Below, piece by piece: positions 1-64,000 of a DNA stretch of 64,000 bases. Origin of the DNA: a virus; IMG/VR virus record IMGVR_UViG_3300035670_000049, positions 56,337 through 120,336 of that record; one strand, written 5' to 3'. A program made the position numbers and the translations under genes. Under the pieces are notes generated by a model. That model saw only the letters and a list, made by a program, of their open reading frames with translations, did no database searches and was not told the DNA's origin. The first letter of the stretch is position 1. Every line of letters begins with the position of its first letter.

Positions 1-355
1 CAATTGCTTGAGATTCTTCATAATGATTATCAAGATAAACTTTATCCAGGTTCATCTCTTCTGCGATAATACTCGCTTCTACCTGAGTAGGATAAACATC
101 CGATACAATCTCACCCTTTGGATCAACAATGACATAGCCGTTGCTATGCTGTTCTGCACGAAATACTTTATGGCCCTTACGTTTATTGCACCATTTATGC
201 GCTAGTGCAATGTTTGTAGAACCTCTACCAACTTTGCCTCCTAATGCCTTGGGTACAATATGATCGCGTGTAGCGTCTGTCAATCTTTGGACTCTATCTC
301 CGCAGATATGACAGATTGCTTTATCACGCTTATAAAGTTGTGCTAATGTGATCAC
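1..355 (-). CDS. HNH endonuclease (partial, runs off left edge)
   Basis: The reading frame opens with GTG at 355 and stays open to position 1, giving 118 codons with no stop inside the window. Visible HNH signatures are a CHIC zinc knuckle near residue 15, DHIVPKALGG near residue 33, and the NIALAHKWCN stretch carrying the second histidine and cysteine. HNH proteins of this size nick or cut DNA, and in phages they often sit beside the terminase and assist packaging. The GTG start overlaps the stop of the Fic gene by four bases (GTGA), so translation is probably coupled. If the window ends join, the frame runs seven more codons and stops eight bases inside the terminase small subunit gene. That link is inference; the HNH motif is seen directly. 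Confidence 0.85.
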   Translation of the reverse strand, partial: MITLAQLYKRDKAICHICGDRVQRLTDATRDHIVPKALGGKVGRGSTNIALAHKWCNKRKGHKVFRAEQHSNGYVIVDPKGEIVSDVYPTQVEASIIAEEMNLDKVYLDNHYEESQAI

Positions 356-936
356 GGATTACTACACCCCCAAAAATTGGGAGGCATAATCGGATTATTG
401 AGTGTACCACAAAGGTAGTTATAGATAATCTTTCCTGTTCTACCATTCCCATCCCTGAATGGATGAATATTCTCATACTCGTAGTAGAACTGATCCTCTG
501 CTGTCTTAGACAGTTTATGGCCTCTTGATCGATGTTCCCAATCTCCAACTACTTGATCAACAACAATAAGCCCTCCACTATAGTAGGCTTCAAGTAGACT
601 GGTAAGTAGATCAGGCACTCGCTCCCAAGATGCCTTTTCAATCCAACCAAGATTTGGATCATCCACTCCAATTGGAATTCTACGAAATCCATTCTTATTT
701 TTGGTGGGCTCAACTAATTGTCCAAGATACTCGATGAACTCAAGATTAATTGGTTGCTGAATTCTATTGTGTGGAAATTCTGCGTTCTCGTCCTTATAAG
801 CATAGGCACAAGTAGGACAATATTCCCACTTCTCTTGCGCCCATTGCCAAGCATTACACATATAGTATACGCTAACTTCACCTGATCCTTGGCGCTCACA
901 TTCCCTAGCGCAATACTCAATGATATCAAGTTCCAT
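352..936 (-). CDS. Fic/Doc-family protein
   Basis: A 194-residue protein with a Fic core motif, HPFRDGNGRTGK, at residues 158-169, close to the C-terminus. Fic enzymes transfer AMP, or less often phosphate or other groups, to protein side chains. The catalytic histidine and the GNGR phosphate loop are intact, but the last motif position, usually arginine, is lysine. I see no clear inhibitory [ST]xxxE[GN] helix and no adjacent antitoxin gene. A C-P-T-C pair lies near residues 40-43. Start chosen at ATG 936, which has GAAAGG eight bases upstream and leaves a 2-bp gap after the deaminase stop; a GTG at 960 would overlap that gene. The target is unknown; host modification or counter-defence are possibilities. 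Confidence 0.8.
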   Translation of the reverse strand: MELDIIEYCARECERQGSGEVSVYYMCNAWQWAQEKWEYCPTCAYAYKDENAEFPHNRIQQPINLEFIEYLGQLVEPTKNKNGFRRIPIGVDDPNLGWIEKASWERVPDLLTSLLEAYYSGGLIVVDQVVGDWEHRSRGHKLSKTAEDQFYYEYENIHPFRDGNGRTGKIIYNYLCGTLNNPIMPPNFWGCSNP

Positions 937-938
937 TA

Positions 939-1340
939 TTAGAACCTTTCTTCCTGCCACATAGGAATAACTAGATCGCTTCGTACAGAGTAAAACATCT
1001 TTCGAAATCCCAACTTCTTCAAGATAGCGTAGCAGTTAGGACATGGATATGAAAGATTTGTTGCTACATTTGTACGAGAGTAATTGATAATTGTTGCTCC
1101 GGTTAGTTTCCTGATACCTACCTTTCTTAGAGCATGAACCTCTGAATGCATTGTCTTATCTAGGGGAAGATCAGTATCATCAGCAATGATAGAACCTCCC
1201 GCAAAATGATTTACACCAGTCCCAATGATTCTTCCTTCCCTATCGAGGATTACCGAAGAATGCATATAGCGTGTGACTTGTGGATCAGTCTTTCCTGCCA
1301 ACTTCTTAGCCACATCAAACGGATCACGATAACGACTCAT
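939..1340 (-). CDS. CMP/dCMP-type deaminase (zinc-dependent)
   Basis: A 133-residue cytidine/deoxycytidylate deaminase-like protein. The zinc ligands and catalytic glutamate are visible: HSE at residues 65-67 and PCPNC at 99-103. These enzymes convert (d)C to (d)U nucleotides, feeding dTTP synthesis or editing. It is distinct from the second, longer dCMP deaminase at 19036-19545. The start overlaps the preceding membrane protein gene by ATGA (1337-1340). Whether the substrate is a free nucleotide or something else cannot be told from sequence. Confidence 0.8.
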   Translation of the reverse strand: MSRYRDPFDVAKKLAGKTDPQVTRYMHSSVILDREGRIIGTGVNHFAGGSIIADDTDLPLDKTMHSEVHALRKVGIRKLTGATIINYSRTNVATNLSYPCPNCYAILKKLGFRKMFYSVRSDLVIPMWQEERF

Positions 1341-1657
1341 ATAGAACCTACAATAGCCGCAAAATTAAATCCTGCTCCAACAATACCGGATGCTGTTGCG
1401 GTAGAGATAGCAACAATCCTTACATTATTGAATTTGGCTGGAACCGGAATTTGAGAACGATATGCAACAAGGAGGGATAGTCCAAGTTTAGCAACAGGGA
1501 TAGCCCAAATTCCTCCAATGGATACTAGAAGTAGAATTAGAAAGTTTTGCTCACTGAATTTTCCTGGTCCAATAAATATATAGAAGATCAAGAATGTCAA
1601 TGCATCCAAAGATTGAGCAAAGACTAGCCTAAATACAAGATTCTTAGGTAGAGTCAT
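1337..1657 (-). CDS. small multi-pass membrane protein
   Basis: A 106-residue, strongly hydrophobic protein with about three membrane segments (roughly residues 10-30, 38-65 and 80-105). The helix-start motif AQSLDALTFLIFYIFIG faintly resembles VUT/YhhQ-type vitamin or queuosine-precursor transporters, but the protein is only about half their length, so I do not assign a transport role. ATG 1657 overlaps the upstream stop by ATGA; a TTG at 1672 is a less likely start. Confidence 0.65.
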   Translation of the reverse strand: MTLPKNLVFRLVFAQSLDALTFLIFYIFIGPGKFSEQNFLILLLVSIGGIWAIPVAKLGLSLLVAYRSQIPVPAKFNNVRIVAISTATASGIVGAGFNFAAIVGSI

Positions 1658-1911
1658 TTCGGTAGATTCCAACTAGCACGGGGATCATTTACAGGATACC
1701 AAGTTACCCAATCGGGAGGGCTAGAGATATCTGCATCAGAGATATCTTCTACAACAGTATCAGGAGGATTAGAACCATAGGGCCAAATCGGCTTCCAAAA
1801 TGCATCGTCATAGTGACAGCAATGTGTATCCCTGCCACATTCACAACAAGGAGGCTCTACTCCCTCACAATCAGGACATACCTTATAAGGAAAATCTGCT
1901 ACTGCAATCAC
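1654..1911 (-). CDS. Cys-rich hypothetical protein
   Basis: An 85-residue protein with an N-terminal cysteine cluster (CPDCEG, then CCECG and CC within residues 12-33) that could bind zinc. An acidic, Trp/Pro-rich C-terminal half follows. GTG start at 1911 is preceded by AGGTG at seven bases. No family recognised; it sits between two genes with overlapping ends. Confidence 0.6.
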   Translation of the reverse strand: MIAVADFPYKVCPDCEGVEPPCCECGRDTHCCHYDDAFWKPIWPYGSNPPDTVVEDISDADISSPPDWVTWYPVNDPRASWNLPK

Positions 1912-1925
1912 TTCTATTCACCTTT

Positions 1926-2195
1926 CTAAAATCTAGGCCAACTAAATGAAATTGAGATTGCGCGACCTTCTCCTAGAAAATATCCTATCGATGCAGTATG
2001 TGCTTGGACATATTCAGGCTCATATCGATAGGATACACTAAGAATACCAATCAAGAGCATACCATCAGCAGTTATACCATCGTGCCCCCAATTTCTTCGG
2101 GATATGAATCCTCGGATACCAAACCGATCAAATGCTCGATGTTTGTACGGATATTCTGCATTGAGTTCTTCCAGTTGTTCAGTAAAATGATCCAC
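1926..2195 (-). CDS. hypothetical protein, first gene after the structured leader
   Basis: An 89-residue protein with no recognised family. The GTG start at 2195 follows a strong AGAAAGGAG site. It is the first gene downstream of the promoter at 2483-2511 and the terminator-ended RNA at 2209-2476, so its expression should depend on readthrough of that terminator. It is therefore the natural target if the RNA is a regulatory leader. Confidence 0.6.
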   Translation of the reverse strand: MDHFTEQLEELNAEYPYKHRAFDRFGIRGFISRRNWGHDGITADGMLLIGILSVSYRYEPEYVQAHTASIGYFLGEGRAISISFSWPRF

Positions 2196-2208
2196 CCTAC
2201 TCCTTTCT

Positions 2209-2243
2209 AAAAAGAATTAGTGACGGATAACCGGAGCCGTCAC
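2209..2243 (-). terminator. Rho-independent terminator closing the leader RNA
   Basis: A 7-bp perfect stem (GTGACGG at 2220-2226 with CCGTCAC at 2237-2243, 10-nt loop) is followed on the minus strand by TAATTCTTTTT. The T-run lies directly before the ribosome-binding site of the gene ending at 1926, the placement expected of a transcription attenuator. Confidence 0.7.
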
Positions 2244-2476
2244 GGAAGCATTCTCTTAGGGTTATTGCTTATCCCGACAAGCATTTATATAGCGACAACT
2301 TTCTTCCGCTTCTCTTGCCCCTATCCCAGCCATTTCTCATGGCAGTAGTCGATAGACTTCTTATATGATGGAGTTACCCTAATCCTACCAATTGGAGGAT
2401 GTATAGGCATCATATAAGTTGGGACACTCACCCAACCTTCGGCAAGAGTATTGCGCTATTTATTTAGGCCATTCCT
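2209..2476 (-). ncRNA. candidate structured RNA / leader with four-way junction
   Basis: About 265 nt without a gene, bounded by a good promoter upstream and a terminator downstream on the minus strand. Stems read directly: P1 8 bp (2441-2448 with 2312-2319) encloses P2 (6 bp, 2418-2423/2431-2436), P3 (10 bp perfect, 2408-2417/2361-2370, continued by ATCCT/AGGAT at 2382-2386/2396-2400) and P4 (CTATC/GATAG at 2321-2325/2351-2355 around GCCAT/ATGGC at 2329-2333/2339-2343). A second domain is closed by CGGAAG/CTTCCG (2243-2248/2303-2308) with an inner 5-bp hairpin, then the terminator. I do not recognise it as any known riboswitch or phage RNA. Confidence 0.6.
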
Positions 2477-2482
2477 AGCCTC

Positions 2483-2511
2483 ATTGTAGCACATATCACA
2501 GGATAAAGCAA
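2483..2511 (-). promoter_or_regulatory. sigma70-like promoter for the structured RNA
   Basis: On the minus strand TTGCTT (2506-2511) and TACAAT (2483-2488) are separated by 17 bp, with an extended -10 TGC. Predicted start is near 2476, just before the structured RNA. Confidence 0.7.
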
Positions 2512-2535
2512 TAAATGTTTTGTGATTTGTGCTAC
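2486..2535. repeat. 15-bp inverted repeat around the RNA promoter
   Basis: GTAGCACATATCACA at 2486-2500 is matched, 14 of 15, by the reverse complement at 2521-2535, with a 20-bp centre containing the -35 box. It could be an operator, or a hairpin at the 3' end of transcripts from the upstream operon. It lacks a T-run, so it is not a standard terminator. Confidence 0.6.
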
Positions 2536-2555
2536 CATGAAACTATGAGCGGTAA

Positions 2556-2801
2556 TTACTCTACTTTGAACTTATCACCGACGCGAGTAATATTTAGATA
2601 GAAGCGTCGATCCCTAGCAGGATCAGGACCAACCACAAACACCATCTTATTCTCAGGCATTTCTGTAATTGGTCCATCATACTCATTACCAAAGAAGGAA
2701 GTTGCCTCCAAAGAAACACCTTCTGGATTAGAGGCAATTGCCTCCTTTACAGCCTTCTTTGATTTAGGACGATTCCAGTTTACCCAAATTCCTTGAGTCA
2801 C
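2556..2801 (-). CDS. hypothetical protein, last gene of the PL operon block
   Basis: An 81-residue basic/hydrophobic protein of unknown function. GTG 2801 was chosen because AGAGGAG lies five bases upstream and it overlaps the stop of the preceding 45-residue gene (GTGA). An upstream TTG at 2840 would read through that gene. It is the last gene before the non-coding block at 2196-2555. Confidence 0.55.
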   Translation of the reverse strand: MTQGIWVNWNRPKSKKAVKEAIASNPEGVSLEATSFFGNEYDGPITEMPENKMVFVVGPDPARDRRFYLNITRVGDKFKVE

Positions 2802-2935
2802 ATCCACTCCTCTGTAAAATCTACGGGACCACCATCCCAATCGATATCTTCGTCGGGTTCCTCTTCATCAATATCTGTATCTGCAATAAATCTATCCTCA
2901 TACGACATTTCTAGCCAAGAGTCATCCCATTCCAT
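2798..2935 (-). CDS. 45-residue acidic mini-protein
   Basis: A short frame with ATG 2935 and TGA 2798 encodes a very acidic, Trp-containing peptide: about a third of residues are D or E, including the run DIDEEEPDEDID near residues 21-32. Both ends overlap neighbours (TGATG upstream, GTGA downstream), which supports real translation in a coupled operon. No family recognised. Such acidic peptides can act as DNA mimics, but nothing here demonstrates that. Confidence 0.6.
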   Translation of the reverse strand: MEWDDSWLEMSYEDRFIADTDIDEEEPDEDIDWDGGPVDFTEEWM

Positions 2936-3189
2936 CATAGAAGTTTACTCTCCCGCTCTCTTGTAATTTCAAGATCACGAATCGCATTCCAAACAAACGC
3001 TAGAGAAGTTCTATAAGCGTCACTAAATGATGCGCGACTCCTATTCTTATCAGAAATCTTGGTAAAACCATCCTTGCTTACAAGAGTGACTGTGCAAATA
3101 CCCTTATCACCATCATAAACCTTATTGATTTTATAGCCCCGACTAATGATAAGTGATTCCATTTTACCAATAGTAGGATCAGCAGCCAT
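2935..3189 (-). CDS. hypothetical protein
   Basis: An 84-residue protein with mixed alpha/beta character and a Ser/Arg-rich centre; no family recognised. ATG 3189 has GGAG eight bases upstream and is preferred over an in-frame TTG at 3195. The stop overlaps the 45-residue gene by one base. Confidence 0.6.
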   Translation of the reverse strand: MAADPTIGKMESLIISRGYKINKVYDGDKGICTVTLVSKDGFTKISDKNRSRASFSDAYRTSLAFVWNAIRDLEITRERESKLL

Positions 3190-3191
3190 TT

Positions 3192-3569
3192 TCAATGCTC
3201 CACGTTATAATTATGTGCGCCATTCTTCATGCCGCAATCATCACATTCATCAGTGATGCCCCAATATTTCTCTGCGGCCTCCTTATCCTTTAGATGATAG
3301 TATTCAACATTCCAACGACCTTTGGGCCACTCAAACATTGTACCATCTTCAACGATTGCAAAGAATTCCTCGGCATCTTCCTTTCTTTCAAACTCTCTTA
3401 CGAGAGGATCAGGCTCATACTCATATCGATCATCCTCGTCCTCAATGATTTCATCTGCATATTCCATATCATATCTATTTTCCTGGTACCACATCAATTC
3501 TGCATCTTCGTTCCAATGGGCATATGCACTAATCGGAGGAATATTATCACCGCGACGATGGACTGACAT
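3192..3569 (-). CDS. acidic protein with C-terminal CxxC
   Basis: A 125-residue, strongly acidic protein (D/E-rich 35-80) ending with a DECDDCGMKNGAHNYN tail that looks like half a zinc site (CxxC plus His). ATG 3569 follows AGAAAGG at ten bases. The first 23 bases overlap the preceding gene. No function assigned. Confidence 0.6.
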   Translation of the reverse strand: MSVHRRGDNIPPISAYAHWNEDAELMWYQENRYDMEYADEIIEDEDDRYEYEPDPLVREFERKEDAEEFFAIVEDGTMFEWPKGRWNVEYYHLKDKEAAEKYWGITDECDDCGMKNGAHNYNVEH

Positions 3570-3999
3570 ATCGATCAAGCCTTTCTTGAATCTTCCAAGC
3601 CTCTGTGGCTGAGATATCCTCATAGGCAGAATTTACTTCTTCATCTTCTCCTTCCTCATCATAATCATAATCAGCATCAAATTCACACCGTCCGCAGGGA
3701 ATATCGTATGATGTATGGAGATAGACTCCATGCTTACAATAGCAACACCCATCAATTGGGGTATGGTTGCTATCATGGCTACTTCCATTGCAAACTCTTT
3801 CCGATCCATCGGATCGATAAAGAATTGCCTTACATGTATAGCCACCATAATGAGTACGACCATTTTCATCAACCCAAGAGTCTCTTTCATCCTTGGGTTC
3901 AAAGTCATGGAGGTTATCATAGAACCTCACATAACCAACAGGGTCCTCGTTGGGATCAGGAATAATATCTTCCCAATACTCTTGGCTAATGTTACTCAT
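3547..3999 (-). CDS. Cys/His-rich acidic protein
   Basis: A 150-residue protein. The middle third contains several Cys/His residues (CKAILYRSDGSERVC, then HDSNH, CCYCKHG and CGRCEF), consistent with one or two zinc-binding knuckles. An acidic D/E-rich segment follows. ATG 3999 lies just after the upstream stop at 4001. No family recognised. Confidence 0.6.
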   Translation of the reverse strand: MSNISQEYWEDIIPDPNEDPVGYVRFYDNLHDFEPKDERDSWVDENGRTHYGGYTCKAILYRSDGSERVCNGSSHDSNHTPIDGCCYCKHGVYLHTSYDIPCGRCEFDADYDYDEEGEDEEVNSAYEDISATEAWKIQERLDRYVSPSSR

Positions 4000-4000
4000 C

Positions 4001-4243
4001 TCAAAATCCGTCCGCAATAATATCACCCCAAGAGGTAATATACCATGCATACTTATAAGTCTTACCGTCATTCATAATTGCCCATACAATCCAACTACCA
4101 TCACGCTCTGACATAACGGTAATTTGCTTTACATCAGGAAGCTCAGAATTTTCCTTTCGCTCATCCAGAATGTAATCAAGCATTTGCTTCGTTGCATCTG
4201 CAATCAACTGATTACGCCTAATATCATCAAATTCAGCAGTCAT
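4001..4243 (-). CDS. hypothetical protein
   Basis: An 80-residue protein with an N-terminal amphipathic helix (residues 5-35) followed by beta-rich sequence. ATG 4243 lies one base after the preceding stop, so translation is probably coupled. Function unknown. Confidence 0.6.
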   Translation of the reverse strand: MTAEFDDIRRNQLIADATKQMLDYILDERKENSELPDVKQITVMSERDGSWIVWAIMNDGKTYKYAWYITSWGDIIADGF

Positions 4244-4244
4244 T

Positions 4245-4457
4245 TTACCAATCCTTCATATCAGCAAGGTGATTGCTATAAGCGATGACCGACTTCCAAC
4301 CATCTGGATCGGTCTGCTTTAGATAACTTAAAATCTCCTGATACTGTGTGCTAAATTCGTACTTAGCCTCATCAGAATCAAAAGAACCAAATCTGAGAAC
4401 ATTTGCCATATATTTGGCAACATTCACATAATTTGGTGTAAGTACAATCGTTTCCAT
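4245..4457 (-). CDS. hypothetical protein
   Basis: A 70-residue, mostly helical protein with no recognised motif. Its ATG shares one base with the stop of the cREC gene (TAATG at 4457), so the two are likely co-translated. Confidence 0.6.
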   Translation of the reverse strand: METIVLTPNYVNVAKYMANVLRFGSFDSDEAKYEFSTQYQEILSYLKQTDPDGWKSVIAYSNHLADMKDW

Positions 4458-4795
4458 TATCTAATTACTCCCTTGAAATGATCCCTAGCATCAACAACTT
4501 GATAACCATATGGGAGATTTTTGAATGTCATTGCCATTCTAAGTTTGGCGATAGGATTGGATGTATGAATAAAGAAGAAATCAACATCAACTGTTGTATT
4601 ATCTTCAAAATACATCCGCTCTAGTTCTTTTACTAAATCGTATCCTTCCCTTTCTGCGTAATCATCAAGATCATTATCTAGCCAAACTTGATCCCAATGC
4701 CCATCTACAAGTTTTTCACAAGCAGTATCGAAATCCCTGGCATATACGGCATCAAATTTAGCGATGCGAAGATCATCAATCACTAGTTGTCTCAT
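4457..4795 (-). CDS. cREC-type receiver-like protein
   Basis: A 112-residue protein with the pattern of the 'cyclic-phosphate processing receiver' (cREC) family: an N-terminal VIDDLR strand, a central VWLDNDLDDY strand-loop at the receiver phosphoacceptor position, GYDLV, and the family-typical HTSNPIAKLRM (normally H-S-x-N-P-x-G-x-x-x-M). In the literature this CheY-like domain is predicted to handle cyclic nucleotide or cyclic-phosphate ends, linking it to RNA repair or nucleotide signalling; that role is not proven here. ATG 4795 is preferred over ATG 4798 because of GGAG spacing. It overlaps the upstream gene by about 20 bases. Confidence 0.7.
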   Translation of the reverse strand: MRQLVIDDLRIAKFDAVYARDFDTACEKLVDGHWDQVWLDNDLDDYAEREGYDLVKELERMYFEDNTTVDVDFFFIHTSNPIAKLRMAMTFKNLPYGYQVVDARDHFKGVIR

Positions 4796-5201
4796 CATAC
4801 TCCACTACAATCAGATCATTGATAGAGCAGTTGCATTCAGGCTTACTTTCTGAAAAATAGAAAATTGACCGTGCCCCGATCCATCCAATGTTTTTGGTTG
4901 ACCATCGCAAATCCGTATGGTTCTTGCACGTCAATGCAATATGCTGACCATAAGGCTGATTTGGATCAATAGTCTCAGTCCGCTGAATACGCTCTGCATT
5001 TTCCTTATTTACTTGCTGACAATCAGCACATTCGTCCTTTTCCCACCGACGAGCATTATGCATTTCGAAATGCTTGTGGCACAACAGGCCAAGTGCCCTA
5101 TCCTGCGGACAATTGTAATTGCTGTGAATATCCTCGCCAGTATTTACAAACTTCTTTAGAGGCTTTTCACAGACACATTCATGATTGGTTAGCGTTGTCA
5201 T
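4776..5201 (-). CDS. Cys-rich zinc-ribbon-like protein
   Basis: A 141-residue protein with at least eight cysteines in CxC, CxxC and C-H arrangements (HECVCEKP at the N-terminus, LLCHKHFEMH, DECADCQQ, and PECNC near the C-terminus), suggesting two or more zinc sites. ATG 5201 follows GGGAG at eight bases and the upstream stop at 5203. Function unknown. Confidence 0.6.
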   Translation of the reverse strand: MTTLTNHECVCEKPLKKFVNTGEDIHSNYNCPQDRALGLLCHKHFEMHNARRWEKDECADCQQVNKENAERIQRTETIDPNQPYGQHIALTCKNHTDLRWSTKNIGWIGARSIFYFSESKPECNCSINDLIVVEYDETTSD

Positions 5202-5202
5202 T

Positions 5203-5787
5203 TTACTTGCTCCCAAGAAACTTGATATCCAGATCGGATTTCTTTCCGCCATACTGGAGATATTCGAAGATTTTCTTTGCTACCTCATTCTGGAGGCCGA
5301 TCCAAACTTCACCATTCACCATATTGTATACGCGATAACCATTCCTCCGAATATTGTCGAGATACATTGCATGGAGAGTGGAATTCTTTTCTCTGCCGTA
5401 TCCCGTATACCGAATGCTAGAACTTCCCTTATTGGTTTTTGCGGCCATAAGGGAATTCTTTGTGCGACTCTTGGTTCGATCCCTTTCGATCTTGCTTTTC
5501 GTAGCCTCGGGAGTATTCAGACCCTTATAGGGCATTCCATTAGTTGGATGATTTTTGCGCCACGACATATCTTCGGCATCTTGCACCATATCTTCACCGA
5601 TGATTTCGATGCCTTTTGTGACGCTGAAAACCTCGATCTTATCTACGGCAAATCCCTCTGCCCGATACTCTTTTGCAAAGATATTCGCCATCCGTGGAGA
5701 AAGCATTTCCTCCACGATTTTCCCATCAATAACGAGATTGTATCGACGGGTTTTGATCTGGTTCTCAGAAACGATCATATTTCCCAT
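5203..5787 (-). CDS. first gene of the leftward accessory operon
   Basis: A 194-residue basic protein with no recognised family. The N-terminal part (YNLVIDGKIVEEMLSP) looks like a small alpha/beta domain; the central region is Lys/Arg/Ser/Thr-rich. It is the first gene read from the strong promoter at 5846-5874, so it is probably an immediate-early protein. The ribosome-binding site upstream of ATG 5787 is weak (AAAGAAAGCGAG). Confidence 0.65.
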   Translation of the reverse strand: MGNMIVSENQIKTRRYNLVIDGKIVEEMLSPRMANIFAKEYRAEGFAVDKIEVFSVTKGIEIIGEDMVQDAEDMSWRKNHPTNGMPYKGLNTPEATKSKIERDRTKSRTKNSLMAAKTNKGSSSIRYTGYGREKNSTLHAMYLDNIRRNGYRVYNMVNGEVWIGLQNEVAKKIFEYLQYGGKKSDLDIKFLGSK

Positions 5788-5845
5788 TTTTTATCTCGCT
5801 TTCTTTCTGCCTCTCTGTTTTCCGTCGCTCAATTCCACTACGATA

Positions 5846-5874
5846 ATAGTAGCACGAATCGGGCGGCTTGTCAA
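5846..5874 (-). promoter_or_regulatory. strong leftward early promoter (PL)
   Basis: On the minus strand TTGACA (5869-5874) and TACTAT (5846-5851) are spaced 17 bp with an extended -10 TGC. It reads into the gene at 5203-5787. A 15-bp palindrome (AAAATAG G CTATTTT, 5880-5894) lies immediately upstream of the -35 box. Confidence 0.85.
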
Positions 5875-5876
5875 GG

Positions 5877-6162
5877 GGTAAAATAGGCTATTTTGATGCC
5901 TAGCATAAAATCGTAAAAACGCCTGGAAAAATTCCCTAGAAAATACGCGGTAAAAATCCCGGCCTTCCCGTGGACAGTATATAAAAGGACGGGCGCGCGT
6001 GGTACCACATTTTTTGTTCCCTGTCAAGGGCCATTTGTCACAAAGTTCGTAAAATTGCTATTTTACCCTGAAAAAGCTCGTAGGACTTTACCTAGAATAA
6101 AACCCAGAATTTCCTCCCCGAGCTTAGAAATATTTTTTACGGCTAGGAATTTTATTTTTACG
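5877..6162. repeat. mirrored array of SGTAAAAW motifs in the control region
   Basis: Seven copies of the 8-mer [C/G]GTAAAA[A/T] lie in 286 bp. Four are on the plus strand (5877, 5912, 5949, 6048) and three on the minus strand (6060-6067, 6134-6141, 6155-6162). Orientation switches once, at the near-palindromic pair around 6058. The arrangement suggests binding sites for a repressor or an initiator protein. No protein gene in 5788-6494 is convincing. Confidence 0.6.
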
Positions 6163-6284
6163 CCCTGAGTAACAGGCTCCCCAATGAAATTCGATTTTAA
6201 ACTGGGCCTCTAAACTACCTCAAAAATAGCGCGACTAAATTCCTGACTATTTCGATGATATAAAACCTATTTTGAAAATAAGTG

Positions 6285-6313
6285 TTGACAAGGGGAGCGC
6301 GGGCTGCTAGGAT
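6285..6313 (+). promoter_or_regulatory. strong rightward early promoter (PR)
   Basis: TTGACA (6285-6290), a 17-bp spacer and TAGGAT (6308-6313) with an extended -10 TGC. A second, weaker TTGACA (6392-6397) with TAAAAC 17 bp downstream may be an additional promoter. The leader to the first rightward gene is about 175 nt. Confidence 0.8.
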
Positions 6314-6433
6314 GCTCCCAGCGGTCGATGATCCGACGCGAGGGGTCAGGGACAGGGCAGACGGAGAATTCGCTAGAAAACTCCACCGGCCTTGACAGGG
6401 CTCCAAAAGAGTGGTAAAACACTCTCGTACCTT

Positions 6434-6466
6434 AACAACCGAATATAGTCTGCGAGATTAGTTAGC
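6434..6466 (+). repeat. left arm of 33-bp inverted repeat
   Basis: AACAACCGAATATA, six variable bases, then GAGATTAGTTAGC. The reverse complement of both blocks, with the same 6-base gap, is found at 7104-7136, just after the gene at 6495-7097. The arm lies in the 5' leader, about 28 bases before the start codon. Confidence 0.85.
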
Positions 6467-6494
6467 CTAACCCAAAGGAAAGGAAAACACTCTG

Positions 6495-7097
6495 ATGGCT
6501 AAGGCTACAAATGGTCAGGCTGAGAATACTCGGTCTGCCACAATCACTGTTGGCGTTGAGAATGGTGCAGGAAATGCCGTTCTTGCCGCATGGCAGGGAA
6601 TTTACCACCTATTCGGTGGGCGCGGAAACTTTGAGATTACACCCGATGGTGTGATTGTCAATGATTTCAGCGTTGATGGGAAGTATGATCCTGAGCAGAT
6701 TGCTAAGGATATCTCTCATCGCAATAGGCGACTTGATCTTGTTCCCACTTATCTGTGGGTACAGGGCATGGAGCCTGAGCCCTTTGCAGATGCCAAGGAA
6801 ATGACCCAGTTTATGGTTCAGTATTTCCGGGGCTCTGTTGAGGAAGGTTCTTCTCGCTCTCCTAAGTACGTTAGGGATGCGGTTGCAACCTTTAAGGCAA
6901 GCCACAATCTTGCCAAAAAGCGTGGGCCTCGCAAGAAGATTTTCCGTGTGGATAATCTTAGCGAGATTGACGAGAATACTCTCGTTGGAGTTAATGCATC
7001 CGAACTCTCCAAACTCCGCGATGCAATTGAGAAGGCTCTTGCGACTGCTGCCACGAATACTAGTGGGGAGTCGCAGGAAGCCCCCGCTACAGTTTAA
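6495..7097 (+). CDS. first rightward early protein, flanked by inverted repeats
   Basis: A 200-residue protein, acidic overall, with a basic patch KKRGPRKKIFR near residue 140 and an Ala/Thr-rich tail; no family recognised. Its position behind the strongest rightward promoter and a good AAAGGAAAGG site suggest abundant early expression. Codon choice looks somewhat GC-richer than the neighbours. The coding region is enclosed by 33-bp inverted repeats in the 5' and 3' untranslated parts, so the mRNA ends could pair or a protein could bind both sides. A DNA-binding or host-takeover role would be a guess. Confidence 0.75.
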   Translation: MAKATNGQAENTRSATITVGVENGAGNAVLAAWQGIYHLFGGRGNFEITPDGVIVNDFSVDGKYDPEQIAKDISHRNRRLDLVPTYLWVQGMEPEPFADAKEMTQFMVQYFRGSVEEGSSRSPKYVRDAVATFKASHNLAKKRGPRKKIFRVDNLSEIDENTLVGVNASELSKLRDAIEKALATAATNTSGESQEAPATV

Positions 7098-7103
7098 GTA
7101 TCT

Positions 7104-7136
7104 GCTAACTAATCTCAACGATTATATTCGGTTGTT
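7104..7136 (-). repeat. right arm of 33-bp inverted repeat
   Basis: Reverse complement of the two conserved blocks at 6434-6466 (13 and 14 bases identical, 6-base centre different). It starts seven bases after the stop codon of the enclosed gene. Confidence 0.85.
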
Positions 7137-7169
7137 TCCAATTTCATCATACACTTTTAAGGGAATACA

Positions 7170-7445
7170 ATGGCTGCACAGAGAATTCGTCATGCAAAAT
7201 CTGTTCGTGAGGCAGAACAGATGCGTGACGAATTTATTACGCTTGGATACAAGGTAGAATCCTCTGGAGAGAATACTACCATCGTAAAGAAAACTTCTTG
7301 GGGCTCTGTTTCAGGGCATTTGCTAGTAGCCCTTTTTACCGTTTGGTGGACACTAGGGCTTGGAAATCTTGCTTATGCGCTAATTGCGCATAAGTCAGAC
7401 GAGGTTCTAATCAAAACTGATGAGGAAGCGCTAACAACTTCTTAA
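7170..7445 (+). CDS. small membrane protein with WWT/GLGN motif
   Basis: A 91-residue protein. The N-terminal 45 residues are soluble and charged. A hydrophobic segment from residue 48 to 74 (LLVALFTVWWTLGLGNLAYA) forms one or two membrane passes, and a short acidic tail follows. The conserved-looking WWTxGxGNxxYA run suggests a real family whose function I do not know. A strong terminator follows the gene. Confidence 0.65.
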   Translation: MAAQRIRHAKSVREAEQMRDEFITLGYKVESSGENTTIVKKTSWGSVSGHLLVALFTVWWTLGLGNLAYALIAHKSDEVLIKTDEEALTTS

Positions 7446-7464
7446 GTGTTGCGCCTTTTATCCT

Positions 7465-7511
7465 AAAGGGGCTAGTTAATCCAAGGGCAAGGATTGGCTA
7501 GCCCTTTTTAT
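7465..7511 (+). terminator. Rho-independent terminator
   Basis: GGGCTAG (7469-7475) pairs with CTAGCCC (7497-7503), with further pairing AATCC/GGATT inside, and is followed by TTTTTA. It separates the first two early genes from the following zinc-protein cluster. Confidence 0.85.
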
Positions 7512-7532
7512 TTCTTTTTAAGGACAATAATT

Positions 7533-7715
7533 GTGGAAGATGTAATAGAATTTACTATTCTTTCGAGAAAGGCACATAAAGCGAAGAAGGAACATATTTG
7601 TCACGCTTGTAAACAGCCTATTATGCCCGGAGAGAAGTACCTTAAAGAAGTAGCTATTATTGATGGAGACTTTAAAGAAATTAAATCTCATAGGAGCGAA
7701 CCTTATTTTGAGTAA
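7533..7715 (+). CDS. zinc-knuckle mini-protein
   Basis: A 60-residue protein with HICHACKQPIMPGEKY near the middle, a CxxC knuckle typical of small phage zinc proteins. The expected second CxxC/HxxC half seems to be missing at the C-terminus, so it may be shortened. GTG 7533 has AAGGA eight bases upstream; the longer frame from 7494 begins inside the terminator and is rejected. Confidence 0.55.
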   Translation: MEDVIEFTILSRKAHKAKKEHICHACKQPIMPGEKYLKEVAIIDGDFKEIKSHRSEPYFE

Positions 7716-7737
7716 GCAGTTTATCACATACCGTGTA

Positions 7738-7929
7738 ATGAAGCATTCTGATATTTTAAAATGCCCCAAAGTAATCCTTCTTCCAAGTCATTATCGAGAA
7801 GATGGCTCTTGCCTTTGTGACGTACCGACTTGTGAATGGGATTTTCCTTGTGAAAACTTAAAATATAAGGAGGAGATTTATTGCAAGCACCATCTAAAGG
7901 AGATGGGAGAATTTGACGATGAACTATAG
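7738..7929 (+). CDS. Cys/His-rich mini-protein
   Basis: A 63-residue protein with CLCDVPTCEWDFPCEN and YCKHHL, a plausible zinc site of four to six ligands. The start is uncertain: ATG 7738 has no clear ribosome-binding site, while an in-frame TTG at 7708 has AGGAG upstream and would overlap the previous gene. Function unknown. Confidence 0.5.
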   Translation: MKHSDILKCPKVILLPSHYREDGSCLCDVPTCEWDFPCENLKYKEEIYCKHHLKEMGEFDDEL

Positions 7930-8182
7930 AATTAAAAAGGTTGATATTGGTAAAAATACTGAAGTAATCGGAGTTGACATGGGAACAACTCCGATTTTGT
8001 GGGCTTGGAATCGTAAATACGTAGTTATTAAACTACGCGGGCATTCCGCATGGACTGCTCGCTGGGAGACAGGCTACTTTGGAGCCTATTTCCAAGTATT
8101 AGAAATTATTGATCAAGACGAAACATATTGGAATTGCAAGGAAGTTATTGAAATTCCAGTTAGATTGGATAATAAGTCATGA
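7919..8182 (+). CDS. hypothetical protein
   Basis: An 87-residue beta-rich protein of unknown function. ATG 7919 overlaps the preceding gene by 11 bases and has GGGAG nine bases upstream; the stop overlaps the next start by ATGA. Confidence 0.55.
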   Translation: MNYRIKKVDIGKNTEVIGVDMGTTPILWAWNRKYVVIKLRGHSAWTARWETGYFGAYFQVLEIIDQDETYWNCKEVIEIPVRLDNKS

Positions 8183-8448
8183 GTACAGGCGCTGACTGTA
8201 GTTTTTCAGAAACTAGTCCCGGTGTTTGGTATTATAAAATTCAACGCTGGCCTTATGGTGAATGGCCTGAATATGATAAGCATGGGCCTTTTAATTCCTT
8301 TAGCGCGGCTAGACAACATTTAGACGATAATTACGCTAATCCCGGTGGATGGTCTGTGTATCCTCATATTCCAGATCATATTCATGAATGGATTAAAGAT
8401 TGGGACGGTAAAAAATTCTTTTGTGACTCTTGCGGGGAAGAGAAATGA
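8179..8448 (+). CDS. Trp/Tyr-rich protein with C-terminal CxxC
   Basis: An 89-residue protein, aromatic-rich, ending in HEWIKDWDGKKFFCDSCGEE, a C-terminal zinc-knuckle-like tail. Starts with ATGA overlap at 8179 and ends with ATGA overlap at 8445. Function unknown. Confidence 0.55.
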   Translation: MSTGADCSFSETSPGVWYYKIQRWPYGEWPEYDKHGPFNSFSAARQHLDDNYANPGGWSVYPHIPDHIHEWIKDWDGKKFFCDSCGEEK

Positions 8449-8729
8449 GTATTTCAGAAGCCCGTAGACAGGCAAAACTACTAGAAGATTTAGCAGACGA
8501 GTATAGAGGAAATGGCTCAATAAGGGCTTTATCCCATGCGGTTAATGCTATTGTGGAGGCTCTTGCAGAGAATAAGCCTTATGATGGCACATTGAATAAT
8601 ATTCGTGTTCCTGTACCTATCTTGCGGCAATTAACTGTTGAGTTAGTGCAACAAGAGTTAGATGATGTGGGATTAGAGGATTTAATTGTCTCTATTCGCG
8701 CCCGTATCAGACACAAGCCCCAAGAATAA
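8445..8729 (+). CDS. helical hypothetical protein
   Basis: A 94-residue, all-helical protein rich in Ala, Leu and charged residues, with no zinc ligands. ATG 8445 is coupled by ATGA to the previous gene and preceded by GGGGAAGAG. No family recognised. Confidence 0.55.
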   Translation: MSISEARRQAKLLEDLADEYRGNGSIRALSHAVNAIVEALAENKPYDGTLNNIRVPVPILRQLTVELVQQELDDVGLEDLIVSIRARIRHKPQE

Positions 8730-8737
8730 CTATGGGC

Positions 8738-8766
8738 TGGACAACAACAATTTTTTGTGCTATACT
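8738..8766 (+). promoter_or_regulatory. internal early promoter
   Basis: TGGACA (8738-8743), 17-bp spacer, TATACT (8761-8766) with extended -10 TGC. It reads into the gene at 8806 with a short leader containing AAGGAGG. Confidence 0.7.
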
Positions 8767-8805
8767 TGAAGCCGTCCGGTAGGGAAATCCAAGGAGGAAT
8801 TTTAC

Positions 8806-9069
8806 ATGCTAGATGCCCGCGCAGTTATGGCTTGTGGGCATATATCAAACTTTAGGTATACAGACAAAGATGGGAGTAAAATTCCCGTTTGTAGCGAATG
8901 TCTAAGGACTAAGCCAGAATTGGCAAAGACAGTCGTGAAATTAGCGGGCAGGGTTGCTCGTTGCAGAGTTTGCAAAAATCCTGCTCCCTCTTCTCCCGAC
9001 CTCTTTGATTTTCAGTTTAATACTCGGGGATCAATTGATTCCTATTATGACGGCTGCCAAGGATGGTAA
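8806..9069 (+). CDS. double zinc-knuckle protein
   Basis: An 87-residue protein with Cys/His positions ACGH, VCSEC and RCRVC within residues 10-65, enough for one four-ligand zinc site. Strong AAGGAGG ribosome-binding site and its own promoter. Function unknown. Confidence 0.6.
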   Translation: MLDARAVMACGHISNFRYTDKDGSKIPVCSECLRTKPELAKTVVKLAGRVARCRVCKNPAPSSPDLFDFQFNTRGSIDSYYDGCQGW

Positions 9070-9236
9070 ATAAATATACCCGATGTAGATGTACCAAATG
9101 TGCGTGTAATATGACTATTCTTTCATGGTCAACGACAAATAAGGAGGGTCTATGTTCTTTCTGCTCTAAGGATTTACACTACAAAGGTCCACACTTTACA
9201 GGAAAGAAAGATGGCATTAGCGACCGCACCCAATAA
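9063..9236 (+). CDS. 57-residue zinc-ribbon mini-protein
   Basis: A short frame between two larger genes with a dense cysteine pattern, RCRCTKCAC at residues 7-15 and CSFC at 31-34, characteristic of a compact zinc ribbon. It overlaps the preceding gene by seven bases and the next by 26, which supports coupled translation; its own ribosome-binding site is poor. Confidence 0.55.
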   Translation: MVNKYTRCRCTKCACNMTILSWSTTNKEGLCSFCSKDLHYKGPHFTGKKDGISDRTQ

Positions 9237-10116
9237 GGGTTATTTGCGCTCTACCTTCTTTGCACGGCAAGAGCGTGAAATCGAAATCCTCGATAAACTC
9301 TATGGGTTTATGCCCATTGGAGTCGAACAAGTTTTCAGTGCAGAAAAGTTAGGACAAGCGTTTGGACTTTCTCTGCCAGTAATGTCTAGGTTTGCCTCTG
9401 ATCTTGAAGAGGCGGGCATCCTTTTCCGTCGAATGGAGTATAATGCTCTAATTGATGGTGAAAGGCGTTCAGGAAGAACATTTTTCTGGACGCTAATGGT
9501 TAACAAGGCTGATGCTCATAAAAGACTGATTGCTCTGCAAGAGAAGCAGCAAAAGGATTATAACCATCCTCCTGCTCCGCGAGGCACTTCTCTAAAAAGA
9601 AGGGTGCTGGCAGCAGTAACAACCTATGAAAAATTCGATACTATTGATGAGTTGTTTGTCAAGGTACGACGCGGCTCTGAAAATATTGATCGACATAATC
9701 TAACGCACGTTATGGAATCTCTTGCGCGAGAGGGTAAAATTTCCTTTGAGCGCAAGAGTACAAAAGAGCGAATTCCTTACAATATTCGTTCCACTAAGTA
9801 CAACAAGAAAGACGTGTTCTCTAAGGAACCCGTTACAGTTGAAGAAGTTGTAGCAGACGCTCTTCCAGAATTGCCTGAAGAGTCATATATGCCCCCAACA
9901 ATTAGCGAAGGTTTTCCTCTAATCTTGAAACTCCTTCAGCGCCAAGAATGGCTTGAGAAGGCGGCTAAACTTGCAGAGGAAGCCTCAGAAGAAGATATTG
10001 CTATCATGCTCCAAGAGCGTGCTAGCAAGCCTATGACGGCATTCGAAGCAGAAGCCGTAGCACTTTACAAGGCTTATATGGCTTGTAGAGAGTCTAGACC
10101 TCTAATCTTGGATTAA
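9211..10116 (+). CDS. winged-helix DNA-binding protein
   Basis: A 301-residue protein. The N-terminal 110 residues look like a winged helix (VFSAEKLGQAFGLSLPVMSRFASDLEEAGIL with a following wing). A second similar unit lies around residues 130-190 (LKRRVLAAVTTYEKF to LTHVMESLAREGKISF), and an acidic helical C-terminus follows. It may be a regulator or replication accessory protein. ATG 9211 is preceded by AGGAAAGAAAG. Confidence 0.65.
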   Translation: MALATAPNKGYLRSTFFARQEREIEILDKLYGFMPIGVEQVFSAEKLGQAFGLSLPVMSRFASDLEEAGILFRRMEYNALIDGERRSGRTFFWTLMVNKADAHKRLIALQEKQQKDYNHPPAPRGTSLKRRVLAAVTTYEKFDTIDELFVKVRRGSENIDRHNLTHVMESLAREGKISFERKSTKERIPYNIRSTKYNKKDVFSKEPVTVEEVVADALPELPEESYMPPTISEGFPLILKLLQRQEWLEKAAKLAEEASEEDIAIMLQERASKPMTAFEAEAVALYKAYMACRESRPLILD

Positions 10117-10256
10117 AAGAATATCTCCGGTTCGGCTAGTGATATCTATTGACAGGCAGATAGATTCTGAGAGTAATCTCTAACCCGCCGACGTAAGTAT
10201 TGGCTAGGTGTGTTGGTGCCAGCAAGCCGGAATCAACCTAATGTTTGGAGAAAGGA
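10117..10256 (+). promoter_or_regulatory. non-coding leader with weak promoter
   Basis: 140 bases without a gene. TTGACA at 10149-10154 has only a poor -10 (TAATCT, 19 bp downstream). A 5-bp hairpin AGATT/AATCT overlaps it. The rest has no clear structure. Confidence 0.35.
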
Positions 10257-11045
10257 ATGAATGAGAATTTGACCCAAGATCAAGCAGAGAGCATTATCTC
10301 AAAAATCAAGAAATTGATGGCTCTATCTAAGTCATCAAATGAGAATGAGTCTGCTGCTGCTGCTGCTAAGGCGCAGGAATTGCTCCTTAAGTACAATGTG
10401 GAAATGTCTCAAATCAGTAATACTGAAGTAGAGACAAAGCTTCTAAACGAGTTTTTTGAACTCTTTGATAAGAATGAGATTCGTTGGAAGTTGCATCTTG
10501 CACATTCTTGCGCCAAGGCAAATCTCTGTTTTGGTGTATCCTCTGGAAAGGGAATTTACTTCCTAGGTAGGAAGCATAATATCGAAATTGCTCAGTATAT
10601 GTATGAAACTACTGCTAATGACCTAGAAAGAATTGCAGAAGAGAAATGGCAGCAGATTCTACATCTACGTGATCTACAGGCACAATTTCCCCAAGTACAT
10701 TTGTTCTCGGACCCAAGTTTGGAAGTTGTACACGGTAAAACGTGGAAAGCCTCTTTCTATGTAGGGGCTGTTAAAACGATCCGAGAAAGGCTTGAAGAAA
10801 ATCTTAATGAACTAACCATTAATAATGATAATATGATGGCTCTGGTAACGACTGAGAAGCAACAACTAAAAGTTTTTGTGGATCAGCAGTTTCCGCGTCT
10901 TACAAACGGACAGGCGATGCGATACAATTATCGCAATGCGTTTGAATCAGGCCGTAGGGCTGGACAGGACATTCAATTCCGGCGCGGTGTGGGTGCAGGG
11001 GGCTCATATAGCGGCGGAAATCTTTTAGGAGAGGGGAAAAAATAG
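10257..11045 (+). CDS. DUF2786 domain protein
   Basis: A 262-residue protein. The N-terminal 55 residues match DUF2786: ISKIKKLMALSKSS, NENESAAAAAKAQELL and KYNVEMSQI. A longer domain follows that usually accompanies DUF2786 in phages, and the tail is Gly-rich. The molecular function of the family is not established. ATG 10257 has GGAG six bases upstream. Confidence 0.8.
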   Translation: MNENLTQDQAESIISKIKKLMALSKSSNENESAAAAAKAQELLLKYNVEMSQISNTEVETKLLNEFFELFDKNEIRWKLHLAHSCAKANLCFGVSSGKGIYFLGRKHNIEIAQYMYETTANDLERIAEEKWQQILHLRDLQAQFPQVHLFSDPSLEVVHGKTWKASFYVGAVKTIRERLEENLNELTINNDNMMALVTTEKQQLKVFVDQQFPRLTNGQAMRYNYRNAFESGRRAGQDIQFRRGVGAGGSYSGGNLLGEGKK

Positions 11046-11052
11046 TTACCTA

Positions 11053-11081
11053 TTGACTTTTTAATAAAAGTATGGTAAGAT
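11053..11081 (+). promoter_or_regulatory. internal early promoter
   Basis: TTGACT (11053-11058), 17-bp spacer, TAAGAT (11076-11081) with extended -10 TGG. It drives the genes from 11102 onward, including the RuvB-like ATPase. Confidence 0.75.
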
Positions 11082-11101
11082 GACAGTATCAGGAGCATCT
11101 A

Positions 11102-11374
11102 ATGCGCACATATTATGACGTAATCAACGGACCAGACCTGTTCGAATACATTAAATCCTTCAACCCTGACCTTGCTTCAAGGATTGATCCGTTTGGCAAG
11201 AGTGTTGTGGCGTTTAGTCTCGTCAATACCACAGATGACAGTATCAGAACACTCATGATGATTAAACTCGTTAATCAGGAGAAGCCTTACGAGACTATTA
11301 TTACATTTCCGATGGACCTATATCAGAAAATCACTAGGAAAGTATGGGCTGATAATGGTACGACACCAAACTAA
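11102..11374 (+). CDS. hypothetical protein
   Basis: A 90-residue alpha/beta protein of unknown function, first gene behind the promoter at 11053-11081, with AGGAG at an appropriate distance. Confidence 0.6.
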   Translation: MRTYYDVINGPDLFEYIKSFNPDLASRIDPFGKSVVAFSLVNTTDDSIRTLMMIKLVNQEKPYETIITFPMDLYQKITRKVWADNGTTPN

Positions 11375-11537
11375 TCATCGGGGCGTCCCTCCCAATTGTC
11401 CCGCTTGTGCGATTGAGAAAGAATTTGATCGTGCAATAAAAATGGAGAGAAAGGTTCTAAGGGTTGCAAAGCCTAGAAACACTCAAAGAGGGAACCCCGG
11501 TAAAGGTGTCAGCGCCGTCAAATTTTCAGGGGTTTAA
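11355..11537 (+). CDS. basic mini-protein with CPAC knuckle
   Basis: A 60-residue basic protein with HRGVPPNCPACAIEKEF, half a zinc site, followed by an Arg/Lys-rich tail. ATG 11355 overlaps the previous gene by 20 bases, and its 3' part overlaps the next gene by 74 bases in another frame. Confidence 0.45.
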   Translation: MVRHQTNHRGVPPNCPACAIEKEFDRAIKMERKVLRVAKPRNTQRGNPGKGVSAVKFSGV

Positions 11538-11673
11538 ATTAGGCTTTTTTCTCAAACGGTGTAAAAAAGATGGAGGCTATATTGTCTATTTGACGGGCGA
11601 TGACCTACCATATCGGGAGGTTTGCATTGTATTGGAAAATGGAGATACCATTATCCCCATTATAAAAGGATAA
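11464..11673 (+). CDS. SH3-like hypothetical protein
   Basis: A 69-residue protein, beta-rich after residue 10 (GTPVKVSAPSNF, GFFLKRC, GGYIVYLTG, VCIVLENG), consistent with a small barrel. TTG 11464 is the likely start with AGAAAGG nine bases upstream. It ends five bases before the RuvB-like gene. Confidence 0.5.
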   Translation: MQSLETLKEGTPVKVSAPSNFQGFKLGFFLKRCKKDGGYIVYLTGDDLPYREVCIVLENGDTIIPIIKG

Positions 11674-11678
11674 TTCCC

Positions 11679-12518
11679 TTGTCTGCAAATCTGGAGATTT
11701 TTAGTCCCAAAAATTTTGATGAGTACATCGGACAGGATAGGGCAAAGAAAATTGCCAAGGTGATGCTTTCTGCTTCCTCGATGGAGAGAAGGCCCCTACC
11801 AAACATCCTGATTGATGGATCATATGGACTAGGTAAAACCTCTCTTGCGAAAGTTATCTTTAATGAGTTAAAGATTAAGCCCCGCATTATCGATGCATCA
11901 GCGCTTAACAAGATTATCCCACCTATCCTGACTCGTCAGGCTGCGATTATTGACGAGATTCATAACCTTGACCCACAAGTAGCGGACACACTAAATATCC
12001 TGATTGACGAAGGCAAACTTAGTATTATTGGATGCACTACCAATCCGGGTATGCTTCCTGCGCCCTTTAGATCACGATTTAGAAACGTCCATCTTGATCC
12101 TTACACTCAGGACCAGATCAGTAAAATTCTCAGGCTTGCACTTGACCGAAAACTTGTACCGGCACCCGATAGACTAGTCTCAGAGATTTCAAAACGCTCC
12201 AGATTAAATCCCCGCGTTGGATTAAATTATCTGGCGTTTATCTTTGATATAATGACAGTCAGGCATGAAAGCACATTGAGTGAAAGAACAATTAAGGAGG
12301 CGTTTCAAACATTAGGAGTGGATAATAAGGGATTCATTGATCGAGATTATAAGTACATGGAAGCCCTACAGGAAGAACGCCCCGTAGGATTGCAGTATCT
12401 ATCGGCCATGATTGGCGTAGATGCTAAAACTATTGAAACAGAAATTGAACCCTATCTTCTTCAAACTGGGCACATTGATCGAATGCCTAGAGGTAGAATT
12501 AAATTGAAGGAAATTTGA
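11679..12518 (+). CDS. RuvB-like AAA+ ATPase
   Basis: A 279-residue AAA+ protein matching RuvB along its length: FDEYIGQ near the N-terminus, Walker A DGSYGLGKTS about residues 47-55, Walker B AAIIDEIH about 88-95, sensor 1 GCTTNPG about 118-124, PFRSRF arginine finger about 129-134. A C-terminal winged helix carries the RuvB-typical RPVGL, EPYLLQTG and PRGR. Bacterial RuvB drives Holliday junction branch migration with RuvA. No RuvA or RuvC gene is seen here, so it would have to borrow host partners or do another job. TTG 11679 follows AAAGGA at eight bases. Confidence 0.85.
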   Translation: MSANLEIFSPKNFDEYIGQDRAKKIAKVMLSASSMERRPLPNILIDGSYGLGKTSLAKVIFNELKIKPRIIDASALNKIIPPILTRQAAIIDEIHNLDPQVADTLNILIDEGKLSIIGCTTNPGMLPAPFRSRFRNVHLDPYTQDQISKILRLALDRKLVPAPDRLVSEISKRSRLNPRVGLNYLAFIFDIMTVRHESTLSERTIKEAFQTLGVDNKGFIDRDYKYMEALQEERPVGLQYLSAMIGVDAKTIETEIEPYLLQTGHIDRMPRGRIKLKEI

Positions 12519-13114
12519 TGACTACTATAATTGAGCGTTCTACATCTAGGGGGGATATGCAAGATAAACTAAGAGCAGCGCTCTTAGCCTATGGATACAA
12601 GGAAATTTATCTTAGTATCGATGATTTAATTGGTAAAACAGGGCTAACTTACTCTCAAATTTATCAAACTCTTTACAGACTACAGAAAATGGGGGAGTTG
12701 GACATTCTGCGGGAGCAGGATGAAAATGGCAGATACAAGGTTTCTGGAGTAAAACTAAACAAATCAGAGCCTTCTGAGGTCATTACTGAGAGAATTCAAG
12801 ATCGAGAAATCACCAAGCAGACTAGCCGGGACTTAAATAAAGTGGCTATCAGTGTTCCACATACACTAGAGTATATCAATCGAAAACTTGCTGTAGAGCG
12901 TGCCAGAGAAGAGGTAGTAAAAGCACATATCGATCCTGATGATGTGATCACGTTTACTCCTGACCCAATGGGAGAAGAGGCAGTTTTCCTGTTCTCCAAA
13001 CTACAGGAAGCCATCGAAATCAACCGGAGCCTTAACTTTGATTTAGAAGCAGAGAAACGAAACGTTGCCTATCTAAAGCAAAGTACGAGGACATTTGATG
13101 ACTCGGGAACCTAA
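12518..13114 (+). CDS. winged-helix protein
   Basis: A 198-residue protein. Residues 20-75 contain a winged-helix pattern (LSIDDLIGKTGLTYSQ, QTLYRLQKMGELDIL), and the C-terminal 80 residues are helical and charged. ATG 12518 shares one base with the RuvB-like stop (TGATG). It could partner the ATPase or regulate this operon; not determined. Confidence 0.65.
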   Translation: MTTIIERSTSRGDMQDKLRAALLAYGYKEIYLSIDDLIGKTGLTYSQIYQTLYRLQKMGELDILREQDENGRYKVSGVKLNKSEPSEVITERIQDREITKQTSRDLNKVAISVPHTLEYINRKLAVERAREEVVKAHIDPDDVITFTPDPMGEEAVFLFSKLQEAIEINRSLNFDLEAEKRNVAYLKQSTRTFDDSGT

Positions 13115-13343
13115 TAAATTCCAGATTCAACTAGTAGATACCACGCATTACCATGAACCCTGTGTTAAATGCGTGGAAGAAATTTTTGCCAAGGATGATC
13201 CAGAACACGTTATTGTATGGCCCGCAGGAAGTCCTGCACCTTGGCACTTCCATACCGTATGCTACGGAGATGTAGTAGCAGGGATGGTTGAATTCTTTAA
13301 AGTCTTTATTATTGAGCAATCTAAAACAAGGATTCTACAATGA
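13098..13343 (+). CDS. His/Cys-rich protein
   Basis: An 81-residue protein with HYHEPCVKC and WHFHTVC, spaced like a zinc-binding pair. ATG 13098 has GAGG seven bases upstream, and the stop overlaps the next start by ATGA. Function unknown. Confidence 0.6.
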   Translation: MTREPNKFQIQLVDTTHYHEPCVKCVEEIFAKDDPEHVIVWPAGSPAPWHFHTVCYGDVVAGMVEFFKVFIIEQSKTRILQ

Positions 13344-13564
13344 TTATTGTACCCGAAGAGGGACGACCACTAAAACCTACAAGCGCTTCTAGGCTTGTGG
13401 GTATTGATGGGAATGCGTTCTCGGTTATGTATAAGACCGAAGACTTGCTTCGTAAAGCAGGAGCATCACCAGAGTATATTGATGCCTATGCTAAAGAGGC
13501 AATGTCTGGAGATTATAATCATCTACTTCAAACCTCTATAGCATATCTTGATCCCAATGACTGA
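13340..13564 (+). CDS. conserved-type phage hypothetical (GNAFSVM)
   Basis: A 74-residue protein whose second half (GNAFSVM, LRKAGASPEYIDAY, MSGDYNHLLQT) follows a pattern I associate with a widespread, uncharacterised phage/bacterial protein. Coupled at both ends by overlaps. Confidence 0.65.
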   Translation: MIIVPEEGRPLKPTSASRLVGIDGNAFSVMYKTEDLLRKAGASPEYIDAYAKEAMSGDYNHLLQTSIAYLDPND

Positions 13565-13751
13565 AGAACAGTGGTTTGTTACTTGCGCCCGATGCAAACG
13601 CACCATTAAGGGTGAACGTTCTCGCCTTATGTGGGGCAGATTAGATGGAGTAACAGCAGGAACATACCGTTTGTGCGGTCCTATGCTCCAAAAGAAGTGT
13701 GATAGATTGTACAACGAGGAACAGCGTGAGAAAACTCGATCTGGACAATGA
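13557..13751 (+). CDS. zinc-knuckle mini-protein
   Basis: A 64-residue protein with CARCKRT near residue 9 and LCGPMLQKKC further on, fitting a four-cysteine zinc ribbon. ATG 13557 overlaps the previous stop by eight bases. Basic tail. Function unknown. Confidence 0.6.
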   Translation: MTEEQWFVTCARCKRTIKGERSRLMWGRLDGVTAGTYRLCGPMLQKKCDRLYNEEQREKTRSGQ

Positions 13752-13980
13752 ATTTCAACGCATAGGTTATGCTAATCTTTTAGCCTTAGTTACTATGCTG
13801 AAAGAAGAACGTCTTCGACAAGGTTTAACCCAAGCCCAAGTAGCAGCACTCTCGGGAATTTCTATCTCTACTATTTCCAAATATGAGAGAGGAATTTTTC
13901 CAACGAGAGTTGTATGGCTGGCTGCATACTTTGCCTTCCTAGACCTTAGACTTACCATCACTTTTAAAGATGCCTCATAA
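13726..13980 (+). CDS. XRE/Cro-type helix-turn-helix regulator
   Basis: An 84-residue protein with a textbook HTH_3 domain: LKEERLRQGLTQAQVAALSG, then ISISTISKYERG. Such proteins bind palindromic operators as dimers, and it is a candidate ligand for the operator-like palindromes at 5880-5894 or 26832-26854. GTG 13726 has GAGGA five bases upstream. It lies mid-operon, not in a lysogeny module. Confidence 0.8.
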   Translation: MRKLDLDNEFQRIGYANLLALVTMLKEERLRQGLTQAQVAALSGISISTISKYERGIFPTRVVWLAAYFAFLDLRLTITFKDAS

Positions 13981-14377
13981 AGACATTGAAAAGAGGCGTG
14001 AATACCAGCGTAATTACTGGAGGAAAAGGAATAAGGGAGTTGTAACAAGACTGCCCAATGCTAACTTCGATCAATTTCCCTACCGTGTTGTGCCAGATAC
14101 TTGGAGAGCCCGTGTAAAGGCTAGGGATGCCTACAACACAGTAGGAGTCCATTCTCCTATCCTCAAGGATTTAATTGAAGGCAAGACAGTTTTTGTAGAC
14201 TATCAGATGCCGCTAGGACAAAAGGATAATCCTTTTAGAACACTCTATGGTTTCTTCAATGCCCGAGGTTATCGTCTACACATCCATGTTTTAGATGATG
14301 TAGTGAAAGCAGAATATCGAAGAGTTTTAATCTGGGCTGATCCTCCTATGGAAGCACGAAAGAGTAAGAGTGCATAG
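13970..14377 (+). CDS. basic hypothetical protein
   Basis: A 135-residue protein with a basic N-terminus (KRREYQRNYWRKRNK) of the kind found before HNH and other nucleic-acid-binding domains, but no nuclease motif follows. ATG 13970 overlaps the regulator gene by 11 bases. Function unknown. Confidence 0.6.
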   Translation: MPHKDIEKRREYQRNYWRKRNKGVVTRLPNANFDQFPYRVVPDTWRARVKARDAYNTVGVHSPILKDLIEGKTVFVDYQMPLGQKDNPFRTLYGFFNARGYRLHIHVLDDVVKAEYRRVLIWADPPMEARKSKSA

Positions 14378-14629
14378 ATGGAAATTAGTAAACACCGATG
14401 GTCAGGGTGGCCGGGGGCTTGGTGCCTTGATTGCGGCATTGCTGATCCTATAGAAGAATGTGTCGCTACTCATGATATAGAATTTGGATTATGCGAGGAC
14501 CATAAACAAATTCCTTGCCCCGAACCTCACTCTCATCGCTTTGATCCCTATTATCGAGAGCCAATAGAAGTTTATGGTACACCAGAGCATGAGATGTGGC
14601 TAATAGAAATGGAGCAACGGGAGGGTTAG
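14378..14629 (+). CDS. zinc-binding phage protein (HRWSGWPGAWC type)
   Basis: An 83-residue acidic protein with HRWSGWPGAWCLDCG, then C-x(n)-H clusters, a pattern common in small uncharacterised phage proteins. It starts immediately after the preceding stop and is followed without gap by a 22-residue membrane peptide. Confidence 0.6.
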   Translation: MEISKHRWSGWPGAWCLDCGIADPIEECVATHDIEFGLCEDHKQIPCPEPHSHRFDPYYREPIEVYGTPEHEMWLIEMEQREG

Positions 14630-14698
14630 ATGGAAATTCTTATGTTAGGATTAGCAATGTATCTTGCGTACTTGATTGTTTATAAATCACGACAATAA
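14630..14698 (+). CDS. 22-residue single-pass membrane peptide
   Basis: ATG 14630 directly follows the previous stop and is preceded by GGGAGGG. The peptide is almost entirely one hydrophobic helix (LMLGLAMYLAYLIVY) with a basic KSRQ end, a typical membrane microprotein layout. It is the last gene of the rightward operon. Confidence 0.55.
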   Translation: MEILMLGLAMYLAYLIVYKSRQ

Positions 14699-14703
14699 AA
14701 AAT

Positions 14704-14733
14704 ATAGGGCAGCATCTCTGCTGCCCTATTTTT
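14704..14733. terminator. bidirectional terminator between convergent operons
   Basis: A perfect 11-bp stem (14704-14714 with 14719-14729) around a TCTC loop, followed by T-runs on both strands. It ends the rightward early operon and the leftward replication operon. Confidence 0.9.
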
Positions 14734-14789
14734 ATGCCCAAATTCCTCTTCTTAAAAACTTGGAATTTTCTTCCCCCAAAAAATTTTAG

Positions 14790-15131
14790 TTAATCCAATT
14801 CACTAACTGGTGTATCTAAAATGCCAGTTGAGGTAAGTTTAGACTTCACGTTCTTATTTATTCTTAATGCTTCTGAATGTAATTCAGAAACTGCTGAAAG
14901 AACAACAAGAAGTTTCTCATGCCGGTCTACATAGACTTGTATCTGCCGTAGAGAGTTGGCATTTGTATTTGTTACTGCTTTAACCTCATCAAATATATCG
15001 ATGATACTTTCGATTGTTTCTCTCCAACTATCCATCTCTTTCTTGTAACGATACGCTTGACTAGCCTCGACAAGTAACAGAACAGATGTTGCAATTAAAC
15101 CAAGGGCAAGAATAAGTGTGAGTATCTCCAT
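14790..15131 (-). CDS. membrane-anchored coiled-coil protein
   Basis: A 113-residue protein with an N-terminal membrane helix (residues 3-22, LTLILALGLIATSVLLLVEA) followed by a helical, probably coiled-coil region. Last gene of the leftward replication operon, immediately before the bidirectional terminator. Function unknown. Confidence 0.65.
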   Translation of the reverse strand: MEILTLILALGLIATSVLLLVEASQAYRYKKEMDSWRETIESIIDIFDEVKAVTNTNANSLRQIQVYVDRHEKLLVVLSAVSELHSEALRINKNVKSKLTSTGILDTPVSELD

Positions 15132-15695
15132 TTATGGCTTCCAAATCTTCGGTGGTCTAAGTAATCCTCGCTTCACCATCTCAACACGAAGGCGCATATG
15201 ATCGTAAACGTCGCTTGTAACGCGTTGCTCGGTGCGTCTGAGCCCTTCAGGGATCAGGCGATTGGCAAGACGCCATGAGTGCTGGCTCATATGATACTTT
15301 GATCCGACCCCAAATAAATCAAGGAGATATTCCTGTGATGCAGGAATACTACCTCGCTTTTTCAGGTCAGCGTAGGTGTCCTGTACTGTCTTGGGTCCTA
15401 GTTGTGGCAAACCTAACTCTAGCATCGCCCCGTTAATGTTGGGAAGATCAAATGATTTAAGGTTGTGCCCTGTTAGTATGTCAGCCTTGTCATAGTCAAT
15501 GGAGAATGCCTTAAGCATCTCAACTGGATCATCTCTGCCAAGTAACCACACTTGCATTGTTGCAAGGCTATCATCAAAACACCAAGCCATAGCAGTTATC
15601 TCTGCTGTTGGACTCATCCCCCTAAACGTGAGAGGACGGGTTTCTATATCCAGATCAAGTATCTTTAGTCTAGTTGTCTTTTGTGTTAATAACAT
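15132..15695 (-). CDS. DnaQ-like 3'-5' exonuclease
   Basis: A 187-residue RNase H-fold exonuclease of the DEDD class: exo I D16/E18 in LDLDIETRP, exo II GHNLKSFD at 76-83, exo III aspartate in SDVYDHMR around 161-168. Such enzymes degrade or proofread DNA or process RNA 3' ends. No DNA polymerase lies in the window, so it is either a partner of host polymerase or a free-standing nuclease. ATG 15695 has GAGG six bases upstream. Confidence 0.8.
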   Translation of the reverse strand: MLLTQKTTRLKILDLDIETRPLTFRGMSPTAEITAMAWCFDDSLATMQVWLLGRDDPVEMLKAFSIDYDKADILTGHNLKSFDLPNINGAMLELGLPQLGPKTVQDTYADLKKRGSIPASQEYLLDLFGVGSKYHMSQHSWRLANRLIPEGLRRTEQRVTSDVYDHMRLRVEMVKRGLLRPPKIWKP

Positions 15696-15885
15696 TTAAT
15701 ACCTCTGGTAAATCGAGCGTCTTTAATTCGCCATTCTGAAGGGACAATTCAAACTCGTTTAAACTGTCTGGTAAAATATCATTCAGTTCACGGTTGGCAA
15801 GTAGTCGATACTTTAGACGTGTAATGGTGCGAATAATCTCAGAGCGCTCTGCCCTTGCCATATCAATTTCAGACTTCTTCTGCAT
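15670..15885 (-). CDS. helical hypothetical protein
   Basis: A 71-residue helical protein of unknown function whose 3' end overlaps the exonuclease gene by 26 bases. Confidence 0.55.
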   Translation of the reverse strand: MQKKSEIDMARAERSEIIRTITRLKYRLLANRELNDILPDSLNEFELSLQNGELKTLDLPEVLNVINTKDN

Positions 15886-16105
15886 GTATAACCCTTTCTA
15901 TCTCACTTAATTTTGCACTAAGGTTTTTAATGAGTTCCCTATCCCGTTTAATAGCCTTCCTAAATCTGTAGGTAGATTGGGTAATATAAACCTTACAGAT
16001 TTTACACTGTCTATTAGAGGCTTGGCTATTTGGGAGTGTTAAATCGTGTCCTCTCTTACAAACTACAGCCTTTACAAACTGTCCCTTTAAATTACGAGTC
16101 TGCAA
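15869..16105 (-). CDS. zinc-ribbon protein
   Basis: A 78-residue basic protein with CKRGHDLTLPNSQ then CKICKVY, matching a CxxGH-x(n)-CxxC zinc ribbon often found next to HNH-type domains, followed by a helical tail. TTG 16105 is the probable start with AGGTG upstream. Confidence 0.6.
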   Translation of the reverse strand: MQTRNLKGQFVKAVVCKRGHDLTLPNSQASNRQCKICKVYITQSTYRFRKAIKRDRELIKNLSAKLSEIERVIHAEEV

Positions 16106-16116
16106 GGATCACCTTC

Positions 16117-16332
16117 CTAGTATCTACGGCTATATTCATTGTCCATAATTGAATCTAACGACGTATTATCAAACTCCCTATTTACTCTGCGCCGCTCTCG
16201 CTGCGCCTCATTCTTTAATGCACGAACCCAAGGCTTCTTATCAATAATATCTTCCTTGTATTCTCCGTAGTGATGCTTACAAAATTCCAGTGAGCCACTT
16301 GTTGGACGCTCACAAATAATGCACCGAGCCAT
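16117..16332 (-). CDS. zinc-finger mini-protein
   Basis: A 71-residue protein with CIICERP and FCKHHY forming a likely four-ligand zinc site, then an Arg-rich helix. It lies four bases from the methylase-like gene. Function unknown. Confidence 0.65.
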   Translation of the reverse strand: MARCIICERPTSGSLEFCKHHYGEYKEDIIDKKPWVRALKNEAQRERRRVNREFDNTSLDSIMDNEYSRRY

Positions 16333-16335
16333 AAA

Positions 16336-16944
16336 TTAATCCACCATTTCCTTAAATTCTAAATTACCCCATTGACTAGCCATTGCTTCCGCAATTCCCT
16401 TGTACGTTCGTGAACGTTCCTTCCATCGATCAGGACTAGGTGAAGCAAAATGTACACGGGGAGTACGACCATTAACAACATTTGTTGGCTGTAACAGGGG
16501 GAGATTCTTAAGCCACAATCCTGTACCTTTAACTTCCCCATGCCCAAATTGCCAAGGTTGAATAATTTGAGTTGCTTTACTACCAATAATCTCAGTGGCG
16601 TACCTATGCATGATAGGATTTTCTACCGCGATATGCGGAATATTCGCATGGAGTAAATTAGAAAAAAATCTAGCAGCAATCTCCATATGATGCCAACGTT
16701 CAGCATCAGGTACCTTTCCCTTGCCCCCGTACAGCCACCGTACACCGCTGTTTGCAAGGTAGGTGCATGGAGGATGGGCAACCATCAGGTCCCACCCATC
16801 ATTAATAATGTCTAGGATATTTCCTACGTAGTGAGGACCGGGAACCTCTGTCTCTAGTAAATCGCACGATAAAGCATCATGTCCTTGTCTAATGAAAGCA
16901 TCCCTTACTGTACCTGAAAATTCACATGCAACCAGTACTCTCAT
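16336..16944 (-). CDS. cytosine-methylase-like protein (phage type)
   Basis: A 202-residue protein of the phage family usually annotated as C5 cytosine methylase-like: RVLVACEFSGTVRDAF as the cofactor-binding start, CDLLE, and HPPCTYL at residues 57-63 carrying a PPC catalytic-type cysteine. ENPIMHRY resembles motif VI. It is much shorter than active C5 methylases and lacks a clear target-recognition domain, so activity is uncertain. It coexists with a second, more canonical methylase at 24340-25008. Confidence 0.65.
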   Translation of the reverse strand: MRVLVACEFSGTVRDAFIRQGHDALSCDLLETEVPGPHYVGNILDIINDGWDLMVAHPPCTYLANSGVRWLYGGKGKVPDAERWHHMEIAARFFSNLLHANIPHIAVENPIMHRYATEIIGSKATQIIQPWQFGHGEVKGTGLWLKNLPLLQPTNVVNGRTPRVHFASPSPDRWKERSRTYKGIAEAMASQWGNLEFKEMVD

Positions 16945-17129
16945 ATCTTCCTTATCTCAAAGCCCCCATCCTTTAAAGCATCCATAATATCTGACGCCTC
17001 AAATAAATGTACCTTAACCATACATCCCGGCATGTTACAATAGGCGTGTAATACCTCTGCTATAATTTGTTGCACAGTCTTTTCGATATGTGTCGGTGGT
17101 TCAACCACCTTCCTAGGTCTGCCTCTCAT
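16941..17129 (-). CDS. small protein with AT-hook-like N-terminus
   Basis: A 62-residue protein beginning MRGRPRK, an AT-hook-like minor-groove motif, followed by a helical part with two cysteines. ATG 17129 has GGAG six bases upstream, and the stop overlaps the next start by ATGA. Function unknown. Confidence 0.55.
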   Translation of the reverse strand: MRGRPRKVVEPPTHIEKTVQQIIAEVLHAYCNMPGCMVKVHLFEASDIMDALKDGGFEIRKI

Positions 17130-17130
17130 C

Positions 17131-17211
17131 CTAATCTCCACCGTCAGGTATAAGTTTGTATAAAGTAAGAAATACTAAGGTAAGTAGAATTAGCAGTAAT
17201 ACTTCCACCAT
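17131..17211 (-). CDS. 26-residue membrane peptide
   Basis: ATG 17211 shares a base with the upstream stop (TGATG) and has AAAGG five bases upstream. Residues 3-20 form one hydrophobic helix (VLLLILLTLVFLTLY), and the tail is short and acidic. A second microprotein of this type ends the rightward operon. Confidence 0.55.
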   Translation of the reverse strand: MVEVLLLILLTLVFLTLYKLIPDGGD

Positions 17212-17684
17212 CAAATCCTTTCCATAATCTGTTGATACTTATCTATCTCGTCATCGTTAAGGATATAGGGATATGGCCTACCAATCTGCTTTGCAGCCAT
17301 TTTAAATATCCTGCTATCACTGTACTCAAACCCTAGAAACTTAGCAATTTTTGCGTAAGCAGATTCTAGTCTCCTAGAAATGGTACGCTGATCTACGTAG
17401 TACCCTTCATACTCTTGGATCATCTTCGATATATCTCTTCGGGATAATCTTCCATCCATCATAACGTATGAGAGCATCTGTACTTCTTGCTTGGACAATT
17501 CTTTTCTAGCATAAAGAATAGATATTGCTCGTTCAATATCCATCTTGGCCGTTAAGTCTACGTTGATCATAGGGTCTGGATCATAGTCTCGTATGTAGTT
17601 TAAGCGGCCTCCCTTGTAGGCACTGTAATTACTAATCCCTTCTACAATCAGGCGTGTTAAATGGGCTGACTTTTTCCTCGGCAT
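17211..17684 (-). CDS. sigma-region-4-like regulator
   Basis: A 157-residue basic protein. Residues about 50-115 (DIERAISILYARKELSKQEV, LSRRDISKMI, VDQRTISRRLESAYAKI) resemble the helix-turn-helix of sigma factor region 4 or a related phage regulator, with no region 2. It follows its own promoter at 17721-17750 and an AAAGGAG site. A role in switching to late transcription is plausible but inferred. Confidence 0.55.
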   Translation of the reverse strand: MPRKKSAHLTRLIVEGISNYSAYKGGRLNYIRDYDPDPMINVDLTAKMDIERAISILYARKELSKQEVQMLSYVMMDGRLSRRDISKMIQEYEGYYVDQRTISRRLESAYAKIAKFLGFEYSDSRIFKMAAKQIGRPYPYILNDDEIDKYQQIMERI

Positions 17685-17720
17685 ATAACTCTAACTCCTT
17701 TTATTTTAGGGGCCAGAGTT

Positions 17721-17750
17721 ATTATATAGTTAATGACCTTACTGTGTCAA
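17721..17750 (-). promoter_or_regulatory. promoter for the sigma-like gene
   Basis: On the minus strand TTGACA (17745-17750) and a perfect TATAAT (17721-17726) are spaced 18 bp. It overlaps the 3' end of the kinase gene upstream. Confidence 0.8.
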
Positions 17751-18263
17751 GTTTTCAACCAAAGAATCTACAGCCTTCCTTGTTCCCTGTCTTGTATCGT
17801 TATAAATAGAGTAGTCCACCTTATAGGCAGTTAAATCGGCACCAAAATACTCATTAATAAGTACCGTCCCCACCCCTGAGCCAGCCAATGCTTTAGAAAT
17901 ATGTCTTTGCTTAGAGTCTGGAGTATCAATTCGAACAATGACAAAGCCTAGTTGCTGTAAGTATTTTACCTCAGTAATATACCGGGCATCCTCTACAATA
18001 ATATTCGGCTTGATGTTCTCAGTTGCAAGGCGCTTCTCTAGGAAGTGTACCCACGTCTGATTATCTATCTCGTAAAGAGCATCGTAAATCTTCCTGCGTT
18101 TCTCCCAAGGCACACGGCTAAACTTCTCACGGTAATACAATGCACGGTAAAGACGTGTAACCCCATCAGATAGGGGCATCCTCTTGAATTTATATTTATC
18201 TCGTAGGTACACCGCAACCATTCTTTTTGAGGTAGCATTCTTACCTACTAAAGCTATCTTCAT
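17739..18263 (-). CDS. P-loop nucleotide kinase-like protein
   Basis: A 174-residue protein starting IALVGKNATSKR, a P-loop-like sequence in which the usual GxGKS/T end is changed to ATSKR. IVEDARY follows as a Walker B or LID-like region, with VIVRIDTP after it, as in dNMP kinases. The altered P-loop makes activity uncertain. It is adjacent to and overlaps (ATGA) another kinase, suggesting duplication and divergence. Confidence 0.6.
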   Translation of the reverse strand: MKIALVGKNATSKRMVAVYLRDKYKFKRMPLSDGVTRLYRALYYREKFSRVPWEKRRKIYDALYEIDNQTWVHFLEKRLATENIKPNIIVEDARYITEVKYLQQLGFVIVRIDTPDSKQRHISKALAGSGVGTVLINEYFGADLTAYKVDYSIYNDTRQGTRKAVDSLVENLTQ

Positions 18264-18829
18264 AGGTTAGATAACCCCTCCATCAAACTATCAAGCGCAA
18301 TTAAATCTGAGTAGTCGGTCGATCTGATCATGCTGTGTGACCGTATCTGTCCCCATGTTGTCTCGGTAGGATGGCTCTGACGGGCGGTAGGCACGTTCGG
18401 ATAGAGGGTTTCCACCCGCTGCGCTCTCACGTCCTCGTCACAATAAACCTGAATAAGTAAAAAGCCATTGCTTGAAAGTAATTCAGCCTCTCTTGGTAGT
18501 CTTAGATCATCAATGACTACCCTTCGGAAAGGATACTGCTTTTTAATTGTTGCCAATGTATACTTAGTGAATACATCGTCATCAAATGAACGGAGTTTGT
18601 CCCCTAATTCTTGGACGATCCTACGGTTATCTCCGTCCTTACCTGTGACTCCGTATAACTCGTATGCGATAGCCTTTAACTTATCGGCTAGCGATACCTT
18701 TACAAATCCATAATTCATTATCAGGTAGTCAGCGCACTTGGTTTTACCGGAACACATAGGACCGAAGAAAGCAATGCGCTCACCCGCAGGAACCCTATCG
18801 AGAGTTGTTATCTTCCACACGCCATTCAT
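18260..18829 (-). CDS. deoxynucleoside monophosphate kinase
   Basis: A 189-residue kinase: P-loop FFGPMCSGKTKCADYL near residue 20, VVIDDLRLPREAELL as the Walker B/substrate region, and HPTETTW near the C-terminus, as in phage dNMP kinases. These enzymes phosphorylate dNMPs to dNDPs for phage DNA synthesis. The start is uncertain: ATG 18829, GTG 18820 or ATG 18880 are possible, all overlapping the upstream gene. Confidence 0.75.
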   Translation of the reverse strand: MNGVWKITTLDRVPAGERIAFFGPMCSGKTKCADYLIMNYGFVKVSLADKLKAIAYELYGVTGKDGDNRRIVQELGDKLRSFDDDVFTKYTLATIKKQYPFRRVVIDDLRLPREAELLSSNGFLLIQVYCDEDVRAQRVETLYPNVPTARQSHPTETTWGQIRSHSMIRSTDYSDLIALDSLMEGLSNL

Positions 18830-19043
18830 CCTTAATTGGTTTTTGGAGGCACTTCTCGTCCCACTCTTCTTGGATCGCATCTTGTAGCCTTTTTTCTGCG
18901 GTTTCAAACCAACGGGCAACTTCTTCAAATCCATAGTACCTTGCTTGTCTAATTGCTACAGGTAGATATTCAAGGGAAGAAACTCCTAACTGTGTACCAA
19001 GGTCTGGAATACAGTCACCAAAATTCTCATATATCTTATTCAT
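18795..19043 (-). CDS. hypothetical protein
   Basis: An 82-residue helical protein rich in Glu and Trp; unknown function. It overlaps the dCMP deaminase gene upstream and the kinase gene downstream. Confidence 0.55.
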   Translation of the reverse strand: MNKIYENFGDCIPDLGTQLGVSSLEYLPVAIRQARYYGFEEVARWFETAEKRLQDAIQEEWDEKCLQKPIKDEWRVEDNNSR

Positions 19044-19545
19044 AGTGCGGTCCCAATTCGCCTTCTCTGTACTCTATGATATCGTATATACTAATGGGCT
19101 CTATCTGCCCCTCATCATTCTTCATGTATACGTATGTATACCCTGCATATTTAATCATGCGGGCACACACTAGGCACGGATAAACATTACGTCCTACTAG
19201 TTCTTGATCGTCCTTGTATCCTGCAAGAATAAAAGCAACGCCCTTCTTGGGAGCATCTATTAATGCTGCTTGTTCAGCATGTACTTCAGCACCTAACTCT
19301 GTACGAGAGCCATGTACTACTCCATAACGCTCTCGTATACAGGCACCTTCACAAGCCTTTGTAACCCTTGCATTGGTTGCAGATACTAACGTAGGAAAAT
19401 CATCGTAAGCAATGACAGCACCATACTGTCTACGCACACAAGGAGACTCATTCGCTGCCTTCTGTGCAATCTTGTAATAAGGTTCTATTCTATTAATCGG
19501 AATCGGCCCCCTTAGAATGTTGTCCGCTGCGCTTCTTGCGCTCAT
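19036..19545 (-). CDS. dCMP deaminase
   Basis: A 169-residue deoxycytidylate deaminase with HAE at residues 89-91 and PCLVC at 123-127 as zinc ligands and catalytic glutamate. An extra CEGAC at 65-69 is typical of the longer dCMP family. It converts dCMP to dUMP for dTMP synthesis. It overlaps the nuclease gene upstream by 53 bases. Second deaminase of the window. Confidence 0.85.
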   Translation of the reverse strand: MSARSAADNILRGPIPINRIEPYYKIAQKAANESPCVRRQYGAVIAYDDFPTLVSATNARVTKACEGACIRERYGVVHGSRTELGAEVHAEQAALIDAPKKGVAFILAGYKDDQELVGRNVYPCLVCARMIKYAGYTYVYMKNDEGQIEPISIYDIIEYREGELGPHYE

Positions 19546-20296
19546 TTACAATCCTCTCTTCTAAGTCCCTATCGTCGCACACTGCTCCCGCATAGTCACA
19601 CCAATTACAAACTTGTTCATGATAGATACGGTACCGGATATCTTTTTTATCCATATAAAGGACGTTGCTGATCATCCTTTTTAATTCATCAATATCCTGC
19701 TGCGTTCTCTCAGTCTCAAGTAATTTGCCTGAACGTAGTTGGTGCCAGATTAACTTGCGCGGTAACTCTCCATATATTTCTTGACAAGCCCACGCATATG
19801 CGGTAAGTTGTAAGTTGTGTCGTAGAAACCAAGGATCAGGTTCCTTTGAACCTGACTTGTAATCAATAATATCGTAGCCGAGTGCAGGATCAAACTCTAC
19901 CTTGTCTATCCTTCCGACAACGGCTAAACTTTCGAACGGTATTTTAAACTCAACCTCATGCGCCAAGGGATTAGGAGCAATTGTTCCCCGTTCTACTCCC
20001 TCTGCATACAGACCTAGCATCTTAAGCCCGTCTGCTTCCATCTTTTTCTTTTTTGGATAGCCTATAAAAATCTCTTCCTCATCTATCAGACGTTTAAACT
20101 CAGCCACAAAGATATTTGTAGCCTTACTAGAGTTAAACTGCCCTGACTCATAGGATAATTCCAATGCAAGGTGAAGAGCATTTCCTAGTGCTAGATACTC
20201 ATTAATGGGTGCCCGTATGGCTGCCTCGTATCGTAGGAAGGCCGCATATGGACAGGCCATTAAGTGTAAGAATGAATAACTAATGTGCTTTAACAT
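19493..20296 (-). CDS. Cas4/RecB-like PD-(D/E)XK nuclease
   Basis: A 267-residue PDDEXK-superfamily protein: SYSFLHLMACPYAAF with an N-terminal cysteine, GNALHLALE with the helix histidine, GRIDKVEFD and IIDYKSGS carrying the Asp and D-x-K core at about 131-147, QLTAYAWA, and a C-terminal CNWCDYAGAVC that together with Cys15 would hold a 4Fe-4S cluster. Related phage enzymes act in recombination and end processing. Confidence 0.85.
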   Translation of the reverse strand: MLKHISYSFLHLMACPYAAFLRYEAAIRAPINEYLALGNALHLALELSYESGQFNSSKATNIFVAEFKRLIDEEEIFIGYPKKKKMEADGLKMLGLYAEGVERGTIAPNPLAHEVEFKIPFESLAVVGRIDKVEFDPALGYDIIDYKSGSKEPDPWFLRHNLQLTAYAWACQEIYGELPRKLIWHQLRSGKLLETERTQQDIDELKRMISNVLYMDKKDIRYRIYHEQVCNWCDYAGAVCDDRDLEERIVNERKKRSGQHSKGADSD

Positions 20297-20305
20297 ACAC
20301 GCCTC

Positions 20306-20533
20306 TTAACTTTTAAATCGTCTATAAACCTCCGCGTCAGCCTTGGCAATAATTAATGCGCCAAGAAGATCAAGAGTTGCTTTAATCATATCATCGAAGG
20401 CACGTTGCCCGTCTTCGTAAAAGGAATTCTTTTGGATTAGACGACTCGTACCTCTGTGAATGAATTCTTCAAGGTCTAATACATTTCGGATAGAATTATC
20501 TAGGGCATCTTTAAAATCATCATGCAATTTCAT
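20306..20533 (-). CDS. helical hypothetical protein
   Basis: A 75-residue helical protein of unknown function. The start is unclear; ATG 20533 is used because it overlaps the upstream gene by only 14 bases, while ATG 20554 and TTG 20569 are alternatives. Confidence 0.5.
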   Translation of the reverse strand: MKLHDDFKDALDNSIRNVLDLEEFIHRGTSRLIQKNSFYEDGQRAFDDMIKATLDLLGALIIAKADAEVYRRFKS

Positions 20534-20807
20534 ACTCCATATCGAGCCACCCATCCTGAGTCTTTTCAATGGGCCTGATGCTGGAAATAAGGGCAGACCT
20601 TCCGTTGATAATCAACGCCGCATAGGTCAACGGAGAAATATTAGAGGACTCAGAGGATTCCCAACGAGTTTTAATATGAGACTTGGTTTTCTTTAGAGTG
20701 ACAAGTTTCCCTGTCTTTACTTGCTCCCCATCATTGAGTAAAATAAGGTAGGAGTTTTCTGCATTCTTACTAAGACGATTGTAAGTAATATCAGAAAGAG
20801 ATGCCAC
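20520..20807 (-). CDS. hypothetical protein
   Basis: A 95-residue beta-rich protein of unknown function. GTG 20807 is chosen because GGAGG lies seven bases upstream, inside the previous gene. Confidence 0.55.
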   Translation of the reverse strand: MASLSDITYNRLSKNAENSYLILLNDGEQVKTGKLVTLKKTKSHIKTRWESSESSNISPLTYAALIINGRSALISSIRPIEKTQDGWLDMEYEIA

Positions 20808-21009
20808 GCTTCTTCCTCCGCTTCGGTGCATTCGTATGCTGAATCTCAGTTGCTTTCGATGTAGTTACTCTCTCTACAACAACAAACTTCCTGCTCTTTC
20901 TCCGTATCTGGAATGTCTTGTCAGGAAATCCCGCACAAAGACTTTCCTTAACTTCGTGAGCCTCTTCAAATGTGTCCGCTGTTGCAACAGGAATTCTTTT
21001 TTGCATCAT
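20791..21009 (-). CDS. basic hypothetical protein
   Basis: A 72-residue alpha/beta protein (ATADTFEEAHEVKESLCAG, FQIRRKSRKFVVVER) with a Lys/Arg-rich tail APKRRKKRG; perhaps nucleic-acid binding. It directly adjoins the upstream gene. Confidence 0.55.
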   Translation of the reverse strand: MMQKRIPVATADTFEEAHEVKESLCAGFPDKTFQIRRKSRKFVVVERVTTSKATEIQHTNAPKRRKKRGISF

Positions 21010-21192
21010 CTACCCTTTAGGTTTAAACGTACTTTTCTTCTGTGTAACAATGCGCTTACTAAGTAATAGTCTTTTCTCACTTTGTTCCGCTGGCCCCCTT
21101 ACACCCTGTCTGCCTAACTGGCCGACCCGGTTCATTAGTTTAAATTGACGCTTATAAATTTTCTCTCCCAATTTATTCTGATCTAGTGGCAA
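21010..21192 (-). CDS. highly basic small protein
   Basis: A 60-residue, very basic protein without recognised domain. TTG 21192 is preceded by AGGTGAG. It abuts the next gene with no spacer. Confidence 0.5.
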   Translation of the reverse strand: MPLDQNKLGEKIYKRQFKLMNRVGQLGRQGVRGPAEQSEKRLLLSKRIVTQKKSTFKPKG

Positions 21193-21203
21193 CGTTTACT
21201 CAC

Positions 21204-21443
21204 CTACTTTGTACTACGAACAATCTCTTTTTCAATCTTCCGATACAGGCGACTCTTAGCACGAACCACTGCTAGATCAAACCCTGTCTGCCAGTTATAC
21301 TCATCGTCTAGGTTATGCAGCGCATGTCCCTTGGCTAAAAGACCTGTCACAGAGTCATATGCATACGCTGTGGTTAGTCCACCATTAAAATATACGGTAG
21401 TAGTAATCTCGTCCTCGTCTACCGACATACTAGTTATAGCCAT
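21204..21443 (-). CDS. hypothetical protein
   Basis: A 79-residue alpha/beta protein: two strands (TTTVYFNGGLTTAYAY) and a C-terminal helix. ATG 21443 has GGAG nine bases upstream within the previous gene, which it overlaps by 14 bases. Confidence 0.55.
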   Translation of the reverse strand: MAITSMSVDEDEITTTVYFNGGLTTAYAYDSVTGLLAKGHALHNLDDEYNWQTGFDLAVVRAKSRLYRKIEKEIVRSTK

Positions 21444-21747
21444 GAGTTGAATCTCCTTCAAATGATTGCTTACCTTCGTCAGTTAAACTAAACGTTGGCT
21501 CATTATCCCCAGTGAGATTGATGTTGGTCAAACCCTTAAGGGTTAACTCTAACAATGAGTACCCGATTCGCTGCTCTTGCGCCCACTTTATTACTTGCGC
21601 GGCTTCTTCCTCTGTGAACCCCTCTTCTCCCCTTGAAATAGCAAGGCTCATGATCAGAATTTCACACTCTTCCCTAGATAGAATAGCAAACTCATTACTA
21701 TCCTTCTCATCTAAGAGGGTAGCACTGATTTTAGAAAATAGGTCCAC
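21430..21747 (-). CDS. helical hypothetical protein
   Basis: A 105-residue acidic protein with a winged-helix-like layout (EEEAAQVIKWAQE, SLLELTLKGL, FSLTDEGKQSF) but no clear DNA-binding signature. GTG start at 21747 with GAGG upstream. Confidence 0.5.
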   Translation of the reverse strand: MDLFSKISATLLDEKDSNEFAILSREECEILIMSLAISRGEEGFTEEEAAQVIKWAQEQRIGYSLLELTLKGLTNINLTGDNEPTFSLTDEGKQSFEGDSTHGYN

Positions 21748-21749
21748 GA

Positions 21750-22046
21750 TTACCTCTCCAACTTCTGTTCGATAGCCAACGCTGTTATCTTGCGGCTCTC
21801 ATATGTAGCAACGTCTTTGATTACCTCGATAAAAGGGTCCACGATAGTAGTCCGAAACTTCTTCGTTTCCGCAGTGGAGGTTCCCTTTAACTCCAAGTAT
21901 GCTAACTGTCTTCGAATCTCCTGCACTCTTAAAAGGATGGCTGTTGCTCGTTGCATACTTTCGTATAGATGCTCCGAGTAATCTTGATACACATCCAACT
22001 GCTTTTGGTAGCCCTCTATTTCTTCATAAAGTTTATCTAAATCCAA
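21750..22046 (-). CDS. coiled-coil hypothetical protein
   Basis: A 98-residue helical, probably coiled-coil protein of unknown function. TTG 22046 follows AGGAGG at seven bases. Confidence 0.55.
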   Translation of the reverse strand: MDLDKLYEEIEGYQKQLDVYQDYSEHLYESMQRATAILLRVQEIRRQLAYLELKGTSTAETKKFRTTIVDPFIEVIKDVATYESRKITALAIEQKLER

Positions 22047-22231
22047 GGGCCTTCCTCCTTTTCAATCTCCTTGTCAATCTTTTCTAAGAATTTCTCGGAG
22101 TATGGCGTAGAGCCGGGTTGCTGCTGTCTAATCCAGACAAGCACATCATAAATATCTGCGTCTTTTTTCACCTTGTTCATCGGTATTGCCCAGCGCATGA
22201 ATTCATGCCAAAAATCGTCGCAAATCTTCAT
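22037..22231 (-). CDS. hypothetical protein, first gene after internal promoter
   Basis: A 64-residue, Trp-containing helical protein of unknown function; first gene downstream of the promoter at 22349-22378, with GAGGGG before ATG 22231. Confidence 0.55.
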   Translation of the reverse strand: MKICDDFWHEFMRWAIPMNKVKKDADIYDVLVWIRQQQPGSTPYSEKFLEKIDKEIEKEEGPWI

Positions 22232-22246
22232 ATCCCCTCGCTAATC

Positions 22247-22276
22247 GAAATAGGTTCCCCCTGCCTTGTCTATTTC
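22247..22276 (-). promoter_or_regulatory. leader hairpin before 22231
   Basis: A 7-bp stem GAAATAG (22270-22276 arm) with CTATTTC (22247-22253 arm) just upstream of the ribosome-binding site. There is no T-run, so any effect would be on translation or mRNA stability. Confidence 0.4.
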
Positions 22277-22348
22277 TACGGGAAACTGGGTACCTTGTCG
22301 CAGCACCTTTCTGTTGTGCCTTGTCCCATACCAATAGGGCTCCTAATT

Positions 22349-22378
22349 AGAATACCAAACCCACCCCGAGAGGGTCAA
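22349..22378 (-). promoter_or_regulatory. internal promoter of the replication operon
   Basis: On the minus strand TTGACC (22373-22378) and TATTCT (22349-22354) are spaced 18 bp, with extended -10 TGG. It lies between the RadA-like zinc protein and the small-gene cluster. Confidence 0.7.
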
Positions 22379-23025
22379 GGTAACTTGTCCAATTCGGTAT
22401 AGGTAAAGACATTCTGGGCTTGTTGGAGTTTGGCTTCATTAGACACACCTGAGAACAAGATTTGTTCTAACTCACCTAAAGCCTTTTCTTTCTTAATCAA
22501 TTCCTCATGACGAGATTGCTTGATTATTGCCATCGTATCTAACTTTTTCTTTAACCCCTGCGATTGGTACTCATGAGGCATATTCGGGGGATCAACGTGT
22601 AAAAGTATATTTTTCTGAAAGTCTTCCCCGCGTTGATTTAGAAGAACCCAAGCCGTGATCAACCACGTTGGCATCTTGCGATTTTTGTTCTCAGTGACGT
22701 AAGTTCTACTAACAGCATCAATTCTAAGTCCAGATATATGTCCAATTCTTCCTGTGGAGGATGCAATTTTGCTAAAAGATGGATCAGGTCCATCTGCCGC
22801 AACCATACGCTTAGCAATTCCTCTTTCAGAATCCTTCGCTCGTCGTCTAAGTCTTCGTTGGTCGGCTGTAGATTGTGAGGGTTGTCTCCTAGCATTGATT
22901 GCAACCTCTTCCAGTGTACCTATTGCCGTGCATGATCTACATCTTCCCTCCCATACCATTTGCTCTGCTTTACATTTACTACATACAAATTTTCTCTTGC
23001 TATTTACCATTTTACCTGTTGCCAT
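22375..23025 (-). CDS. protein with RadA-type zinc ribbon
   Basis: A 216-residue protein. Residues 13-40 (KFVCSKCKAEQMVWEGRCRS) match the N-terminal C4 zinc finger of RadA/Sms (VCSxC, W-x-GRC-x-x-C). The rest has no RecA-like ATPase motif. It is basic, then has a conserved-looking MPTWLITAWVLLNQ block and a helical C-terminus. It sits directly behind the DnaB helicase gene, so a role in replication or recombination is likely but not proven. Confidence 0.65.
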   Translation of the reverse strand: MATGKMVNSKRKFVCSKCKAEQMVWEGRCRSCTAIGTLEEVAINARRQPSQSTADQRRLRRRAKDSERGIAKRMVAADGPDPSFSKIASSTGRIGHISGLRIDAVSRTYVTENKNRKMPTWLITAWVLLNQRGEDFQKNILLHVDPPNMPHEYQSQGLKKKLDTMAIIKQSRHEELIKKEKALGELEQILFSGVSNEAKLQQAQNVFTYTELDKLP

Positions 23026-23034
23026 ATTTGCCCC

Positions 23035-24339
23035 TTAATAATCTTTAAACTTTACATACTTGGGAAGCCACTTCAAGGTGGCAATTCCTTGCCGACCATT
23101 TCTGTGCTTCTTTACAATAATCTCAATTAAATCGTCATCCGGGGCAAGTCCAGACTGGCCGTAGTAACTATCCCTGTAAAGGAAAAGCACTACATCTGCT
23201 GACTGTTCAATCTCCCCCGATGAACGTAGATCAGATAACTCTGGCCTACGATTAATCTTTTTACCTTCGCTTCTATTTTCTGTTTGACGTGATAGCTGTG
23301 CTAATAGTAATACTGGACAATTAAGTTCTTTACCTAAAGACCTAATCTCCTTTGTCGCATCCCCTAGAGCATCAACTGTAGACTTATTGTTTAGTTTAAT
23401 GATGTGCAAATAGTCAACAACAATTAAACCTAAGTCTCCCCACTCATACTTCTTCTGTCTAGTCACTGACGAGATATAAGATGTAGGAATTTCACTCTTA
23501 TCATCGACGTGAATATTATTAAAGAGGGGTACGAGCCTACTCTCAGCCCTTTCGACGCTCTGCGTGGCTCCTAGACTGCCTAGGAAGGCTCCTGTGCGTA
23601 TATCTTCCAGTGATACTTCTGACTCTGCGGCTAACATCCTTTCAAATATCTGTTCTCTCGTCTGTTCAAGAGAAAAGAAAATGACTGGACGTGTTGCGGC
23701 TACATTACGTGCAACATTAATAGCGAAGGCAGTCTTACCCATGCCCGGTCTTGCAGCCAATACAATTAAGCCCTCTAATCGATGTAACATTAGATCGAGG
23801 GCTTGGAATCCAGAACGCACAGCCTTTGGATCGGCTGCCTTCTTTCCTAAATTTTGAATAAAATCTTTGAACGCTTCTCCGCTAGAGTCAGATGCATTGT
23901 CAAGTATCTTTTGCTGTAGGAACGTAGAAAATCTCTGCTCTAGTTGATGAAGTGCCTCATCAGCATCTACTTCGGGGTCATAACATAGGGCTACGATATC
24001 TCTGCCAAGATCGATTCCTGCTCGTAGCCTAGCCTTGCCCTTAATTGTTTCGGCATAGTATAGAACGTTACTCATGCCGGGTAAAAATTTATTGCTATCT
24101 TCTATGATAGTCTTAAAGTATTCTTTAACATCAGGCTTAAGTTTATCTTCTACCGCAAGGGAGTCGAGGTTATCGACACCAACCTCTTCTATTGTGGAGA
24201 AGATTTCCTTGTGCTGAACCTTAAAGAAATCATCTGCATTGATGATCTGTGAAACTCTTGGAAGCAACATCGGATCAGCCAACGTTGCAACAATAACTGC
24301 TTTTTCAAAGTCTTCATTATAAGGAATAATTACTGACAT
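23035..24339 (-). CDS. dnaB: replicative DNA helicase (DnaB-like)
   Basis: A 434-residue hexameric helicase. The N-terminal domain covers residues 1-150, the RecA-like domain starts near 175, Walker A ARPGMGKTA lies near 196-204, FFSLEQT is motif H1a, Walker B LIVVDYL, and LLAQLSRQ plus ELSDLRSSGEIEQSAD follow as motifs H3/H4. It unwinds the replication fork. No primase or DNA polymerase gene is seen in the window, so it must work with host enzymes or genes elsewhere. Confidence 0.95.
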   Translation of the reverse strand: MSVIIPYNEDFEKAVIVATLADPMLLPRVSQIINADDFFKVQHKEIFSTIEEVGVDNLDSLAVEDKLKPDVKEYFKTIIEDSNKFLPGMSNVLYYAETIKGKARLRAGIDLGRDIVALCYDPEVDADEALHQLEQRFSTFLQQKILDNASDSSGEAFKDFIQNLGKKAADPKAVRSGFQALDLMLHRLEGLIVLAARPGMGKTAFAINVARNVAATRPVIFFSLEQTREQIFERMLAAESEVSLEDIRTGAFLGSLGATQSVERAESRLVPLFNNIHVDDKSEIPTSYISSVTRQKKYEWGDLGLIVVDYLHIIKLNNKSTVDALGDATKEIRSLGKELNCPVLLLAQLSRQTENRSEGKKINRRPELSDLRSSGEIEQSADVVLFLYRDSYYGQSGLAPDDDLIEIIVKKHRNGRQGIATLKWLPKYVKFKDY

Positions 24340-25008
24340 TTAACCTCCTAGATAGTCTAGTATCTGTGTCCCTATATAGGTTGTATAGTCTGCGGGAAAT
24401 CCTTCCTTTAGGGACTGCCAAGATACGGGCCTTGACACTCGCATAAGGGCTCTGCCATGCTCTACATTACGAGCCGTCCGACCACCAGCAGGGATAGAGT
24501 CGTTAGGTACGTGATAAATTCCCCAAGGTCTAGGCTTACCAGATACAGGATCAATAGGAAATACCTTATGATTACATACTGTGCCTTCGATGGGTACATT
24601 AGAAAGAAATAAGCGGTGACGTTGAATCTCCATACCAAATGCTGATCCACAGACCGTAACAGCACTGGGCATCAAACTCTTTGCGGCTTCAACGTTTTCA
24701 ATTACCCACGGAACATCTAGTAATTGAAATCTCTCAATCGTTGGTGTTAGTAGATCAAGAAATCTCGGTGTTCCTCCCTGAGCATCGCGTAAATGCCGAG
24801 CCCGTGTAAACAACTGGCATGGAGGGGATGCATGAACAATATCAAATCCCTCTAGAGGAAATGTACTAGCATCTGCTTGAATAAATTTGTACGGGTAATC
24901 CGGTTGTGGAAATAGGTCAACGCCTGTTACTTCTAATCCTATATTTGCATACCCTTCTGCTGCTATCCCTGCTCCACAGAAAAGATCAAGTAATTTGAGT
25001 GCGCGCAA
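24340..25008 (-). CDS. DNA (cytosine-5) methyltransferase
   Basis: A 222-residue C5-methylase: motif I LLDLFCGAGIAAEG at 6-19, motif IV SPPCQ at 61-65 with the catalytic cysteine, motif VI IENVE at 103-107, motif VIII QRHR at 129-132. The target-recognition region is very short, as in other small phage enzymes. It may protect phage DNA from restriction. TTG 25008 has GGTGG six bases upstream; it abuts the helicase gene. Confidence 0.85.
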   Translation of the reverse strand: MRALKLLDLFCGAGIAAEGYANIGLEVTGVDLFPQPDYPYKFIQADASTFPLEGFDIVHASPPCQLFTRARHLRDAQGGTPRFLDLLTPTIERFQLLDVPWVIENVEAAKSLMPSAVTVCGSAFGMEIQRHRLFLSNVPIEGTVCNHKVFPIDPVSGKPRPWGIYHVPNDSIPAGGRTARNVEHGRALMRVSRPVSWQSLKEGFPADYTTYIGTQILDYLGG

Positions 25009-25180
25009 AACTCACCACCATATAGGCTATAAAGATAATGGTTGCAATAAAGGCTGAATAGGGGTAAAATATGACAAACAGGGAAACAAGGATATATAAG
25101 AGTAGAAATAGGCCGATGCCTCTAAGGGCACCGAGAATTATTTTATTGAAGGCTCTTAAGTCTTGCGGCAAGTTCTTCAT
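24986..25180 (-). CDS. two-pass membrane protein
   Basis: A 64-residue protein with two hydrophobic helices (about residues 17-36 and 40-58). It overlaps both neighbours. Function unknown; its location inside the replication operon is unusual for a lysis protein. Confidence 0.6.
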   Translation of the reverse strand: MKNLPQDLRAFNKIILGALRGIGLFLLLYILVSLFVIFYPYSAFIATIIFIAYMVVSFARTQIT

Positions 25181-25502
25181 TCTCTTTCCTACTCCTTTCT
25201 TTGGCGGCTTCTATGTCAGATAGATACGACTCATCCTGTTCATCTTGTTGCTCTACCTCTTTCCACTTATTTTTAGCAACAGCAATGACATACGAAAGAG
25301 GATCACCTGTCAAGTCTCTTTCAGATGATTCCACTATTGCTTCAAACATAGGCCAGAAGCCATAATTATTAAGCGCCCGATAAAACCTTGGAATAGAAGA
25401 GGCTGGCGTCCCAAGTAACTCTTGGTAAAACGCCAGCCATGTCTTCTTTGTCCCACGGTTCAAATCAAAGCGCCAACGACTTAGCGGCTTTGATTGTTCC
25501 AT
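25143..25502 (-). CDS. replication-accessory-like helical protein
   Basis: A 119-residue protein with a block YGFWPMFEAIVESSER followed by DPLSYVIAVAKNKWKEV, reminiscent of the C-terminal region of DnaD-like or other phage replication loaders; charged coiled-coil tail. It lies between SSB and helicase genes, so a helicase-loader role is possible (inference). Confidence 0.5.
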   Translation of the reverse strand: MEQSKPLSRWRFDLNRGTKKTWLAFYQELLGTPASSIPRFYRALNNYGFWPMFEAIVESSERDLTGDPLSYVIAVAKNKWKEVEQQDEQDESYLSDIEAAKERSRKENEELAARLKSLQ

Positions 25503-25509
25503 ATTGACC

Positions 25510-25959
25510 TCAACTTAATATCGTAGACAGTAACCATGAGGGCTTTGGGTTGCTAGATTTTACTCCAAGTATCTCAAGAGCCTTGTTCAACTTATCATCC
25601 CAATCAGGATCGACTGCTAAATCATCGGGGATGATAGGAACAGGTTCTCCCTGATAGGCTCTATAAGTTTTAGCGGATAGAATATAACCCGGATAATCGT
25701 AGGAGCAGTAGTAGATAATCTCTAAGCCTAACTTCTTCTCTGCTTCCCTTAATCGCTCATAAAAGCCTTCTCCATCATTCTCTTTCCAAGTTTCAGTAAA
25801 GCCTATCATTTCTCTTACGAGATAATGTTCAGCAAACTCACCGAATCCTTCACCTTCCTCGTTGTCAGAGTCCCACCATTCGGGAAACTCAAATTCAATA
25901 GATTCCTCTAATCCAAGATCATATCCATACGCTAGAAGGCCATCCCAATCAAGTCCCAT
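25510..25959 (-). CDS. acidic phage protein (GYDLG type)
   Basis: A 149-residue, strongly acidic, Trp/Tyr-rich protein starting MGLDWDGLLAYGYDLG, a pattern I have seen in uncharacterised phage proteins. It ends one base before the SSB gene stop region. Function unknown. Confidence 0.6.
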   Translation of the reverse strand: MGLDWDGLLAYGYDLGLEESIEFEFPEWWDSDNEEGEGFGEFAEHYLVREMIGFTETWKENDGEGFYERLREAEKKLGLEIIYYCSYDYPGYILSAKTYRAYQGEPVPIIPDDLAVDPDWDDKLNKALEILGVKSSNPKPSWLLSTILS

Positions 25960-25960
25960 G

Positions 25961-26695
25961 TTACTTCACCCCACGGGCCTCATTGACTTCCTTGATTGTT
26001 GCGCCAGCAAGATACATCTCAATCTCTTCTACGCTTGTAGGCTCGGATAGAAGATCAAGATCAAATAACTTCTGCTTCTCGCCATTCTCATCAAGGAATG
26101 CATCCTCTGTTAAGTCTTCAACCTTTAGAGGATTGGCTGCAATTTGTCGATCACGTCCCGTACCTTGGGCCATGAAAACAATGTCATACTGATCGATAGT
26201 TGCGTTATAATCCTCTGAGTACATCTTCTCAATAGGATTAAGCGTCTTGTTGAATAATTCTGGACCACCCTCAAGAATCTTGACCTTGTTTAGTGGCTGA
26301 AACTCTGCCTTAGCAAGATCAGCCTTACAAAACTGGCACTTCTTTCCGGGGGTAGTATTGCCACAGGCATCACAAACGGCATGGGGTGTACGATCAAGAA
26401 CGTTAACAACGAAGCGTCGGCGCGCTCCCAATTCCTTCTTCTTAGGATCGTCATCAGACATTTTCTCGATCATCTTCTCAATCGGGCACGGACGTACCTG
26501 AGAGGATGTATTAGGACAATTGACGGCAAATCCCTTGCCCCCATTTGCCATAGGAAGCCAGTGCTTCCAGATTGTCTTCGCTCGATTATCTAAAATACGA
26601 AGAACAACTCTATACTCGGGTGTAAATTTAACGTAAGAATTACTGGTGCGATTACGAGTTTCCGAATAACTTCTCGGCTCTTCACTGAACGGCAT
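25961..26695 (-). CDS. gp32-like single-stranded DNA-binding protein
   Basis: A 244-residue protein resembling T4 gp32-type SSBs: a basic N-terminal region, an OB-fold-like core (VKFTPEYRVVLRILDNR, RRRFVVNVLDRTP), a zinc site CDACGNTTPGKKCQFC around residues 110-125, TIDQYDIVFMAQG, and an acidic C-terminus. It coats single-stranded DNA during replication. First gene of the operon, behind a promoter with a palindromic operator and a 170-nt leader. Confidence 0.85.
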   Translation of the reverse strand: MPFSEEPRSYSETRNRTSNSYVKFTPEYRVVLRILDNRAKTIWKHWLPMANGGKGFAVNCPNTSSQVRPCPIEKMIEKMSDDDPKKKELGARRRFVVNVLDRTPHAVCDACGNTTPGKKCQFCKADLAKAEFQPLNKVKILEGGPELFNKTLNPIEKMYSEDYNATIDQYDIVFMAQGTGRDRQIAANPLKVEDLTEDAFLDENGEKQKLFDLDLLSEPTSVEEIEMYLAGATIKEVNEARGVK

Positions 26696-26734
26696 ATAGG
26701 TACTCCTTTGTACAAACTTCGGCCTGTCCGCACT

Positions 26735-26757
26735 TCGGACATTGGGCTCAATATGTA
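26735..26757 (-). promoter_or_regulatory. hairpin in SSB mRNA leader (approximate)
   Basis: TGTCCG and CGGACA form a 6-bp stem with a 5-nt loop in the leader, about 45 bases before the SSB start. T4 gp32 represses its own mRNA at a leader structure; a similar role here is only a suggestion. Confidence 0.35.
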
Positions 26758-26831
26758 GACTAACAGATTGGTATCTCTAGGTTCAAATCGTGCGACAAGG
26801 CAGTGGCAATTCCTCCTTCCTTAGTATGCTC

Positions 26832-26854
26832 AGAGTATATACAGTATATACTCT
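26832..26854. promoter_or_regulatory. perfect 23-bp palindromic operator
   Basis: AGAGTATATAC, a central A, then GTATATACTCT: an 11+1+11 perfect dyad just downstream of the -10 of the SSB/replication promoter, at about +10 to +35. The one-base loop rules out a stable RNA hairpin of full length, so a dimeric repressor site is the best reading. Confidence 0.75.
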
Positions 26855-26871
26855 ATATAAATATATAAGAA

Positions 26872-26901
26872 AGTATAACACACTCAACCTACCAGAGTCA
26901 A
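26872..26901 (-). promoter_or_regulatory. promoter of the replication operon
   Basis: On the minus strand TTGACT (26896-26901) and TATACT (26872-26877) are spaced 18 bp with an extended -10 TGT. It drives SSB and the downstream replication genes. Confidence 0.8.
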
Positions 26902-26905
26902 ATCG

Positions 26906-26948
26906 AAAATAAAAAATAATGGGGACCCAACAGAATTGCTAGGTCCCC
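26906..26948 (-). terminator. terminator after the lysis cassette
   Basis: GGGGACC (26942-26948 arm) pairs with GGTCCCC (26921-26927 arm) and is followed on the minus strand by ATTATTTTTTATTTT. It ends late transcription before the replication promoter. Confidence 0.85.
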
Positions 26949-26962
26949 ACATAGTATACAAT

Positions 26963-27250
26963 TTATTCTGGAGATGCGTTCTCGGTTAACGGCTCAGGAT
27001 CAGCATTAGCCTCGTTGGCTATTGCATTTTCTCTTAAGAATTTGTCAACACCCTGTAACACTGCCGTTACAATTAATACGACCCAAGGGCTAGCATCCGA
27101 GGGAAGTAATATTCCCTGTGCTAGTGCTGCAACTAAGATACCAACGGCTACGGATAACCCTGCCTTTATAGCTCTGAGCAACGCTCCCTTTGTAGGATAT
27201 GGAAGATCGCGCCAAAACGGAATCTTATCTAACCATCCAAATAGTGACAT
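26963..27250 (-). CDS. holin
   Basis: A 95-residue protein with two membrane helices (about 28-49 and 54-70), a short cytoplasmic start and a charged acidic tail, the layout of a class II-type holin. It is the last gene of the late transcript, next to two cell-wall hydrolases. It should permeabilise the membrane to release them. Confidence 0.75.
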   Translation of the reverse strand: MSLFGWLDKIPFWRDLPYPTKGALLRAIKAGLSVAVGILVAALAQGILLPSDASPWVVLIVTAVLQGVDKFLRENAIANEANADPEPLTENASPE

Positions 27251-27264
27251 AAATTCAACCTCCT

Positions 27265-27915
27265 TTATAGAGACTTTCTACGAGTAGGATATATAATATA
27301 AGTATTGGAAAAGTTACTATATCTTGGTAGATTACGCATAGCAACATTCAACTGGCTTGCTGTAATTCTATCGTACTTTGGTTTCTCCGGTCGGGCTGGA
27401 GAATTATGATCAGGATCACGAATAAAGATATCCTTATGTGTGCTTCCATTAACAGTATGATATCGCTTACCTATTGCTAAAATAGCATGTGGACCTCTGA
27501 AATTACAATCAGTACGTCCTGATATTTCTGCCTTTGGGGAACCACATCTTCCATGCTCGTTAGGATATGATCCGTACCATACCCCTATAAAAACAGGCCC
27601 ATAAGCAAGATATCTCCAAACATCCCCTGCATCGGCTCCGAATCCTACCTTATAGTGACCAAGACCAAACTTTTCTAGTGCCCATAAAATTTCAAGGTGG
27701 TTTAACCCGGTACAAGGAGCCTCATTAAATGAGTATTTTGACTGTGCTACCCTTCTAATTTCTGCTAACGAGTAATGTCTTTCCTTGTAGAAATCTACAA
27801 TCATTTGAACACAAGTATCTGAACAACAAGATGATCCACCGCAGGGTGCTCCTGCTTGTCCAAACTGAAACCTAGGAGGATACTCAAAGATATTTTTACT
27901 GTGCGGTAATGCCAT
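27265..27915 (-). CDS. C39-like cysteine peptidase (lysis enzyme)
   Basis: A 216-residue protein with a papain/C39-like catalytic set: CGGSSCCSDTCVQMIVDF at 25-42 with the nucleophile cysteine on a helix, GPHAILAIGKR with histidine about 143, and IRDPD with aspartate about 167-169. Between holin and amidase, it most likely cuts peptide cross-bridges of peptidoglycan. No signal peptide, consistent with holin-dependent release. Confidence 0.75.
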   Translation of the reverse strand: MALPHSKNIFEYPPRFQFGQAGAPCGGSSCCSDTCVQMIVDFYKERHYSLAEIRRVAQSKYSFNEAPCTGLNHLEILWALEKFGLGHYKVGFGADAGDVWRYLAYGPVFIGVWYGSYPNEHGRCGSPKAEISGRTDCNFRGPHAILAIGKRYHTVNGSTHKDIFIRDPDHNSPARPEKPKYDRITASQLNVAMRNLPRYSNFSNTYIIYPTRRKSL

Positions 27916-27929
27916 AGAAAATCACCCCC

Positions 27930-28742
27930 TTATAATGCGACGATTTCGTCGGCTTTAGTAGATATTTGTGTAGACAAAGTTTTAATTTCAATCGCCTTAT
28001 CCTTAGCCTGTGATAACTTATTATTTGCTACCAAAGCTTCAGCAATAGCAGCATTTCTTTGGTTTTCTAGTTCAGTTATTTGCTGCTCTAAAAGATTAAG
28101 GGTATCTTGTATAGCCATCGTACTTCCTCTTAGTTGTTGAATTAATATTGGTTGCCATCCAGGGAATCCACTTGTATCTAACTTATATGGTCGCCAACAA
28201 TATGGTTTCAATCTTCCCGATATTCGATTATGATCTATAATTGTTTCTGTTACGGGAATTATATTACCCAAAGCTACTGCTGTAGTATTTTCTCGTATCT
28301 GTATGCCTACGTAACGCATCAGATCAATACTTCCAGATAGCAGAATAGTTTGTAACCAGCAAGAAGCATCCTTTACTGCTTGTGTTACAACACCATCATT
28401 AGGTCCACCATCTTCATGTTCTATACTAACAGTATAGTAATTAGGATTGATTACTGTGCCATTCTCGGTCTTCTTTATTAGAGTCCATCCACCGGAAGGA
28501 TCATAGTTGCCATTGCCCCAAGCACTATCTGATAGATCAACATACTGACTAATTCTTACAGGCCCACCGGCTGTACGGTATCCAATACCAAAGTGAGCAG
28601 ATACATCCCTATCTGGATTAGCAAATGTTGCATCTGTTCCCGGTAGATACCCGACCATTCGGTGGTTTACAATTGCAATAGGTTGGTAGCCATTTCTCCC
28701 CGTCCACTTATTGGGCGAGGGTTTAAATGTTATTTGATACAT
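27930..28742 (-). CDS. endolysin, N-acetylmuramoyl-L-alanine amidase
   Basis: A 270-residue protein with an Amidase_2-like domain: IVNHRMVG at 25-31 with the first zinc histidine, SAHFGIG at 48-54, VSIEHED at 105-111, and IIDHNRIS near 168-175. A C-terminal coiled coil after residue 200 (LLEQQITELENQ) may serve for oligomerisation or wall attachment. It hydrolyses the MurNAc-L-Ala bond. Confidence 0.8.
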   Translation of the reverse strand: MYQITFKPSPNKWTGRNGYQPIAIVNHRMVGYLPGTDATFANPDRDVSAHFGIGYRTAGGPVRISQYVDLSDSAWGNGNYDPSGGWTLIKKTENGTVINPNYYTVSIEHEDGGPNDGVVTQAVKDASCWLQTILLSGSIDLMRYVGIQIRENTTAVALGNIIPVTETIIDHNRISGRLKPYCWRPYKLDTSGFPGWQPILIQQLRGSTMAIQDTLNLLEQQITELENQRNAAIAEALVANNKLSQAKDKAIEIKTLSTQISTKADEIVAL

Positions 28743-29954
28743 CTAGTATGCCTCATGAGTGTTTAAAGTTTTAGGAAGAGTGTGCGTAATACTACGTATA
28801 ATTGCATCAAATTGTTTAGCAATCGTATCCCAATTAAATTTATCTTGAGTGATATAATTATACGCATCCGCAGTTAGTTTTAAACGAAGGTCGTGGCTAT
28901 TGTATATCGTGTTAAGTTTTACTACAAGATCATCTACATCAGATACTCCACCCCACGTATTTATCCCCGAGACATTAAGTATCCACGCAGATGTTTTAAC
29001 CGTTAAACCTCCATGACCTTCTACCAGTTCTCGTAAGCAGGAGTGGTCTGAGACAATCTGTGGGCACCCTACGGCCATTGATTCCGCCACGGGTAGTCCA
29101 AACCCATCTCCAAGAGAGATGAGTGCATTCACATCAAAAGAATTGTAAATCATATTGAGCATATAGGTAGGAACACCTTCAGGTAAATTTAACCCTTCCG
29201 TTAGAATTAACTTATCCTTAAGATTGAATTGCCTAGAGAGGTCTAGGATATCAAACCCAACATCCTGTAACGCTGTATGAATATACAACTTAGCGTTGGG
29301 CTTATCCTTTGAGAATTCAGAGAATGCTTTCATGAGAATGTCAAATCGTTTTCTATACTGATTTCGTGCTACCATTCCAACAATGAAAGCATCGAGCGGT
29401 AGTCCGAGGGCTTGCCTAGCCTCTTGCTGCGGGATAGGAAAGAAATTTTTTGTATCTACTCCATGATAAATTTGGTGTAGATTCTTCGGACGCTTACCAT
29501 TAGCCTCAGTGATTACGCTTTCAGCATAGTGAGAGTAACAGACCTGTGCATCAAATTTATCCGTCAGCATCTCTGCCCACTGTGGTTTTAGTGGTCCAGC
29601 ATCGATAGGATAATAAGCGATGTACTTTATATAAGCATCATTAAAATCACGGGGTTTATGCTCCAAATATTTTTCTATTACCCAGGGATCATTTAAAAAG
29701 AATATGATATCAGGTCGTATCTTTCTAGCAAGATACCACATCTTAGAGTATCCATATACCAACTCTATTGGCCCCTTGTCGCAGGGCCAAATATCGTAGG
29801 GAAATTCGTTTCTATCATAGGGATCACCGTACATATTTATTCCCATAACATGCACCTCATGCCCCAAGTTTTGAAGCCTTCCCAGTATACTTTTACTTAC
29901 CTGACCGAAACCTGTTGTTACTGTAGGACTGTCCCCTACATAAAAAATTCTCAT
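28743..29954 (-). CDS. GT4-family glycosyltransferase
   Basis: A 403-residue GT-B enzyme: GFGQVSKSILGRLQNLGH near the N-terminus, donor-site sequence ISLGDGFGLPVAESMAVGCP with the ExxxxxxxE-type glutamates, then SDHSCLREL. It could glycosylate host surface polymer, phage DNA or virion proteins. It is transcribed with lysis genes from the promoter at 30004-30033, an unusual neighbourhood. Confidence 0.85.
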   Translation of the reverse strand: MRIFYVGDSPTVTTGFGQVSKSILGRLQNLGHEVHVMGINMYGDPYDRNEFPYDIWPCDKGPIELVYGYSKMWYLARKIRPDIIFFLNDPWVIEKYLEHKPRDFNDAYIKYIAYYPIDAGPLKPQWAEMLTDKFDAQVCYSHYAESVITEANGKRPKNLHQIYHGVDTKNFFPIPQQEARQALGLPLDAFIVGMVARNQYRKRFDILMKAFSEFSKDKPNAKLYIHTALQDVGFDILDLSRQFNLKDKLILTEGLNLPEGVPTYMLNMIYNSFDVNALISLGDGFGLPVAESMAVGCPQIVSDHSCLRELVEGHGGLTVKTSAWILNVSGINTWGGVSDVDDLVVKLNTIYNSHDLRLKLTADAYNYITQDKFNWDTIAKQFDAIIRSITHTLPKTLNTHEAY

Positions 29955-30003
29955 TAACCTTCTCCTTTTGCGGGCCTTGATTTCCCCCTCTATCTAATCG
30001 TCA

Positions 30004-30033
30004 ATTATAGCACAATGGGGGCACGTCAGTCAA
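30004..30033 (-). promoter_or_regulatory. promoter of the glycosyltransferase-lysis cassette
   Basis: On the minus strand TTGACT (30028-30033) and a perfect TATAAT (30004-30009) are spaced 18 bp with extended -10 TGC. It overlaps the end of the preceding gene. Confidence 0.85.
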
Positions 30034-30289
30034 AGTAGTCGCTGTATTTCAAGATATTCGGACAACTACAATCCTTTTCAAAGGGCTCTACAACGTATTC
30101 ATATTCCATCCCTGTTCGTTCAGCACGTACTTGTACTTTCTTTTGCTTCCAGCCATGATCACGTGCATACCTTGTAGCCTCTGCCATGCTTGATGTGCGT
30201 AGCATATCCCAAGATACTTTCTTAGCCCGCATATTTTTAGCAGCCTCAACTCTTCTCTTCTCTGCTTCTGCTGTGAATACAACTCCCAT
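30026..30289 (-). CDS. hypothetical protein
   Basis: An 87-residue basic protein with a C-terminal CSC pair; unknown function. Last gene before the lysis promoter; ATG 30289 has AGGAG upstream. Confidence 0.55.
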   Translation of the reverse strand: MGVVFTAEAEKRRVEAAKNMRAKKVSWDMLRTSSMAEATRYARDHGWKQKKVQVRAERTGMEYEYVVEPFEKDCSCPNILKYSDYFD

Positions 30290-30298
30290 TGTTATCTC

Positions 30299-30514
30299 CT
30301 ACTCGATTTCAATTCTTGCTTCAACACGACCGATGCCATCATCACACGTTATCTCCAAAGTATGCTCCCCCGGTTCTGCACAGTAAGGAGATAAATCGAT
30401 ATCAGGGAAGCGATACTCTATCTCATTTAATTCAAGGGTTTCTTCCCCGAATATCCAATATGTAACATCAACATCATCGACGTATATTCGTATTCCTGTT
30501 GGATATGTTGCCAT
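30299..30514 (-). CDS. small tail-associated beta protein
   Basis: A 71-residue protein with the pattern IRIYVDDVDVTYWIFG, DIDLSPYC, PGEHTLEITCDD, seen in small proteins near phage minor tail genes; probably an all-beta accessory of the tail tip. Confidence 0.55.
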   Translation of the reverse strand: MATYPTGIRIYVDDVDVTYWIFGEETLELNEIEYRFPDIDLSPYCAEPGEHTLEITCDDGIGRVEARIEIE

Positions 30515-30526
30515 TTCTTTACCTCC

Positions 30527-32320
30527 TTATGTAAAACTAAGGTAATCAAATTCTATTAAAGTTTCAGGCATAGAGTTATACCCAAAACATTGAATAAAGA
30601 ACCAGTCAGCAGTTGCCATAGAGACAATCCCTGTTTGTCCAGTTGCTTCTACATCCCAAGACGCAGGTTCACTCTCTTGTTGATCCGCCCAAACTTTTGC
30701 TCGTAGTAAACTTCCCGGCCTAACTTCCCATTTAATGGTATACCAAACATTTGCTTCCCATACTCTTCCTGCACTGGATAATGCTGGACCTGAATACCCC
30801 GAGGCTCCTATCCAAATTCCTGAAAAGTCAGGATCAGAATTTTGAGATATATAAAGAACAAGATTTGCCTTGTACACATAAGGGTATTCATGAACACCGG
30901 GATTTAGTTGGAAGAAATCACCAGCGGATGTTCCTGCTGGAACATAAGACAGTTTAAATCTGAGAGTCATTAAAAATCCATTTGCACTTGCCCAAGGTCC
31001 AAGAGTATCTTTAAATCCAGCAGTTGGACTACTTGCTCCATAACTTCCCCCTGCGGGCCATAAAATATATGCAGCACCATTTGAAACTCCTGATCGTTCA
31101 TCTTTAACTCCTGCGCCTAAATCCCACGTAAGTCCAAAATCAGAAGTCCCCCAACCGCTATAGAAATTGTAGAATTCTCCTAGATCATTATCATCCCATA
31201 CGGGTCCTATAGTTCGCGTAAAGGTATCAAATAAAACAGTCTCACAAGCATTGACTCCTGCAATGTCAAGTGAATCTACATAAACATCAAATTTTGCATA
31301 ATTTCCGTAGTAACCTCCGCTTCCACCAATATATACTGAAGAAAGTCCTGTAAAATTAGCACTCATATCCACAAGAGATAAGGTAGGTGTCGTAGGTTCT
31401 GTATCTGCGATTCTCCAAACATAAGCATCAAAAGATGTTGCACTAGTAACAATAATTCTAGCGAAGAATTGTTCATCAGGAGTAATTCCAATATTATAAG
31501 AATTTGTTTGTACAGGACCCTCAAGCGTTAAACTTCCATTTAGGGCTAAAGAAAGACCAAATGAATCAGTACTAGCACTATCTGCTGCAAAAAATACTTG
31601 CCCAGTAGTCCCATTAACCATCCTCATAGAGACAACCATATCAACAAATCCAGAAGAAACAGAAGTAATCAGAGTTGCAAACGTATTACCATCTACACTA
31701 ATATGTCCCTCTCCATTAGCAACATCTGTTCCTCGATAGTTACCTAAATACCCCCATGCAATTCCTGCATCGCTTGTTCCCCAACCATCAGTTACAGATC
31801 GTGTAAAGGTATCTGTGACACACATAAATGGAGTCATTTCGTCGTAGTAACTACAATTCACATCACTATATCGATAGACATAGCAGATGGTAACTGTATC
31901 TGATCCAAGACAAGCATCAAGATAAAGAATTCCAGCATCAGGATCAGACTCAGTTACTCCAACGCTGATCCCTATCTCTCCGTTATATACTCGTACTGAT
32001 CCCGGTACATACGGGCGGTTAAGAAGAATAGAAGTGCTTGTAATCTCTGATACTAGGAATCTTTCACAAATCGCACAGTAGCAATCTCCACAGCAGCCAC
32101 CAGCACCGCTATTGGGAGGGGGATATTCAAACTGCATGTTTGCACGTATCTGCATACCCTTTCGCGGTACACGAAAACTCATAGTATACGGTACAATTGG
32201 ATCGAAGATATCTCTTGCGCGTTCAGCCATTCCGTATTCTGGAGAAGCAGTTTTAAGCGCACGATCTGCACGATTCCTCGTTTTATTTAACTCTCTGCCT
32301 AGTTCATTCACAGTATCCAT
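30527..32320 (-). CDS. minor tail protein with two jelly-roll modules
   Basis: A 597-residue protein. The first ~180 residues (RADRALK, RDIFDPIVPYTMSF, PYVPGSVRVYNG, VTICYVYRY) are homologous to the next gene's product. Two beta-jelly-roll modules follow, beginning DTFTRSVTDGWGTSD (about 175) and DTFTRTIGPVWDDND (about 365), of the LamG/concanavalin-like type. Likely a receptor-binding or fibre protein. ATG 32320 overlaps the upstream stop (TAATG). Confidence 0.75.
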   Translation of the reverse strand: MDTVNELGRELNKTRNRADRALKTASPEYGMAERARDIFDPIVPYTMSFRVPRKGMQIRANMQFEYPPPNSGAGGCCGDCYCAICERFLVSEITSTSILLNRPYVPGSVRVYNGEIGISVGVTESDPDAGILYLDACLGSDTVTICYVYRYSDVNCSYYDEMTPFMCVTDTFTRSVTDGWGTSDAGIAWGYLGNYRGTDVANGEGHISVDGNTFATLITSVSSGFVDMVVSMRMVNGTTGQVFFAADSASTDSFGLSLALNGSLTLEGPVQTNSYNIGITPDEQFFARIIVTSATSFDAYVWRIADTEPTTPTLSLVDMSANFTGLSSVYIGGSGGYYGNYAKFDVYVDSLDIAGVNACETVLFDTFTRTIGPVWDDNDLGEFYNFYSGWGTSDFGLTWDLGAGVKDERSGVSNGAAYILWPAGGSYGASSPTAGFKDTLGPWASANGFLMTLRFKLSYVPAGTSAGDFFQLNPGVHEYPYVYKANLVLYISQNSDPDFSGIWIGASGYSGPALSSAGRVWEANVWYTIKWEVRPGSLLRAKVWADQQESEPASWDVEATGQTGIVSMATADWFFIQCFGYNSMPETLIEFDYLSFT

Positions 32321-33345
32321 TATGCTAACACCCAATCAAATCCGCCATAGAGAATCCAAAATCGAAATGGATCAAACTGGCTCTGCTGTACTTGAAAATC
32401 AAACCCAGATAATTCACTGTAGTGTGTACAAATTTCTGGATAGCCTGTTATCGTAACAGTTGGACAAGGATCATTGGCATCAATGTTGTATTGAACGAAG
32501 TCTGTTACGTGAGCGCCGGTATTAGGGTCCTTATGCCATACTTCAAAGTTATAGTATCCTGCTAGCCCATGTCCAGTTTCATTAATAACCCCATACCCCA
32601 TATATGGAGTAATATCTCCATTTCCTACCGTAATCATCCTAACCATATTGCCCATCTTACATGCAAGAGCCACCCAGCCCCCGCCCATATTCATAGATGT
32701 GTGTAATCCACCATTAGGATAAAATGGATAAGGCTCATCAGGCATACTTACTCCACCACGCATGTAGTGGATATATCCATACCGATCACTCGTTGCACCC
32801 TGTGAAAGTCCTAAGAGGATTCCACCGTAGATTGTATTCGGTGCAGGATAGTGACAGGTAGGAGTAGGGTTAGCGCAATTCTCTGTCTCAAAGTAACGCA
32901 TATAGCAAATCGTGACAGAGTTAGTGACTAAAGGGAGTTGTGTTACAAGAACAATACCATCTCCACTATCTATTTCTGCCCACCTTGAGAGGTCCCATGT
33001 TGTCCCGTTGACATATACTGAAAGAGTACCGGGAAAGTAGGGTTGTGATACTCGTAACTCATGATCACCGGCTTCAACGGTGAAACTCTCACAAGACATA
33101 CGAATATCGCTGCCAGTCATACAGTTAGAACCCGGTGGAGGTTTGTTAAATTCCAAGTCGAGCGAAACCCTCTTTTGGGTCTTAGCGACATTGAAATTCA
33201 TCGAGAATGGAACAACAGGATCAAAGATATCCCTTGTTCTCTCTACTCCCGGTCTGTTTGGTCGGCTTCTCTTTAATGCCCTATCCGCATGGTCACGGGA
33301 TTTGCTGATATATTTACCAACTTCGTTTAAGTTATCTGAGGCCAT
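32320..33345 (-). CDS. minor tail protein, paralog of the preceding one
   Basis: A 341-residue protein sharing the N-terminal module of its neighbour (ADRALKRSRPNRPG, RDIFDPVVPFSMNF, PYFPGTLSVYVNG, VTICYM) but with a different C-terminal half. Tandem duplication followed by exchange of the distal, probably receptor-facing, domain is the likely origin. Confidence 0.75.
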   Translation of the reverse strand: MASDNLNEVGKYISKSRDHADRALKRSRPNRPGVERTRDIFDPVVPFSMNFNVAKTQKRVSLDLEFNKPPPGSNCMTGSDIRMSCESFTVEAGDHELRVSQPYFPGTLSVYVNGTTWDLSRWAEIDSGDGIVLVTQLPLVTNSVTICYMRYFETENCANPTPTCHYPAPNTIYGGILLGLSQGATSDRYGYIHYMRGGVSMPDEPYPFYPNGGLHTSMNMGGGWVALACKMGNMVRMITVGNGDITPYMGYGVINETGHGLAGYYNFEVWHKDPNTGAHVTDFVQYNIDANDPCPTVTITGYPEICTHYSELSGFDFQVQQSQFDPFRFWILYGGFDWVLA

Positions 33346-36300
33346 TGTACACACTCCAATTCATACGTTCTACCAGAACCTGATTCGCTTATCTGTTTTC
33401 GATTGATCCTTAATCTGATATTACCAGACTTTTTTGTCCATAGTATGAAGGAGTCTCCTTGCTCCAAATCAAGCGATGACGCTGTATGTTGTACAGTTAT
33501 ACGCTTCTCTGGCTTATTTCTTCTTTTTAATTCCATGCGGGTCAAGCCAACTAATTGCATATAGTCAGCAATATCCCTAAAATCGTGTTGTCTTGTAATT
33601 GTTCTTTTAAATAGTTTCTTTGTCTTATGATCTTCTACAATCGCAGACATAGGAAGTCCATCAATATCAGAACCATTTGATAGTAACCTTGTTGCTACCT
33701 TCTGTACATCGTTTACAATGTTGTAAGAGACTAACGTGTTTTCACCTTCTCGTAAAGCAATCTCTGTATCTCTACCTAGGCGTGGCTCTAATTTAAATCC
33801 ATCGACATTAGCATCCCATTCAGATTGAATAGCCTCTGCAACAGATTTTATAATCTCAAGATGTGTTTGATCTTGGAACTGTGCTGATAGCCCTATTAAC
33901 TCATGAGCAACTATACTATCCAAGTACACATACTCATAAATTGATACTTGTTTTGCAGTTTTAGGGTTACAAGAACTACATCTCGATACAAATGAACTGG
34001 AACCAGTTTCATACTTATTTGTTGTATATTTTTCTGCCGTACCTGTTCGATAAGAAACAGACATAGTATACTTGTCCCAAGGCAACCCATCTACAAAATA
34101 GTCATTGCTATCGAATAAAACAAACCCCGGAATTTCATGCCCTTTTTTATTGGTATCCAGATTGATAAGCAAACTTCCATCTTCAGGGTCGCCCCCCGGT
34201 ATCATTACATGATTTTCGTTCCCCGGATCATACTCCCCTAAGCCCTCTATATATTTAAATAGCATTAATGTAAGTTTTCCATGTCTTCTTCCCTTGGCAG
34301 AGTAGACAATTACTCTATCTCCTTCAAAACTGAAACTTATACCAACTCCGGGTTTATTCCACTTGTACATGGAACCGCCACTAAAACGCTTATCATAAAT
34401 TTGCTTTACCGCTTGTAAATTGCTGACAGCAATTCTGGTGCTGTCCTCATTATACTCGACCATCGATGCTGACCAGTACCCTTCGATAGAGTCTACTGAG
34501 CAAAAATTATTATCGAGCAGGGTAACTTTAATTTCGTAGATAGTATTTGGATCAAGGATTCCAGACTCGTATGTTATTTCATATACAACTTCAGCAGATA
34601 AACCATCTGGAATTTTATAACTAGCCTCTAAGGTTGACCACGCACTCCACATATTTGCTTCCCATTTACCATCGGTTTGCTCCCATGCAGAGGCACTTCC
34701 CTTTCTTCTAAATTCAATCTTAACGGTTGCTCCGGTTTTCCATGATGGTACAGTGGCATACCACTTAAAAGATTGCCCTCTAAAGTGAACCTTAAAATAA
34801 TCCCCTATCTTCTCAGTATAAGAGTAGGTTCCTCCCCAAGAGAATTCATCCATTCTCCCTTTCCAGCAGTCCACCCAATTTAGAGTGAGGTTGCCCATAG
34901 CAACTCCTCTTGTGATAAGGTACTTGGTTTCTCCTGCTCGACCAGATACGGTGACTGTGCCAGAGGAATCATCCGTCATAATAAGAGGAGTATTTTGATC
35001 GTCAAGCATTGCAAAATCAAATCCATCTGGGTAGCAGTTAGAACAATCTTTCTTAAAGAATTTATGGTAGTCATTGTTCCCTACTCCTGTCCATGAGACA
35101 TTAAATTTTCTAATGAATGTTCCGGGTTCAAACTTCTGGTAGTATATTCCATTCTTATTGACTTTTATTAATTCAGAAGCATCTGGTACACGATAGTACT
35201 CGATTTGCCTATTATTATTATCAATACGTTGTTTAGCCAAAGGTTTTACAGAATTCTTTTCTATAATTTCTTGGAATGCTCCCAATTCTATAATCGAGGC
35301 ATGGCAATCACTTTCAGGCTTTAATTTATCTGTTGGAAAACTCTTAGATACAATTGTACCATCCTTTTTCCTATAGGTCATTAATCCCAACTTTCTTCCA
35401 AAGTTAGAATTATCCCCCGGACGATAATCAGGATCGCATTGATAGTCCCACCCATCATAAGAGGCTAATGTATCGAAACTATTTCCATACCAAGCATGAA
35501 CATCCTTTATATATACAGTTAAATACCGAGCATCGATAGGACCCGCTTGATCCTGATTAGTATGAAAAGTATTATAACCAGTACCAGCATAACCACTGGT
35601 AGTATAGCCTAAATAAAATTCAAAAGGTCTTGCAGCGCCAGTAACAACACGATTTCCTTCTGTAGAGTTTGCACGATAGGTTGCTTCCTCTAATGATCCG
35701 GGCGTTATACCGGGAGGTAAAGGATCAAACTCTTCCCAACTATCAAAGATCGTTGTAAATGCTCCCCAATCCCTATCAAGCACACCACTGTAAACTACAG
35801 GAGTATCTGTAGCAACTTTGATTTCAAATTCATACGTTCGATTGGATGCTCTCTGTGGTCCTCCCCACCAAGGAAACAGTAACCTGATCTTGGAGATTTT
35901 ATAGATATCCCCAAAATCTAATGCAACCGTATCCTGCTCTGTCATGCCTGACCAATATTCACTGGCTGCATACCATGTTCTAGGAGGTTCTATTTTACCA
36001 ATAGGAATATATGCCGATTGCTCATCAATAATAAAATCTTTTGTTCTCTTACTAAGAGCATAAAAGGTTTCATCAGGTAAGATAGTCTTAAAGATTTGTT
36101 CTTCTTGTGGGTTGTCCTCATCCAGTGAAGTTACTAAGACCTTTGTACTCGGAGCCACAGCAATGTTTTCATACCGTAGTTCTTCGATAATAGAATCAAT
36201 ACTAGCATAGAAAAACTTAAGCGTTGTAAAATGATCCGCTAACAAGGCTGACCTTCCAGCCCCCGTAATTTTATATACTCCACTGGAATCATCAATACTT

Positions 36301-36542
36301 GTAATGGGTCCAAAGTTTAACTTCTTATTCGTAGAAGTTTCCCAGACCTCCCAAAGATTCGTAAAACTAGCCTCATCATAGGGACTTAATTTATCTGCTT
36401 TAGGATCATTTTTAGGAATCTCAAAACTGATTCCCTCATCTGAGGAGTTAATAGATTTAAAATACTGCTTGTTTGCAGCATTTTCTAAAATTACTACATC
36501 ACTAGGATTACTAGGATTAACAATTCTAACTTGTAGGGCCAC
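33327..36542 (-). CDS. tail hub / tail-tip protein (Tal-like)
   Basis: A 1,071-residue protein. The N-terminal region (LQVRIVNPSNPSDVVIL, ISFEIPKNDPKADKL, KITGAGRSALL) resembles the hub domain of siphovirus tail-associated proteins. Large beta-rich insertions follow, and the C-terminus (LRRKNPEKRITVQHTASSLD-like region, GDSFILWTKKSGNIRLRINR) closes the hub fold. It sits at the expected place after Dit genes. Confidence 0.75.
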   Translation of the reverse strand: MALQVRIVNPSNPSDVVILENAANKQYFKSINSSDEGISFEIPKNDPKADKLSPYDEASFTNLWEVWETSTNKKLNFGPITSIDDSSGVYKITGAGRSALLADHFTTLKFFYASIDSIIEELRYENIAVAPSTKVLVTSLDEDNPQEEQIFKTILPDETFYALSKRTKDFIIDEQSAYIPIGKIEPPRTWYAASEYWSGMTEQDTVALDFGDIYKISKIRLLFPWWGGPQRASNRTYEFEIKVATDTPVVYSGVLDRDWGAFTTIFDSWEEFDPLPPGITPGSLEEATYRANSTEGNRVVTGAARPFEFYLGYTTSGYAGTGYNTFHTNQDQAGPIDARYLTVYIKDVHAWYGNSFDTLASYDGWDYQCDPDYRPGDNSNFGRKLGLMTYRKKDGTIVSKSFPTDKLKPESDCHASIIELGAFQEIIEKNSVKPLAKQRIDNNNRQIEYYRVPDASELIKVNKNGIYYQKFEPGTFIRKFNVSWTGVGNNDYHKFFKKDCSNCYPDGFDFAMLDDQNTPLIMTDDSSGTVTVSGRAGETKYLITRGVAMGNLTLNWVDCWKGRMDEFSWGGTYSYTEKIGDYFKVHFRGQSFKWYATVPSWKTGATVKIEFRRKGSASAWEQTDGKWEANMWSAWSTLEASYKIPDGLSAEVVYEITYESGILDPNTIYEIKVTLLDNNFCSVDSIEGYWSASMVEYNEDSTRIAVSNLQAVKQIYDKRFSGGSMYKWNKPGVGISFSFEGDRVIVYSAKGRRHGKLTLMLFKYIEGLGEYDPGNENHVMIPGGDPEDGSLLINLDTNKKGHEIPGFVLFDSNDYFVDGLPWDKYTMSVSYRTGTAEKYTTNKYETGSSSFVSRCSSCNPKTAKQVSIYEYVYLDSIVAHELIGLSAQFQDQTHLEIIKSVAEAIQSEWDANVDGFKLEPRLGRDTEIALREGENTLVSYNIVNDVQKVATRLLSNGSDIDGLPMSAIVEDHKTKKLFKRTITRQHDFRDIADYMQLVGLTRMELKRRNKPEKRITVQHTASSLDLEQGDSFILWTKKSGNIRLRINRKQISESGSGRTYELECVQWPQIT

Positions 36543-36560
36543 TTAGGTTCACCGCCTTTA

Positions 36561-39500
36561 TTATATATCCCATCTATTTCTATAAGAAATGATAGTTGAA
36601 GTTGCTCCGGTAATATTAAAGTAGGTTTTACCCGGCCCAACATAGATAGCGTAATCAAGATTTTTCATAAGATTATTTTTATTTACCCCATTTATCGTTG
36701 CAGTATAGGATTCAGAATTAATAACTAGGTTGGAAACAGTTCCAGATACACTAATAAATCCAGCAAAATCTCCACTTTCCGTATAACCTGAAACTGTGAT
36801 ATTGGTTCCGGTTAGTAATACAGTAGCAGGAGTCCATGTGCCATCAGTAACAGACCTTGCCCCTGTATTTATAGAGGTTGACCCAGACAGAGTAAAGACC
36901 TGTTCCCCAAATAGCCAAGGCTTAGTATCAAATTCAACTTCATACTCTACAAATTTTGAAGCTTTATTAACATCTGTTTCGAGTTGTATTTTAGTGGGTT
37001 TAACTAGATAATAGTTTGTTAATTGCCCCACATATAGTTTTCTATAGGAATTATCTCGGCTACTTCGTAGAACTGTTGCAGCCATCTGTGCCTTTTGTTT
37101 TAATTCTTGATGACTATTACCTACAATCTTTAGCCTTAGTGAGATAACTTTATTTCTTATCCCTAGATTTTCCATAGGAGCCCCATCTTTATAAGGACTT
37201 GAATACTCAATTAAATTCGCAGAGCTTATATATGACTCATTTTGAGCATACCCCGGTAAGTCGTAGTTGTTATACTTAACAACATACTTGTACATAGGAA
37301 CAAACGCCATTGCATTTGCATAGCCTCTTGGATCATGTATTCGTGCCTGTGCCTGAGCCGTCTTCAGGGTGCCGATGAGTGCCCCTGCTTGTCCAAACTT
37401 ACTATAGGTTTCCTTTACCTTGATAAAGGCTATGGGGGTAGTAAAGACGAGGCTGTTTGTATACTTGATCGTTGCTTGGGCTTGAACATACATACGATAC
37501 TGTCGAAGAATATCTGCCCTTGCTTGTCCAGAGTTATAAGTAAATTTTTCAATCATGGCTCTTGACTGTGCGTATACCTGATAGATTTCTCCGTACATTC
37601 TTGCCTGAGCCTGAGCAAGTTGTGTGCCTTTAAGTATCCATGCTTGTGCTAAACCAAACCTGTTATAATCATATCCGATCACTTTGGCTACAGATTGGGC
37701 AGTAAACTGCATCTGGTTAATGGTAGTCATTGCCAAAGCAAAGGCATTCTGATCGTATACATGAATGGCTGCTTGCGCATACCCTATTTTCTTCCAAGGC
37801 TTGATCGTCTTACCCTGTGCATTGGCTAGAGCAAATTCTCCACGCTTAATATATGCATTAGCGTTTGCATGAGGCTTTCTATCGTTGATGAATGCCATTA
37901 CATAGGCATTCTTCCAAGGCTTTCCTTTGATCAGGGCATTTGCTAATCCATGCCCCATTAGTTTACTGTACTTTGTTACAGAAACTTGGGCTTGTGCATA
38001 TTTTTGGTAGACTTGCTTGACTCTCGCTTGAGCAAGTGCGTGCTTTGGAGAGAAGATAAATGCCATACCTTGTGCAATAGCACTGATACGATCCTTGACC
38101 ATACGGGTCTGTGCTTGTGCAAACTTGTTATAGGTTGTCCAGATATCTGCTTGTGCCTGTGCGTGGCACTGGCGTCTGGTAATAAATGCCATTGCATTAG
38201 CCCAGCGATATCTTGTACCAACAAGCATCCACGGAGCAGGGTTACTATCTGTTAACCAACTTTCATTTACTTCGCTTGGTCGTCTGAAGTGGTTATACGT
38301 AACATAGGCTTCACCGCCACCCTCTGACCACTGCCAGATAATCTTATACTCTTGTCCCTGTGTAAGATTAATTGTTCCTGTCCATGATCCACCGGCTGAA
38401 CCACCGGGCCAAGCACCGACAGTACCGACTATTTCATTTGCTGAGTTATAGATACTGATACGAGAAGCGTCATCACTCTGTAGGTGGAAATACCATGCTC
38501 CAGTCTCATCAGCGACGAATCTACCGATAGCCGTTACACCAAAGTAACTTGTTCTTGTTCCTGTACCGGGTGGCTTGTTACTACCGTCATCATACTTGAT
38601 CATGTTTGGGGTACTTATTCCCCAAATATTTTCTATCGTCCCTACTTCATGATCGTACCCACTACCTTGGAAGAATAGATAGGCTAAGAATCCATCTTGT
38701 GGAATGACTGCTGCTTGTGCTTGTGAGCATACATTAAATCGAGCCAGTAAGGCGGCTGCTTGTCCAAATGCATACTGAAATAATATTATTTGGGCTTGAA
38801 CTTGTGCGCTTTGACTTATAATAGCAAGAGGTGAGCTAAGATACGCTTCTGCTTGTGCAAAAACAAATGTAATGTTGCCTTGAATAGAGGCTTGTGCTTG
38901 AGCAAAGGCTGGATTTCTAAGAATATATGTCTGAGCCTGTGCTAGTTGTATTCCCGTTACAACGGAGTAGTGCCATCGAATTTGTTCATCTGTTAATTGT
39001 GTATTGTAGATAGCAACTTCATCAATAACGCCAGAAAAGGCTTGACTAGTATTAAACCCACTACTACCAATAGCAACGGTTGAAAAGTTAGAATCGTTTC
39101 TAACCATCGTGGCTGTAAGTTTAAGGGAGCCATCTACATATAATTTACCTGTTGTTCCGCTCCAAGTAAGTACTAAATGGTGTCGAAGATCGTCTGAAAT
39201 AGACGGTCCTTGCCGCATTGTAGCATTATCATAATCATAGAAAGAGATATTTCCATTATTTATAAATAATCCCCACTCGGTGGATTTTACTACAATTGCT
39301 TGTGTACCACTTGATGAGGCTGTTTGTACCCATGCTTCAACAGAACCTGTAGATATATTACTATATGGAATTGAACTACTTGTTGCACCAACAACCAAAG
39401 CAGTCGTTCCTGCAAAAGATAATGCAGTATTGCTTTGATCTACAAGCCCTTGTGTTGATGAAGGAGCAACAAATGCAGCAGCAACATAAGCATTATAATC

Positions 39501-42344
39501 TTGTGTTCCGCCATAACTTTTAATTTCTGGAGCGCCCAAAAAGGCTTCAATTTCTTGGAAACCGGGGCTATACCCTGCTTGTGTTGGAGGAGCATTAACT
39601 TTAAACCAAGTAATATTGTCTTTACGAATAAACTTTGCAACAGTTGGACCCCAACCATTAGGAATACCTTGAACAGTTACTTGAGAACCATCACTAAAGT
39701 CAATAGTAAAACTTCCAGAACCCCAATAATCCGCGCTATATCCACCACCACCATCACTTCTATCCAACATGGCAATGGTATCAAGAGATTGCGGTTGACT
39801 CCATTCTACTTTCCAGTAGTTAGAAGTATTTGCTGGCTCTGCTGCGCTGGTTCCATAATCACCATCTGCTGCCCCACTTCCACCGACTGTTCTCATTGTG
39901 TAGGTGGCTGTTCCACCAATGGGGAATCTAACAAGATTTGTGAATGAAAGATTAGATTCATCTAAGCGGTAGTAGGCTAATGGAGAATCTGCGATTATTG
40001 TTTGATAATAAGAATCTTCTACAATATTAAGTGCCATCGCATTAGCACTAACGGTATATCTTGCAAGTCGTGCGGCTGCTTGAGCAACCTGAGATATATT
40101 TATTAGAATAATTTGCGCTTCGGCTTGGGCTGATTGGCTTACGAGTGTTAGATCAGAATCAATAAGAGCCTCTGCTTGTGCGTATCCTGCCTGTTTTCCT
40201 ATGTGGGCCATTGCTTGTGCAAAAACACCGGGAACACCAGCAAGGTAATGATTTAAAATTTGTGTTCCAGTTAAAGAGGTATTATATAAAGCAGCGTTGC
40301 TTACGCTTCCAGTTAGATAACCATAATTACTTCCACTATCGCCCATTGTGTATGGACTATAAAGAAGAGATTCTGGTACTGTTAATCCTGTTCTTACTGC
40401 AACACCATCTAAATAGAGAACAGGTTGCTTATTTGTAACAACTACCGCAATATGATGCCAACCAGAAAGAGTTGCACTATAAGAAAGGATTGCACAAAGA
40501 GTGCTGTTTCCATGAGCAGCAACAACAATACCATTGAATCCTACGGAAAGTCCAAGTCCCCTGTTTGAACCCATCTGTATTGGATAGAAAACAAAACTCA
40601 TTGCATTGGCATTATAACCAGCGTATGTACCGCTAGTTGCTTCAGTCGGTAAAACTCCACCAGAGCCTATATTTTTCCCCGGCTTAACCCACGCTTCAAC
40701 TGTAAAGTTATTTGTTACTTGTGAAGTAAAAGTATTTATTGTAGCAACGGTATTGTTATTGCTTATTCCTTGCGCCCGATCATAGGCTGGCATAGGAACA
40801 TTGACAGCCCGTGTCCAACCCCCTACAACGTTATAGGCTGATCCATAAGAATATCCCTGTGGTCCTACGTATGCTCGTACCTTTTGATCGCTATCAGATA
40901 ACGGCCAATATCCGTAAGGATTATCTGCTACAACAGCGTTTCTATATGGTTGCTCAGGAGTAATAAATGCTTGTGCTTGTGCCCATTGAGGATCTTTAAC
41001 TTTATATACGACACGGATAAAGGACTTAGAAACATGGACTGGAGTATTTGTAACTGAGTATAGAACACGCGCAAAGGAATGGCTCGCATAAACACCAGCA
41101 ATCTCTGCTCCTGCCTGTGCGTATTGTTGCCATCCGCCCATTATTCCTAACGTATAGTGTTCTAAAACTTCCGCAGGGGTTAGTGCAACCTTATAAACAG
41201 CAACTTCGTCAATTTTTCCTTGGAAGAAATAAGATGCGGCACTGTATGCTCCAATAACTTTAACGGCAGCGTTATCTGGTTGTGTCGCTGTATTATGATT
41301 AGTTACAAGTGGTACAGATACTCCATTTACATAAATCTTATGCGTTGTTCCTGTACCAGATCGTGTATAGACAATATGATTCCACTGGTTTAGAGTAATA
41401 GCATTATCATTGGTTTGTGCCAACCAAGTACCGGGAACGCTAACAGCAACTCTATTTGTACCAGCAGACCCGCCTAGTTCTAAATGAAATCCAGAACTTA
41501 CACCACTAGCTCCCCAAATAAAATCTCTGTTAGCAGCACTATAACTAGCAGCAGTTGGGTACACCCATGCTTCAATCGTTACATTGTTAGCATAGGGAAA
41601 TACTGTAGAGGCAGTTACCGCACGCTGAGTCGCACCGTCAAAAGATACAGAGTAATCAGAATCTCCATATATTGCTCCACTTGATGCCGAACCGACCCCA
41701 TTTGCAAGTGTAGCATGATTTTGATAAATTGAAGAGTCATATACAGTAGTTCCTATATCCCCTAAGCGATAATATGCTAGAAGATTAGAGCCATGTCGAT
41801 GCACATACCACGGATAAGAACCAACAACTTTAATTAGAGCCCCAGATTGAGCAATATTATAAACTTCATTTACGCCACCAATTACCCACGTATTTGCTTG
41901 TACTTGAGCAAATCTCCATTGAGTAACAATTTTGGCTTGAGCCTGTGCAAATACAATAGCAGTATTCTCAGGTAGAAATATATGAATAGTACCCTCTCCG
42001 GTAAGAGAGGGTCTATAAGTACTGCCGTTCCAAGAATAAGCAGCATACCAGCCAGTGTTAAATGGGCCTAATGTATAAGTAGTATTTGCTTGAGGACTGG
42101 CCTGATATCGGTTACTATTATCCTGTCCATTAGTTGCTCCTGTAATTTGGCTAACACCTATATTACCGCCATCACTTGGTGGTGTAACTACACGTATAAT
42201 TACGTATTGTCCAGAAAGCAAATAAAACTTATCTGTTAATTTATTAACAGTGGTACTCATTACGGCTGATACGCCGGGGAAAGAAAGAGCAAGTTGGTAT
42301 CTAACGCTTGCTTCGGCTTGGGCAAATGCCTCCCTAGTTGTCAT
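36561..42344 (-). CDS. giant tail adhesin fused to a distal-tail (Dit) domain
   Basis: A 1,927-residue modular protein. Order: AQA repeats; LamG-like domain about 185-400; AQA repeats; LamG about 468-700; AQA repeats; LamG about 780-1130 containing a discoidin-like insert; AQA repeats; PA14-like domain about 1215-1358 (TRTSYFGVTAIGRFVADETG, FHLQSDDASRISI); about 22 tandem AQA units 1376-1685; and a C-terminal 240 residues homologous to the Dit protein encoded at 43466-44218. The carbohydrate-binding-type modules suggest receptor recognition, and the Dit part would anchor it at the tail tip. Confidence 0.8.
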   Translation of the reverse strand: MTTREAFAQAEASVRYQLALSFPGVSAVMSTTVNKLTDKFYLLSGQYVIIRVVTPPSDGGNIGVSQITGATNGQDNSNRYQASPQANTTYTLGPFNTGWYAAYSWNGSTYRPSLTGEGTIHIFLPENTAIVFAQAQAKIVTQWRFAQVQANTWVIGGVNEVYNIAQSGALIKVVGSYPWYVHRHGSNLLAYYRLGDIGTTVYDSSIYQNHATLANGVGSASSGAIYGDSDYSVSFDGATQRAVTASTVFPYANNVTIEAWVYPTAASYSAANRDFIWGASGVSSGFHLELGGSAGTNRVAVSVPGTWLAQTNDNAITLNQWNHIVYTRSGTGTTHKIYVNGVSVPLVTNHNTATQPDNAAVKVIGAYSAASYFFQGKIDEVAVYKVALTPAEVLEHYTLGIMGGWQQYAQAGAEIAGVYASHSFARVLYSVTNTPVHVSKSFIRVVYKVKDPQWAQAQAFITPEQPYRNAVVADNPYGYWPLSDSDQKVRAYVGPQGYSYGSAYNVVGGWTRAVNVPMPAYDRAQGISNNNTVATINTFTSQVTNNFTVEAWVKPGKNIGSGGVLPTEATSGTYAGYNANAMSFVFYPIQMGSNRGLGLSVGFNGIVVAAHGNSTLCAILSYSATLSGWHHIAVVVTNKQPVLYLDGVAVRTGLTVPESLLYSPYTMGDSGSNYGYLTGSVSNAALYNTSLTGTQILNHYLAGVPGVFAQAMAHIGKQAGYAQAEALIDSDLTLVSQSAQAEAQIILINISQVAQAAARLARYTVSANAMALNIVEDSYYQTIIADSPLAYYRLDESNLSFTNLVRFPIGGTATYTMRTVGGSGAADGDYGTSAAEPANTSNYWKVEWSQPQSLDTIAMLDRSDGGGGYSADYWGSGSFTIDFSDGSQVTVQGIPNGWGPTVAKFIRKDNITWFKVNAPPTQAGYSPGFQEIEAFLGAPEIKSYGGTQDYNAYVAAAFVAPSSTQGLVDQSNTALSFAGTTALVVGATSSSIPYSNISTGSVEAWVQTASSSGTQAIVVKSTEWGLFINNGNISFYDYDNATMRQGPSISDDLRHHLVLTWSGTTGKLYVDGSLKLTATMVRNDSNFSTVAIGSSGFNTSQAFSGVIDEVAIYNTQLTDEQIRWHYSVVTGIQLAQAQTYILRNPAFAQAQASIQGNITFVFAQAEAYLSSPLAIISQSAQVQAQIILFQYAFGQAAALLARFNVCSQAQAAVIPQDGFLAYLFFQGSGYDHEVGTIENIWGISTPNMIKYDDGSNKPPGTGTRTSYFGVTAIGRFVADETGAWYFHLQSDDASRISIYNSANEIVGTVGAWPGGSAGGSWTGTINLTQGQEYKIIWQWSEGGGEAYVTYNHFRRPSEVNESWLTDSNPAPWMLVGTRYRWANAMAFITRRQCHAQAQADIWTTYNKFAQAQTRMVKDRISAIAQGMAFIFSPKHALAQARVKQVYQKYAQAQVSVTKYSKLMGHGLANALIKGKPWKNAYVMAFINDRKPHANANAYIKRGEFALANAQGKTIKPWKKIGYAQAAIHVYDQNAFALAMTTINQMQFTAQSVAKVIGYDYNRFGLAQAWILKGTQLAQAQARMYGEIYQVYAQSRAMIEKFTYNSGQARADILRQYRMYVQAQATIKYTNSLVFTTPIAFIKVKETYSKFGQAGALIGTLKTAQAQARIHDPRGYANAMAFVPMYKYVVKYNNYDLPGYAQNESYISSANLIEYSSPYKDGAPMENLGIRNKVISLRLKIVGNSHQELKQKAQMAATVLRSSRDNSYRKLYVGQLTNYYLVKPTKIQLETDVNKASKFVEYEVEFDTKPWLFGEQVFTLSGSTSINTGARSVTDGTWTPATVLLTGTNITVSGYTESGDFAGFISVSGTVSNLVINSESYTATINGVNKNNLMKNLDYAIYVGPGKTYFNITGATSTIISYRNRWDI
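37290..38215 (-). repeat. tandem ~14-residue AQA protein repeats
   Basis: About 22 degenerate units with core [aromatic]-A-Q-A-x-A-x-I followed by a short polar/aromatic stretch (e.g. YAQAQVSVTK, LAQAQARMYG, YANAMAFVPM). The DNA units have diverged, so the repeat is old. The same unit also appears singly between every LamG/PA14 domain of the protein. Confidence 0.75.
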
Positions 42345-42395
42345 TCATCCAAGCCTCCTTACATAGTATTGTAATGCGTATTGTATTACGATTGA

Positions 42396-43451
42396 TTAAA
42401 CTTCTACTTTGATTCCAAGTTCTATAGCGTTAACTTCTTGCGGAGTCCATCCGCTTGTCGTTACTGGATTTACTGTTTCTGGATAGAAATAATAGTTAAA
42501 TGTATTAGTAAGATTTGCATCGCTTCCAGATCGTTCGTATGTTACCCCATCTGTACGTTGTACGACACGAATTGTTTTTGTACTAGCGTCTACTTTTCTT
42601 ACGCGATTTGCGTGTATAACTCCATGAATAGCAGTAATATTTGAAGCAGGAGTCAGCAAGGGGTTGTATAAAAATGTATCCATAACGCCAGATACTGTGG
42701 TATAAAGGTAATCGGCATCGTTTACTGTTATACCATCATCTACCATTTCATAGTGAGATGTACCAGTAAGAGGAGTTAATCCAGTATGAAATCCATCTCC
42801 ACTAGGAACAATATCATAGACACGAATATCTCCTAGATAATTCTGGGTTCCTCCAGTATTATCCATAATATATACATCATCAAAGTAAGTATTCCAGTTA
42901 TTATCTGTATCTGAAGCATTTAAAGAAAAACCATAAGTATACTGATTAGCCGATAAACAAGTATCTATATTATAACCTGAAGCAATAACAATACCATTTT
43001 GCCTAAATTCAAAATTGCCGTTAGTATTATTAAATCGTATTTTTCCATCTATCCAATGCCATGTATTTAAAGTAAGGGAAGCCGGTTTAGCAACCGCATA
43101 ATTAGTTGTTACTGTACTTAGGCTTTTAAGTGCAAAAACAAGGGCTCCATATGTAGTCATATACAGCCCACAGTGCCAAGTTGATCCATCATGAAAACTA
43201 ATTAAGTTAGAAATTCTGTTAGAGTAGACCCAACCCGCTGTTTGAAAAGCAAAACCAAAGATAATTTCTTCGTAGTTAGCAAAAAAATCTTTACGGTAGT
43301 AAGTTGTTCCACCGTCTTGCGAAGCAAATCGTACTCCTGCACCACTATTTGCTACTCTTGAATAGGATGGGTCTATAGTATAACTTCCTGCGTGCATTGC
43401 TACAGAACCAGATTCAAATCCCTCAGCCCAAATAATATCTCCTGCTGCCAT
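42396..43451 (-). CDS. LamG-like minor tail protein
   Basis: A 351-residue protein with a concanavalin/LamG-like jelly roll (IIWAEGFESGSVAMH, LNTWHWIDGKIRFNN, YFDDVYIMDNTGG). Such proteins bind glycans. It lies between the Dit gene and the giant Dit fusion, so it is probably part of the tail tip. Confidence 0.75.
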   Translation of the reverse strand: MAAGDIIWAEGFESGSVAMHAGSYTIDPSYSRVANSGAGVRFASQDGGTTYYRKDFFANYEEIIFGFAFQTAGWVYSNRISNLISFHDGSTWHCGLYMTTYGALVFALKSLSTVTTNYAVAKPASLTLNTWHWIDGKIRFNNTNGNFEFRQNGIVIASGYNIDTCLSANQYTYGFSLNASDTDNNWNTYFDDVYIMDNTGGTQNYLGDIRVYDIVPSGDGFHTGLTPLTGTSHYEMVDDGITVNDADYLYTTVSGVMDTFLYNPLLTPASNITAIHGVIHANRVRKVDASTKTIRVVQRTDGVTYERSGSDANLTNTFNYYFYPETVNPVTTSGWTPQEVNAIELGIKVEV

Positions 43452-43465
43452 TTATCTCACCACCT

Positions 43466-44218
43466 CTATAAGTACCATCTATCTTGCCAAGAAATGGTAC
43501 AAGATGATGCACCAGTTATTGCAAAGTAGGTTGTTTCGGGGCCGACATACATTCGATAATCTGCCCATTTCATTAAATTATTTTTATTTACCCCACCGAT
43601 TGTAGCCGTAAAGTCATCCGAGTTTATTACCATATTGGTGACTGCTCCTGAGATGCTGATGAATCCTGCGAAGTCTCCTGTCCCCGTATACCCGGAAATA
43701 GTAACATTCGTACCAGTTACATCTATGGTTGTTGGAGTCCAGCCGCCATTGTCAATGGTCCTTCCGGTTGTCCCCGTATTGATCGTTGTTGTTCCATTGA
43801 TCGAGTGAACTGTTTCTCCGATTAACCAAGGCTTACACTTAAAATCTACCTGATATTCAAGTGTACGAACAGATTCATCCGCTGTCTTTTCCATTCGTAT
43901 TGCTTCTGTTTGCGCCTCGTAGTATCGATCTATGTATTGTACGTATAGTGGAGCAAATCCATCCCTTTTACTACGAACCATTGTTGCGGCCTTTTGAACC
44001 TCGTTTTTACAGGCAAGGTAATTTGCTTCCCATACTTTGAGCGTAAGAGTTAGAGGTTTATTCTGCAATCCTACGTACTCAGATTCTGAACCATCCGAAT
44101 AGGGGGCATAATGTTCGGCTATTTGAGCCTGTGAGATAAAATCTTCTTTTTGTACATATCCGGGTAAAGTATAGCCGTTATACTTAACTAGATACGCTGG
44201 TGTAGGTCCCTCTCCCAT
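43466..44218 (-). CDS. distal tail protein (Dit)
   Basis: A 250-residue protein with the Dit/SPP1 gp19.1-like layout, located directly after the tape measure gene. It begins YLVKYNGYTLPGYVQ, has QVDFKCKPWLIGE in the middle, and a galectin-like C-terminal half (FAGFISISGAV, INGVNKNN-type loop). The C-terminus of the giant adhesin is a close paralog. It forms the ring joining the tail tube and tip. Confidence 0.8.
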   Translation of the reverse strand: MGEGPTPAYLVKYNGYTLPGYVQKEDFISQAQIAEHYAPYSDGSESEYVGLQNKPLTLTLKVWEANYLACKNEVQKAATMVRSKRDGFAPLYVQYIDRYYEAQTEAIRMEKTADESVRTLEYQVDFKCKPWLIGETVHSINGTTTINTGTTGRTIDNGGWTPTTIDVTGTNVTISGYTGTGDFAGFISISGAVTNMVINSDDFTATIGGVNKNNLMKWADYRMYVGPETTYFAITGASSCTISWQDRWYL

Positions 44219-44233
44219 TTATTTATACCCCCT

Positions 44234-47200
44234 TTATTTGGCTAATTGTCTCTTTAGTGCTGCTGCAATTAGATTTGCAAACTCTGCAAATTGTGCCGGT
44301 GTTAATACTGTACCATTGAGGTTTAGAGTAATATTTACGGGACCATTAGGGCCACCCAAACTTACTCCAGTCTTTGTATTCACTGGGACGTTTGCAATTG
44401 CAGAGAAGTCTCCACTTCCGATACGAATTCTTCTGATCATATCAGCCTTGGTTTCAAACTCTAATCGCTTCTTTTCTATATTCGCTAAATCTTCTAGCGC
44501 ACGTCGTAGCAAGTCTTCCCTTACTCCACGTACTGTCTCTAGTTTCTTCATTCCATCTAGGATGGTAACTACATCATTCTTTGCTTCTTTACTTGCACCC
44601 GGAATTTTCTTTTGTAGGGCTCTAGCATTTCTAATCGCTTGTGCAATAAGCGAATCTCTGTTAGGAAGATCGGATAATTCTTCTGGAAGATCAAGTTCAC
44701 CGTAGTCTTTTCCACTTCTTCGGGAACCTCCTCCTCCTCCTCCCGGTGATCGGGCAGGGCTAGGCATTTTAAAACTAGAAATTTTACCAGCCGCAGATTC
44801 TACCTTATTAGCCTGACTTTCATACCATGACGCTAACATCTCATTTCCTGCAAAAACTCCTGCGGTAGCCCGAAGGGTTCTTGCCATCTCTCTAAGTTTA
44901 GCAACAAATGCGGTCGTATCAAGATTAGCATAAATTGTCATAGTTGAACGTATTTTCGCTATTGTCTGCATTGCTTGGAACACTGCATAAACTCGATTCA
45001 TAAAGTTCGTAAGTTTATCGCCGGATAGATTTGCAGCCATTGCTACATCAAACATTCTTTGAATAAACTGGTCAGCACTTAGAACAGCAGCATCCTGTAG
45101 TCCGGGTATATTACTAAGAGATGCTTTTACATTATTAAAAGCATCAATAAAGTCTTGTCCCCCTGATGTAGCGGCTTCATTAAATTTCTGCCCAAGATTT
45201 TGAATTGCAACTGCCATATCATTAATCTGTGCAATCTGGGCACTGTAGTCTTCTTGTGAAATCTCCTTGTTGGCTAACTGCTGTGCGGCATCAAGTGATT
45301 TTTGTGCGAGTGTGCCAAGCGCTCCCGCTACAACTTTATCTACATTATTAAGTAATTCAATACTTTCATCTGTTAACTCTCTCATAGCACCAGCAGCGGC
45401 ATCAATCGGAGGCTTCCACCCAAATAACGCAGTTGCAATATTATCTACGACTTGTTCATATCTTTCAGTACCCTTAGTAAGTCCATCTAATCTTCCCGTT
45501 CCTTGGGCCAGCCCTTCTGCCATCAGTCTTAACTGATCATTAGGTATAAGTGTTCCCATCTTTAATGAAGTAAAGGCTTGTGCAAATACTCCGTTTAGGA
45601 TTTCACTATATTTTTCAGGGTCCAGATTTGTAAGTCCCTTGGTAATAAATTCATCAATAAGAGGGAAAACCTCATCTAATTGGGCGGCAACATTGGGTCT
45701 AAATACACGTAAAGCCTCATTGGCTTGCTGATAATATTTTAATGCATTCCCAGCATCTGTAATATTGTCTGCACCTTGAGTCCATTGATTAAAAGCCTTT
45801 TGCATATCGGCTGCTTCTGCCGTTTCTCCTAGTTGTCCTATAGCCGTATTTACATAGTCTATATTTTCTCTAGTTAGTGCTAATGATGCATTAAATTGTA
45901 GTACACCGGCTGCATCTTTAGAAAATAAATCGCCTATATTCCCGGCATTTAGCTCTCTGACATTCATTGTCTTAGTTCCAGCAGGAATTATAGTTGGTGA
46001 TCCTCCACGTCCACTCCCTGAGAAACCTACAGAGGCTGGCGTAGGTACTACTATCCGCTCTGAAAGACCACCCAACTCCGCATTTGATTGTGGAATAACG
46101 TTGGTCCCAACATTAACCTGTTGTAATGAACTTCTGCCTTTCTGTATTTCAGGGAATGTTGCAGCCAATACCATTGTTTGATATTCTTCAAGCTGCTTTA
46201 AAAATTCTTCTGGAATTATTCCTTCAGGATTAGCCAGAATTCCCCTCAATCGTGCAGACCACTGCGTTATACCGGGAAGAGTCTTTTCTAATTCCGCAAA
46301 TTGATCTATCGCATCATTTAGTTGTTTATGTGCATTTGCACTAGCAAGAATATTCTCAGCATATTGTCGATAAGAATCATTAAGAGTTGCTTGATCATCC
46401 GCTGTCCAAGCATTACCTTGAGCAATCTTTTTAGCCTCAAGATCATCCATTGTTTTAATCAGTGTTTTCTGATCTTTATCTAATGCATGAATACTATCAG
46501 CCGCTCCAGATGCATTACTATATGCCTCTAAGAGCGCCTGAGCAGTTTCCGCACTACTTTCTTGTACCCTTTCTTGGGTATTAATGAGTTGTAATAGTGT
46601 TCCTCCAATAAGAGAAATTGCTCCTACAACTTGTGTTGCACCACTGGGTACCATCATTAAAGACATACCTAATCCCTGTAATCCAGAGCCAAGTATTTGT
46701 TGAGGCTGTAGTCCACCCATTGCACCAACAGCAGCACCGATGCCAAATCCAGCAGCCCCTGCTGCTAATCCTTTCTTTCCACCTATGCCCCCCATTAGTC
46801 TTTGTCTAAGAGTAAGTTGATTATTAGTAGCCATTAGCCCTAAAGTAAGTTGCCCTTCAGCCGCAGCCGCAGCCGTAGATGCAGCACCAAACCCTAAAAG
46901 ATATTTAGCAGCCGCAGCAATACTAGTACCGATAGGAATCAAAATTTTTAATAAAAGTTTAAAACCTCCGACCAGTAGCGTTGCTTGAACAGCAGCAGTT
47001 ATTAATACTGGAGGAATATTTGAAATAAGTTCAAGTAATTGAGTGATTGCTGCTATCCCTGTAGTCGCCAAATCCTTGAATACTTCTCCAAACTGTTGGA
47101 ACGTTTTATCCTTTATTGTATTTTGAAACTGTGTTATCTTTGCGTTCAATGTACCCATGATTTGGGCATTAGCCAAGAACGCCTCATTTGTAGCATCTGC

Positions 47201-49222
47201 TGAAACTTTGGTTTCCTTTAATACTGTATTGATATTAGAAAGAAGCGCCGCTGCGTCTGGGGCTCGTCTGGGTCCTCCAGATATCGCACGTAGCAATCCA
47301 GATACTTCCGTTCCCGCAATTTCTCCTGTCTGAATCTTTCTAGCAATCTCTGAATAGATACCAATAATATCACTACCCTGACTTACAAGGGCTATATTAA
47401 GTTTAGATAACGCTTTAATAGCGGCTGGATTTTCTAATGCTCCAACAAGATTCTTAAATGCTGTAGCAACTTCAGCAGGAGATTTTGATGTAACCTGAGA
47501 TAGTGTTTTAATAACTCCAATCTGCTGATCAACAGATAGACCGGCTTGTTCTCCTGCCTCTGCCATAACAGCAAGACCCTTTGTAATATCTGCAATAGCC
47601 CCAGACTGCCCACCAGCAGATGCTGTAACCTTGTTTAAGATCGTATAGACTTCTGAGGCTGTGTATCCTAACTGCTTCATAACAGCAACTAACTGATCAG
47701 TGGCACTGACTGTATCTTGCCCCGTTAAGTTAGTATATATACCAATCGCTTGGGCCAACGTAGCGATATCGTTTGTTAGTTCCTTAGTCGATTGTCCCGG
47801 TCTTCGTACCGCCAATGCTAAGTCGTCTGCGGCTTTAACTAGTTCTTCGATAGGAGTAGCAGTTAATTGAGCGACATTAAGTAGTTCCTTATAGAATGCT
47901 TGGGTCTGCTTAGTGCTTAATCCAGCAGTAACGGTGAAACGGGTTAAATCTGCATCAAGGGTTTTAATGATATCCAGTCCAGCCATTGCTGCACGCATTG
48001 ATCCGAAGATAACCGTTGTCGCAACAGTCCACTCAATAACCTTTTGGAAATCTCTACCTATCTGTTCCATAATTCGAGAAAATCCTCGCAGATTTCCTCC
48101 AAATCTGGTAATCAATTTACCAGATTTATCAATTTCCGCCGACCATTGTGTAAGAATTCCCTTATTGTTTACAAACTCTCCACTTAATCTTGTAACTCCT
48201 CTAACTAAATCATTAACGGGGGCATTAAACTGCGCCATTTGTTGATTCCTAAGAACATCTCCTAACGGACCTGTTCCTACCCCTAGACCCCCTTTTTGAA
48301 GTTGCTGTAATAACTGTGGAGAAAGTCCTTGTAGTGTCTGATACCCTTTAGGTATTGTTGTTGGGGCTACCCGCGCAGCCGCCTCTGCTATTCTACTAGC
48401 CTCTAAGGCTTGTTGCCTAGGAAGTACTCCTGCGCGAGTTGCAGAAACCTGTGCTGCTCGTTCTGCTCGATATGAAGCAGTTCTAGCATCAATGGCAGCA
48501 GTATGAGATTGTTCGGCTGCAACTATTTGTTTCTTAATGGATAATTCAGTACCCATTAAACGATTCCTATCACGAATCATTTGGGCTGTTGTAGCATCAA
48601 AGGATGCCTGATGGAAACCGGGAACCATTCCTCCTGCGCGCCAACCCTGTCTATCTCTAATTGCCTCAGTTAGCGTCATTCTTCTCTTTTGAGCATCAAA
48701 TAGACTTTGGTTTAGTGTATCAGTAGTCGCAGTTCTAGACGCTTCAATTGCTGTCCTATCTCTCAAAAATGCATCTCTTGAGAATGCTGCTCCACCCCTA
48801 GCAGCAGTTTGAAGTCCCTCTATTTCTGAAAGGAGTTGGATTTGTTTCTGCATTTCCGCAGTAATAAGCTTCTCTTCTCCTAGCCATTTCTGTGTTTTAG
48901 CAATAGGGATAAACTCCCCACTTGACAACTGTAATCCTGTAATAGCAGTTGTTTTAATAGAATTTTCTAATTGATCATATTCTGTTCTCAATCTATTAAC
49001 AATTGATCCCTGCTGTTTTAAATTACCCAGAACATCTCTTTGCGGAACACCCCTACTATCAAGAACAGGGTAGGTTTTAAGTCCTAGTAAATCAGTAAAA
49101 TACTGCTTATAAGTGTCATTTGAACGCCGCACAAAATCATCCGCTTGCCTAGATGTATTGGCAAAAAATTCTCTTAATCCCGGCGCTGTGCCTATTACAC
49201 GGATTTCTAATTGTCCGGCCAT
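44234..49222 (-). CDS. tape measure protein
   Basis: A 1,662-residue, largely helical protein with a TP901-type core near residue 400-700 (SAGLSTKQTQAFYKELLN, TKSPAEVATAFKNLVGALEN), hydrophobic membrane-insertion segments around 760-900 (LLVGGFKLLLKILIPIG, GLAAGAAGFGIGAAVGAMGG) and a helical C-terminus. It sets tail length; at 1.5 A per residue it predicts a tail near 250 nm. It is preceded by the frameshifting chaperones. Confidence 0.95.
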   Translation of the reverse strand: MAGQLEIRVIGTAPGLREFFANTSRQADDFVRRSNDTYKQYFTDLLGLKTYPVLDSRGVPQRDVLGNLKQQGSIVNRLRTEYDQLENSIKTTAITGLQLSSGEFIPIAKTQKWLGEEKLITAEMQKQIQLLSEIEGLQTAARGGAAFSRDAFLRDRTAIEASRTATTDTLNQSLFDAQKRRMTLTEAIRDRQGWRAGGMVPGFHQASFDATTAQMIRDRNRLMGTELSIKKQIVAAEQSHTAAIDARTASYRAERAAQVSATRAGVLPRQQALEASRIAEAAARVAPTTIPKGYQTLQGLSPQLLQQLQKGGLGVGTGPLGDVLRNQQMAQFNAPVNDLVRGVTRLSGEFVNNKGILTQWSAEIDKSGKLITRFGGNLRGFSRIMEQIGRDFQKVIEWTVATTVIFGSMRAAMAGLDIIKTLDADLTRFTVTAGLSTKQTQAFYKELLNVAQLTATPIEELVKAADDLALAVRRPGQSTKELTNDIATLAQAIGIYTNLTGQDTVSATDQLVAVMKQLGYTASEVYTILNKVTASAGGQSGAIADITKGLAVMAEAGEQAGLSVDQQIGVIKTLSQVTSKSPAEVATAFKNLVGALENPAAIKALSKLNIALVSQGSDIIGIYSEIARKIQTGEIAGTEVSGLLRAISGGPRRAPDAAALLSNINTVLKETKVSADATNEAFLANAQIMGTLNAKITQFQNTIKDKTFQQFGEVFKDLATTGIAAITQLLELISNIPPVLITAAVQATLLVGGFKLLLKILIPIGTSIAAAAKYLLGFGAASTAAAAAEGQLTLGLMATNNQLTLRQRLMGGIGGKKGLAAGAAGFGIGAAVGAMGGLQPQQILGSGLQGLGMSLMMVPSGATQVVGAISLIGGTLLQLINTQERVQESSAETAQALLEAYSNASGAADSIHALDKDQKTLIKTMDDLEAKKIAQGNAWTADDQATLNDSYRQYAENILASANAHKQLNDAIDQFAELEKTLPGITQWSARLRGILANPEGIIPEEFLKQLEEYQTMVLAATFPEIQKGRSSLQQVNVGTNVIPQSNAELGGLSERIVVPTPASVGFSGSGRGGSPTIIPAGTKTMNVRELNAGNIGDLFSKDAAGVLQFNASLALTRENIDYVNTAIGQLGETAEAADMQKAFNQWTQGADNITDAGNALKYYQQANEALRVFRPNVAAQLDEVFPLIDEFITKGLTNLDPEKYSEILNGVFAQAFTSLKMGTLIPNDQLRLMAEGLAQGTGRLDGLTKGTERYEQVVDNIATALFGWKPPIDAAAGAMRELTDESIELLNNVDKVVAGALGTLAQKSLDAAQQLANKEISQEDYSAQIAQINDMAVAIQNLGQKFNEAATSGGQDFIDAFNNVKASLSNIPGLQDAAVLSADQFIQRMFDVAMAANLSGDKLTNFMNRVYAVFQAMQTIAKIRSTMTIYANLDTTAFVAKLREMARTLRATAGVFAGNEMLASWYESQANKVESAAGKISSFKMPSPARSPGGGGGGSRRSGKDYGELDLPEELSDLPNRDSLIAQAIRNARALQKKIPGASKEAKNDVVTILDGMKKLETVRGVREDLLRRALEDLANIEKKRLEFETKADMIRRIRIGSGDFSAIANVPVNTKTGVSLGGPNGPVNITLNLNGTVLTPAQFAEFANLIAAALKRQLAK

Positions 49223-49226
49223 TATA

Positions 49227-49514
49227 TCATTCCACTTCCTCTAAATCCAAATCTATAAATTCCTTTGAGCGTTCTTCCTTTCGTTCAAATGCCTCGTCAA
49301 GAAATCTTTCTAACTTATAGGGTTTATTCCACAAATCTCTCGGCGGTTGCTTATCTTTTGGTAAGTTATTAAACGAGTTAATTCTTTCTCTATATAAAAT
49401 TGCAAACGATATAGGATATGGCATATCATCTGCGCTTCGAATTCCTTCTATCACGGGCAGTCCCAGAGTCTTTGCTACTGATAGGGCAATCCCCCAAGAA
49501 CTACCCTCGGCTAG
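49227..49514 (-). CDS. tail assembly chaperone, frameshift extension (T part)
   Basis: The second frame of the tail chaperone pair. It is not an independent gene in the best reading: a -1 slip at 49514-49520 in the upstream gene continues directly into this frame, adding 95 residues (LAEGSSWGIALSVAKTLG...) up to the stop at 49227. The fusion should bind both the tail tube and tape measure, as lambda gpGT does. Independent start at GTG 49454 is less likely. Confidence 0.8.
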   Translation of the reverse strand, partial: LAEGSSWGIALSVAKTLGLPVIEGIRSADDMPYPISFAILYRERINSFNNLPKDKQPPRDLWNKPYKLERFLDEAFERKEERSKEFIDLDLEEVE

Positions 49515-50257
49515 TTTTTTATATCTTCTAGCCCTGCTTCTAGTCTACGATATTCTTCACGTAAATATTCCTTAAGACGTGCATTTAGGTTCTGGAATTC
49601 TTCTACTGAGGTAAATTCTCTTAGTGTGTATTCCTCATCTTGGTAAACTGCGCGCCAAACCTTTTCATCAATGAGTGTATCAAGATACATTTGAATTGAC
49701 AGAACGACAATAACTTCCTGCTTGGCTAGTTCAATCAATTCTTCTAGTGGTTTAGCATCCAACTCAACACGAAGAACCTCTTCCCTTGTCTTTACATATT
49801 GCTCTAATTCGGCTCGATATTCTTTATCGATATCTAGCGCCATCTTATCCAACTTTTCTAATTCCTCTAAAGTTGGAGCATCAGGATCGCGTGCTACGTC
49901 CTCAATCTTTGGTAGTTCAGGTACAGTCACATTCGATAGGGCTTCACCTGTCCAGTTAGCACCGCGCCCCTGTACAATCATTTCAATACACTGCTCTTTC
50001 GTCGCATTATCAAAAATGGCAACATTCGAAATATAGTCCTCAGACCCAGCAACAGATAGGGCTACCCTCCTAGAAGCAGAAGCGTATCTTGCTTTTAGAG
50101 AGGCGTCTTCAAAATCTTTATCTCCTATTACCCGCATATATACAACAATTGGATTGCCTTCCTCATCCTTTGCGGCCAGTCCCCGCTCATCCTTGATCCT
50201 GATTACCTTTTTCCATTTCAATAAGTTTGTTAACTTTCCCAATTCCTTTTCCTCCAT
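49511..50257 (-). CDS. tail assembly chaperone (G part)
   Basis: A 248-residue, acidic, helical protein between the tail tube and tape measure genes, the canonical place of the lambda gpG analogue. It ends with a slippery heptamer and a stop codon, so two products are made: the 248-residue G protein and a G-T fusion of about 343 residues. Confidence 0.8.
   Translation of the reverse strand: MEEKELGKLTNLLKWKKVIRIKDERGLAAKDEEGNPIVVYMRVIGDKDFEDASLKARYASASRRVALSVAGSEDYISNVAIFDNATKEQCIEMIVQGRGANWTGEALSNVTVPELPKIEDVARDPDAPTLEELEKLDKMALDIDKEYRAELEQYVKTREEVLRVELDAKPLEELIELAKQEVIVVLSIQMYLDTLIDEKVWRAVYQDEEYTLREFTSVEEFQNLNARLKEYLREEYRRLEAGLEDIKN
49514..49520 (-). other. -1 ribosomal frameshift site A AAA AAC
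   Basis: On the minus strand the heptamer A AAA AAC lies in the zero frame directly before TAG (49513-49511). A slip of -1 reads AAA then CTA GCC and joins the T frame. It fits the X XXY YYZ rule exactly. Confidence 0.85.
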
Positions 50258-50262
50258 TCTAA

Positions 50263-50304
50263 TAAAAAAGAAGGGGATAGCCCCAAAGATGAGACTATCC
50301 CCTT
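50263..50304 (-). terminator. terminator after tail tube gene
   Basis: A 10-bp stem AAGGGGATAG/CTATCCCCTT (50271-50280 and 50295-50304) followed on the minus strand by CTTTTTTATT. It lies between the abundant tail tube gene and the chaperone gene and should lower downstream transcription. Confidence 0.85.
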
Positions 50305-50349
50305 AGATGTAACGTTTGCTACATACCCTAACGTAGTGCTAGTTAAATT

Positions 50350-51543
50350 TTAGTATACTCCTGCCCCACTCATTACATATAGTTCTCCTGTTGCAGAACT
50401 CCATGAGAATGTTTCTTCCATCGATGCATTAACTGAAGAAGAATCTCCCTCTGAGTTAATGGTAATCTGTGGAACATAGTAGGTAAGAAGTGTTTCGCTT
50501 GGATTCGATGGGTTCTTTAGACTAATCTTCAATGGTAGGGTAGTCTTTGCATACTCCATATCATTTTCAACTGGTCCTGCTCCTGCGGCATAGCCCTCAA
50601 GAATTCCTAGAAGATCGTTGTCTGTCTTTAGAACAGTAATATCTCCTGTAACATCGGGGATACCTGTTTCTACTCCAACCGGCTTTCCAAGTCCACCCAT
50701 TTCAAGGATCGATTCTGATGCAAGTGCGGCCCTGATTGTAGCACTCTGTACTCTAGGAATACTATTTACAGCAATGCTAAGAGGAACGTACTTTCCTTGA
50801 ATGGCTGCAACACTTGTATTATCAAGTGCATTAAACTGCTTTGTAGTTGGAGAGCAGTATGTTACCCAAACTGTATCTCCTGTACTTGTGCCTGTACCTG
50901 TGAAGTTAACATTTGCCCCAGTTACAGTGAAATCTGTTCCTTCATTAAGGAATACGTTGGATCGATCAGCAGACATTCGAAATGCATCAATAATGTATCC
51001 CGATGTTCGTGGTAGGAATGTTGGAGTATTTGCAAGTGTCTGTACTCCAGTTGCTGTTACAAGATCAAATGACTCATAATAAACTGGCTGTCGGAATTCT
51101 TTCTTCTGGTTGCTTGTAACTGTGTAGGTTACGGTTGAGTTATTTCTAACATCGAAAGAAGCGTCAAGCCCCGTTACAATTCCTCTTCTAACATATAACG
51201 CATTAACGATATTCTGTGTTGAACCATCTCTTATCTGTCCAATAACGTCTACGTTCATTAGGTCAGTAATTGATGCCCCCGATAGAGGGAAGGTGCTTGG
51301 AGTATATCCTGTTAAATACGAGAAGACACTGTGACTTACATCAAATGCCTCAATTGTAACAGTAACTTCAGGAATTTCCTGTGTTGCTCCTACGTGGAGT
51401 TTTCGTCCGATTTCATCGATATAGGTTGTAGGTATATTCATTGGCCAATCAAATCTTTGTACTCTGGCGGCAGCGAATAATCCCTTTGGTGCTGCAACTT
51501 GTGGTTGCAAGTCGCGTGAGTGTACTCTGGCGCGTCGTGCCAT
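50350..51543 (-). CDS. major tail tube protein
   Basis: A 397-residue beta-rich protein with Thr/Ser/Val-rich composition and Ig-like C-terminal repeats; position between tail completion genes and chaperones identifies it as the tail tube subunit. AAAGGAGG before ATG 51543 and the terminator after it agree with high expression. Confidence 0.8.
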   Translation of the reverse strand: MARRARVHSRDLQPQVAAPKGLFAAARVQRFDWPMNIPTTYIDEIGRKLHVGATQEIPEVTVTIEAFDVSHSVFSYLTGYTPSTFPLSGASITDLMNVDVIGQIRDGSTQNIVNALYVRRGIVTGLDASFDVRNNSTVTYTVTSNQKKEFRQPVYYESFDLVTATGVQTLANTPTFLPRTSGYIIDAFRMSADRSNVFLNEGTDFTVTGANVNFTGTGTSTGDTVWVTYCSPTTKQFNALDNTSVAAIQGKYVPLSIAVNSIPRVQSATIRAALASESILEMGGLGKPVGVETGIPDVTGDITVLKTDNDLLGILEGYAAGAGPVENDMEYAKTTLPLKISLKNPSNPSETLLTYYVPQITINSEGDSSSVNASMEETFSWSSATGELYVMSGAGVY

Positions 51544-51627
51544 AATTATTTCCTCCTTTATGGGTTAACTATCTTATAATTTCCCTTCCTTTTCCGCTTG
51601 CCGCTCTTATTATGTATACGGCCCTAA

Positions 51628-52095
51628 TTAATCATTTGGATAATGTATATCTAAGGTTGCCCTTACTATCCCCCGCCATCTAATAACCTTCGGCTTCTCA
51701 TAATTTGGGGTCACAATCTGACCATAGATTGAATCAGAATTTTGGCATGTAATACTTCCAACGACTGCATTATTCTGCATCGGATCATTTATATAGAGAG
51801 CCATTGTATCTAAATAGTCCATAAGTATGTCTATTATCAAACTAACCTTTTCATCACTTTCCATATAAATATCAAATTGGATTACACGGTTAAAATATTT
51901 TTCTGTTGTGTCCCCCATCTGAAATGGCTTAGGCCCATTGGGTAGAAAATATAATGATATCAGTGGAGGAATAATCTGCTCACCAACGGCAAACCCTGAG
52001 TGTGTGGGAATGGCTCCCAATCCGTTGTTGGATAGAAGCGTTGAAATAGCAGCGGCGATTTCAGCAAGTTCTAAATTCTGTTTCATTAAAGTCAT
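51628..52095 (-). CDS. tail completion/terminator protein
   Basis: A 155-residue alpha/beta protein (AIAAAISTLLSNNGL-like helix, strands FDIYMESDEKVSLII, RWRGIVRATLDIHY) matching the size and place of siphovirus tail terminators that cap the tube and contact the head. Confidence 0.65.
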   Translation of the reverse strand: MTLMKQNLELAEIAAAISTLLSNNGLGAIPTHSGFAVGEQIIPPLISLYFLPNGPKPFQMGDTTEKYFNRVIQFDIYMESDEKVSLIIDILMDYLDTMALYINDPMQNNAVVGSITCQNSDSIYGQIVTPNYEKPKVIRWRGIVRATLDIHYPND

Positions 52096-52108
52096 TTATT
52101 TCACCGCC

Positions 52109-52852
52109 CTATAATCTTTCTGAGCCTATAAATCTTCCTCCGGGTCCTCTGACTGGACGAACCGTTGGACGAGATTTAAATGCAGCCTCGCTACTATTAA
52201 TTGTGTATGTAACCCGTTCAACTTCCCTAGCAAGTATCGCATAAAATTGCTGATATATCTCAGCCTGTACTGTTTCAACAATAGGAAAGGGTTGGATAAA
52301 AGGAGCAAACTCGCTTTGACCGTAGTTTAATAGTAGCCATTGTGGAGCAACACCCTTGCTACTCCATAGTGCTACTCTTGCAGCATAGGTATCATTAAGG
52401 TGTGCGCCACCGGGAATTCTTCCTCCCCAAGTTTCACTGATCGTTAACCAGAATGCGTAACGAGTTACAAGATCATTTTTAAGTGCCTGACCTTGATAGG
52501 GAAGTTCTACCCTGTCCCCATCCGCTAGCATTGCTTGGTAGTGGAAGCCTTCACTTAAGTCTTCATATGATCCTAATTCTTCAAAGTCATACTCAACAGA
52601 AAAGTAAGACGCGGAACCATAGATTCTTACATCTGTTTGTCTTACTACTTCTAATAACTGCGCTCCATATACAGGAGGAAATCCTTCCCCCGCAGTTGAA
52701 ATCGCTACTTCAAAAGTTTCAAGGATAATTCGCTTAAGTGCTATCTCTGCTTTCTCACTAGCAACTCTAAACGCCTCTTCGTATAAGGCTGGAGCGCGAT
52801 TAAGTGTTTGGCGTAGTTGCTCATGCCCTGTAACACGAATACCTATTGGCAT
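52109..52852 (-). CDS. HK97 gp10-like neck protein
   Basis: A 247-residue protein whose start, IRVTGHEQLRQTLNRAPALYEEAFRVA, has the HK97 gp10 pattern (helix of a neck protein), followed by a longer variable part and a GPGGRFIGSERL tail. Expected position between connectors and tail terminator. Confidence 0.65.
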   Translation of the reverse strand: MPIGIRVTGHEQLRQTLNRAPALYEEAFRVASEKAEIALKRIILETFEVAISTAGEGFPPVYGAQLLEVVRQTDVRIYGSASYFSVEYDFEELGSYEDLSEGFHYQAMLADGDRVELPYQGQALKNDLVTRYAFWLTISETWGGRIPGGAHLNDTYAARVALWSSKGVAPQWLLLNYGQSEFAPFIQPFPIVETVQAEIYQQFYAILAREVERVTYTINSSEAAFKSRPTVRPVRGPGGRFIGSERL

Positions 52853-52862
52853 GATGCTTCAC

Positions 52863-53132
52863 CTACTCTACGTCTTGGCCGAATCCTATAATCGTATGAA
52901 TATCTCGGGTATAGTCATTAAAGTTATCTAGGATTACTTTCTTTATTTGTGGGAAGTTTAACTTGTCTTCCTTCTGTAATCTTTCTAATGAGTCAAGAGA
53001 TAACTTACAATACATCCGCTTTCTTTTTTCTATATCTGCGGCAGCTTCTACAAGGGCCACACCATTTATCTTGTTGTGTTCAAATTGTTGGTTACAACTC
53101 GGGCAAACTACAATATTTGATTCAAATCTCAT
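52863..53132 (-). CDS. small protein with N-terminal CxxC
   Basis: An 89-residue protein with VVCPSCNQQFEHN near the N-terminus, a half zinc site, and a helical C-terminus. Located in the neck module; function unknown. Confidence 0.55.
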   Translation of the reverse strand: MRFESNIVVCPSCNQQFEHNKINGVALVEAAADIEKRKRMYCKLSLDSLERLQKEDKLNFPQIKKVILDNFNDYTRDIHTIIGFGQDVE

Positions 53133-53148
53133 TTCCTATCCCTTTCCT

Positions 53149-53622
53149 TTACGATGGTCGTTCTCCACTATTTTTAAGCACTATTCTATAACGATTAGGC
53201 TCGGGAGCGCCGACAGGTATAATTTTAATAATCTGCATATCATGATCATCGACAACGACCTTATTATCTAAACTCTGTGTTGCCTCTGCAATACTGCGAT
53301 AAGAAGGATCAATGGTTACTGTAGCATCTCCTAGGAAATACTTTCCTCCCGGTGAGGCTGTAACAGCCTCATCGTTTGTCCAGTGAACCCTAGCGAGAAT
53401 GACATGACCTGATGTGGTTGTAATGTAATAATTCCCAGCACATACTGGGCAATTATAGTAGAATGTTCCGTCAATAGTTGAGTTGTAGTAACCGCTTGCG
53501 GTACAAAGTGAGCATGTCGTTCTATCCGTTGTATAGAACGTTACATTCCGGCCTATACTTTCTCGGGTAGAATCTATTTGTCTCTTTATCCACTCCCGAT
53601 TAACTTTGATGATTTCCGGCAA
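53149..53622 (-). CDS. head closure-like protein with zinc ribbon
   Basis: A 157-residue beta-rich protein with CSLC at about 37-40 and CPVC at about 58-61 (four-cysteine ribbon) inserted in a barrel-like fold. Similar Cys-containing proteins occur at the head-tail joint of Gram-positive phages. Role inferred from position. Confidence 0.6.
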   Translation of the reverse strand: MPEIIKVNREWIKRQIDSTRESIGRNVTFYTTDRTTCSLCTASGYYNSTIDGTFYYNCPVCAGNYYITTTSGHVILARVHWTNDEAVTASPGGKYFLGDATVTIDPSYRSIAEATQSLDNKVVVDDHDMQIIKIIPVGAPEPNRYRIVLKNSGERPS

Positions 53623-53628
53623 TGTTAC

Positions 53629-54603
53629 TCACCCTTTAATTAATTTTACTAATTCATCAAACTTTTCCTTGCTCTTAGCATAGTTGTAATTTTCTGTTAA
53701 GACATGATAAGACTCGTCCGCTACCCTTTCGGCCCACTGCGTGTCTTCTAGGAGGCGTAGGGACAGTTCTAGCGCATCTTGTAGCGCGAACGGTTGGACA
53801 CTCGTATCTGGGAATAATTCCTCTTGCAACTCAAGCCTGTCCGATCCCACTACGGGAATCTTAAAGAATGCTGCTTCACCTTGTAACCGACCCGGCGTGT
53901 TCCTATCCGGCAGACTTATTACAAATTTACAGCGGTTAAGTATTTCTAGGTATTCACCCATGTTAGTCCGCTGGTGGATATAAACTCCATCAAATCTATC
54001 TGCCATATAAATACAGTATGGCATTAACTGATGAGGAACAGATAGAAACACGCCTTGTAGGTCGGGATAGCGTAGTTTTAAATTTTGAAAAACCAACAAG
54101 TTAGAGATAAAATTTCTATCATTGTCTGCCGCACCCACACCTAACCCAATGTATTCCCTTTCGGAATTCCGTAGATGACCATATCTTGATTCGTACTTCT
54201 CTACTGGAAAGGGAAGGCCAACACGAACAACCGGCTTAGATGGTAGGACAGTTTGATAAAATTGCCTCTCTTCTTCTGTTAAGGCCATGATACCGTCCAG
54301 ATATTCTAAATCAGCCAAGTATGCGTATTGTCTTTCGGCTGGCAGACGTGATACGTGAGTGGAAAGGGGATGGTCACTTAAACCAATTTGTGTGACATGA
54401 GGATAGCGATCACGAATTTCCTTTGTCCATCCTGTTGCCTCTATCCAAAGCGTCCTGATTACTGTTTGATATAATCCTGCTTCTTCCTTCTTCTGAATGT
54501 ATGGGATATCCAATAAATCCATCCATACACCATTATCGTATTCTCCTGTGTTCTGCTTATCACCATAGAAAATTGCCATGTCTCCAATTGCTCTAACTGC
54601 CAT
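53629..54603 (-). CDS. GT-B type glycosyltransferase
   Basis: A 324-residue protein with a Rossmann-like C-terminal half: YIGLGVGAADNDRNFISNLLVF, FVISLPDRNTPGRLQGEAAFFKIPVVGSD with a donor-site glutamate, and YHVLTENYNYAKSKEKF. The N-terminal half is divergent. It lies inside the head-neck operon, suggesting modification of virion proteins or of the host surface during morphogenesis. Confidence 0.7.
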   Translation of the reverse strand: MAVRAIGDMAIFYGDKQNTGEYDNGVWMDLLDIPYIQKKEEAGLYQTVIRTLWIEATGWTKEIRDRYPHVTQIGLSDHPLSTHVSRLPAERQYAYLADLEYLDGIMALTEEERQFYQTVLPSKPVVRVGLPFPVEKYESRYGHLRNSEREYIGLGVGAADNDRNFISNLLVFQNLKLRYPDLQGVFLSVPHQLMPYCIYMADRFDGVYIHQRTNMGEYLEILNRCKFVISLPDRNTPGRLQGEAAFFKIPVVGSDRLELQEELFPDTSVQPFALQDALELSLRLLEDTQWAERVADESYHVLTENYNYAKSKEKFDELVKLIKG

Positions 54604-54615
54604 CTTCCTTCTCCT

Positions 54616-55272
54616 TTATACAATCCCTAACTTTAATTTTCGGCCCCATTTTTCCATAAAATAATCATACTTATCGTTACTTATACCCACCTTACTGTGA
54701 GTTTGAGAGACATAATGTATGTACTCTGCGGTAGGGCAAGATACTACCTTCCACCCTGCTTCTCTGGCCCTAAAAGCCAAGTCCACTTCTTCTCTGTACC
54801 CCATTCCAAAGGTTTCATCAAAGTACCCAATCTCATCGAGTAACAGCCGTTTGATATAAATACAACTACCCTCTACGGCTTTCTGTGCCTCTACTGAGAC
54901 TGAGTTTCTAGGGCGTCCAAAATACTTGTGCGCCGTGTTTCCATCCGTTGCCACGTATATACCGTAGTTGATAATTGTATCTGGATTAGCAGCAGAAAGG
55001 GCTTTCCCGCCCACGATTCCTATCTTCTCATCAGAGTAGGCTAACGTTCTCATCTCTGCAATAATATCCGTTAATACAATCGTATCATCATTCAGTAATA
55101 TAATGTCATCCGTCGTAGAACTCATGGCTTCGTTACAAGCCTTTAGCCACCCAATCGAATTCTTATAAATTAGTACTTTAGGTTCCGTACAATTTTGATG
55201 TATACTCTCTATACAACTATAAAGCATATTCCCACCAAAGAATGTTGGGATAACAATTGTAGTATCTACCAT
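54616..55272 (-). CDS. GT2-family glycosyltransferase
   Basis: A 218-residue GT-A enzyme: TTIVIPTFFGGNMLYSCIES at the N-terminus, IILLNDDTIV about residue 58-66 carrying the DxD-like metal site, and MGYREEVDLAFRAREAGWKV near 158-177 with the catalytic region. It resembles rhamnosyl/mannosyl transferases. Third glycosyltransferase in the late region. Confidence 0.85.
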   Translation of the reverse strand: MVDTTIVIPTFFGGNMLYSCIESIHQNCTEPKVLIYKNSIGWLKACNEAMSSTTDDIILLNDDTIVLTDIIAEMRTLAYSDEKIGIVGGKALSAANPDTIINYGIYVATDGNTAHKYFGRPRNSVSVEAQKAVEGSCIYIKRLLLDEIGYFDETFGMGYREEVDLAFRAREAGWKVVSCPTAEYIHYVSQTHSKVGISNDKYDYFMEKWGRKLKLGIV

Positions 55273-55282
55273 ACCTTCTCCT

Positions 55283-55732
55283 TTATAAAAGGGCTAACCA
55301 CTGGTAACTCTCTGGATTTATTACGTTATTAAATCCTCTTAGTGGGGCCGACTTTGCCTTTGCTAATCGATAGATAGGAAGGAATCTTGCTAACTCTTCA
55401 ATATCCATCTGTGTCGGGTTCTGTCTACCTTGCTGTGGATCATAAGAGAAGTCTCCATCCTTAAACCCTGCTAGTTGTAGATTACCCATCTTATAAATAA
55501 TCGATGCCATCAAAATAATAGGTCGCTTATCTTTAGATTCAATTGTAGGTTCTACTGTAAATGTTAGAGGGGGAATATGTGTAATAACATAAGATCGGTC
55601 CCATCTAAACGCTAGAGCCTCTACACCATCTGCTAAGTATGCTGCTAATTCTGAATCTGATTCATCGGTTTCAATATAATTACTAAGGTGTCTCCTTAAT
55701 GCTGGAACCAAGTCTAGCATATTCAATATCAT
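55283..55732 (-). CDS. head-tail adaptor (connector) protein
   Basis: A 149-residue helical protein (LVPALRRHLSNYIETDESDSELAAYLADGVEALA start, typical of gp6/gp15-like adaptors) next to the capsid-side genes. ATG 55732 overlaps the upstream stop by ATGA. Confidence 0.65.
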   Translation of the reverse strand: MILNMLDLVPALRRHLSNYIETDESDSELAAYLADGVEALAFRWDRSYVITHIPPLTFTVEPTIESKDKRPIILMASIIYKMGNLQLAGFKDGDFSYDPQQGRQNPTQMDIEELARFLPIYRLAKAKSAPLRGFNNVINPESYQWLALL

Positions 55733-56187
55733 TCACCCCCAGTAAATTTTTCATCCTCTTCTCCCCAGCCTACTCCTTGCTGATAGACAGGTGATACATC
55801 GGTAAGACGATCTTCGATCATTGTTAGAATCTTCTTTGCCCGTCCCTGTCGCTTTGCTGCTTCATAGAGTTTGCCTAGGGTTGCCTCAGAACTTATCTGC
55901 GGCAATCTCTTTCGTAGAATAAATAAATTCTTTACAAGTTCTTCAGCATCTTCATCTGTAATTGTATTCTCAGTTACAAAATCGAAAGACGGTTCTTCAA
56001 CCTGAATAATTAATCCCTTCTGAATCGCGGTCTTATTCGCCTGTAAGAAATCTCGTAAATTATCCTCATCTATATTTATGTAGGGATTCGCGCCAGTCAG
56101 AACAATTCCATCTACATCTCGTATATGGAACCGCAGCCCAACGTTAAACCCTACATTCTTCTTGTAATATACATACTTTGTAGCCAT
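55729..56187 (-). CDS. head-proximal hypothetical protein
   Basis: A 152-residue protein: beta-rich start (FNVGLRFHIRDVDGIVL), then helical. It is the first gene after the capsid terminator, with GGAGG before ATG 56187. Possibly a capsid accessory; not recognised. Confidence 0.55.
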   Translation of the reverse strand: MATKYVYYKKNVGFNVGLRFHIRDVDGIVLTGANPYINIDEDNLRDFLQANKTAIQKGLIIQVEEPSFDFVTENTITDEDAEELVKNLFILRKRLPQISSEATLGKLYEAAKRQGRAKKILTMIEDRLTDVSPVYQQGVGWGEEDEKFTGGE

Positions 56188-56203
56188 TATAAAATCCTCC
56201 GCT

Positions 56204-56252
56204 AGTGTCTAAAACACTGTAAGTCAAGTAACTATTCGGTTCCTAAAGAACC
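56204..56252 (-). repeat. twin hairpins with identical UUUAG loop
   Basis: On the minus strand GGTTC-TTTAG-GAACC (56238-56252) and AGTGT-TTTAG-ACACT (56204-56218) have different 5-bp stems but the same pentaloop. They occupy the leader between the capsid terminator and the next gene. Confidence 0.55.
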
Positions 56253-56260
56253 TACAATCT

Positions 56261-56306
56261 AAAAATGGTGGGCCATCCCCGGCCAATACTGACCGAGAAT
56301 GGCCCA
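56261..56306 (-). terminator. terminator after the major capsid gene
   Basis: TGGGCCAT (56299-56306 arm) pairs with ATGGCCCA (56269-56276 arm), enclosing CTCGG/CCGGG, and is followed by CCATTTTTAG on the minus strand. It should reduce transcription of connector genes relative to capsid. Confidence 0.8.
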
Positions 56307-56332
56307 TCTAACTAATACTCACTAACCAACTA

Positions 56333-57340
56333 TCATGGGACTGTTGATGTGCAAGCGACCTTTACGATTCCTCTTGCATTCCAGATCATCATACCAAACT
56401 GAACCCATGTTTCAAAGTTCCAGTAAGGTGGTGTTGGTCTGTTATCTACATATTCCTTAAACTGTGGTCCACCGTATGTTACAAATTCGCCAATGTTATC
56501 TCCGATAACTAGAATATAGTCTGACGGTAGAAGTGGCTTTGGCGGGAAGCTAGTGTTATCAAAGATTTGCTTGATTCTTACGATATTACTAACGCCTCTA
56601 TATGTTTCAATGAATGGTCCTCCACCATATGGGGAAAGATTTCGAATTGTTCCTGCTGGCTGTCCGTCAACAGTTACGAAATGCTTCTCTGTTCCGGCTC
56701 CAATCAACTGGTACTGTCCAAATGTAGAAAGTGGTGCAAGGGCTCCCTCTGTTCCGATGATTGCCTTTACTCCACCTGACCAGTAATTAACATGGTCAAT
56801 AGCATTGTCAAGCGCTGTTGATGTTAGGGGTCCTGATGCATCGATGAAGTTCGAATATGTTGCGCCGGGGATTGTTAGGGCCGCAGCGTTTCCTGCGGTC
56901 CAGATATTTCCTAGGGCATTCCATGTTCGCATAAGAAGTTTTTCTTGTAGTGCCTTCTGTACATCACTTCGTACTACTTCTGGGGTAAATGCTGGTCCAC
57001 CATGCTCAAGTTCAAGTGTATTGTATTCGGCCTTTGCAGCAAGGATATCTAGGTTATAACTAACCGCCTTATCCCGTACTGTAATCTGCTCACCAAGAGT
57101 GATCTGGCCGGGTACAATTTGCTGAACATGGTACTTTCCCTTGAATCTCTTTACTAGAACATCTCCGAACCGCATTTCGCGTGTACCCATAAATGTTCCT
57201 GCAAGATCAAGAGTCAAGTACGTAGGATCGACATACTCCGTTATGATTTCTGCCAATGCTCGTCTATCTTGTGATTTCGCTAACTCCGCAACAGCCTTTC
57301 GGTATTCAGGAGTTATGTTAGGGTCTAATCTAACTGTCAT
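56333..57340 (-). CDS. major capsid protein (HK97-fold type)
   Basis: A 335-residue protein located after the protease and decoration genes. It has an N-terminal helical region, E-loop-like RFKGKYHVQQIVPGQITLGEQ and a P-domain helix; it is similar in plan to phage capsid proteins that start near MTVRLDPNITPEYRKA. The good ribosome-binding site and following terminator agree with high expression. Confidence 0.8.
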   Translation of the reverse strand: MTVRLDPNITPEYRKAVAELAKSQDRRALAEIITEYVDPTYLTLDLAGTFMGTREMRFGDVLVKRFKGKYHVQQIVPGQITLGEQITVRDKAVSYNLDILAAKAEYNTLELEHGGPAFTPEVVRSDVQKALQEKLLMRTWNALGNIWTAGNAAALTIPGATYSNFIDASGPLTSTALDNAIDHVNYWSGGVKAIIGTEGALAPLSTFGQYQLIGAGTEKHFVTVDGQPAGTIRNLSPYGGGPFIETYRGVSNIVRIKQIFDNTSFPPKPLLPSDYILVIGDNIGEFVTYGGPQFKEYVDNRPTPPYWNFETWVQFGMMIWNARGIVKVACTSTVP

Positions 57341-57370
57341 TCTATTTTCGCCTCCTTTTACTTACTCAGC

Positions 57371-58009
57371 TTATAATGCTGCCAAGCCCTTCAACTTGAC
57401 AGTAATTGTGTTGGTACCAAATGTGTCCTTATCAGTAACGTATCCAACTACGGTATTTCCTGCTGCGGCTCCTGATACTGTTAGTTTTCCTTCGCTACCT
57501 GTAGCATAACTTGCGTAAACCTTTGAACCTATACTATAATCTGAAGATACACCTACATAGTTTCCTGAACCGAATGTAAATGTTCCACCATCAAATACTA
57601 GGGCCTTGTTTCCTGATGTTACAGGAAGTCCATAGAACATCAAAGGAATATCGTACTGAGTTATTCCTGTTGGCCAAGGTGTTGCATACATAGAATCTGG
57701 GTCTAGTTCGAAGTCAGTTTCCTGTACTCCAAGCGAACCATCATTCCATCCCAATACCTGTGCGCCATTAAGTCCGGGTCCAGTAAAATATGGTCCGGGG
57801 TTCAATGGTTTAGGCCAGTCAACTGGGAATGCTGCCTTCTGTGCCTCTGTAAGTGTTCGTGGAAGTGTCATCCGTCCGTTTGAATCTCGGAAGCAGAATC
57901 TTCCTCTGTTCGTTTCCTGATTTACTCTAGCACCATCAATATCGTCATACTTGTTTACAATAAATTGTGTTGTATCGACTGGGTTGCCTGTGTTTATTGC
58001 GTCTGCCAT
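57371..58009 (-). CDS. head decoration / capsid-stabilising protein
   Basis: A 212-residue protein between protease and capsid, the usual place for decoration proteins. The N-terminal part is Asn/Asp/Arg-rich; the C-terminal 70 residues form a beta-barrel-like domain (IGSKVYASYATGSEGKLTVSG, NTITVKLKG). Confidence 0.65.
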   Translation of the reverse strand: MADAINTGNPVDTTQFIVNKYDDIDGARVNQETNRGRFCFRDSNGRMTLPRTLTEAQKAAFPVDWPKPLNPGPYFTGPGLNGAQVLGWNDGSLGVQETDFELDPDSMYATPWPTGITQYDIPLMFYGLPVTSGNKALVFDGGTFTFGSGNYVGVSSDYSIGSKVYASYATGSEGKLTVSGAAAGNTVVGYVTDKDTFGTNTITVKLKGLAAL

Positions 58010-58029
58010 GTTATTTGCCTACCTCCTTT

Positions 58030-59142
58030 TTATAAATCTGCTATTTCGCCTCTTGAAGCCCGTCGTCCTAGTGACTTCAAATCGTCTAACGACATTTCAT
58101 CCGTTCCTGCTACCGCAAATTTGGGTAGGCTTTCCTTTTTAGTAGAAGCGCTTGCTGCTGCTTTGGGTGCTTCCTTTATTGCTGCTGCAAGGTCTGCTAC
58201 ATACGCATCAAATATTTCTTGTGACATAGATAGCCACAATTCCTGCTTCTGCGCAAGAACATCATCTTCAACCTTAACTCCCGCTTCAGATACCTTTGCT
58301 GTTCTTTCAGCAACTATGGCATCTCGCTTGAATGCTTCATTCTCAGAAGCCAAGGATGTTTTTTCTTCTGTAAGTGTGTTTATTGTGCTAGTGGCTTCTT
58401 CCAACTTGCTTTCTAATTCAGCAATTTTTGCTTCTGCTGCTGCAAGATCAGCCTGTGCCTTCTCTAGTTCATCCACTTTCATTCCTCCCATCGTAATACT
58501 AGGTTCTTCCTCTTCTTCCACTTTGCCTTTTATAAGGTCATTTAATTCTTGTACAATCTCTGTCAATTCAGACATAAATTCTTCATCTTCTAATTGGCTC
58601 TGTGAGATTGACTGGATATTAGTTTGAGCAATTGCTAATAGGGATGTTCTACTTCCATAGGCTGGAAATTGAACGAAAGTTGCTGCTCTAGTAATTACAC
58701 CTTTTAGCCAATCGATGCCATTCTGATGCTTAACATCCTGATAAACTAATTCCCATGAGATTCCGGGGGCTTCGCCCGCCGCATACTTTTCCTTTAGATA
58801 ACTAACCTCATCTGGATACTCTTCATTATATAGAACAGCCTCACCGATTAATTCGGCTACCTCGTTATCCTTTATCTGCTTTGTCATTGCAGTTATATGC
58901 CCAATAGGAACAGACATATCATGTCCTTTTACTCCTGCGTGGGTATAGCGCATCTTTATGGGCATATGTATTGATGAGGTAATAAGTGCGTCAAAATCTT
59001 CTGCTTCTATACCTTGATCATTTGCATTTCCCCTATTATCCGCAAAGATAAATTTAATTTTAGTTAGAAATGGATGCTTGAAATCTCCAGTAGGAATGTC
59101 TATAATCTCAGCAATCGTGGATTCAAATTGAGTATTTTTCAC
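58030..59142 (-). CDS. prohead protease-scaffold fusion
   Basis: A 370-residue protein. Residues 1-190 have the S78-type prohead protease pattern (VPIGHITAMTKQIKDNEVAELIGEAVLY, APGISWELVY). Residues about 220-290 are a coiled-coil scaffold (ELEKAQADLAAAEAKIAELE), and the Ala/Lys-rich tail is capsid-delivery-like. GTG 59142 is preferred because GAGGGGG lies seven bases upstream; ATG 59172 has no site. Confidence 0.75.
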   Translation of the reverse strand: MKNTQFESTIAEIIDIPTGDFKHPFLTKIKFIFADNRGNANDQGIEAEDFDALITSSIHMPIKMRYTHAGVKGHDMSVPIGHITAMTKQIKDNEVAELIGEAVLYNEEYPDEVSYLKEKYAAGEAPGISWELVYQDVKHQNGIDWLKGVITRAATFVQFPAYGSRTSLLAIAQTNIQSISQSQLEDEEFMSELTEIVQELNDLIKGKVEEEEEPSITMGGMKVDELEKAQADLAAAEAKIAELESKLEEATSTINTLTEEKTSLASENEAFKRDAIVAERTAKVSEAGVKVEDDVLAQKQELWLSMSQEIFDAYVADLAAAIKEAPKAAASASTKKESLPKFAVAGTDEMSLDDLKSLGRRASRGEIADL

Positions 59143-59187
59143 TATTTCACCCCCTCGGGTTTGTAGTTCCATTTATACAAACTACAT

Positions 59188-59490
59188 TTACTTTAAAAAT
59201 AGGGCGGGCCATTTACACTTTTTACCAATTGAAGCAGAAACAATGAACAAAAAATATAAAATTAGGACACCAATCCAATGCTCCCAGCCCGCCATTGCGG
59301 CTTCAGGTCTAGTTAATTGCGTAGTCATCATCAGAAATATAAACACAATAGTTGAAACTGTCATTGCATATATTTCATTTAAACTTAATTTAAAGATATT
59401 AAAAATTACACTACCAATTATCAAGCCCCCTAAAATTGAGGGAAATAGGGTCGTTAAATTTAGAACATCCACTACATCTGAAAGGGTCAT
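59188..59490 (-). CDS. three-pass membrane protein in the head module
   Basis: A 100-residue protein with about three hydrophobic helices (residues 15-35, 40-57 and 72-90). Its start overlaps the preceding coiled-coil membrane gene by ATGA. It may be an additional holin or pinholin-like protein; its position between portal and protease genes is unusual. Confidence 0.65.
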   Translation of the reverse strand: MTLSDVVDVLNLTTLFPSILGGLIIGSVIFNIFKLSLNEIYAMTVSTIVFIFLMMTTQLTRPEAAMAGWEHWIGVLILYFLFIVSASIGKKCKWPALFLK

Positions 59491-59807
59491 AACTTATCAT
59501 CTCTTATCACTTTGGCTCTCCCTGTTGGACGATCCTGTAAGTCGTTGATAAGAAGGGCCTGATGCACAGTTAGTTCTCGTAACTCTTCAACTTGCGCTGT
59601 TAGTTCATGAATCTGAATCATGTTATCTTCAATCAGTTTCTGCAATTCTGCTATCTTTCGATCCTGTGCCGCTACAATATCCTTTAACGTTTGTACTAAT
59701 TTATCTTGATTGGGGCCTATGTTGTATTTCTTAGCTACGAATACACCAATGAGAGAGACTACTATGGTGCCAAAGACGCTTATAAACGCCACATAAACTT
59801 CTCCCAT
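59487..59807 (-). CDS. N-anchored coiled-coil protein
   Basis: A 106-residue protein with one N-terminal membrane helix (residues 5-25) and a long coiled coil (IAELQKLIEDNMIQIHELTAQVEELREL), ending basic. The layout is spanin-like or holin-partner-like; function not shown. Confidence 0.6.
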   Translation of the reverse strand: MGEVYVAFISVFGTIVVSLIGVFVAKKYNIGPNQDKLVQTLKDIVAAQDRKIAELQKLIEDNMIQIHELTAQVEELRELTVHQALLINDLQDRPTGRAKVIRDDKL

Positions 59808-59814
59808 ATGCTCA

Positions 59815-60081
59815 TCACTCTCTTAAATCTGATAATTCAATCTCTCCGTATTCTTGTATAGCCTGTATAGCAGAACGAAGAATAATCGTGTAACTTGCGT
59901 CATCGCGTTCATCGTACCTTTCTATACTATTTATTAAAGTAATTGATTTTTGTGTTTCTTTATATATAATCCCAATAGATAATGTAGTCATTATCTCATC
60001 ATCGGGGTTTCGCGGCACCTTATCCCTATCAACATAAATATGATCGTCCCATAAAACTGCTACAATTTTATACTTATTCAT
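59815..60081 (-). CDS. hypothetical protein
   Basis: An 88-residue beta-rich protein of unknown function, overlapping the end of the portal gene by eight bases. Confidence 0.55.
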   Translation of the reverse strand: MNKYKIVAVLWDDHIYVDRDKVPRNPDDEIMTTLSIGIIYKETQKSITLINSIERYDERDDASYTIILRSAIQAIQEYGEIELSDLRE

Positions 60082-61756
60082 TCATCAAATCCGGTGTTTC
60101 GATAATAGTATCTTTTGTGATTACTAATCCACGTTCTTCTGCGACTTTTATGAGAAGATCAATAACCTCATCGTCTTCCATTAAGGCTTCAGATTGTTTT
60201 ACTTTTGAAAGGGGTTTTTGTCCCTTTGGTTTTACCCCTGTATTTCTATTATTTACAGGGACATTCTGACTACCTAATGGCCGTCCTCCGGGTGCTGTGC
60301 CCGGTGGTAGTGGACTGTAAGGCATTGGTGGGAAGGGTGGAAGATCGCCCATGATTTCTTTCTCATCCTTCATTAACTCCACTTCAGTTTCAAAGTCTAG
60401 TCCGCTCAAATCTGTTCGTGAAGTTCTTGAGATATTACCCTCTGTAAACAACTGCGCATAAACTGCTGCTGTCTTTACAAAGTCCTGCAATTTAATAGGC
60501 TTGAATTTTGGAGCAGCGGTGTTTCTAAATTTGTTTTTATCTGATAACTCTTCGTAGAGAGAAGAAACCCACTCAATTAAATTACCCCGTAATTCTTCCA
60601 GCATTGGCTGTATTGCCCATGTGGATACCTCTGAAGATGATGATCCTCCTCTGGATTCTCCGGTAATAAGAATCTTAGCCAGTCCTAGTCCTTCTGATAA
60701 TTCTTCGTTTGCTTGTCGGTATTTATCCTGATCAAGCATCGCGCTAACATCGGGAGTTATCCACTCTAATGAAGTAGTATGGTTTGAGAAGAGGATGAAA
60801 AGACGCTCCATTAATCGTGGATTATTAGAACGTGCTAATATCTGGGACTTTAACTCGTCTAGGTTTCCCCGAGTTTCTTCTGTTATCGGATAGTTATCAT
60901 TACCTTCTTTAACCAGTAGGATAGCATTGATAACCCTAGAGGCCACCGCAAAGTCCATTCGTCTTAGTTGCTGCTTAAAGATAAGTGGCTCTAAAACGTT
61001 ATAAAGAAATGGTGTAGGATAAGGAGAGTATGAAATCTCTTTTCGTAAAATTGGGTCGATATCGATTAACTTAACCTTGTCTGCGCCATTTTTAACTTGT
61101 TCTACGAGCATTGGGTAATACTCGCGGTAAAGGTTATACTTTAATTGCTGCTCCTTTATCTTACTTCCACCACTCCGAATTAACTTGATATCTTTATCAG
61201 GAATCTTAAGATAGTATCCCTTCTCTCCCCAACCTACCCATACAACGTATGTAAGATTCGGTGGATACAGATCAAACTTCGGAACGGTGTAAACCTTTCC
61301 CGGTGTAAGTTTAGGATGTAGATCGCGTCCTAAAATTTCTTCATACTCTATTCGTGGAATTACCATTCCAGACAAAAAATATTCCAAGGCTGCCATCCGT
61401 AAAAACCGCATCAGTCTAGACGGGTTTCTATGGAGAACAGCCTCAAAGTAAATGTTCTGCTCATCAGTGGTCTTTCGTTGCCCATTGCGAATATCTGTTA
61501 CTGCCAATTCTGACAGCCTGTTGATAACGGTGGAAACAATTCCACCCCTTTGATAAAAGTCATATACAAGTTGAAGAACCTGATGATACTCTCTGGGAAC
61601 AACTAACTTCTCAGGCGCTAGCCCTAAAGCCCGATAGTATGAATCTGCCGTATTTGCATAGGGCAGCATGAAAGTACCATAGCCCTCTCCGAATGGGGCC
61701 TGTCCCTCGTATATAGATGACTTCGCTAATTCATACTTTGGTTTTTCTTCTACCAT
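60074..61756 (-). CDS. portal protein
   Basis: A 560-residue protein directly after the large terminase. It has a helical stem region (GIVSTVINRLSELAVTD), wing segments, RQANEELSEGLGLAKILITGE with the conserved clip/stem transition, and a Pro-rich C-terminal region. It forms the dodecameric DNA gate at one capsid vertex. The start overlaps the terminase gene by seven bases. Confidence 0.85.
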   Translation of the reverse strand: MVEEKPKYELAKSSIYEGQAPFGEGYGTFMLPYANTADSYYRALGLAPEKLVVPREYHQVLQLVYDFYQRGGIVSTVINRLSELAVTDIRNGQRKTTDEQNIYFEAVLHRNPSRLMRFLRMAALEYFLSGMVIPRIEYEEILGRDLHPKLTPGKVYTVPKFDLYPPNLTYVVWVGWGEKGYYLKIPDKDIKLIRSGGSKIKEQQLKYNLYREYYPMLVEQVKNGADKVKLIDIDPILRKEISYSPYPTPFLYNVLEPLIFKQQLRRMDFAVASRVINAILLVKEGNDNYPITEETRGNLDELKSQILARSNNPRLMERLFILFSNHTTSLEWITPDVSAMLDQDKYRQANEELSEGLGLAKILITGESRGGSSSSEVSTWAIQPMLEELRGNLIEWVSSLYEELSDKNKFRNTAAPKFKPIKLQDFVKTAAVYAQLFTEGNISRTSRTDLSGLDFETEVELMKDEKEIMGDLPPFPPMPYSPLPPGTAPGGRPLGSQNVPVNNRNTGVKPKGQKPLSKVKQSEALMEDDEVIDLLIKVAEERGLVITKDTIIETPDLMNE

Positions 61757-63339
61757 GTTCCAATTCCCTCTCTAGTATCTAGCCATTTAGCCGTGAGAAG
61801 TTTAGGTTTAATCTCCGGTCTTAGTATGACTACTGGTGGGCCAAACTTATTTTCATAAGCCATAATAGCGCACATCATTGCAGCCATTTGGTGATCGTCC
61901 TGTGTTTTATAAACAGGTTCACCTGTCTGTGTTCGCGTGAATTTAGTTCGCTCTAGTTCATCCATTAAATCAGTATCTTCTTTAGCAAAAGTAAAGCGAT
62001 GTTCATGGACCCAGCGAGAAAGTGTTTCAACTGCAACTCGCTTTGTTTGGTCTTTCTTTTCTACACCATCTTCATCAATTGCCACAACCATGAATGATCC
62101 AAACTCTACTGGATAGAGTCTTTCAATATACTTATATTGCTTAAAGGTTGTTAACTCTCCTGCTAGGTCTTGGTATTGAACCTTACCGGGACCACCCATA
62201 TCTATGCCCATAAAATCGAACATATATATCTGATCAAGGTATGCCATAAATTCTCTCTGTAAAGCATACTCTACACGTTGTAGTACAAACCGGGCAAGGC
62301 ATTTCCAATTGCCTAATTTATCCCTGTACATTACAAAGAACACAGCAGGGTCAGGAGAATAACCAACGTCATAGCCCAGACCTATCATTGGCTTAAGGGC
62401 TCCGTCGTAGGGCAGGGGAGGCGGCACAACAACCTCGTTGATGTGATACCTCTGGATTCCATCTGGGTCAAATCGCTTGGTATTATCAAAATTATGTTGA
62501 GCCAAGGCAATTTTAAATACCTCTGAATCATCGATCTTGAACCTAACGCGATCAAAGATAGAATACGTAGGCACGCCGTGTTGTCCTAGAACGAAGTGTT
62601 TGTAGTCCTCGCTATCTTCTAGCAGGGCTCCATACTCTTTTCGGCGCTGATATTCCAGATCAGGATTCCACCAACTCATCATATTTTGTGGAATGTTAAA
62701 TGATATGTATTTGTCATCAATTTGATCGCATTCGTACAAAACGTTGTCTTTACGTTCTCCGTTTGGTACTCCCGATACCCATAACATGTGGCCGGGGATA
62801 TCAAACTTAAGAACGTTTCCTAGAGATTTCCATGCTAACCAAGGGAATGCCTGTGCCTCGTCTACCCATATCCGACTGGTATGGATCGAGATAACGTTGG
62901 ATTCTTTTCCTTCGCTACCCGCAATTCTCAAAATAAATATAAATCCATTGTGAAATTCTATGCGGCCTTCCTGCACATTAATCTTGTTGGGATTAACTAA
63001 GAATTTAATTAGCCAGTGCTTCTCACAGGCTTGGCGTATTCTAGGAAAGATAGCATCTTTCTGTGCTTTATTAGGAACATATACAAGTAAACCAGGATCA
63101 CCGGGTATATACATTCCATTGATGGCCCAATAATAAAGTAATTCTATCATTGCTGTAGTCTTTCTTACACCACGACCACAACACATGCTTAAGTATTGAG
63201 CGTTACTACTGGTCCACGCTCTTTCATGGGGCTCTAGTGCTTGCCAATGGGGGTCATCCTCATTAATAAACTCTCTAAATAAGACCGGGTTCTCAATAAT
63301 CTGTAATAGAGCCCACTCTTTTTCATCTATGTATTCCAT
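61750..63339 (-). CDS. terL: terminase large subunit
   Basis: A 529-residue packaging motor: ATPase with Walker A CGRGVRKTT about 54-62 (variant Q/GxGVRKT form), Walker B IWVDEAQ about 157-163, coupling motif SGVPNG, and a nuclease domain with aspartates in GLGYDVGYSPDPAVFF, GIDMGGPG and DDHQMAAMM. It cuts and pumps phage DNA into proheads. Confidence 0.95.
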   Translation of the reverse strand: MEYIDEKEWALLQIIENPVLFREFINEDDPHWQALEPHERAWTSSNAQYLSMCCGRGVRKTTAMIELLYYWAINGMYIPGDPGLLVYVPNKAQKDAIFPRIRQACEKHWLIKFLVNPNKINVQEGRIEFHNGFIFILRIAGSEGKESNVISIHTSRIWVDEAQAFPWLAWKSLGNVLKFDIPGHMLWVSGVPNGERKDNVLYECDQIDDKYISFNIPQNMMSWWNPDLEYQRRKEYGALLEDSEDYKHFVLGQHGVPTYSIFDRVRFKIDDSEVFKIALAQHNFDNTKRFDPDGIQRYHINEVVVPPPLPYDGALKPMIGLGYDVGYSPDPAVFFVMYRDKLGNWKCLARFVLQRVEYALQREFMAYLDQIYMFDFMGIDMGGPGKVQYQDLAGELTTFKQYKYIERLYPVEFGSFMVVAIDEDGVEKKDQTKRVAVETLSRWVHEHRFTFAKEDTDLMDELERTKFTRTQTGEPVYKTQDDHQMAAMMCAIMAYENKFGPPVVILRPEIKPKLLTAKWLDTREGIGTW

Positions 63340-63340
63340 A

Positions 63341-63985
63341 TTATTTCACATGTATAATCTTTTCTTTGCATCGATTACACTCCAATTCCATTGAGACTGC
63401 GGTGTAGTCATGTGGAAAATTCAGCCAATATCTTGCTAACTCTACTTGACACTTTTCACATTTAACTTGAATAGTTTTTCTATCCCAGAATTCCGATGCC
63501 TTTGTTTTTAGGGCCTCAATAAATTGTGGAATATCATCAACCTGTTTCTCTTTTCTGGCTTTACGGGATATCCCCAATCTGTCTTGTAATTCTGTAATTG
63601 ATGAAACAAGACTGCGTTGTACATCGGCCAGATTCTTAAAAGTCCGTGTATCCTCATTTGTTAATTCATCTTTCTCCTGTAAATTTCTAATCTGAAGGTC
63701 TAACGTTTCTAACTGCAAGGTATGCTTTACTAAAAGTTTAAGAGCCTCAGTATCATTGGACTCATTCATATCTACGCCATACTCTGATTGCAGCCTATCT
63801 ATCAATCGCTTGTAACGCGCATTATAGGAAGAGCCCTCTTCCTTTACAGGGACGGCCTTAACTCGCTTCTCGCCTTCTTTCCTAAGAATATGTTCTAGTA
63901 TCTCTACGTCAGATTTACCTTTAAACATTGCAAGATTTCGCATACGATTAATCTTGCCTTGATATTTGGGATCAATTTCATACAT
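63341..63985 (-). CDS. terminase small subunit-like protein with zinc ribbon
   Basis: A 214-residue, mostly helical protein immediately upstream of the large terminase, the expected place of the small subunit. The N-terminal part is helical and basic, a central coiled coil is predicted (LQLETLDLQIRNLQEKDEL), and the C-terminus has CEKC and CNRC, a four-cysteine ribbon unusual for small terminases. AGAGGA lies seven bases before ATG 63985. Confidence 0.7.
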   Translation of the reverse strand: MYEIDPKYQGKINRMRNLAMFKGKSDVEILEHILRKEGEKRVKAVPVKEEGSSYNARYKRLIDRLQSEYGVDMNESNDTEALKLLVKHTLQLETLDLQIRNLQEKDELTNEDTRTFKNLADVQRSLVSSITELQDRLGISRKARKEKQVDDIPQFIEALKTKASEFWDRKTIQVKCEKCQVELARYWLNFPHDYTAVSMELECNRCKEKIIHVK

Positions 63986-64000
63986 ATAAAAATCCTCTAG

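Follow-up and report, generated by a model that had tools for sequence, protein, structure and literature searches.

A stretch of about 360 nt on the minus strand of an uncultivated phage genome, lying between a 94-aa gene and an 89-aa gene, has no supported gene of its own. This raises the question of whether the DNA from 2209 to 2476 encodes a structured RNA and, if it does, whether the RNA controls the genes that follow it or acts elsewhere. The sequence analysed, referred to here as the window, is 64 kb out of a 120,336-bp IMG/VR virus record. Among its long reading frames, one encodes a terminase-like protein and others read as portal and capsid proteins. As discussed below, the minus strand of 2209-2476 almost certainly encodes a real structured RNA, and a four-way junction with a pseudoknot, as drawn here, is very probably its fold. 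The best explanation overall is that the element is a domain of a free-standing phage noncoding RNA that acts in trans (probability about 0.6).

The locus and its relatives

The two genes that flank the RNA are as follows:

2556..2840, minus strand: gene for a 94-aa protein, upstream of the RNA; its orthologs mark the equivalent neighbourhood in G001 and G002
1926..2195, minus strand: gene for an 89-aa protein (orf1926), the first gene downstream, with a GTG start and the SD sequence AAAGGAG at ~2200-2206

The protein encoded by orf1926 has no family match and no relative in the viral contigs searched. The contig G001 was reached through a homolog of the 94-aa protein (78% identity), and the contig G002, which has two tandem copies of the RNA, was added by a pattern scan. 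Both belong to the same phage group as the window, with capsid proteins that are 73-74% identical and terminases that are 65-69% identical. The RNA is known from these three phages, all of them metagenomic. Its neighbourhood is conserved in all three and the downstream genes differ in each; the G001 and G002 copies come after a small zinc-ribbon gene, begin directly behind a gene stop codon, and lie ahead of unrelated genes. In these two phages the RNA domain heads a noncoding stretch of ~640 nt (G001) or ~1.1 kb (G002). The closest relative of the window by capsid protein (85%), G006, has no copy of the RNA in a search of the whole record, and the RNA is therefore not essential.

Comparison of window 1-2555 with G006 69,490-70,979 reveals a hypervariable cassette that extends from the promoter to the HNH gene: the flanking genes are colinear in the two phages, and those in between have no match in G006. 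Homologs of the 94-aa gene in the Streptomyces phages BillNye, Ankus, and DekoNeimoidia (L050-L052) also precede long, repeat-bearing, gene-poor stretches.

The fold of the core

An earlier note on this DNA described a junction in which P1, P2, P3, and P4 meet through GAAG linkers. These stems were confirmed in the analysis, and homologs with compensatory changes, discussed in the next section, bear out the arrangement P1-GAAG-P2-P3-GAAG-P4-P1'. The pseudoknot was absent from that description and was found in the follow-up. The elements of the fold, all on the minus strand, are:

2312..2448: four-way-junction core, identified by fold, covariation, and a covariance model match of 68 bits
2441-2448/2312-2319: P1, CUCUUGCC/GGCAAGAG, 8 bp
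2437-2440: linker GAAG, P1 to P2
2431-2436/2418-2423: P2, GUUGGG/CCCAAC, 6 bp with a 7-nt loop
2426-2429/2371-2374: pseudoknot of L2 (the P2 loop), GAGU, with ACUC, which abuts the P3 3' arm on its 5' side; complementary in 4/4 copies
2408-2417/2361-2370: P3, UUAUAUGAUG/CAUCAUAUAA, 10 bp with further pairs on top
2357-2360: linker GAAG, P3 to P4
2351-2355/2321-2325: P4, CUAUC/GAUAG, enclosing an inner hairpin
2454-2459/2289-2294: P0, proposed outer stem AUAGCG/CGCUAU, from the MFE fold of the window copy
2266..2283: hairpin UGCUUGUCGGGAUAAGCA after P0, from the fold

The AAUGCUUGUCG of the hairpin that follows P0 resembles AAUGCCUAGCG in relatives, a likeness that is suggestive only. Folding of the minus-strand intergenic stretch gives -87.2 kcal/mol (z = -2.9). 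For the core alone the MFE z is -3.9, with one of 200 dinucleotide shuffles folding equally well, and after GC correction the RNA region is 38th in stability among 3192 160-nt windows. Fold energy by itself is not striking, and the decisive support comes from covariation in relatives. A rank of 38 is what might lead one to suspect chance folding of AT-rich intergenic DNA, but this is contradicted by the covariation and the model search in homologs and is extremely improbable.

Homologous copies, covariation, and the pseudoknot

Four copies of the RNA are found in the three phages, one each in the window and G001 and two in tandem in G002 (G002a and G002b). The G001 copy, GGCGAAGGUUAGGUUGGCUAGACCUAAUCUAUUCGAUG...CAUCGAAUAGGAAGCCG, lies ~600 bp downstream of the homolog of the 94-aa gene and keeps the architecture while the letters differ. 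All four copies follow the order P1-4 nt-P2-0-P3-4 nt-P4 with invariant GAAG linkers; the gap from P4 to P1' is 0 nt in G001, G002a, and G002b and a single G in the window copy.

Compensatory changes in P1-P4 across homologs had been named beforehand as a test of the RNA, and they were found. In an alignment of three copies 97.5% of cells are paired and 8 pairs are changed on both sides. With four copies and the pseudoknot included these values are 99.1% and 14 of 27 pairs, in an alignment with manual trimming and anchoring and with N placeholders for the loops, a treatment that favours structure. The covariation is spread over all five helices, including the pseudoknot. None of 500 shuffles equalled the four-copy covariation, and slid controls were 30-52% paired. 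The complementarity of the helices can also be read directly in each copy, independent of the alignment.

The pseudoknot strands are GAGU/ACUC in the window, GGCUA/UAGCC in G001 and G002a, and GGGAUU/AAUCCC in G002b. Strands from differing copies do not cross-pair, the longest cross match being 3. Shuffling of the loops gave a joint chance of ~3e-5 for a pseudoknot in the three differing copies, a value that is somewhat optimistic as the regions were picked post hoc. With 0 nt between P2 and P3 in addition to the loop contact, the predicted L2-P3 pseudoknot must hold P2 and P3 side by side. Coaxial stacking of P2 on P3, which had been proposed from the lack of a gap between them, conflicts with this geometry.

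A custom covariance model search in related phages had also been suggested. The model (R1) was built from three trimmed copies with G002b left out, and it recovered G002b with 40.6 bits (E=2.7e-9) and no other credible match in 1.04 Mb. A search of fourteen whole records revealed no further credible copy, and wider core patterns run on IMG/VR (viral) and GTDB contigs gave no additional credible homolog. At the initial set of loci a strict descriptor had zero false positives. Viral contigs scanned with 16-mers returned chance matches only, and cultivated phage records had no homologous DNA except tRNA genes. Matches to the 'AATGYCTAGCGAGTCGGT' module pattern outside G001 and G002 are unrelated coding DNA, and a candidate near the 94-aa homolog of Streptomyces phage Ankus is an AT-rich chance fold with no support from the model.

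Comparison with known RNAs and the tRNA setting

The RNA had been called undescribed. This agrees with a search of the 4227 Rfam families, in which the element has no credible family match and gave only chance miRNA-type and similar sub-threshold matches at E<=10. The G002 stretch searched at E<=1 gave only a sub-threshold tRNA-Sec match, which falls on a tRNA-like sequence.

The setting of the RNA recalls two phage RNAs. GOLLD is a noncoding RNA of phages and prophages that is found near tRNA islands and has kissing-loop contacts, and its variable regions (linkers) may hold tRNAs (PMC12286853). ROOL is a phage noncoding RNA that is often near tRNA islands, contains pseudoknots, and has no known partner (PMC12286853). 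The G002 noncoding stretch resembles GOLLD in that it also contains a tRNA-like sequence, but the fold differs, and many GOLLD members exceed 800 nt whereas the conserved core in the window is ~140 nt. In five records the GOLLD covariance model RF02032 matched nothing at E<=10. The size and architecture of ROOL are also unlike those of the new RNA; its model RF03087 had no match, with control genomes also silent, and general Rfam searches were likewise without a match. The resemblance to GOLLD and ROOL is therefore one of setting and not of membership, as sequence and structure are unrelated.

Among smaller RNAs, the purine and lysine riboswitches have parallel helices joined by loop contacts. 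The new RNA is similar in that neighbouring junction helices are held side by side through a loop contact, but it differs in its GAAG-linked four-way junction, in having no Rfam match at E<=10, and in the lack of a conserved downstream gene. It resembles tRNA in its four-way junction and in a similar pattern of short and long linkers. The P3 tips of the G002 copies (L041:10680-10700 and 11063-11072) carry the T-loop consensus GTTCRANTC, as though pieces of tRNA had been grafted onto the helix. However, the RNA departs from a tRNA in its stem lengths, loops, and 3' end, and it was not called one by ARAGORN or Rfam.

The phages of this group are rich in tRNAs (~26-30 genes). The remainder of the 120-kb record has ~26 tRNA genes and the window has 0, and G001 has two tRNA genes ~3 kb from the RNA. 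The tRNA-like sequence of G002 (L041:11355-11441) is a duplicate, degenerate tRNA-Tyr-like sequence within the noncoding stretch that is 79% identical to the phage's own tRNA-Tyr. Repeated modules are also present in the relatives, CTAGGATAC...AATGCCTAGCG and GAGTACG...CTCACAATGCGTAYACTG followed by a hairpin (L022:6970-7465; L041:10338-10420, 11230-11345, and 11585-11740), which suggests a larger modular RNA. In G009, a noncoding stretch that is negative in Rfam (L111:2935-3292) has a TTGACA-17-TATAGT promoter and lies just before tRNA-Leu; the hairpin ACGGCTCCGGTTATCCGT is common to this stretch and to window 2223-2246.

Promoter and 3' end

The signals at the two ends of the RNA are:

2483..2511, minus strand: extended -10 sigma70-type promoter, TTGCTT (2506-2511)-17-TACAAT (2483-2488), with TG just upstream of the -10
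2486-2500 and 2521-2535: arms of an operator-like inverted repeat across the promoter, 14/15 bp
2209..2243, minus strand: candidate terminator, weak and non-canonical, made up of the terminal hairpin GUGACGG/CCGUCAC (arms 2237-2243/2220-2226) and the UAAUUCUUUUU after it

The sigma70-like promoter reported in the earlier note is present, with an extended -10 and a predicted start at ~2474-2477. A consensus scan missed it because the -35 matches at only 3/6 positions. In G006 an orthologous promoter, TTGACT-17-TACAAT (G006:69440-69490), occupies the syntenic place with a similar dyad and reads straight into a protein gene. Since G006 keeps the promoter and the dyad there without the RNA, the promoter is credible and predates the present cassette. 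The dyad (window 2486-2535; G006:69435-69483, L088) is kept while the letters of the inner arms differ, and the inverted repeat looks like a candidate operator for a phage regulator. A promoter like that in the window was not found upstream of the G001 or G002 copies, so the RNA of these copies may come from operon transcripts.

The terminator that had been placed just before the ribosome-binding site fared less well. The spacer UAAUUC separates the 7-bp terminal hairpin from UUUUU, AAGAGAAU is a possible pairing partner for the U-run, and the hairpin is not listed in the terminator scan. The terminator is weak, and the transcript may extend into the operon by read-through.

How the RNA may act

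The main rival to action in trans is a leader or attenuator that acts in cis, in which the operon from 2195 to HNH has the RNA as its 5' UTR and the RNA, by switching the terminal hairpin or the SD sequence, would govern either read-through or the translation of orf1926. The promoter, RNA, hairpin, U-run, SD sequence, and gene are contiguous, and the U-run has two alternative partners. Against it, G001 and G002 have no homologous downstream gene, G002 has two copies, there is no canonical terminator, orf1926 is without relatives, and conservation is found in the core and not in the hairpin near the SD sequence. Since the downstream genes differ in each phage, it is unlikely that the RNA is a riboswitch or attenuator dedicated to one gene. 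The earlier note had left the choice between an attenuator for 2195 to HNH and a free noncoding RNA; the unrelated downstream genes, the two G002 copies, and the G006 promoter without the RNA weigh against the former, and the latter is favoured. Action in trans rather than gene-specific control in cis is thus the more probable.

It is still less likely that the RNA serves only in processing or stability, as a folded spacer that protects polycistronic, tRNA-rich transcripts or guides their cleavage. The start of the RNA right after a stop codon in G001 and G002 and the tRNA-Tyr-like sequence in G002 would fit such a spacer, but conserved linkers and a covarying pseudoknot exceed the needs of a simple protective hairpin, and no tRNA lies beside the window copy. 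Variation in copy number (two in G002, none in G006) and the hypervariability of the promoter-to-HNH region are features that a remnant of a selfish or transposable, self-duplicating RNA element might show. Every copy, however, is in one syntenic neighbourhood with no second genomic location, and such an origin is very improbable.

For the trans-acting domain, we infer that transcription would begin near 2475 from the palindromic promoter at 2483-2511 and that the folded RNA would not be the switch of a single downstream gene. It could instead bind, or act as a scaffold for, a phage or host protein, a tRNA, the translation machinery, or another RNA. Because the domain stands at the head of longer noncoding stretches in both relatives, G001 and G002, it would be a conserved domain of a fast-evolving noncoding RNA in this tRNA-rich phage group.

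Implications

The fold of this RNA is well supported, and its function is what we infer. A tentative possibility is that it represents a new class of phage noncoding RNA, with a GAAG-linked, pseudoknot-locked four-way junction that larger RNAs of tRNA-rich phages use as a modular and duplicable domain. The targets of such a class, acting in trans, might be translation, tRNAs, or host defence, and an RNA-only assembly like those of GOLLD and ROOL is a possible mechanism. Large tRNA-rich phages have orphan structured RNAs, and the new RNA adds to these a compact, testable fold of ~140 nt with a covarying pseudoknot. It comes in natural single- and double-copy arrangements, and compared with GOLLD or ROOL it is smaller and more easily probed.
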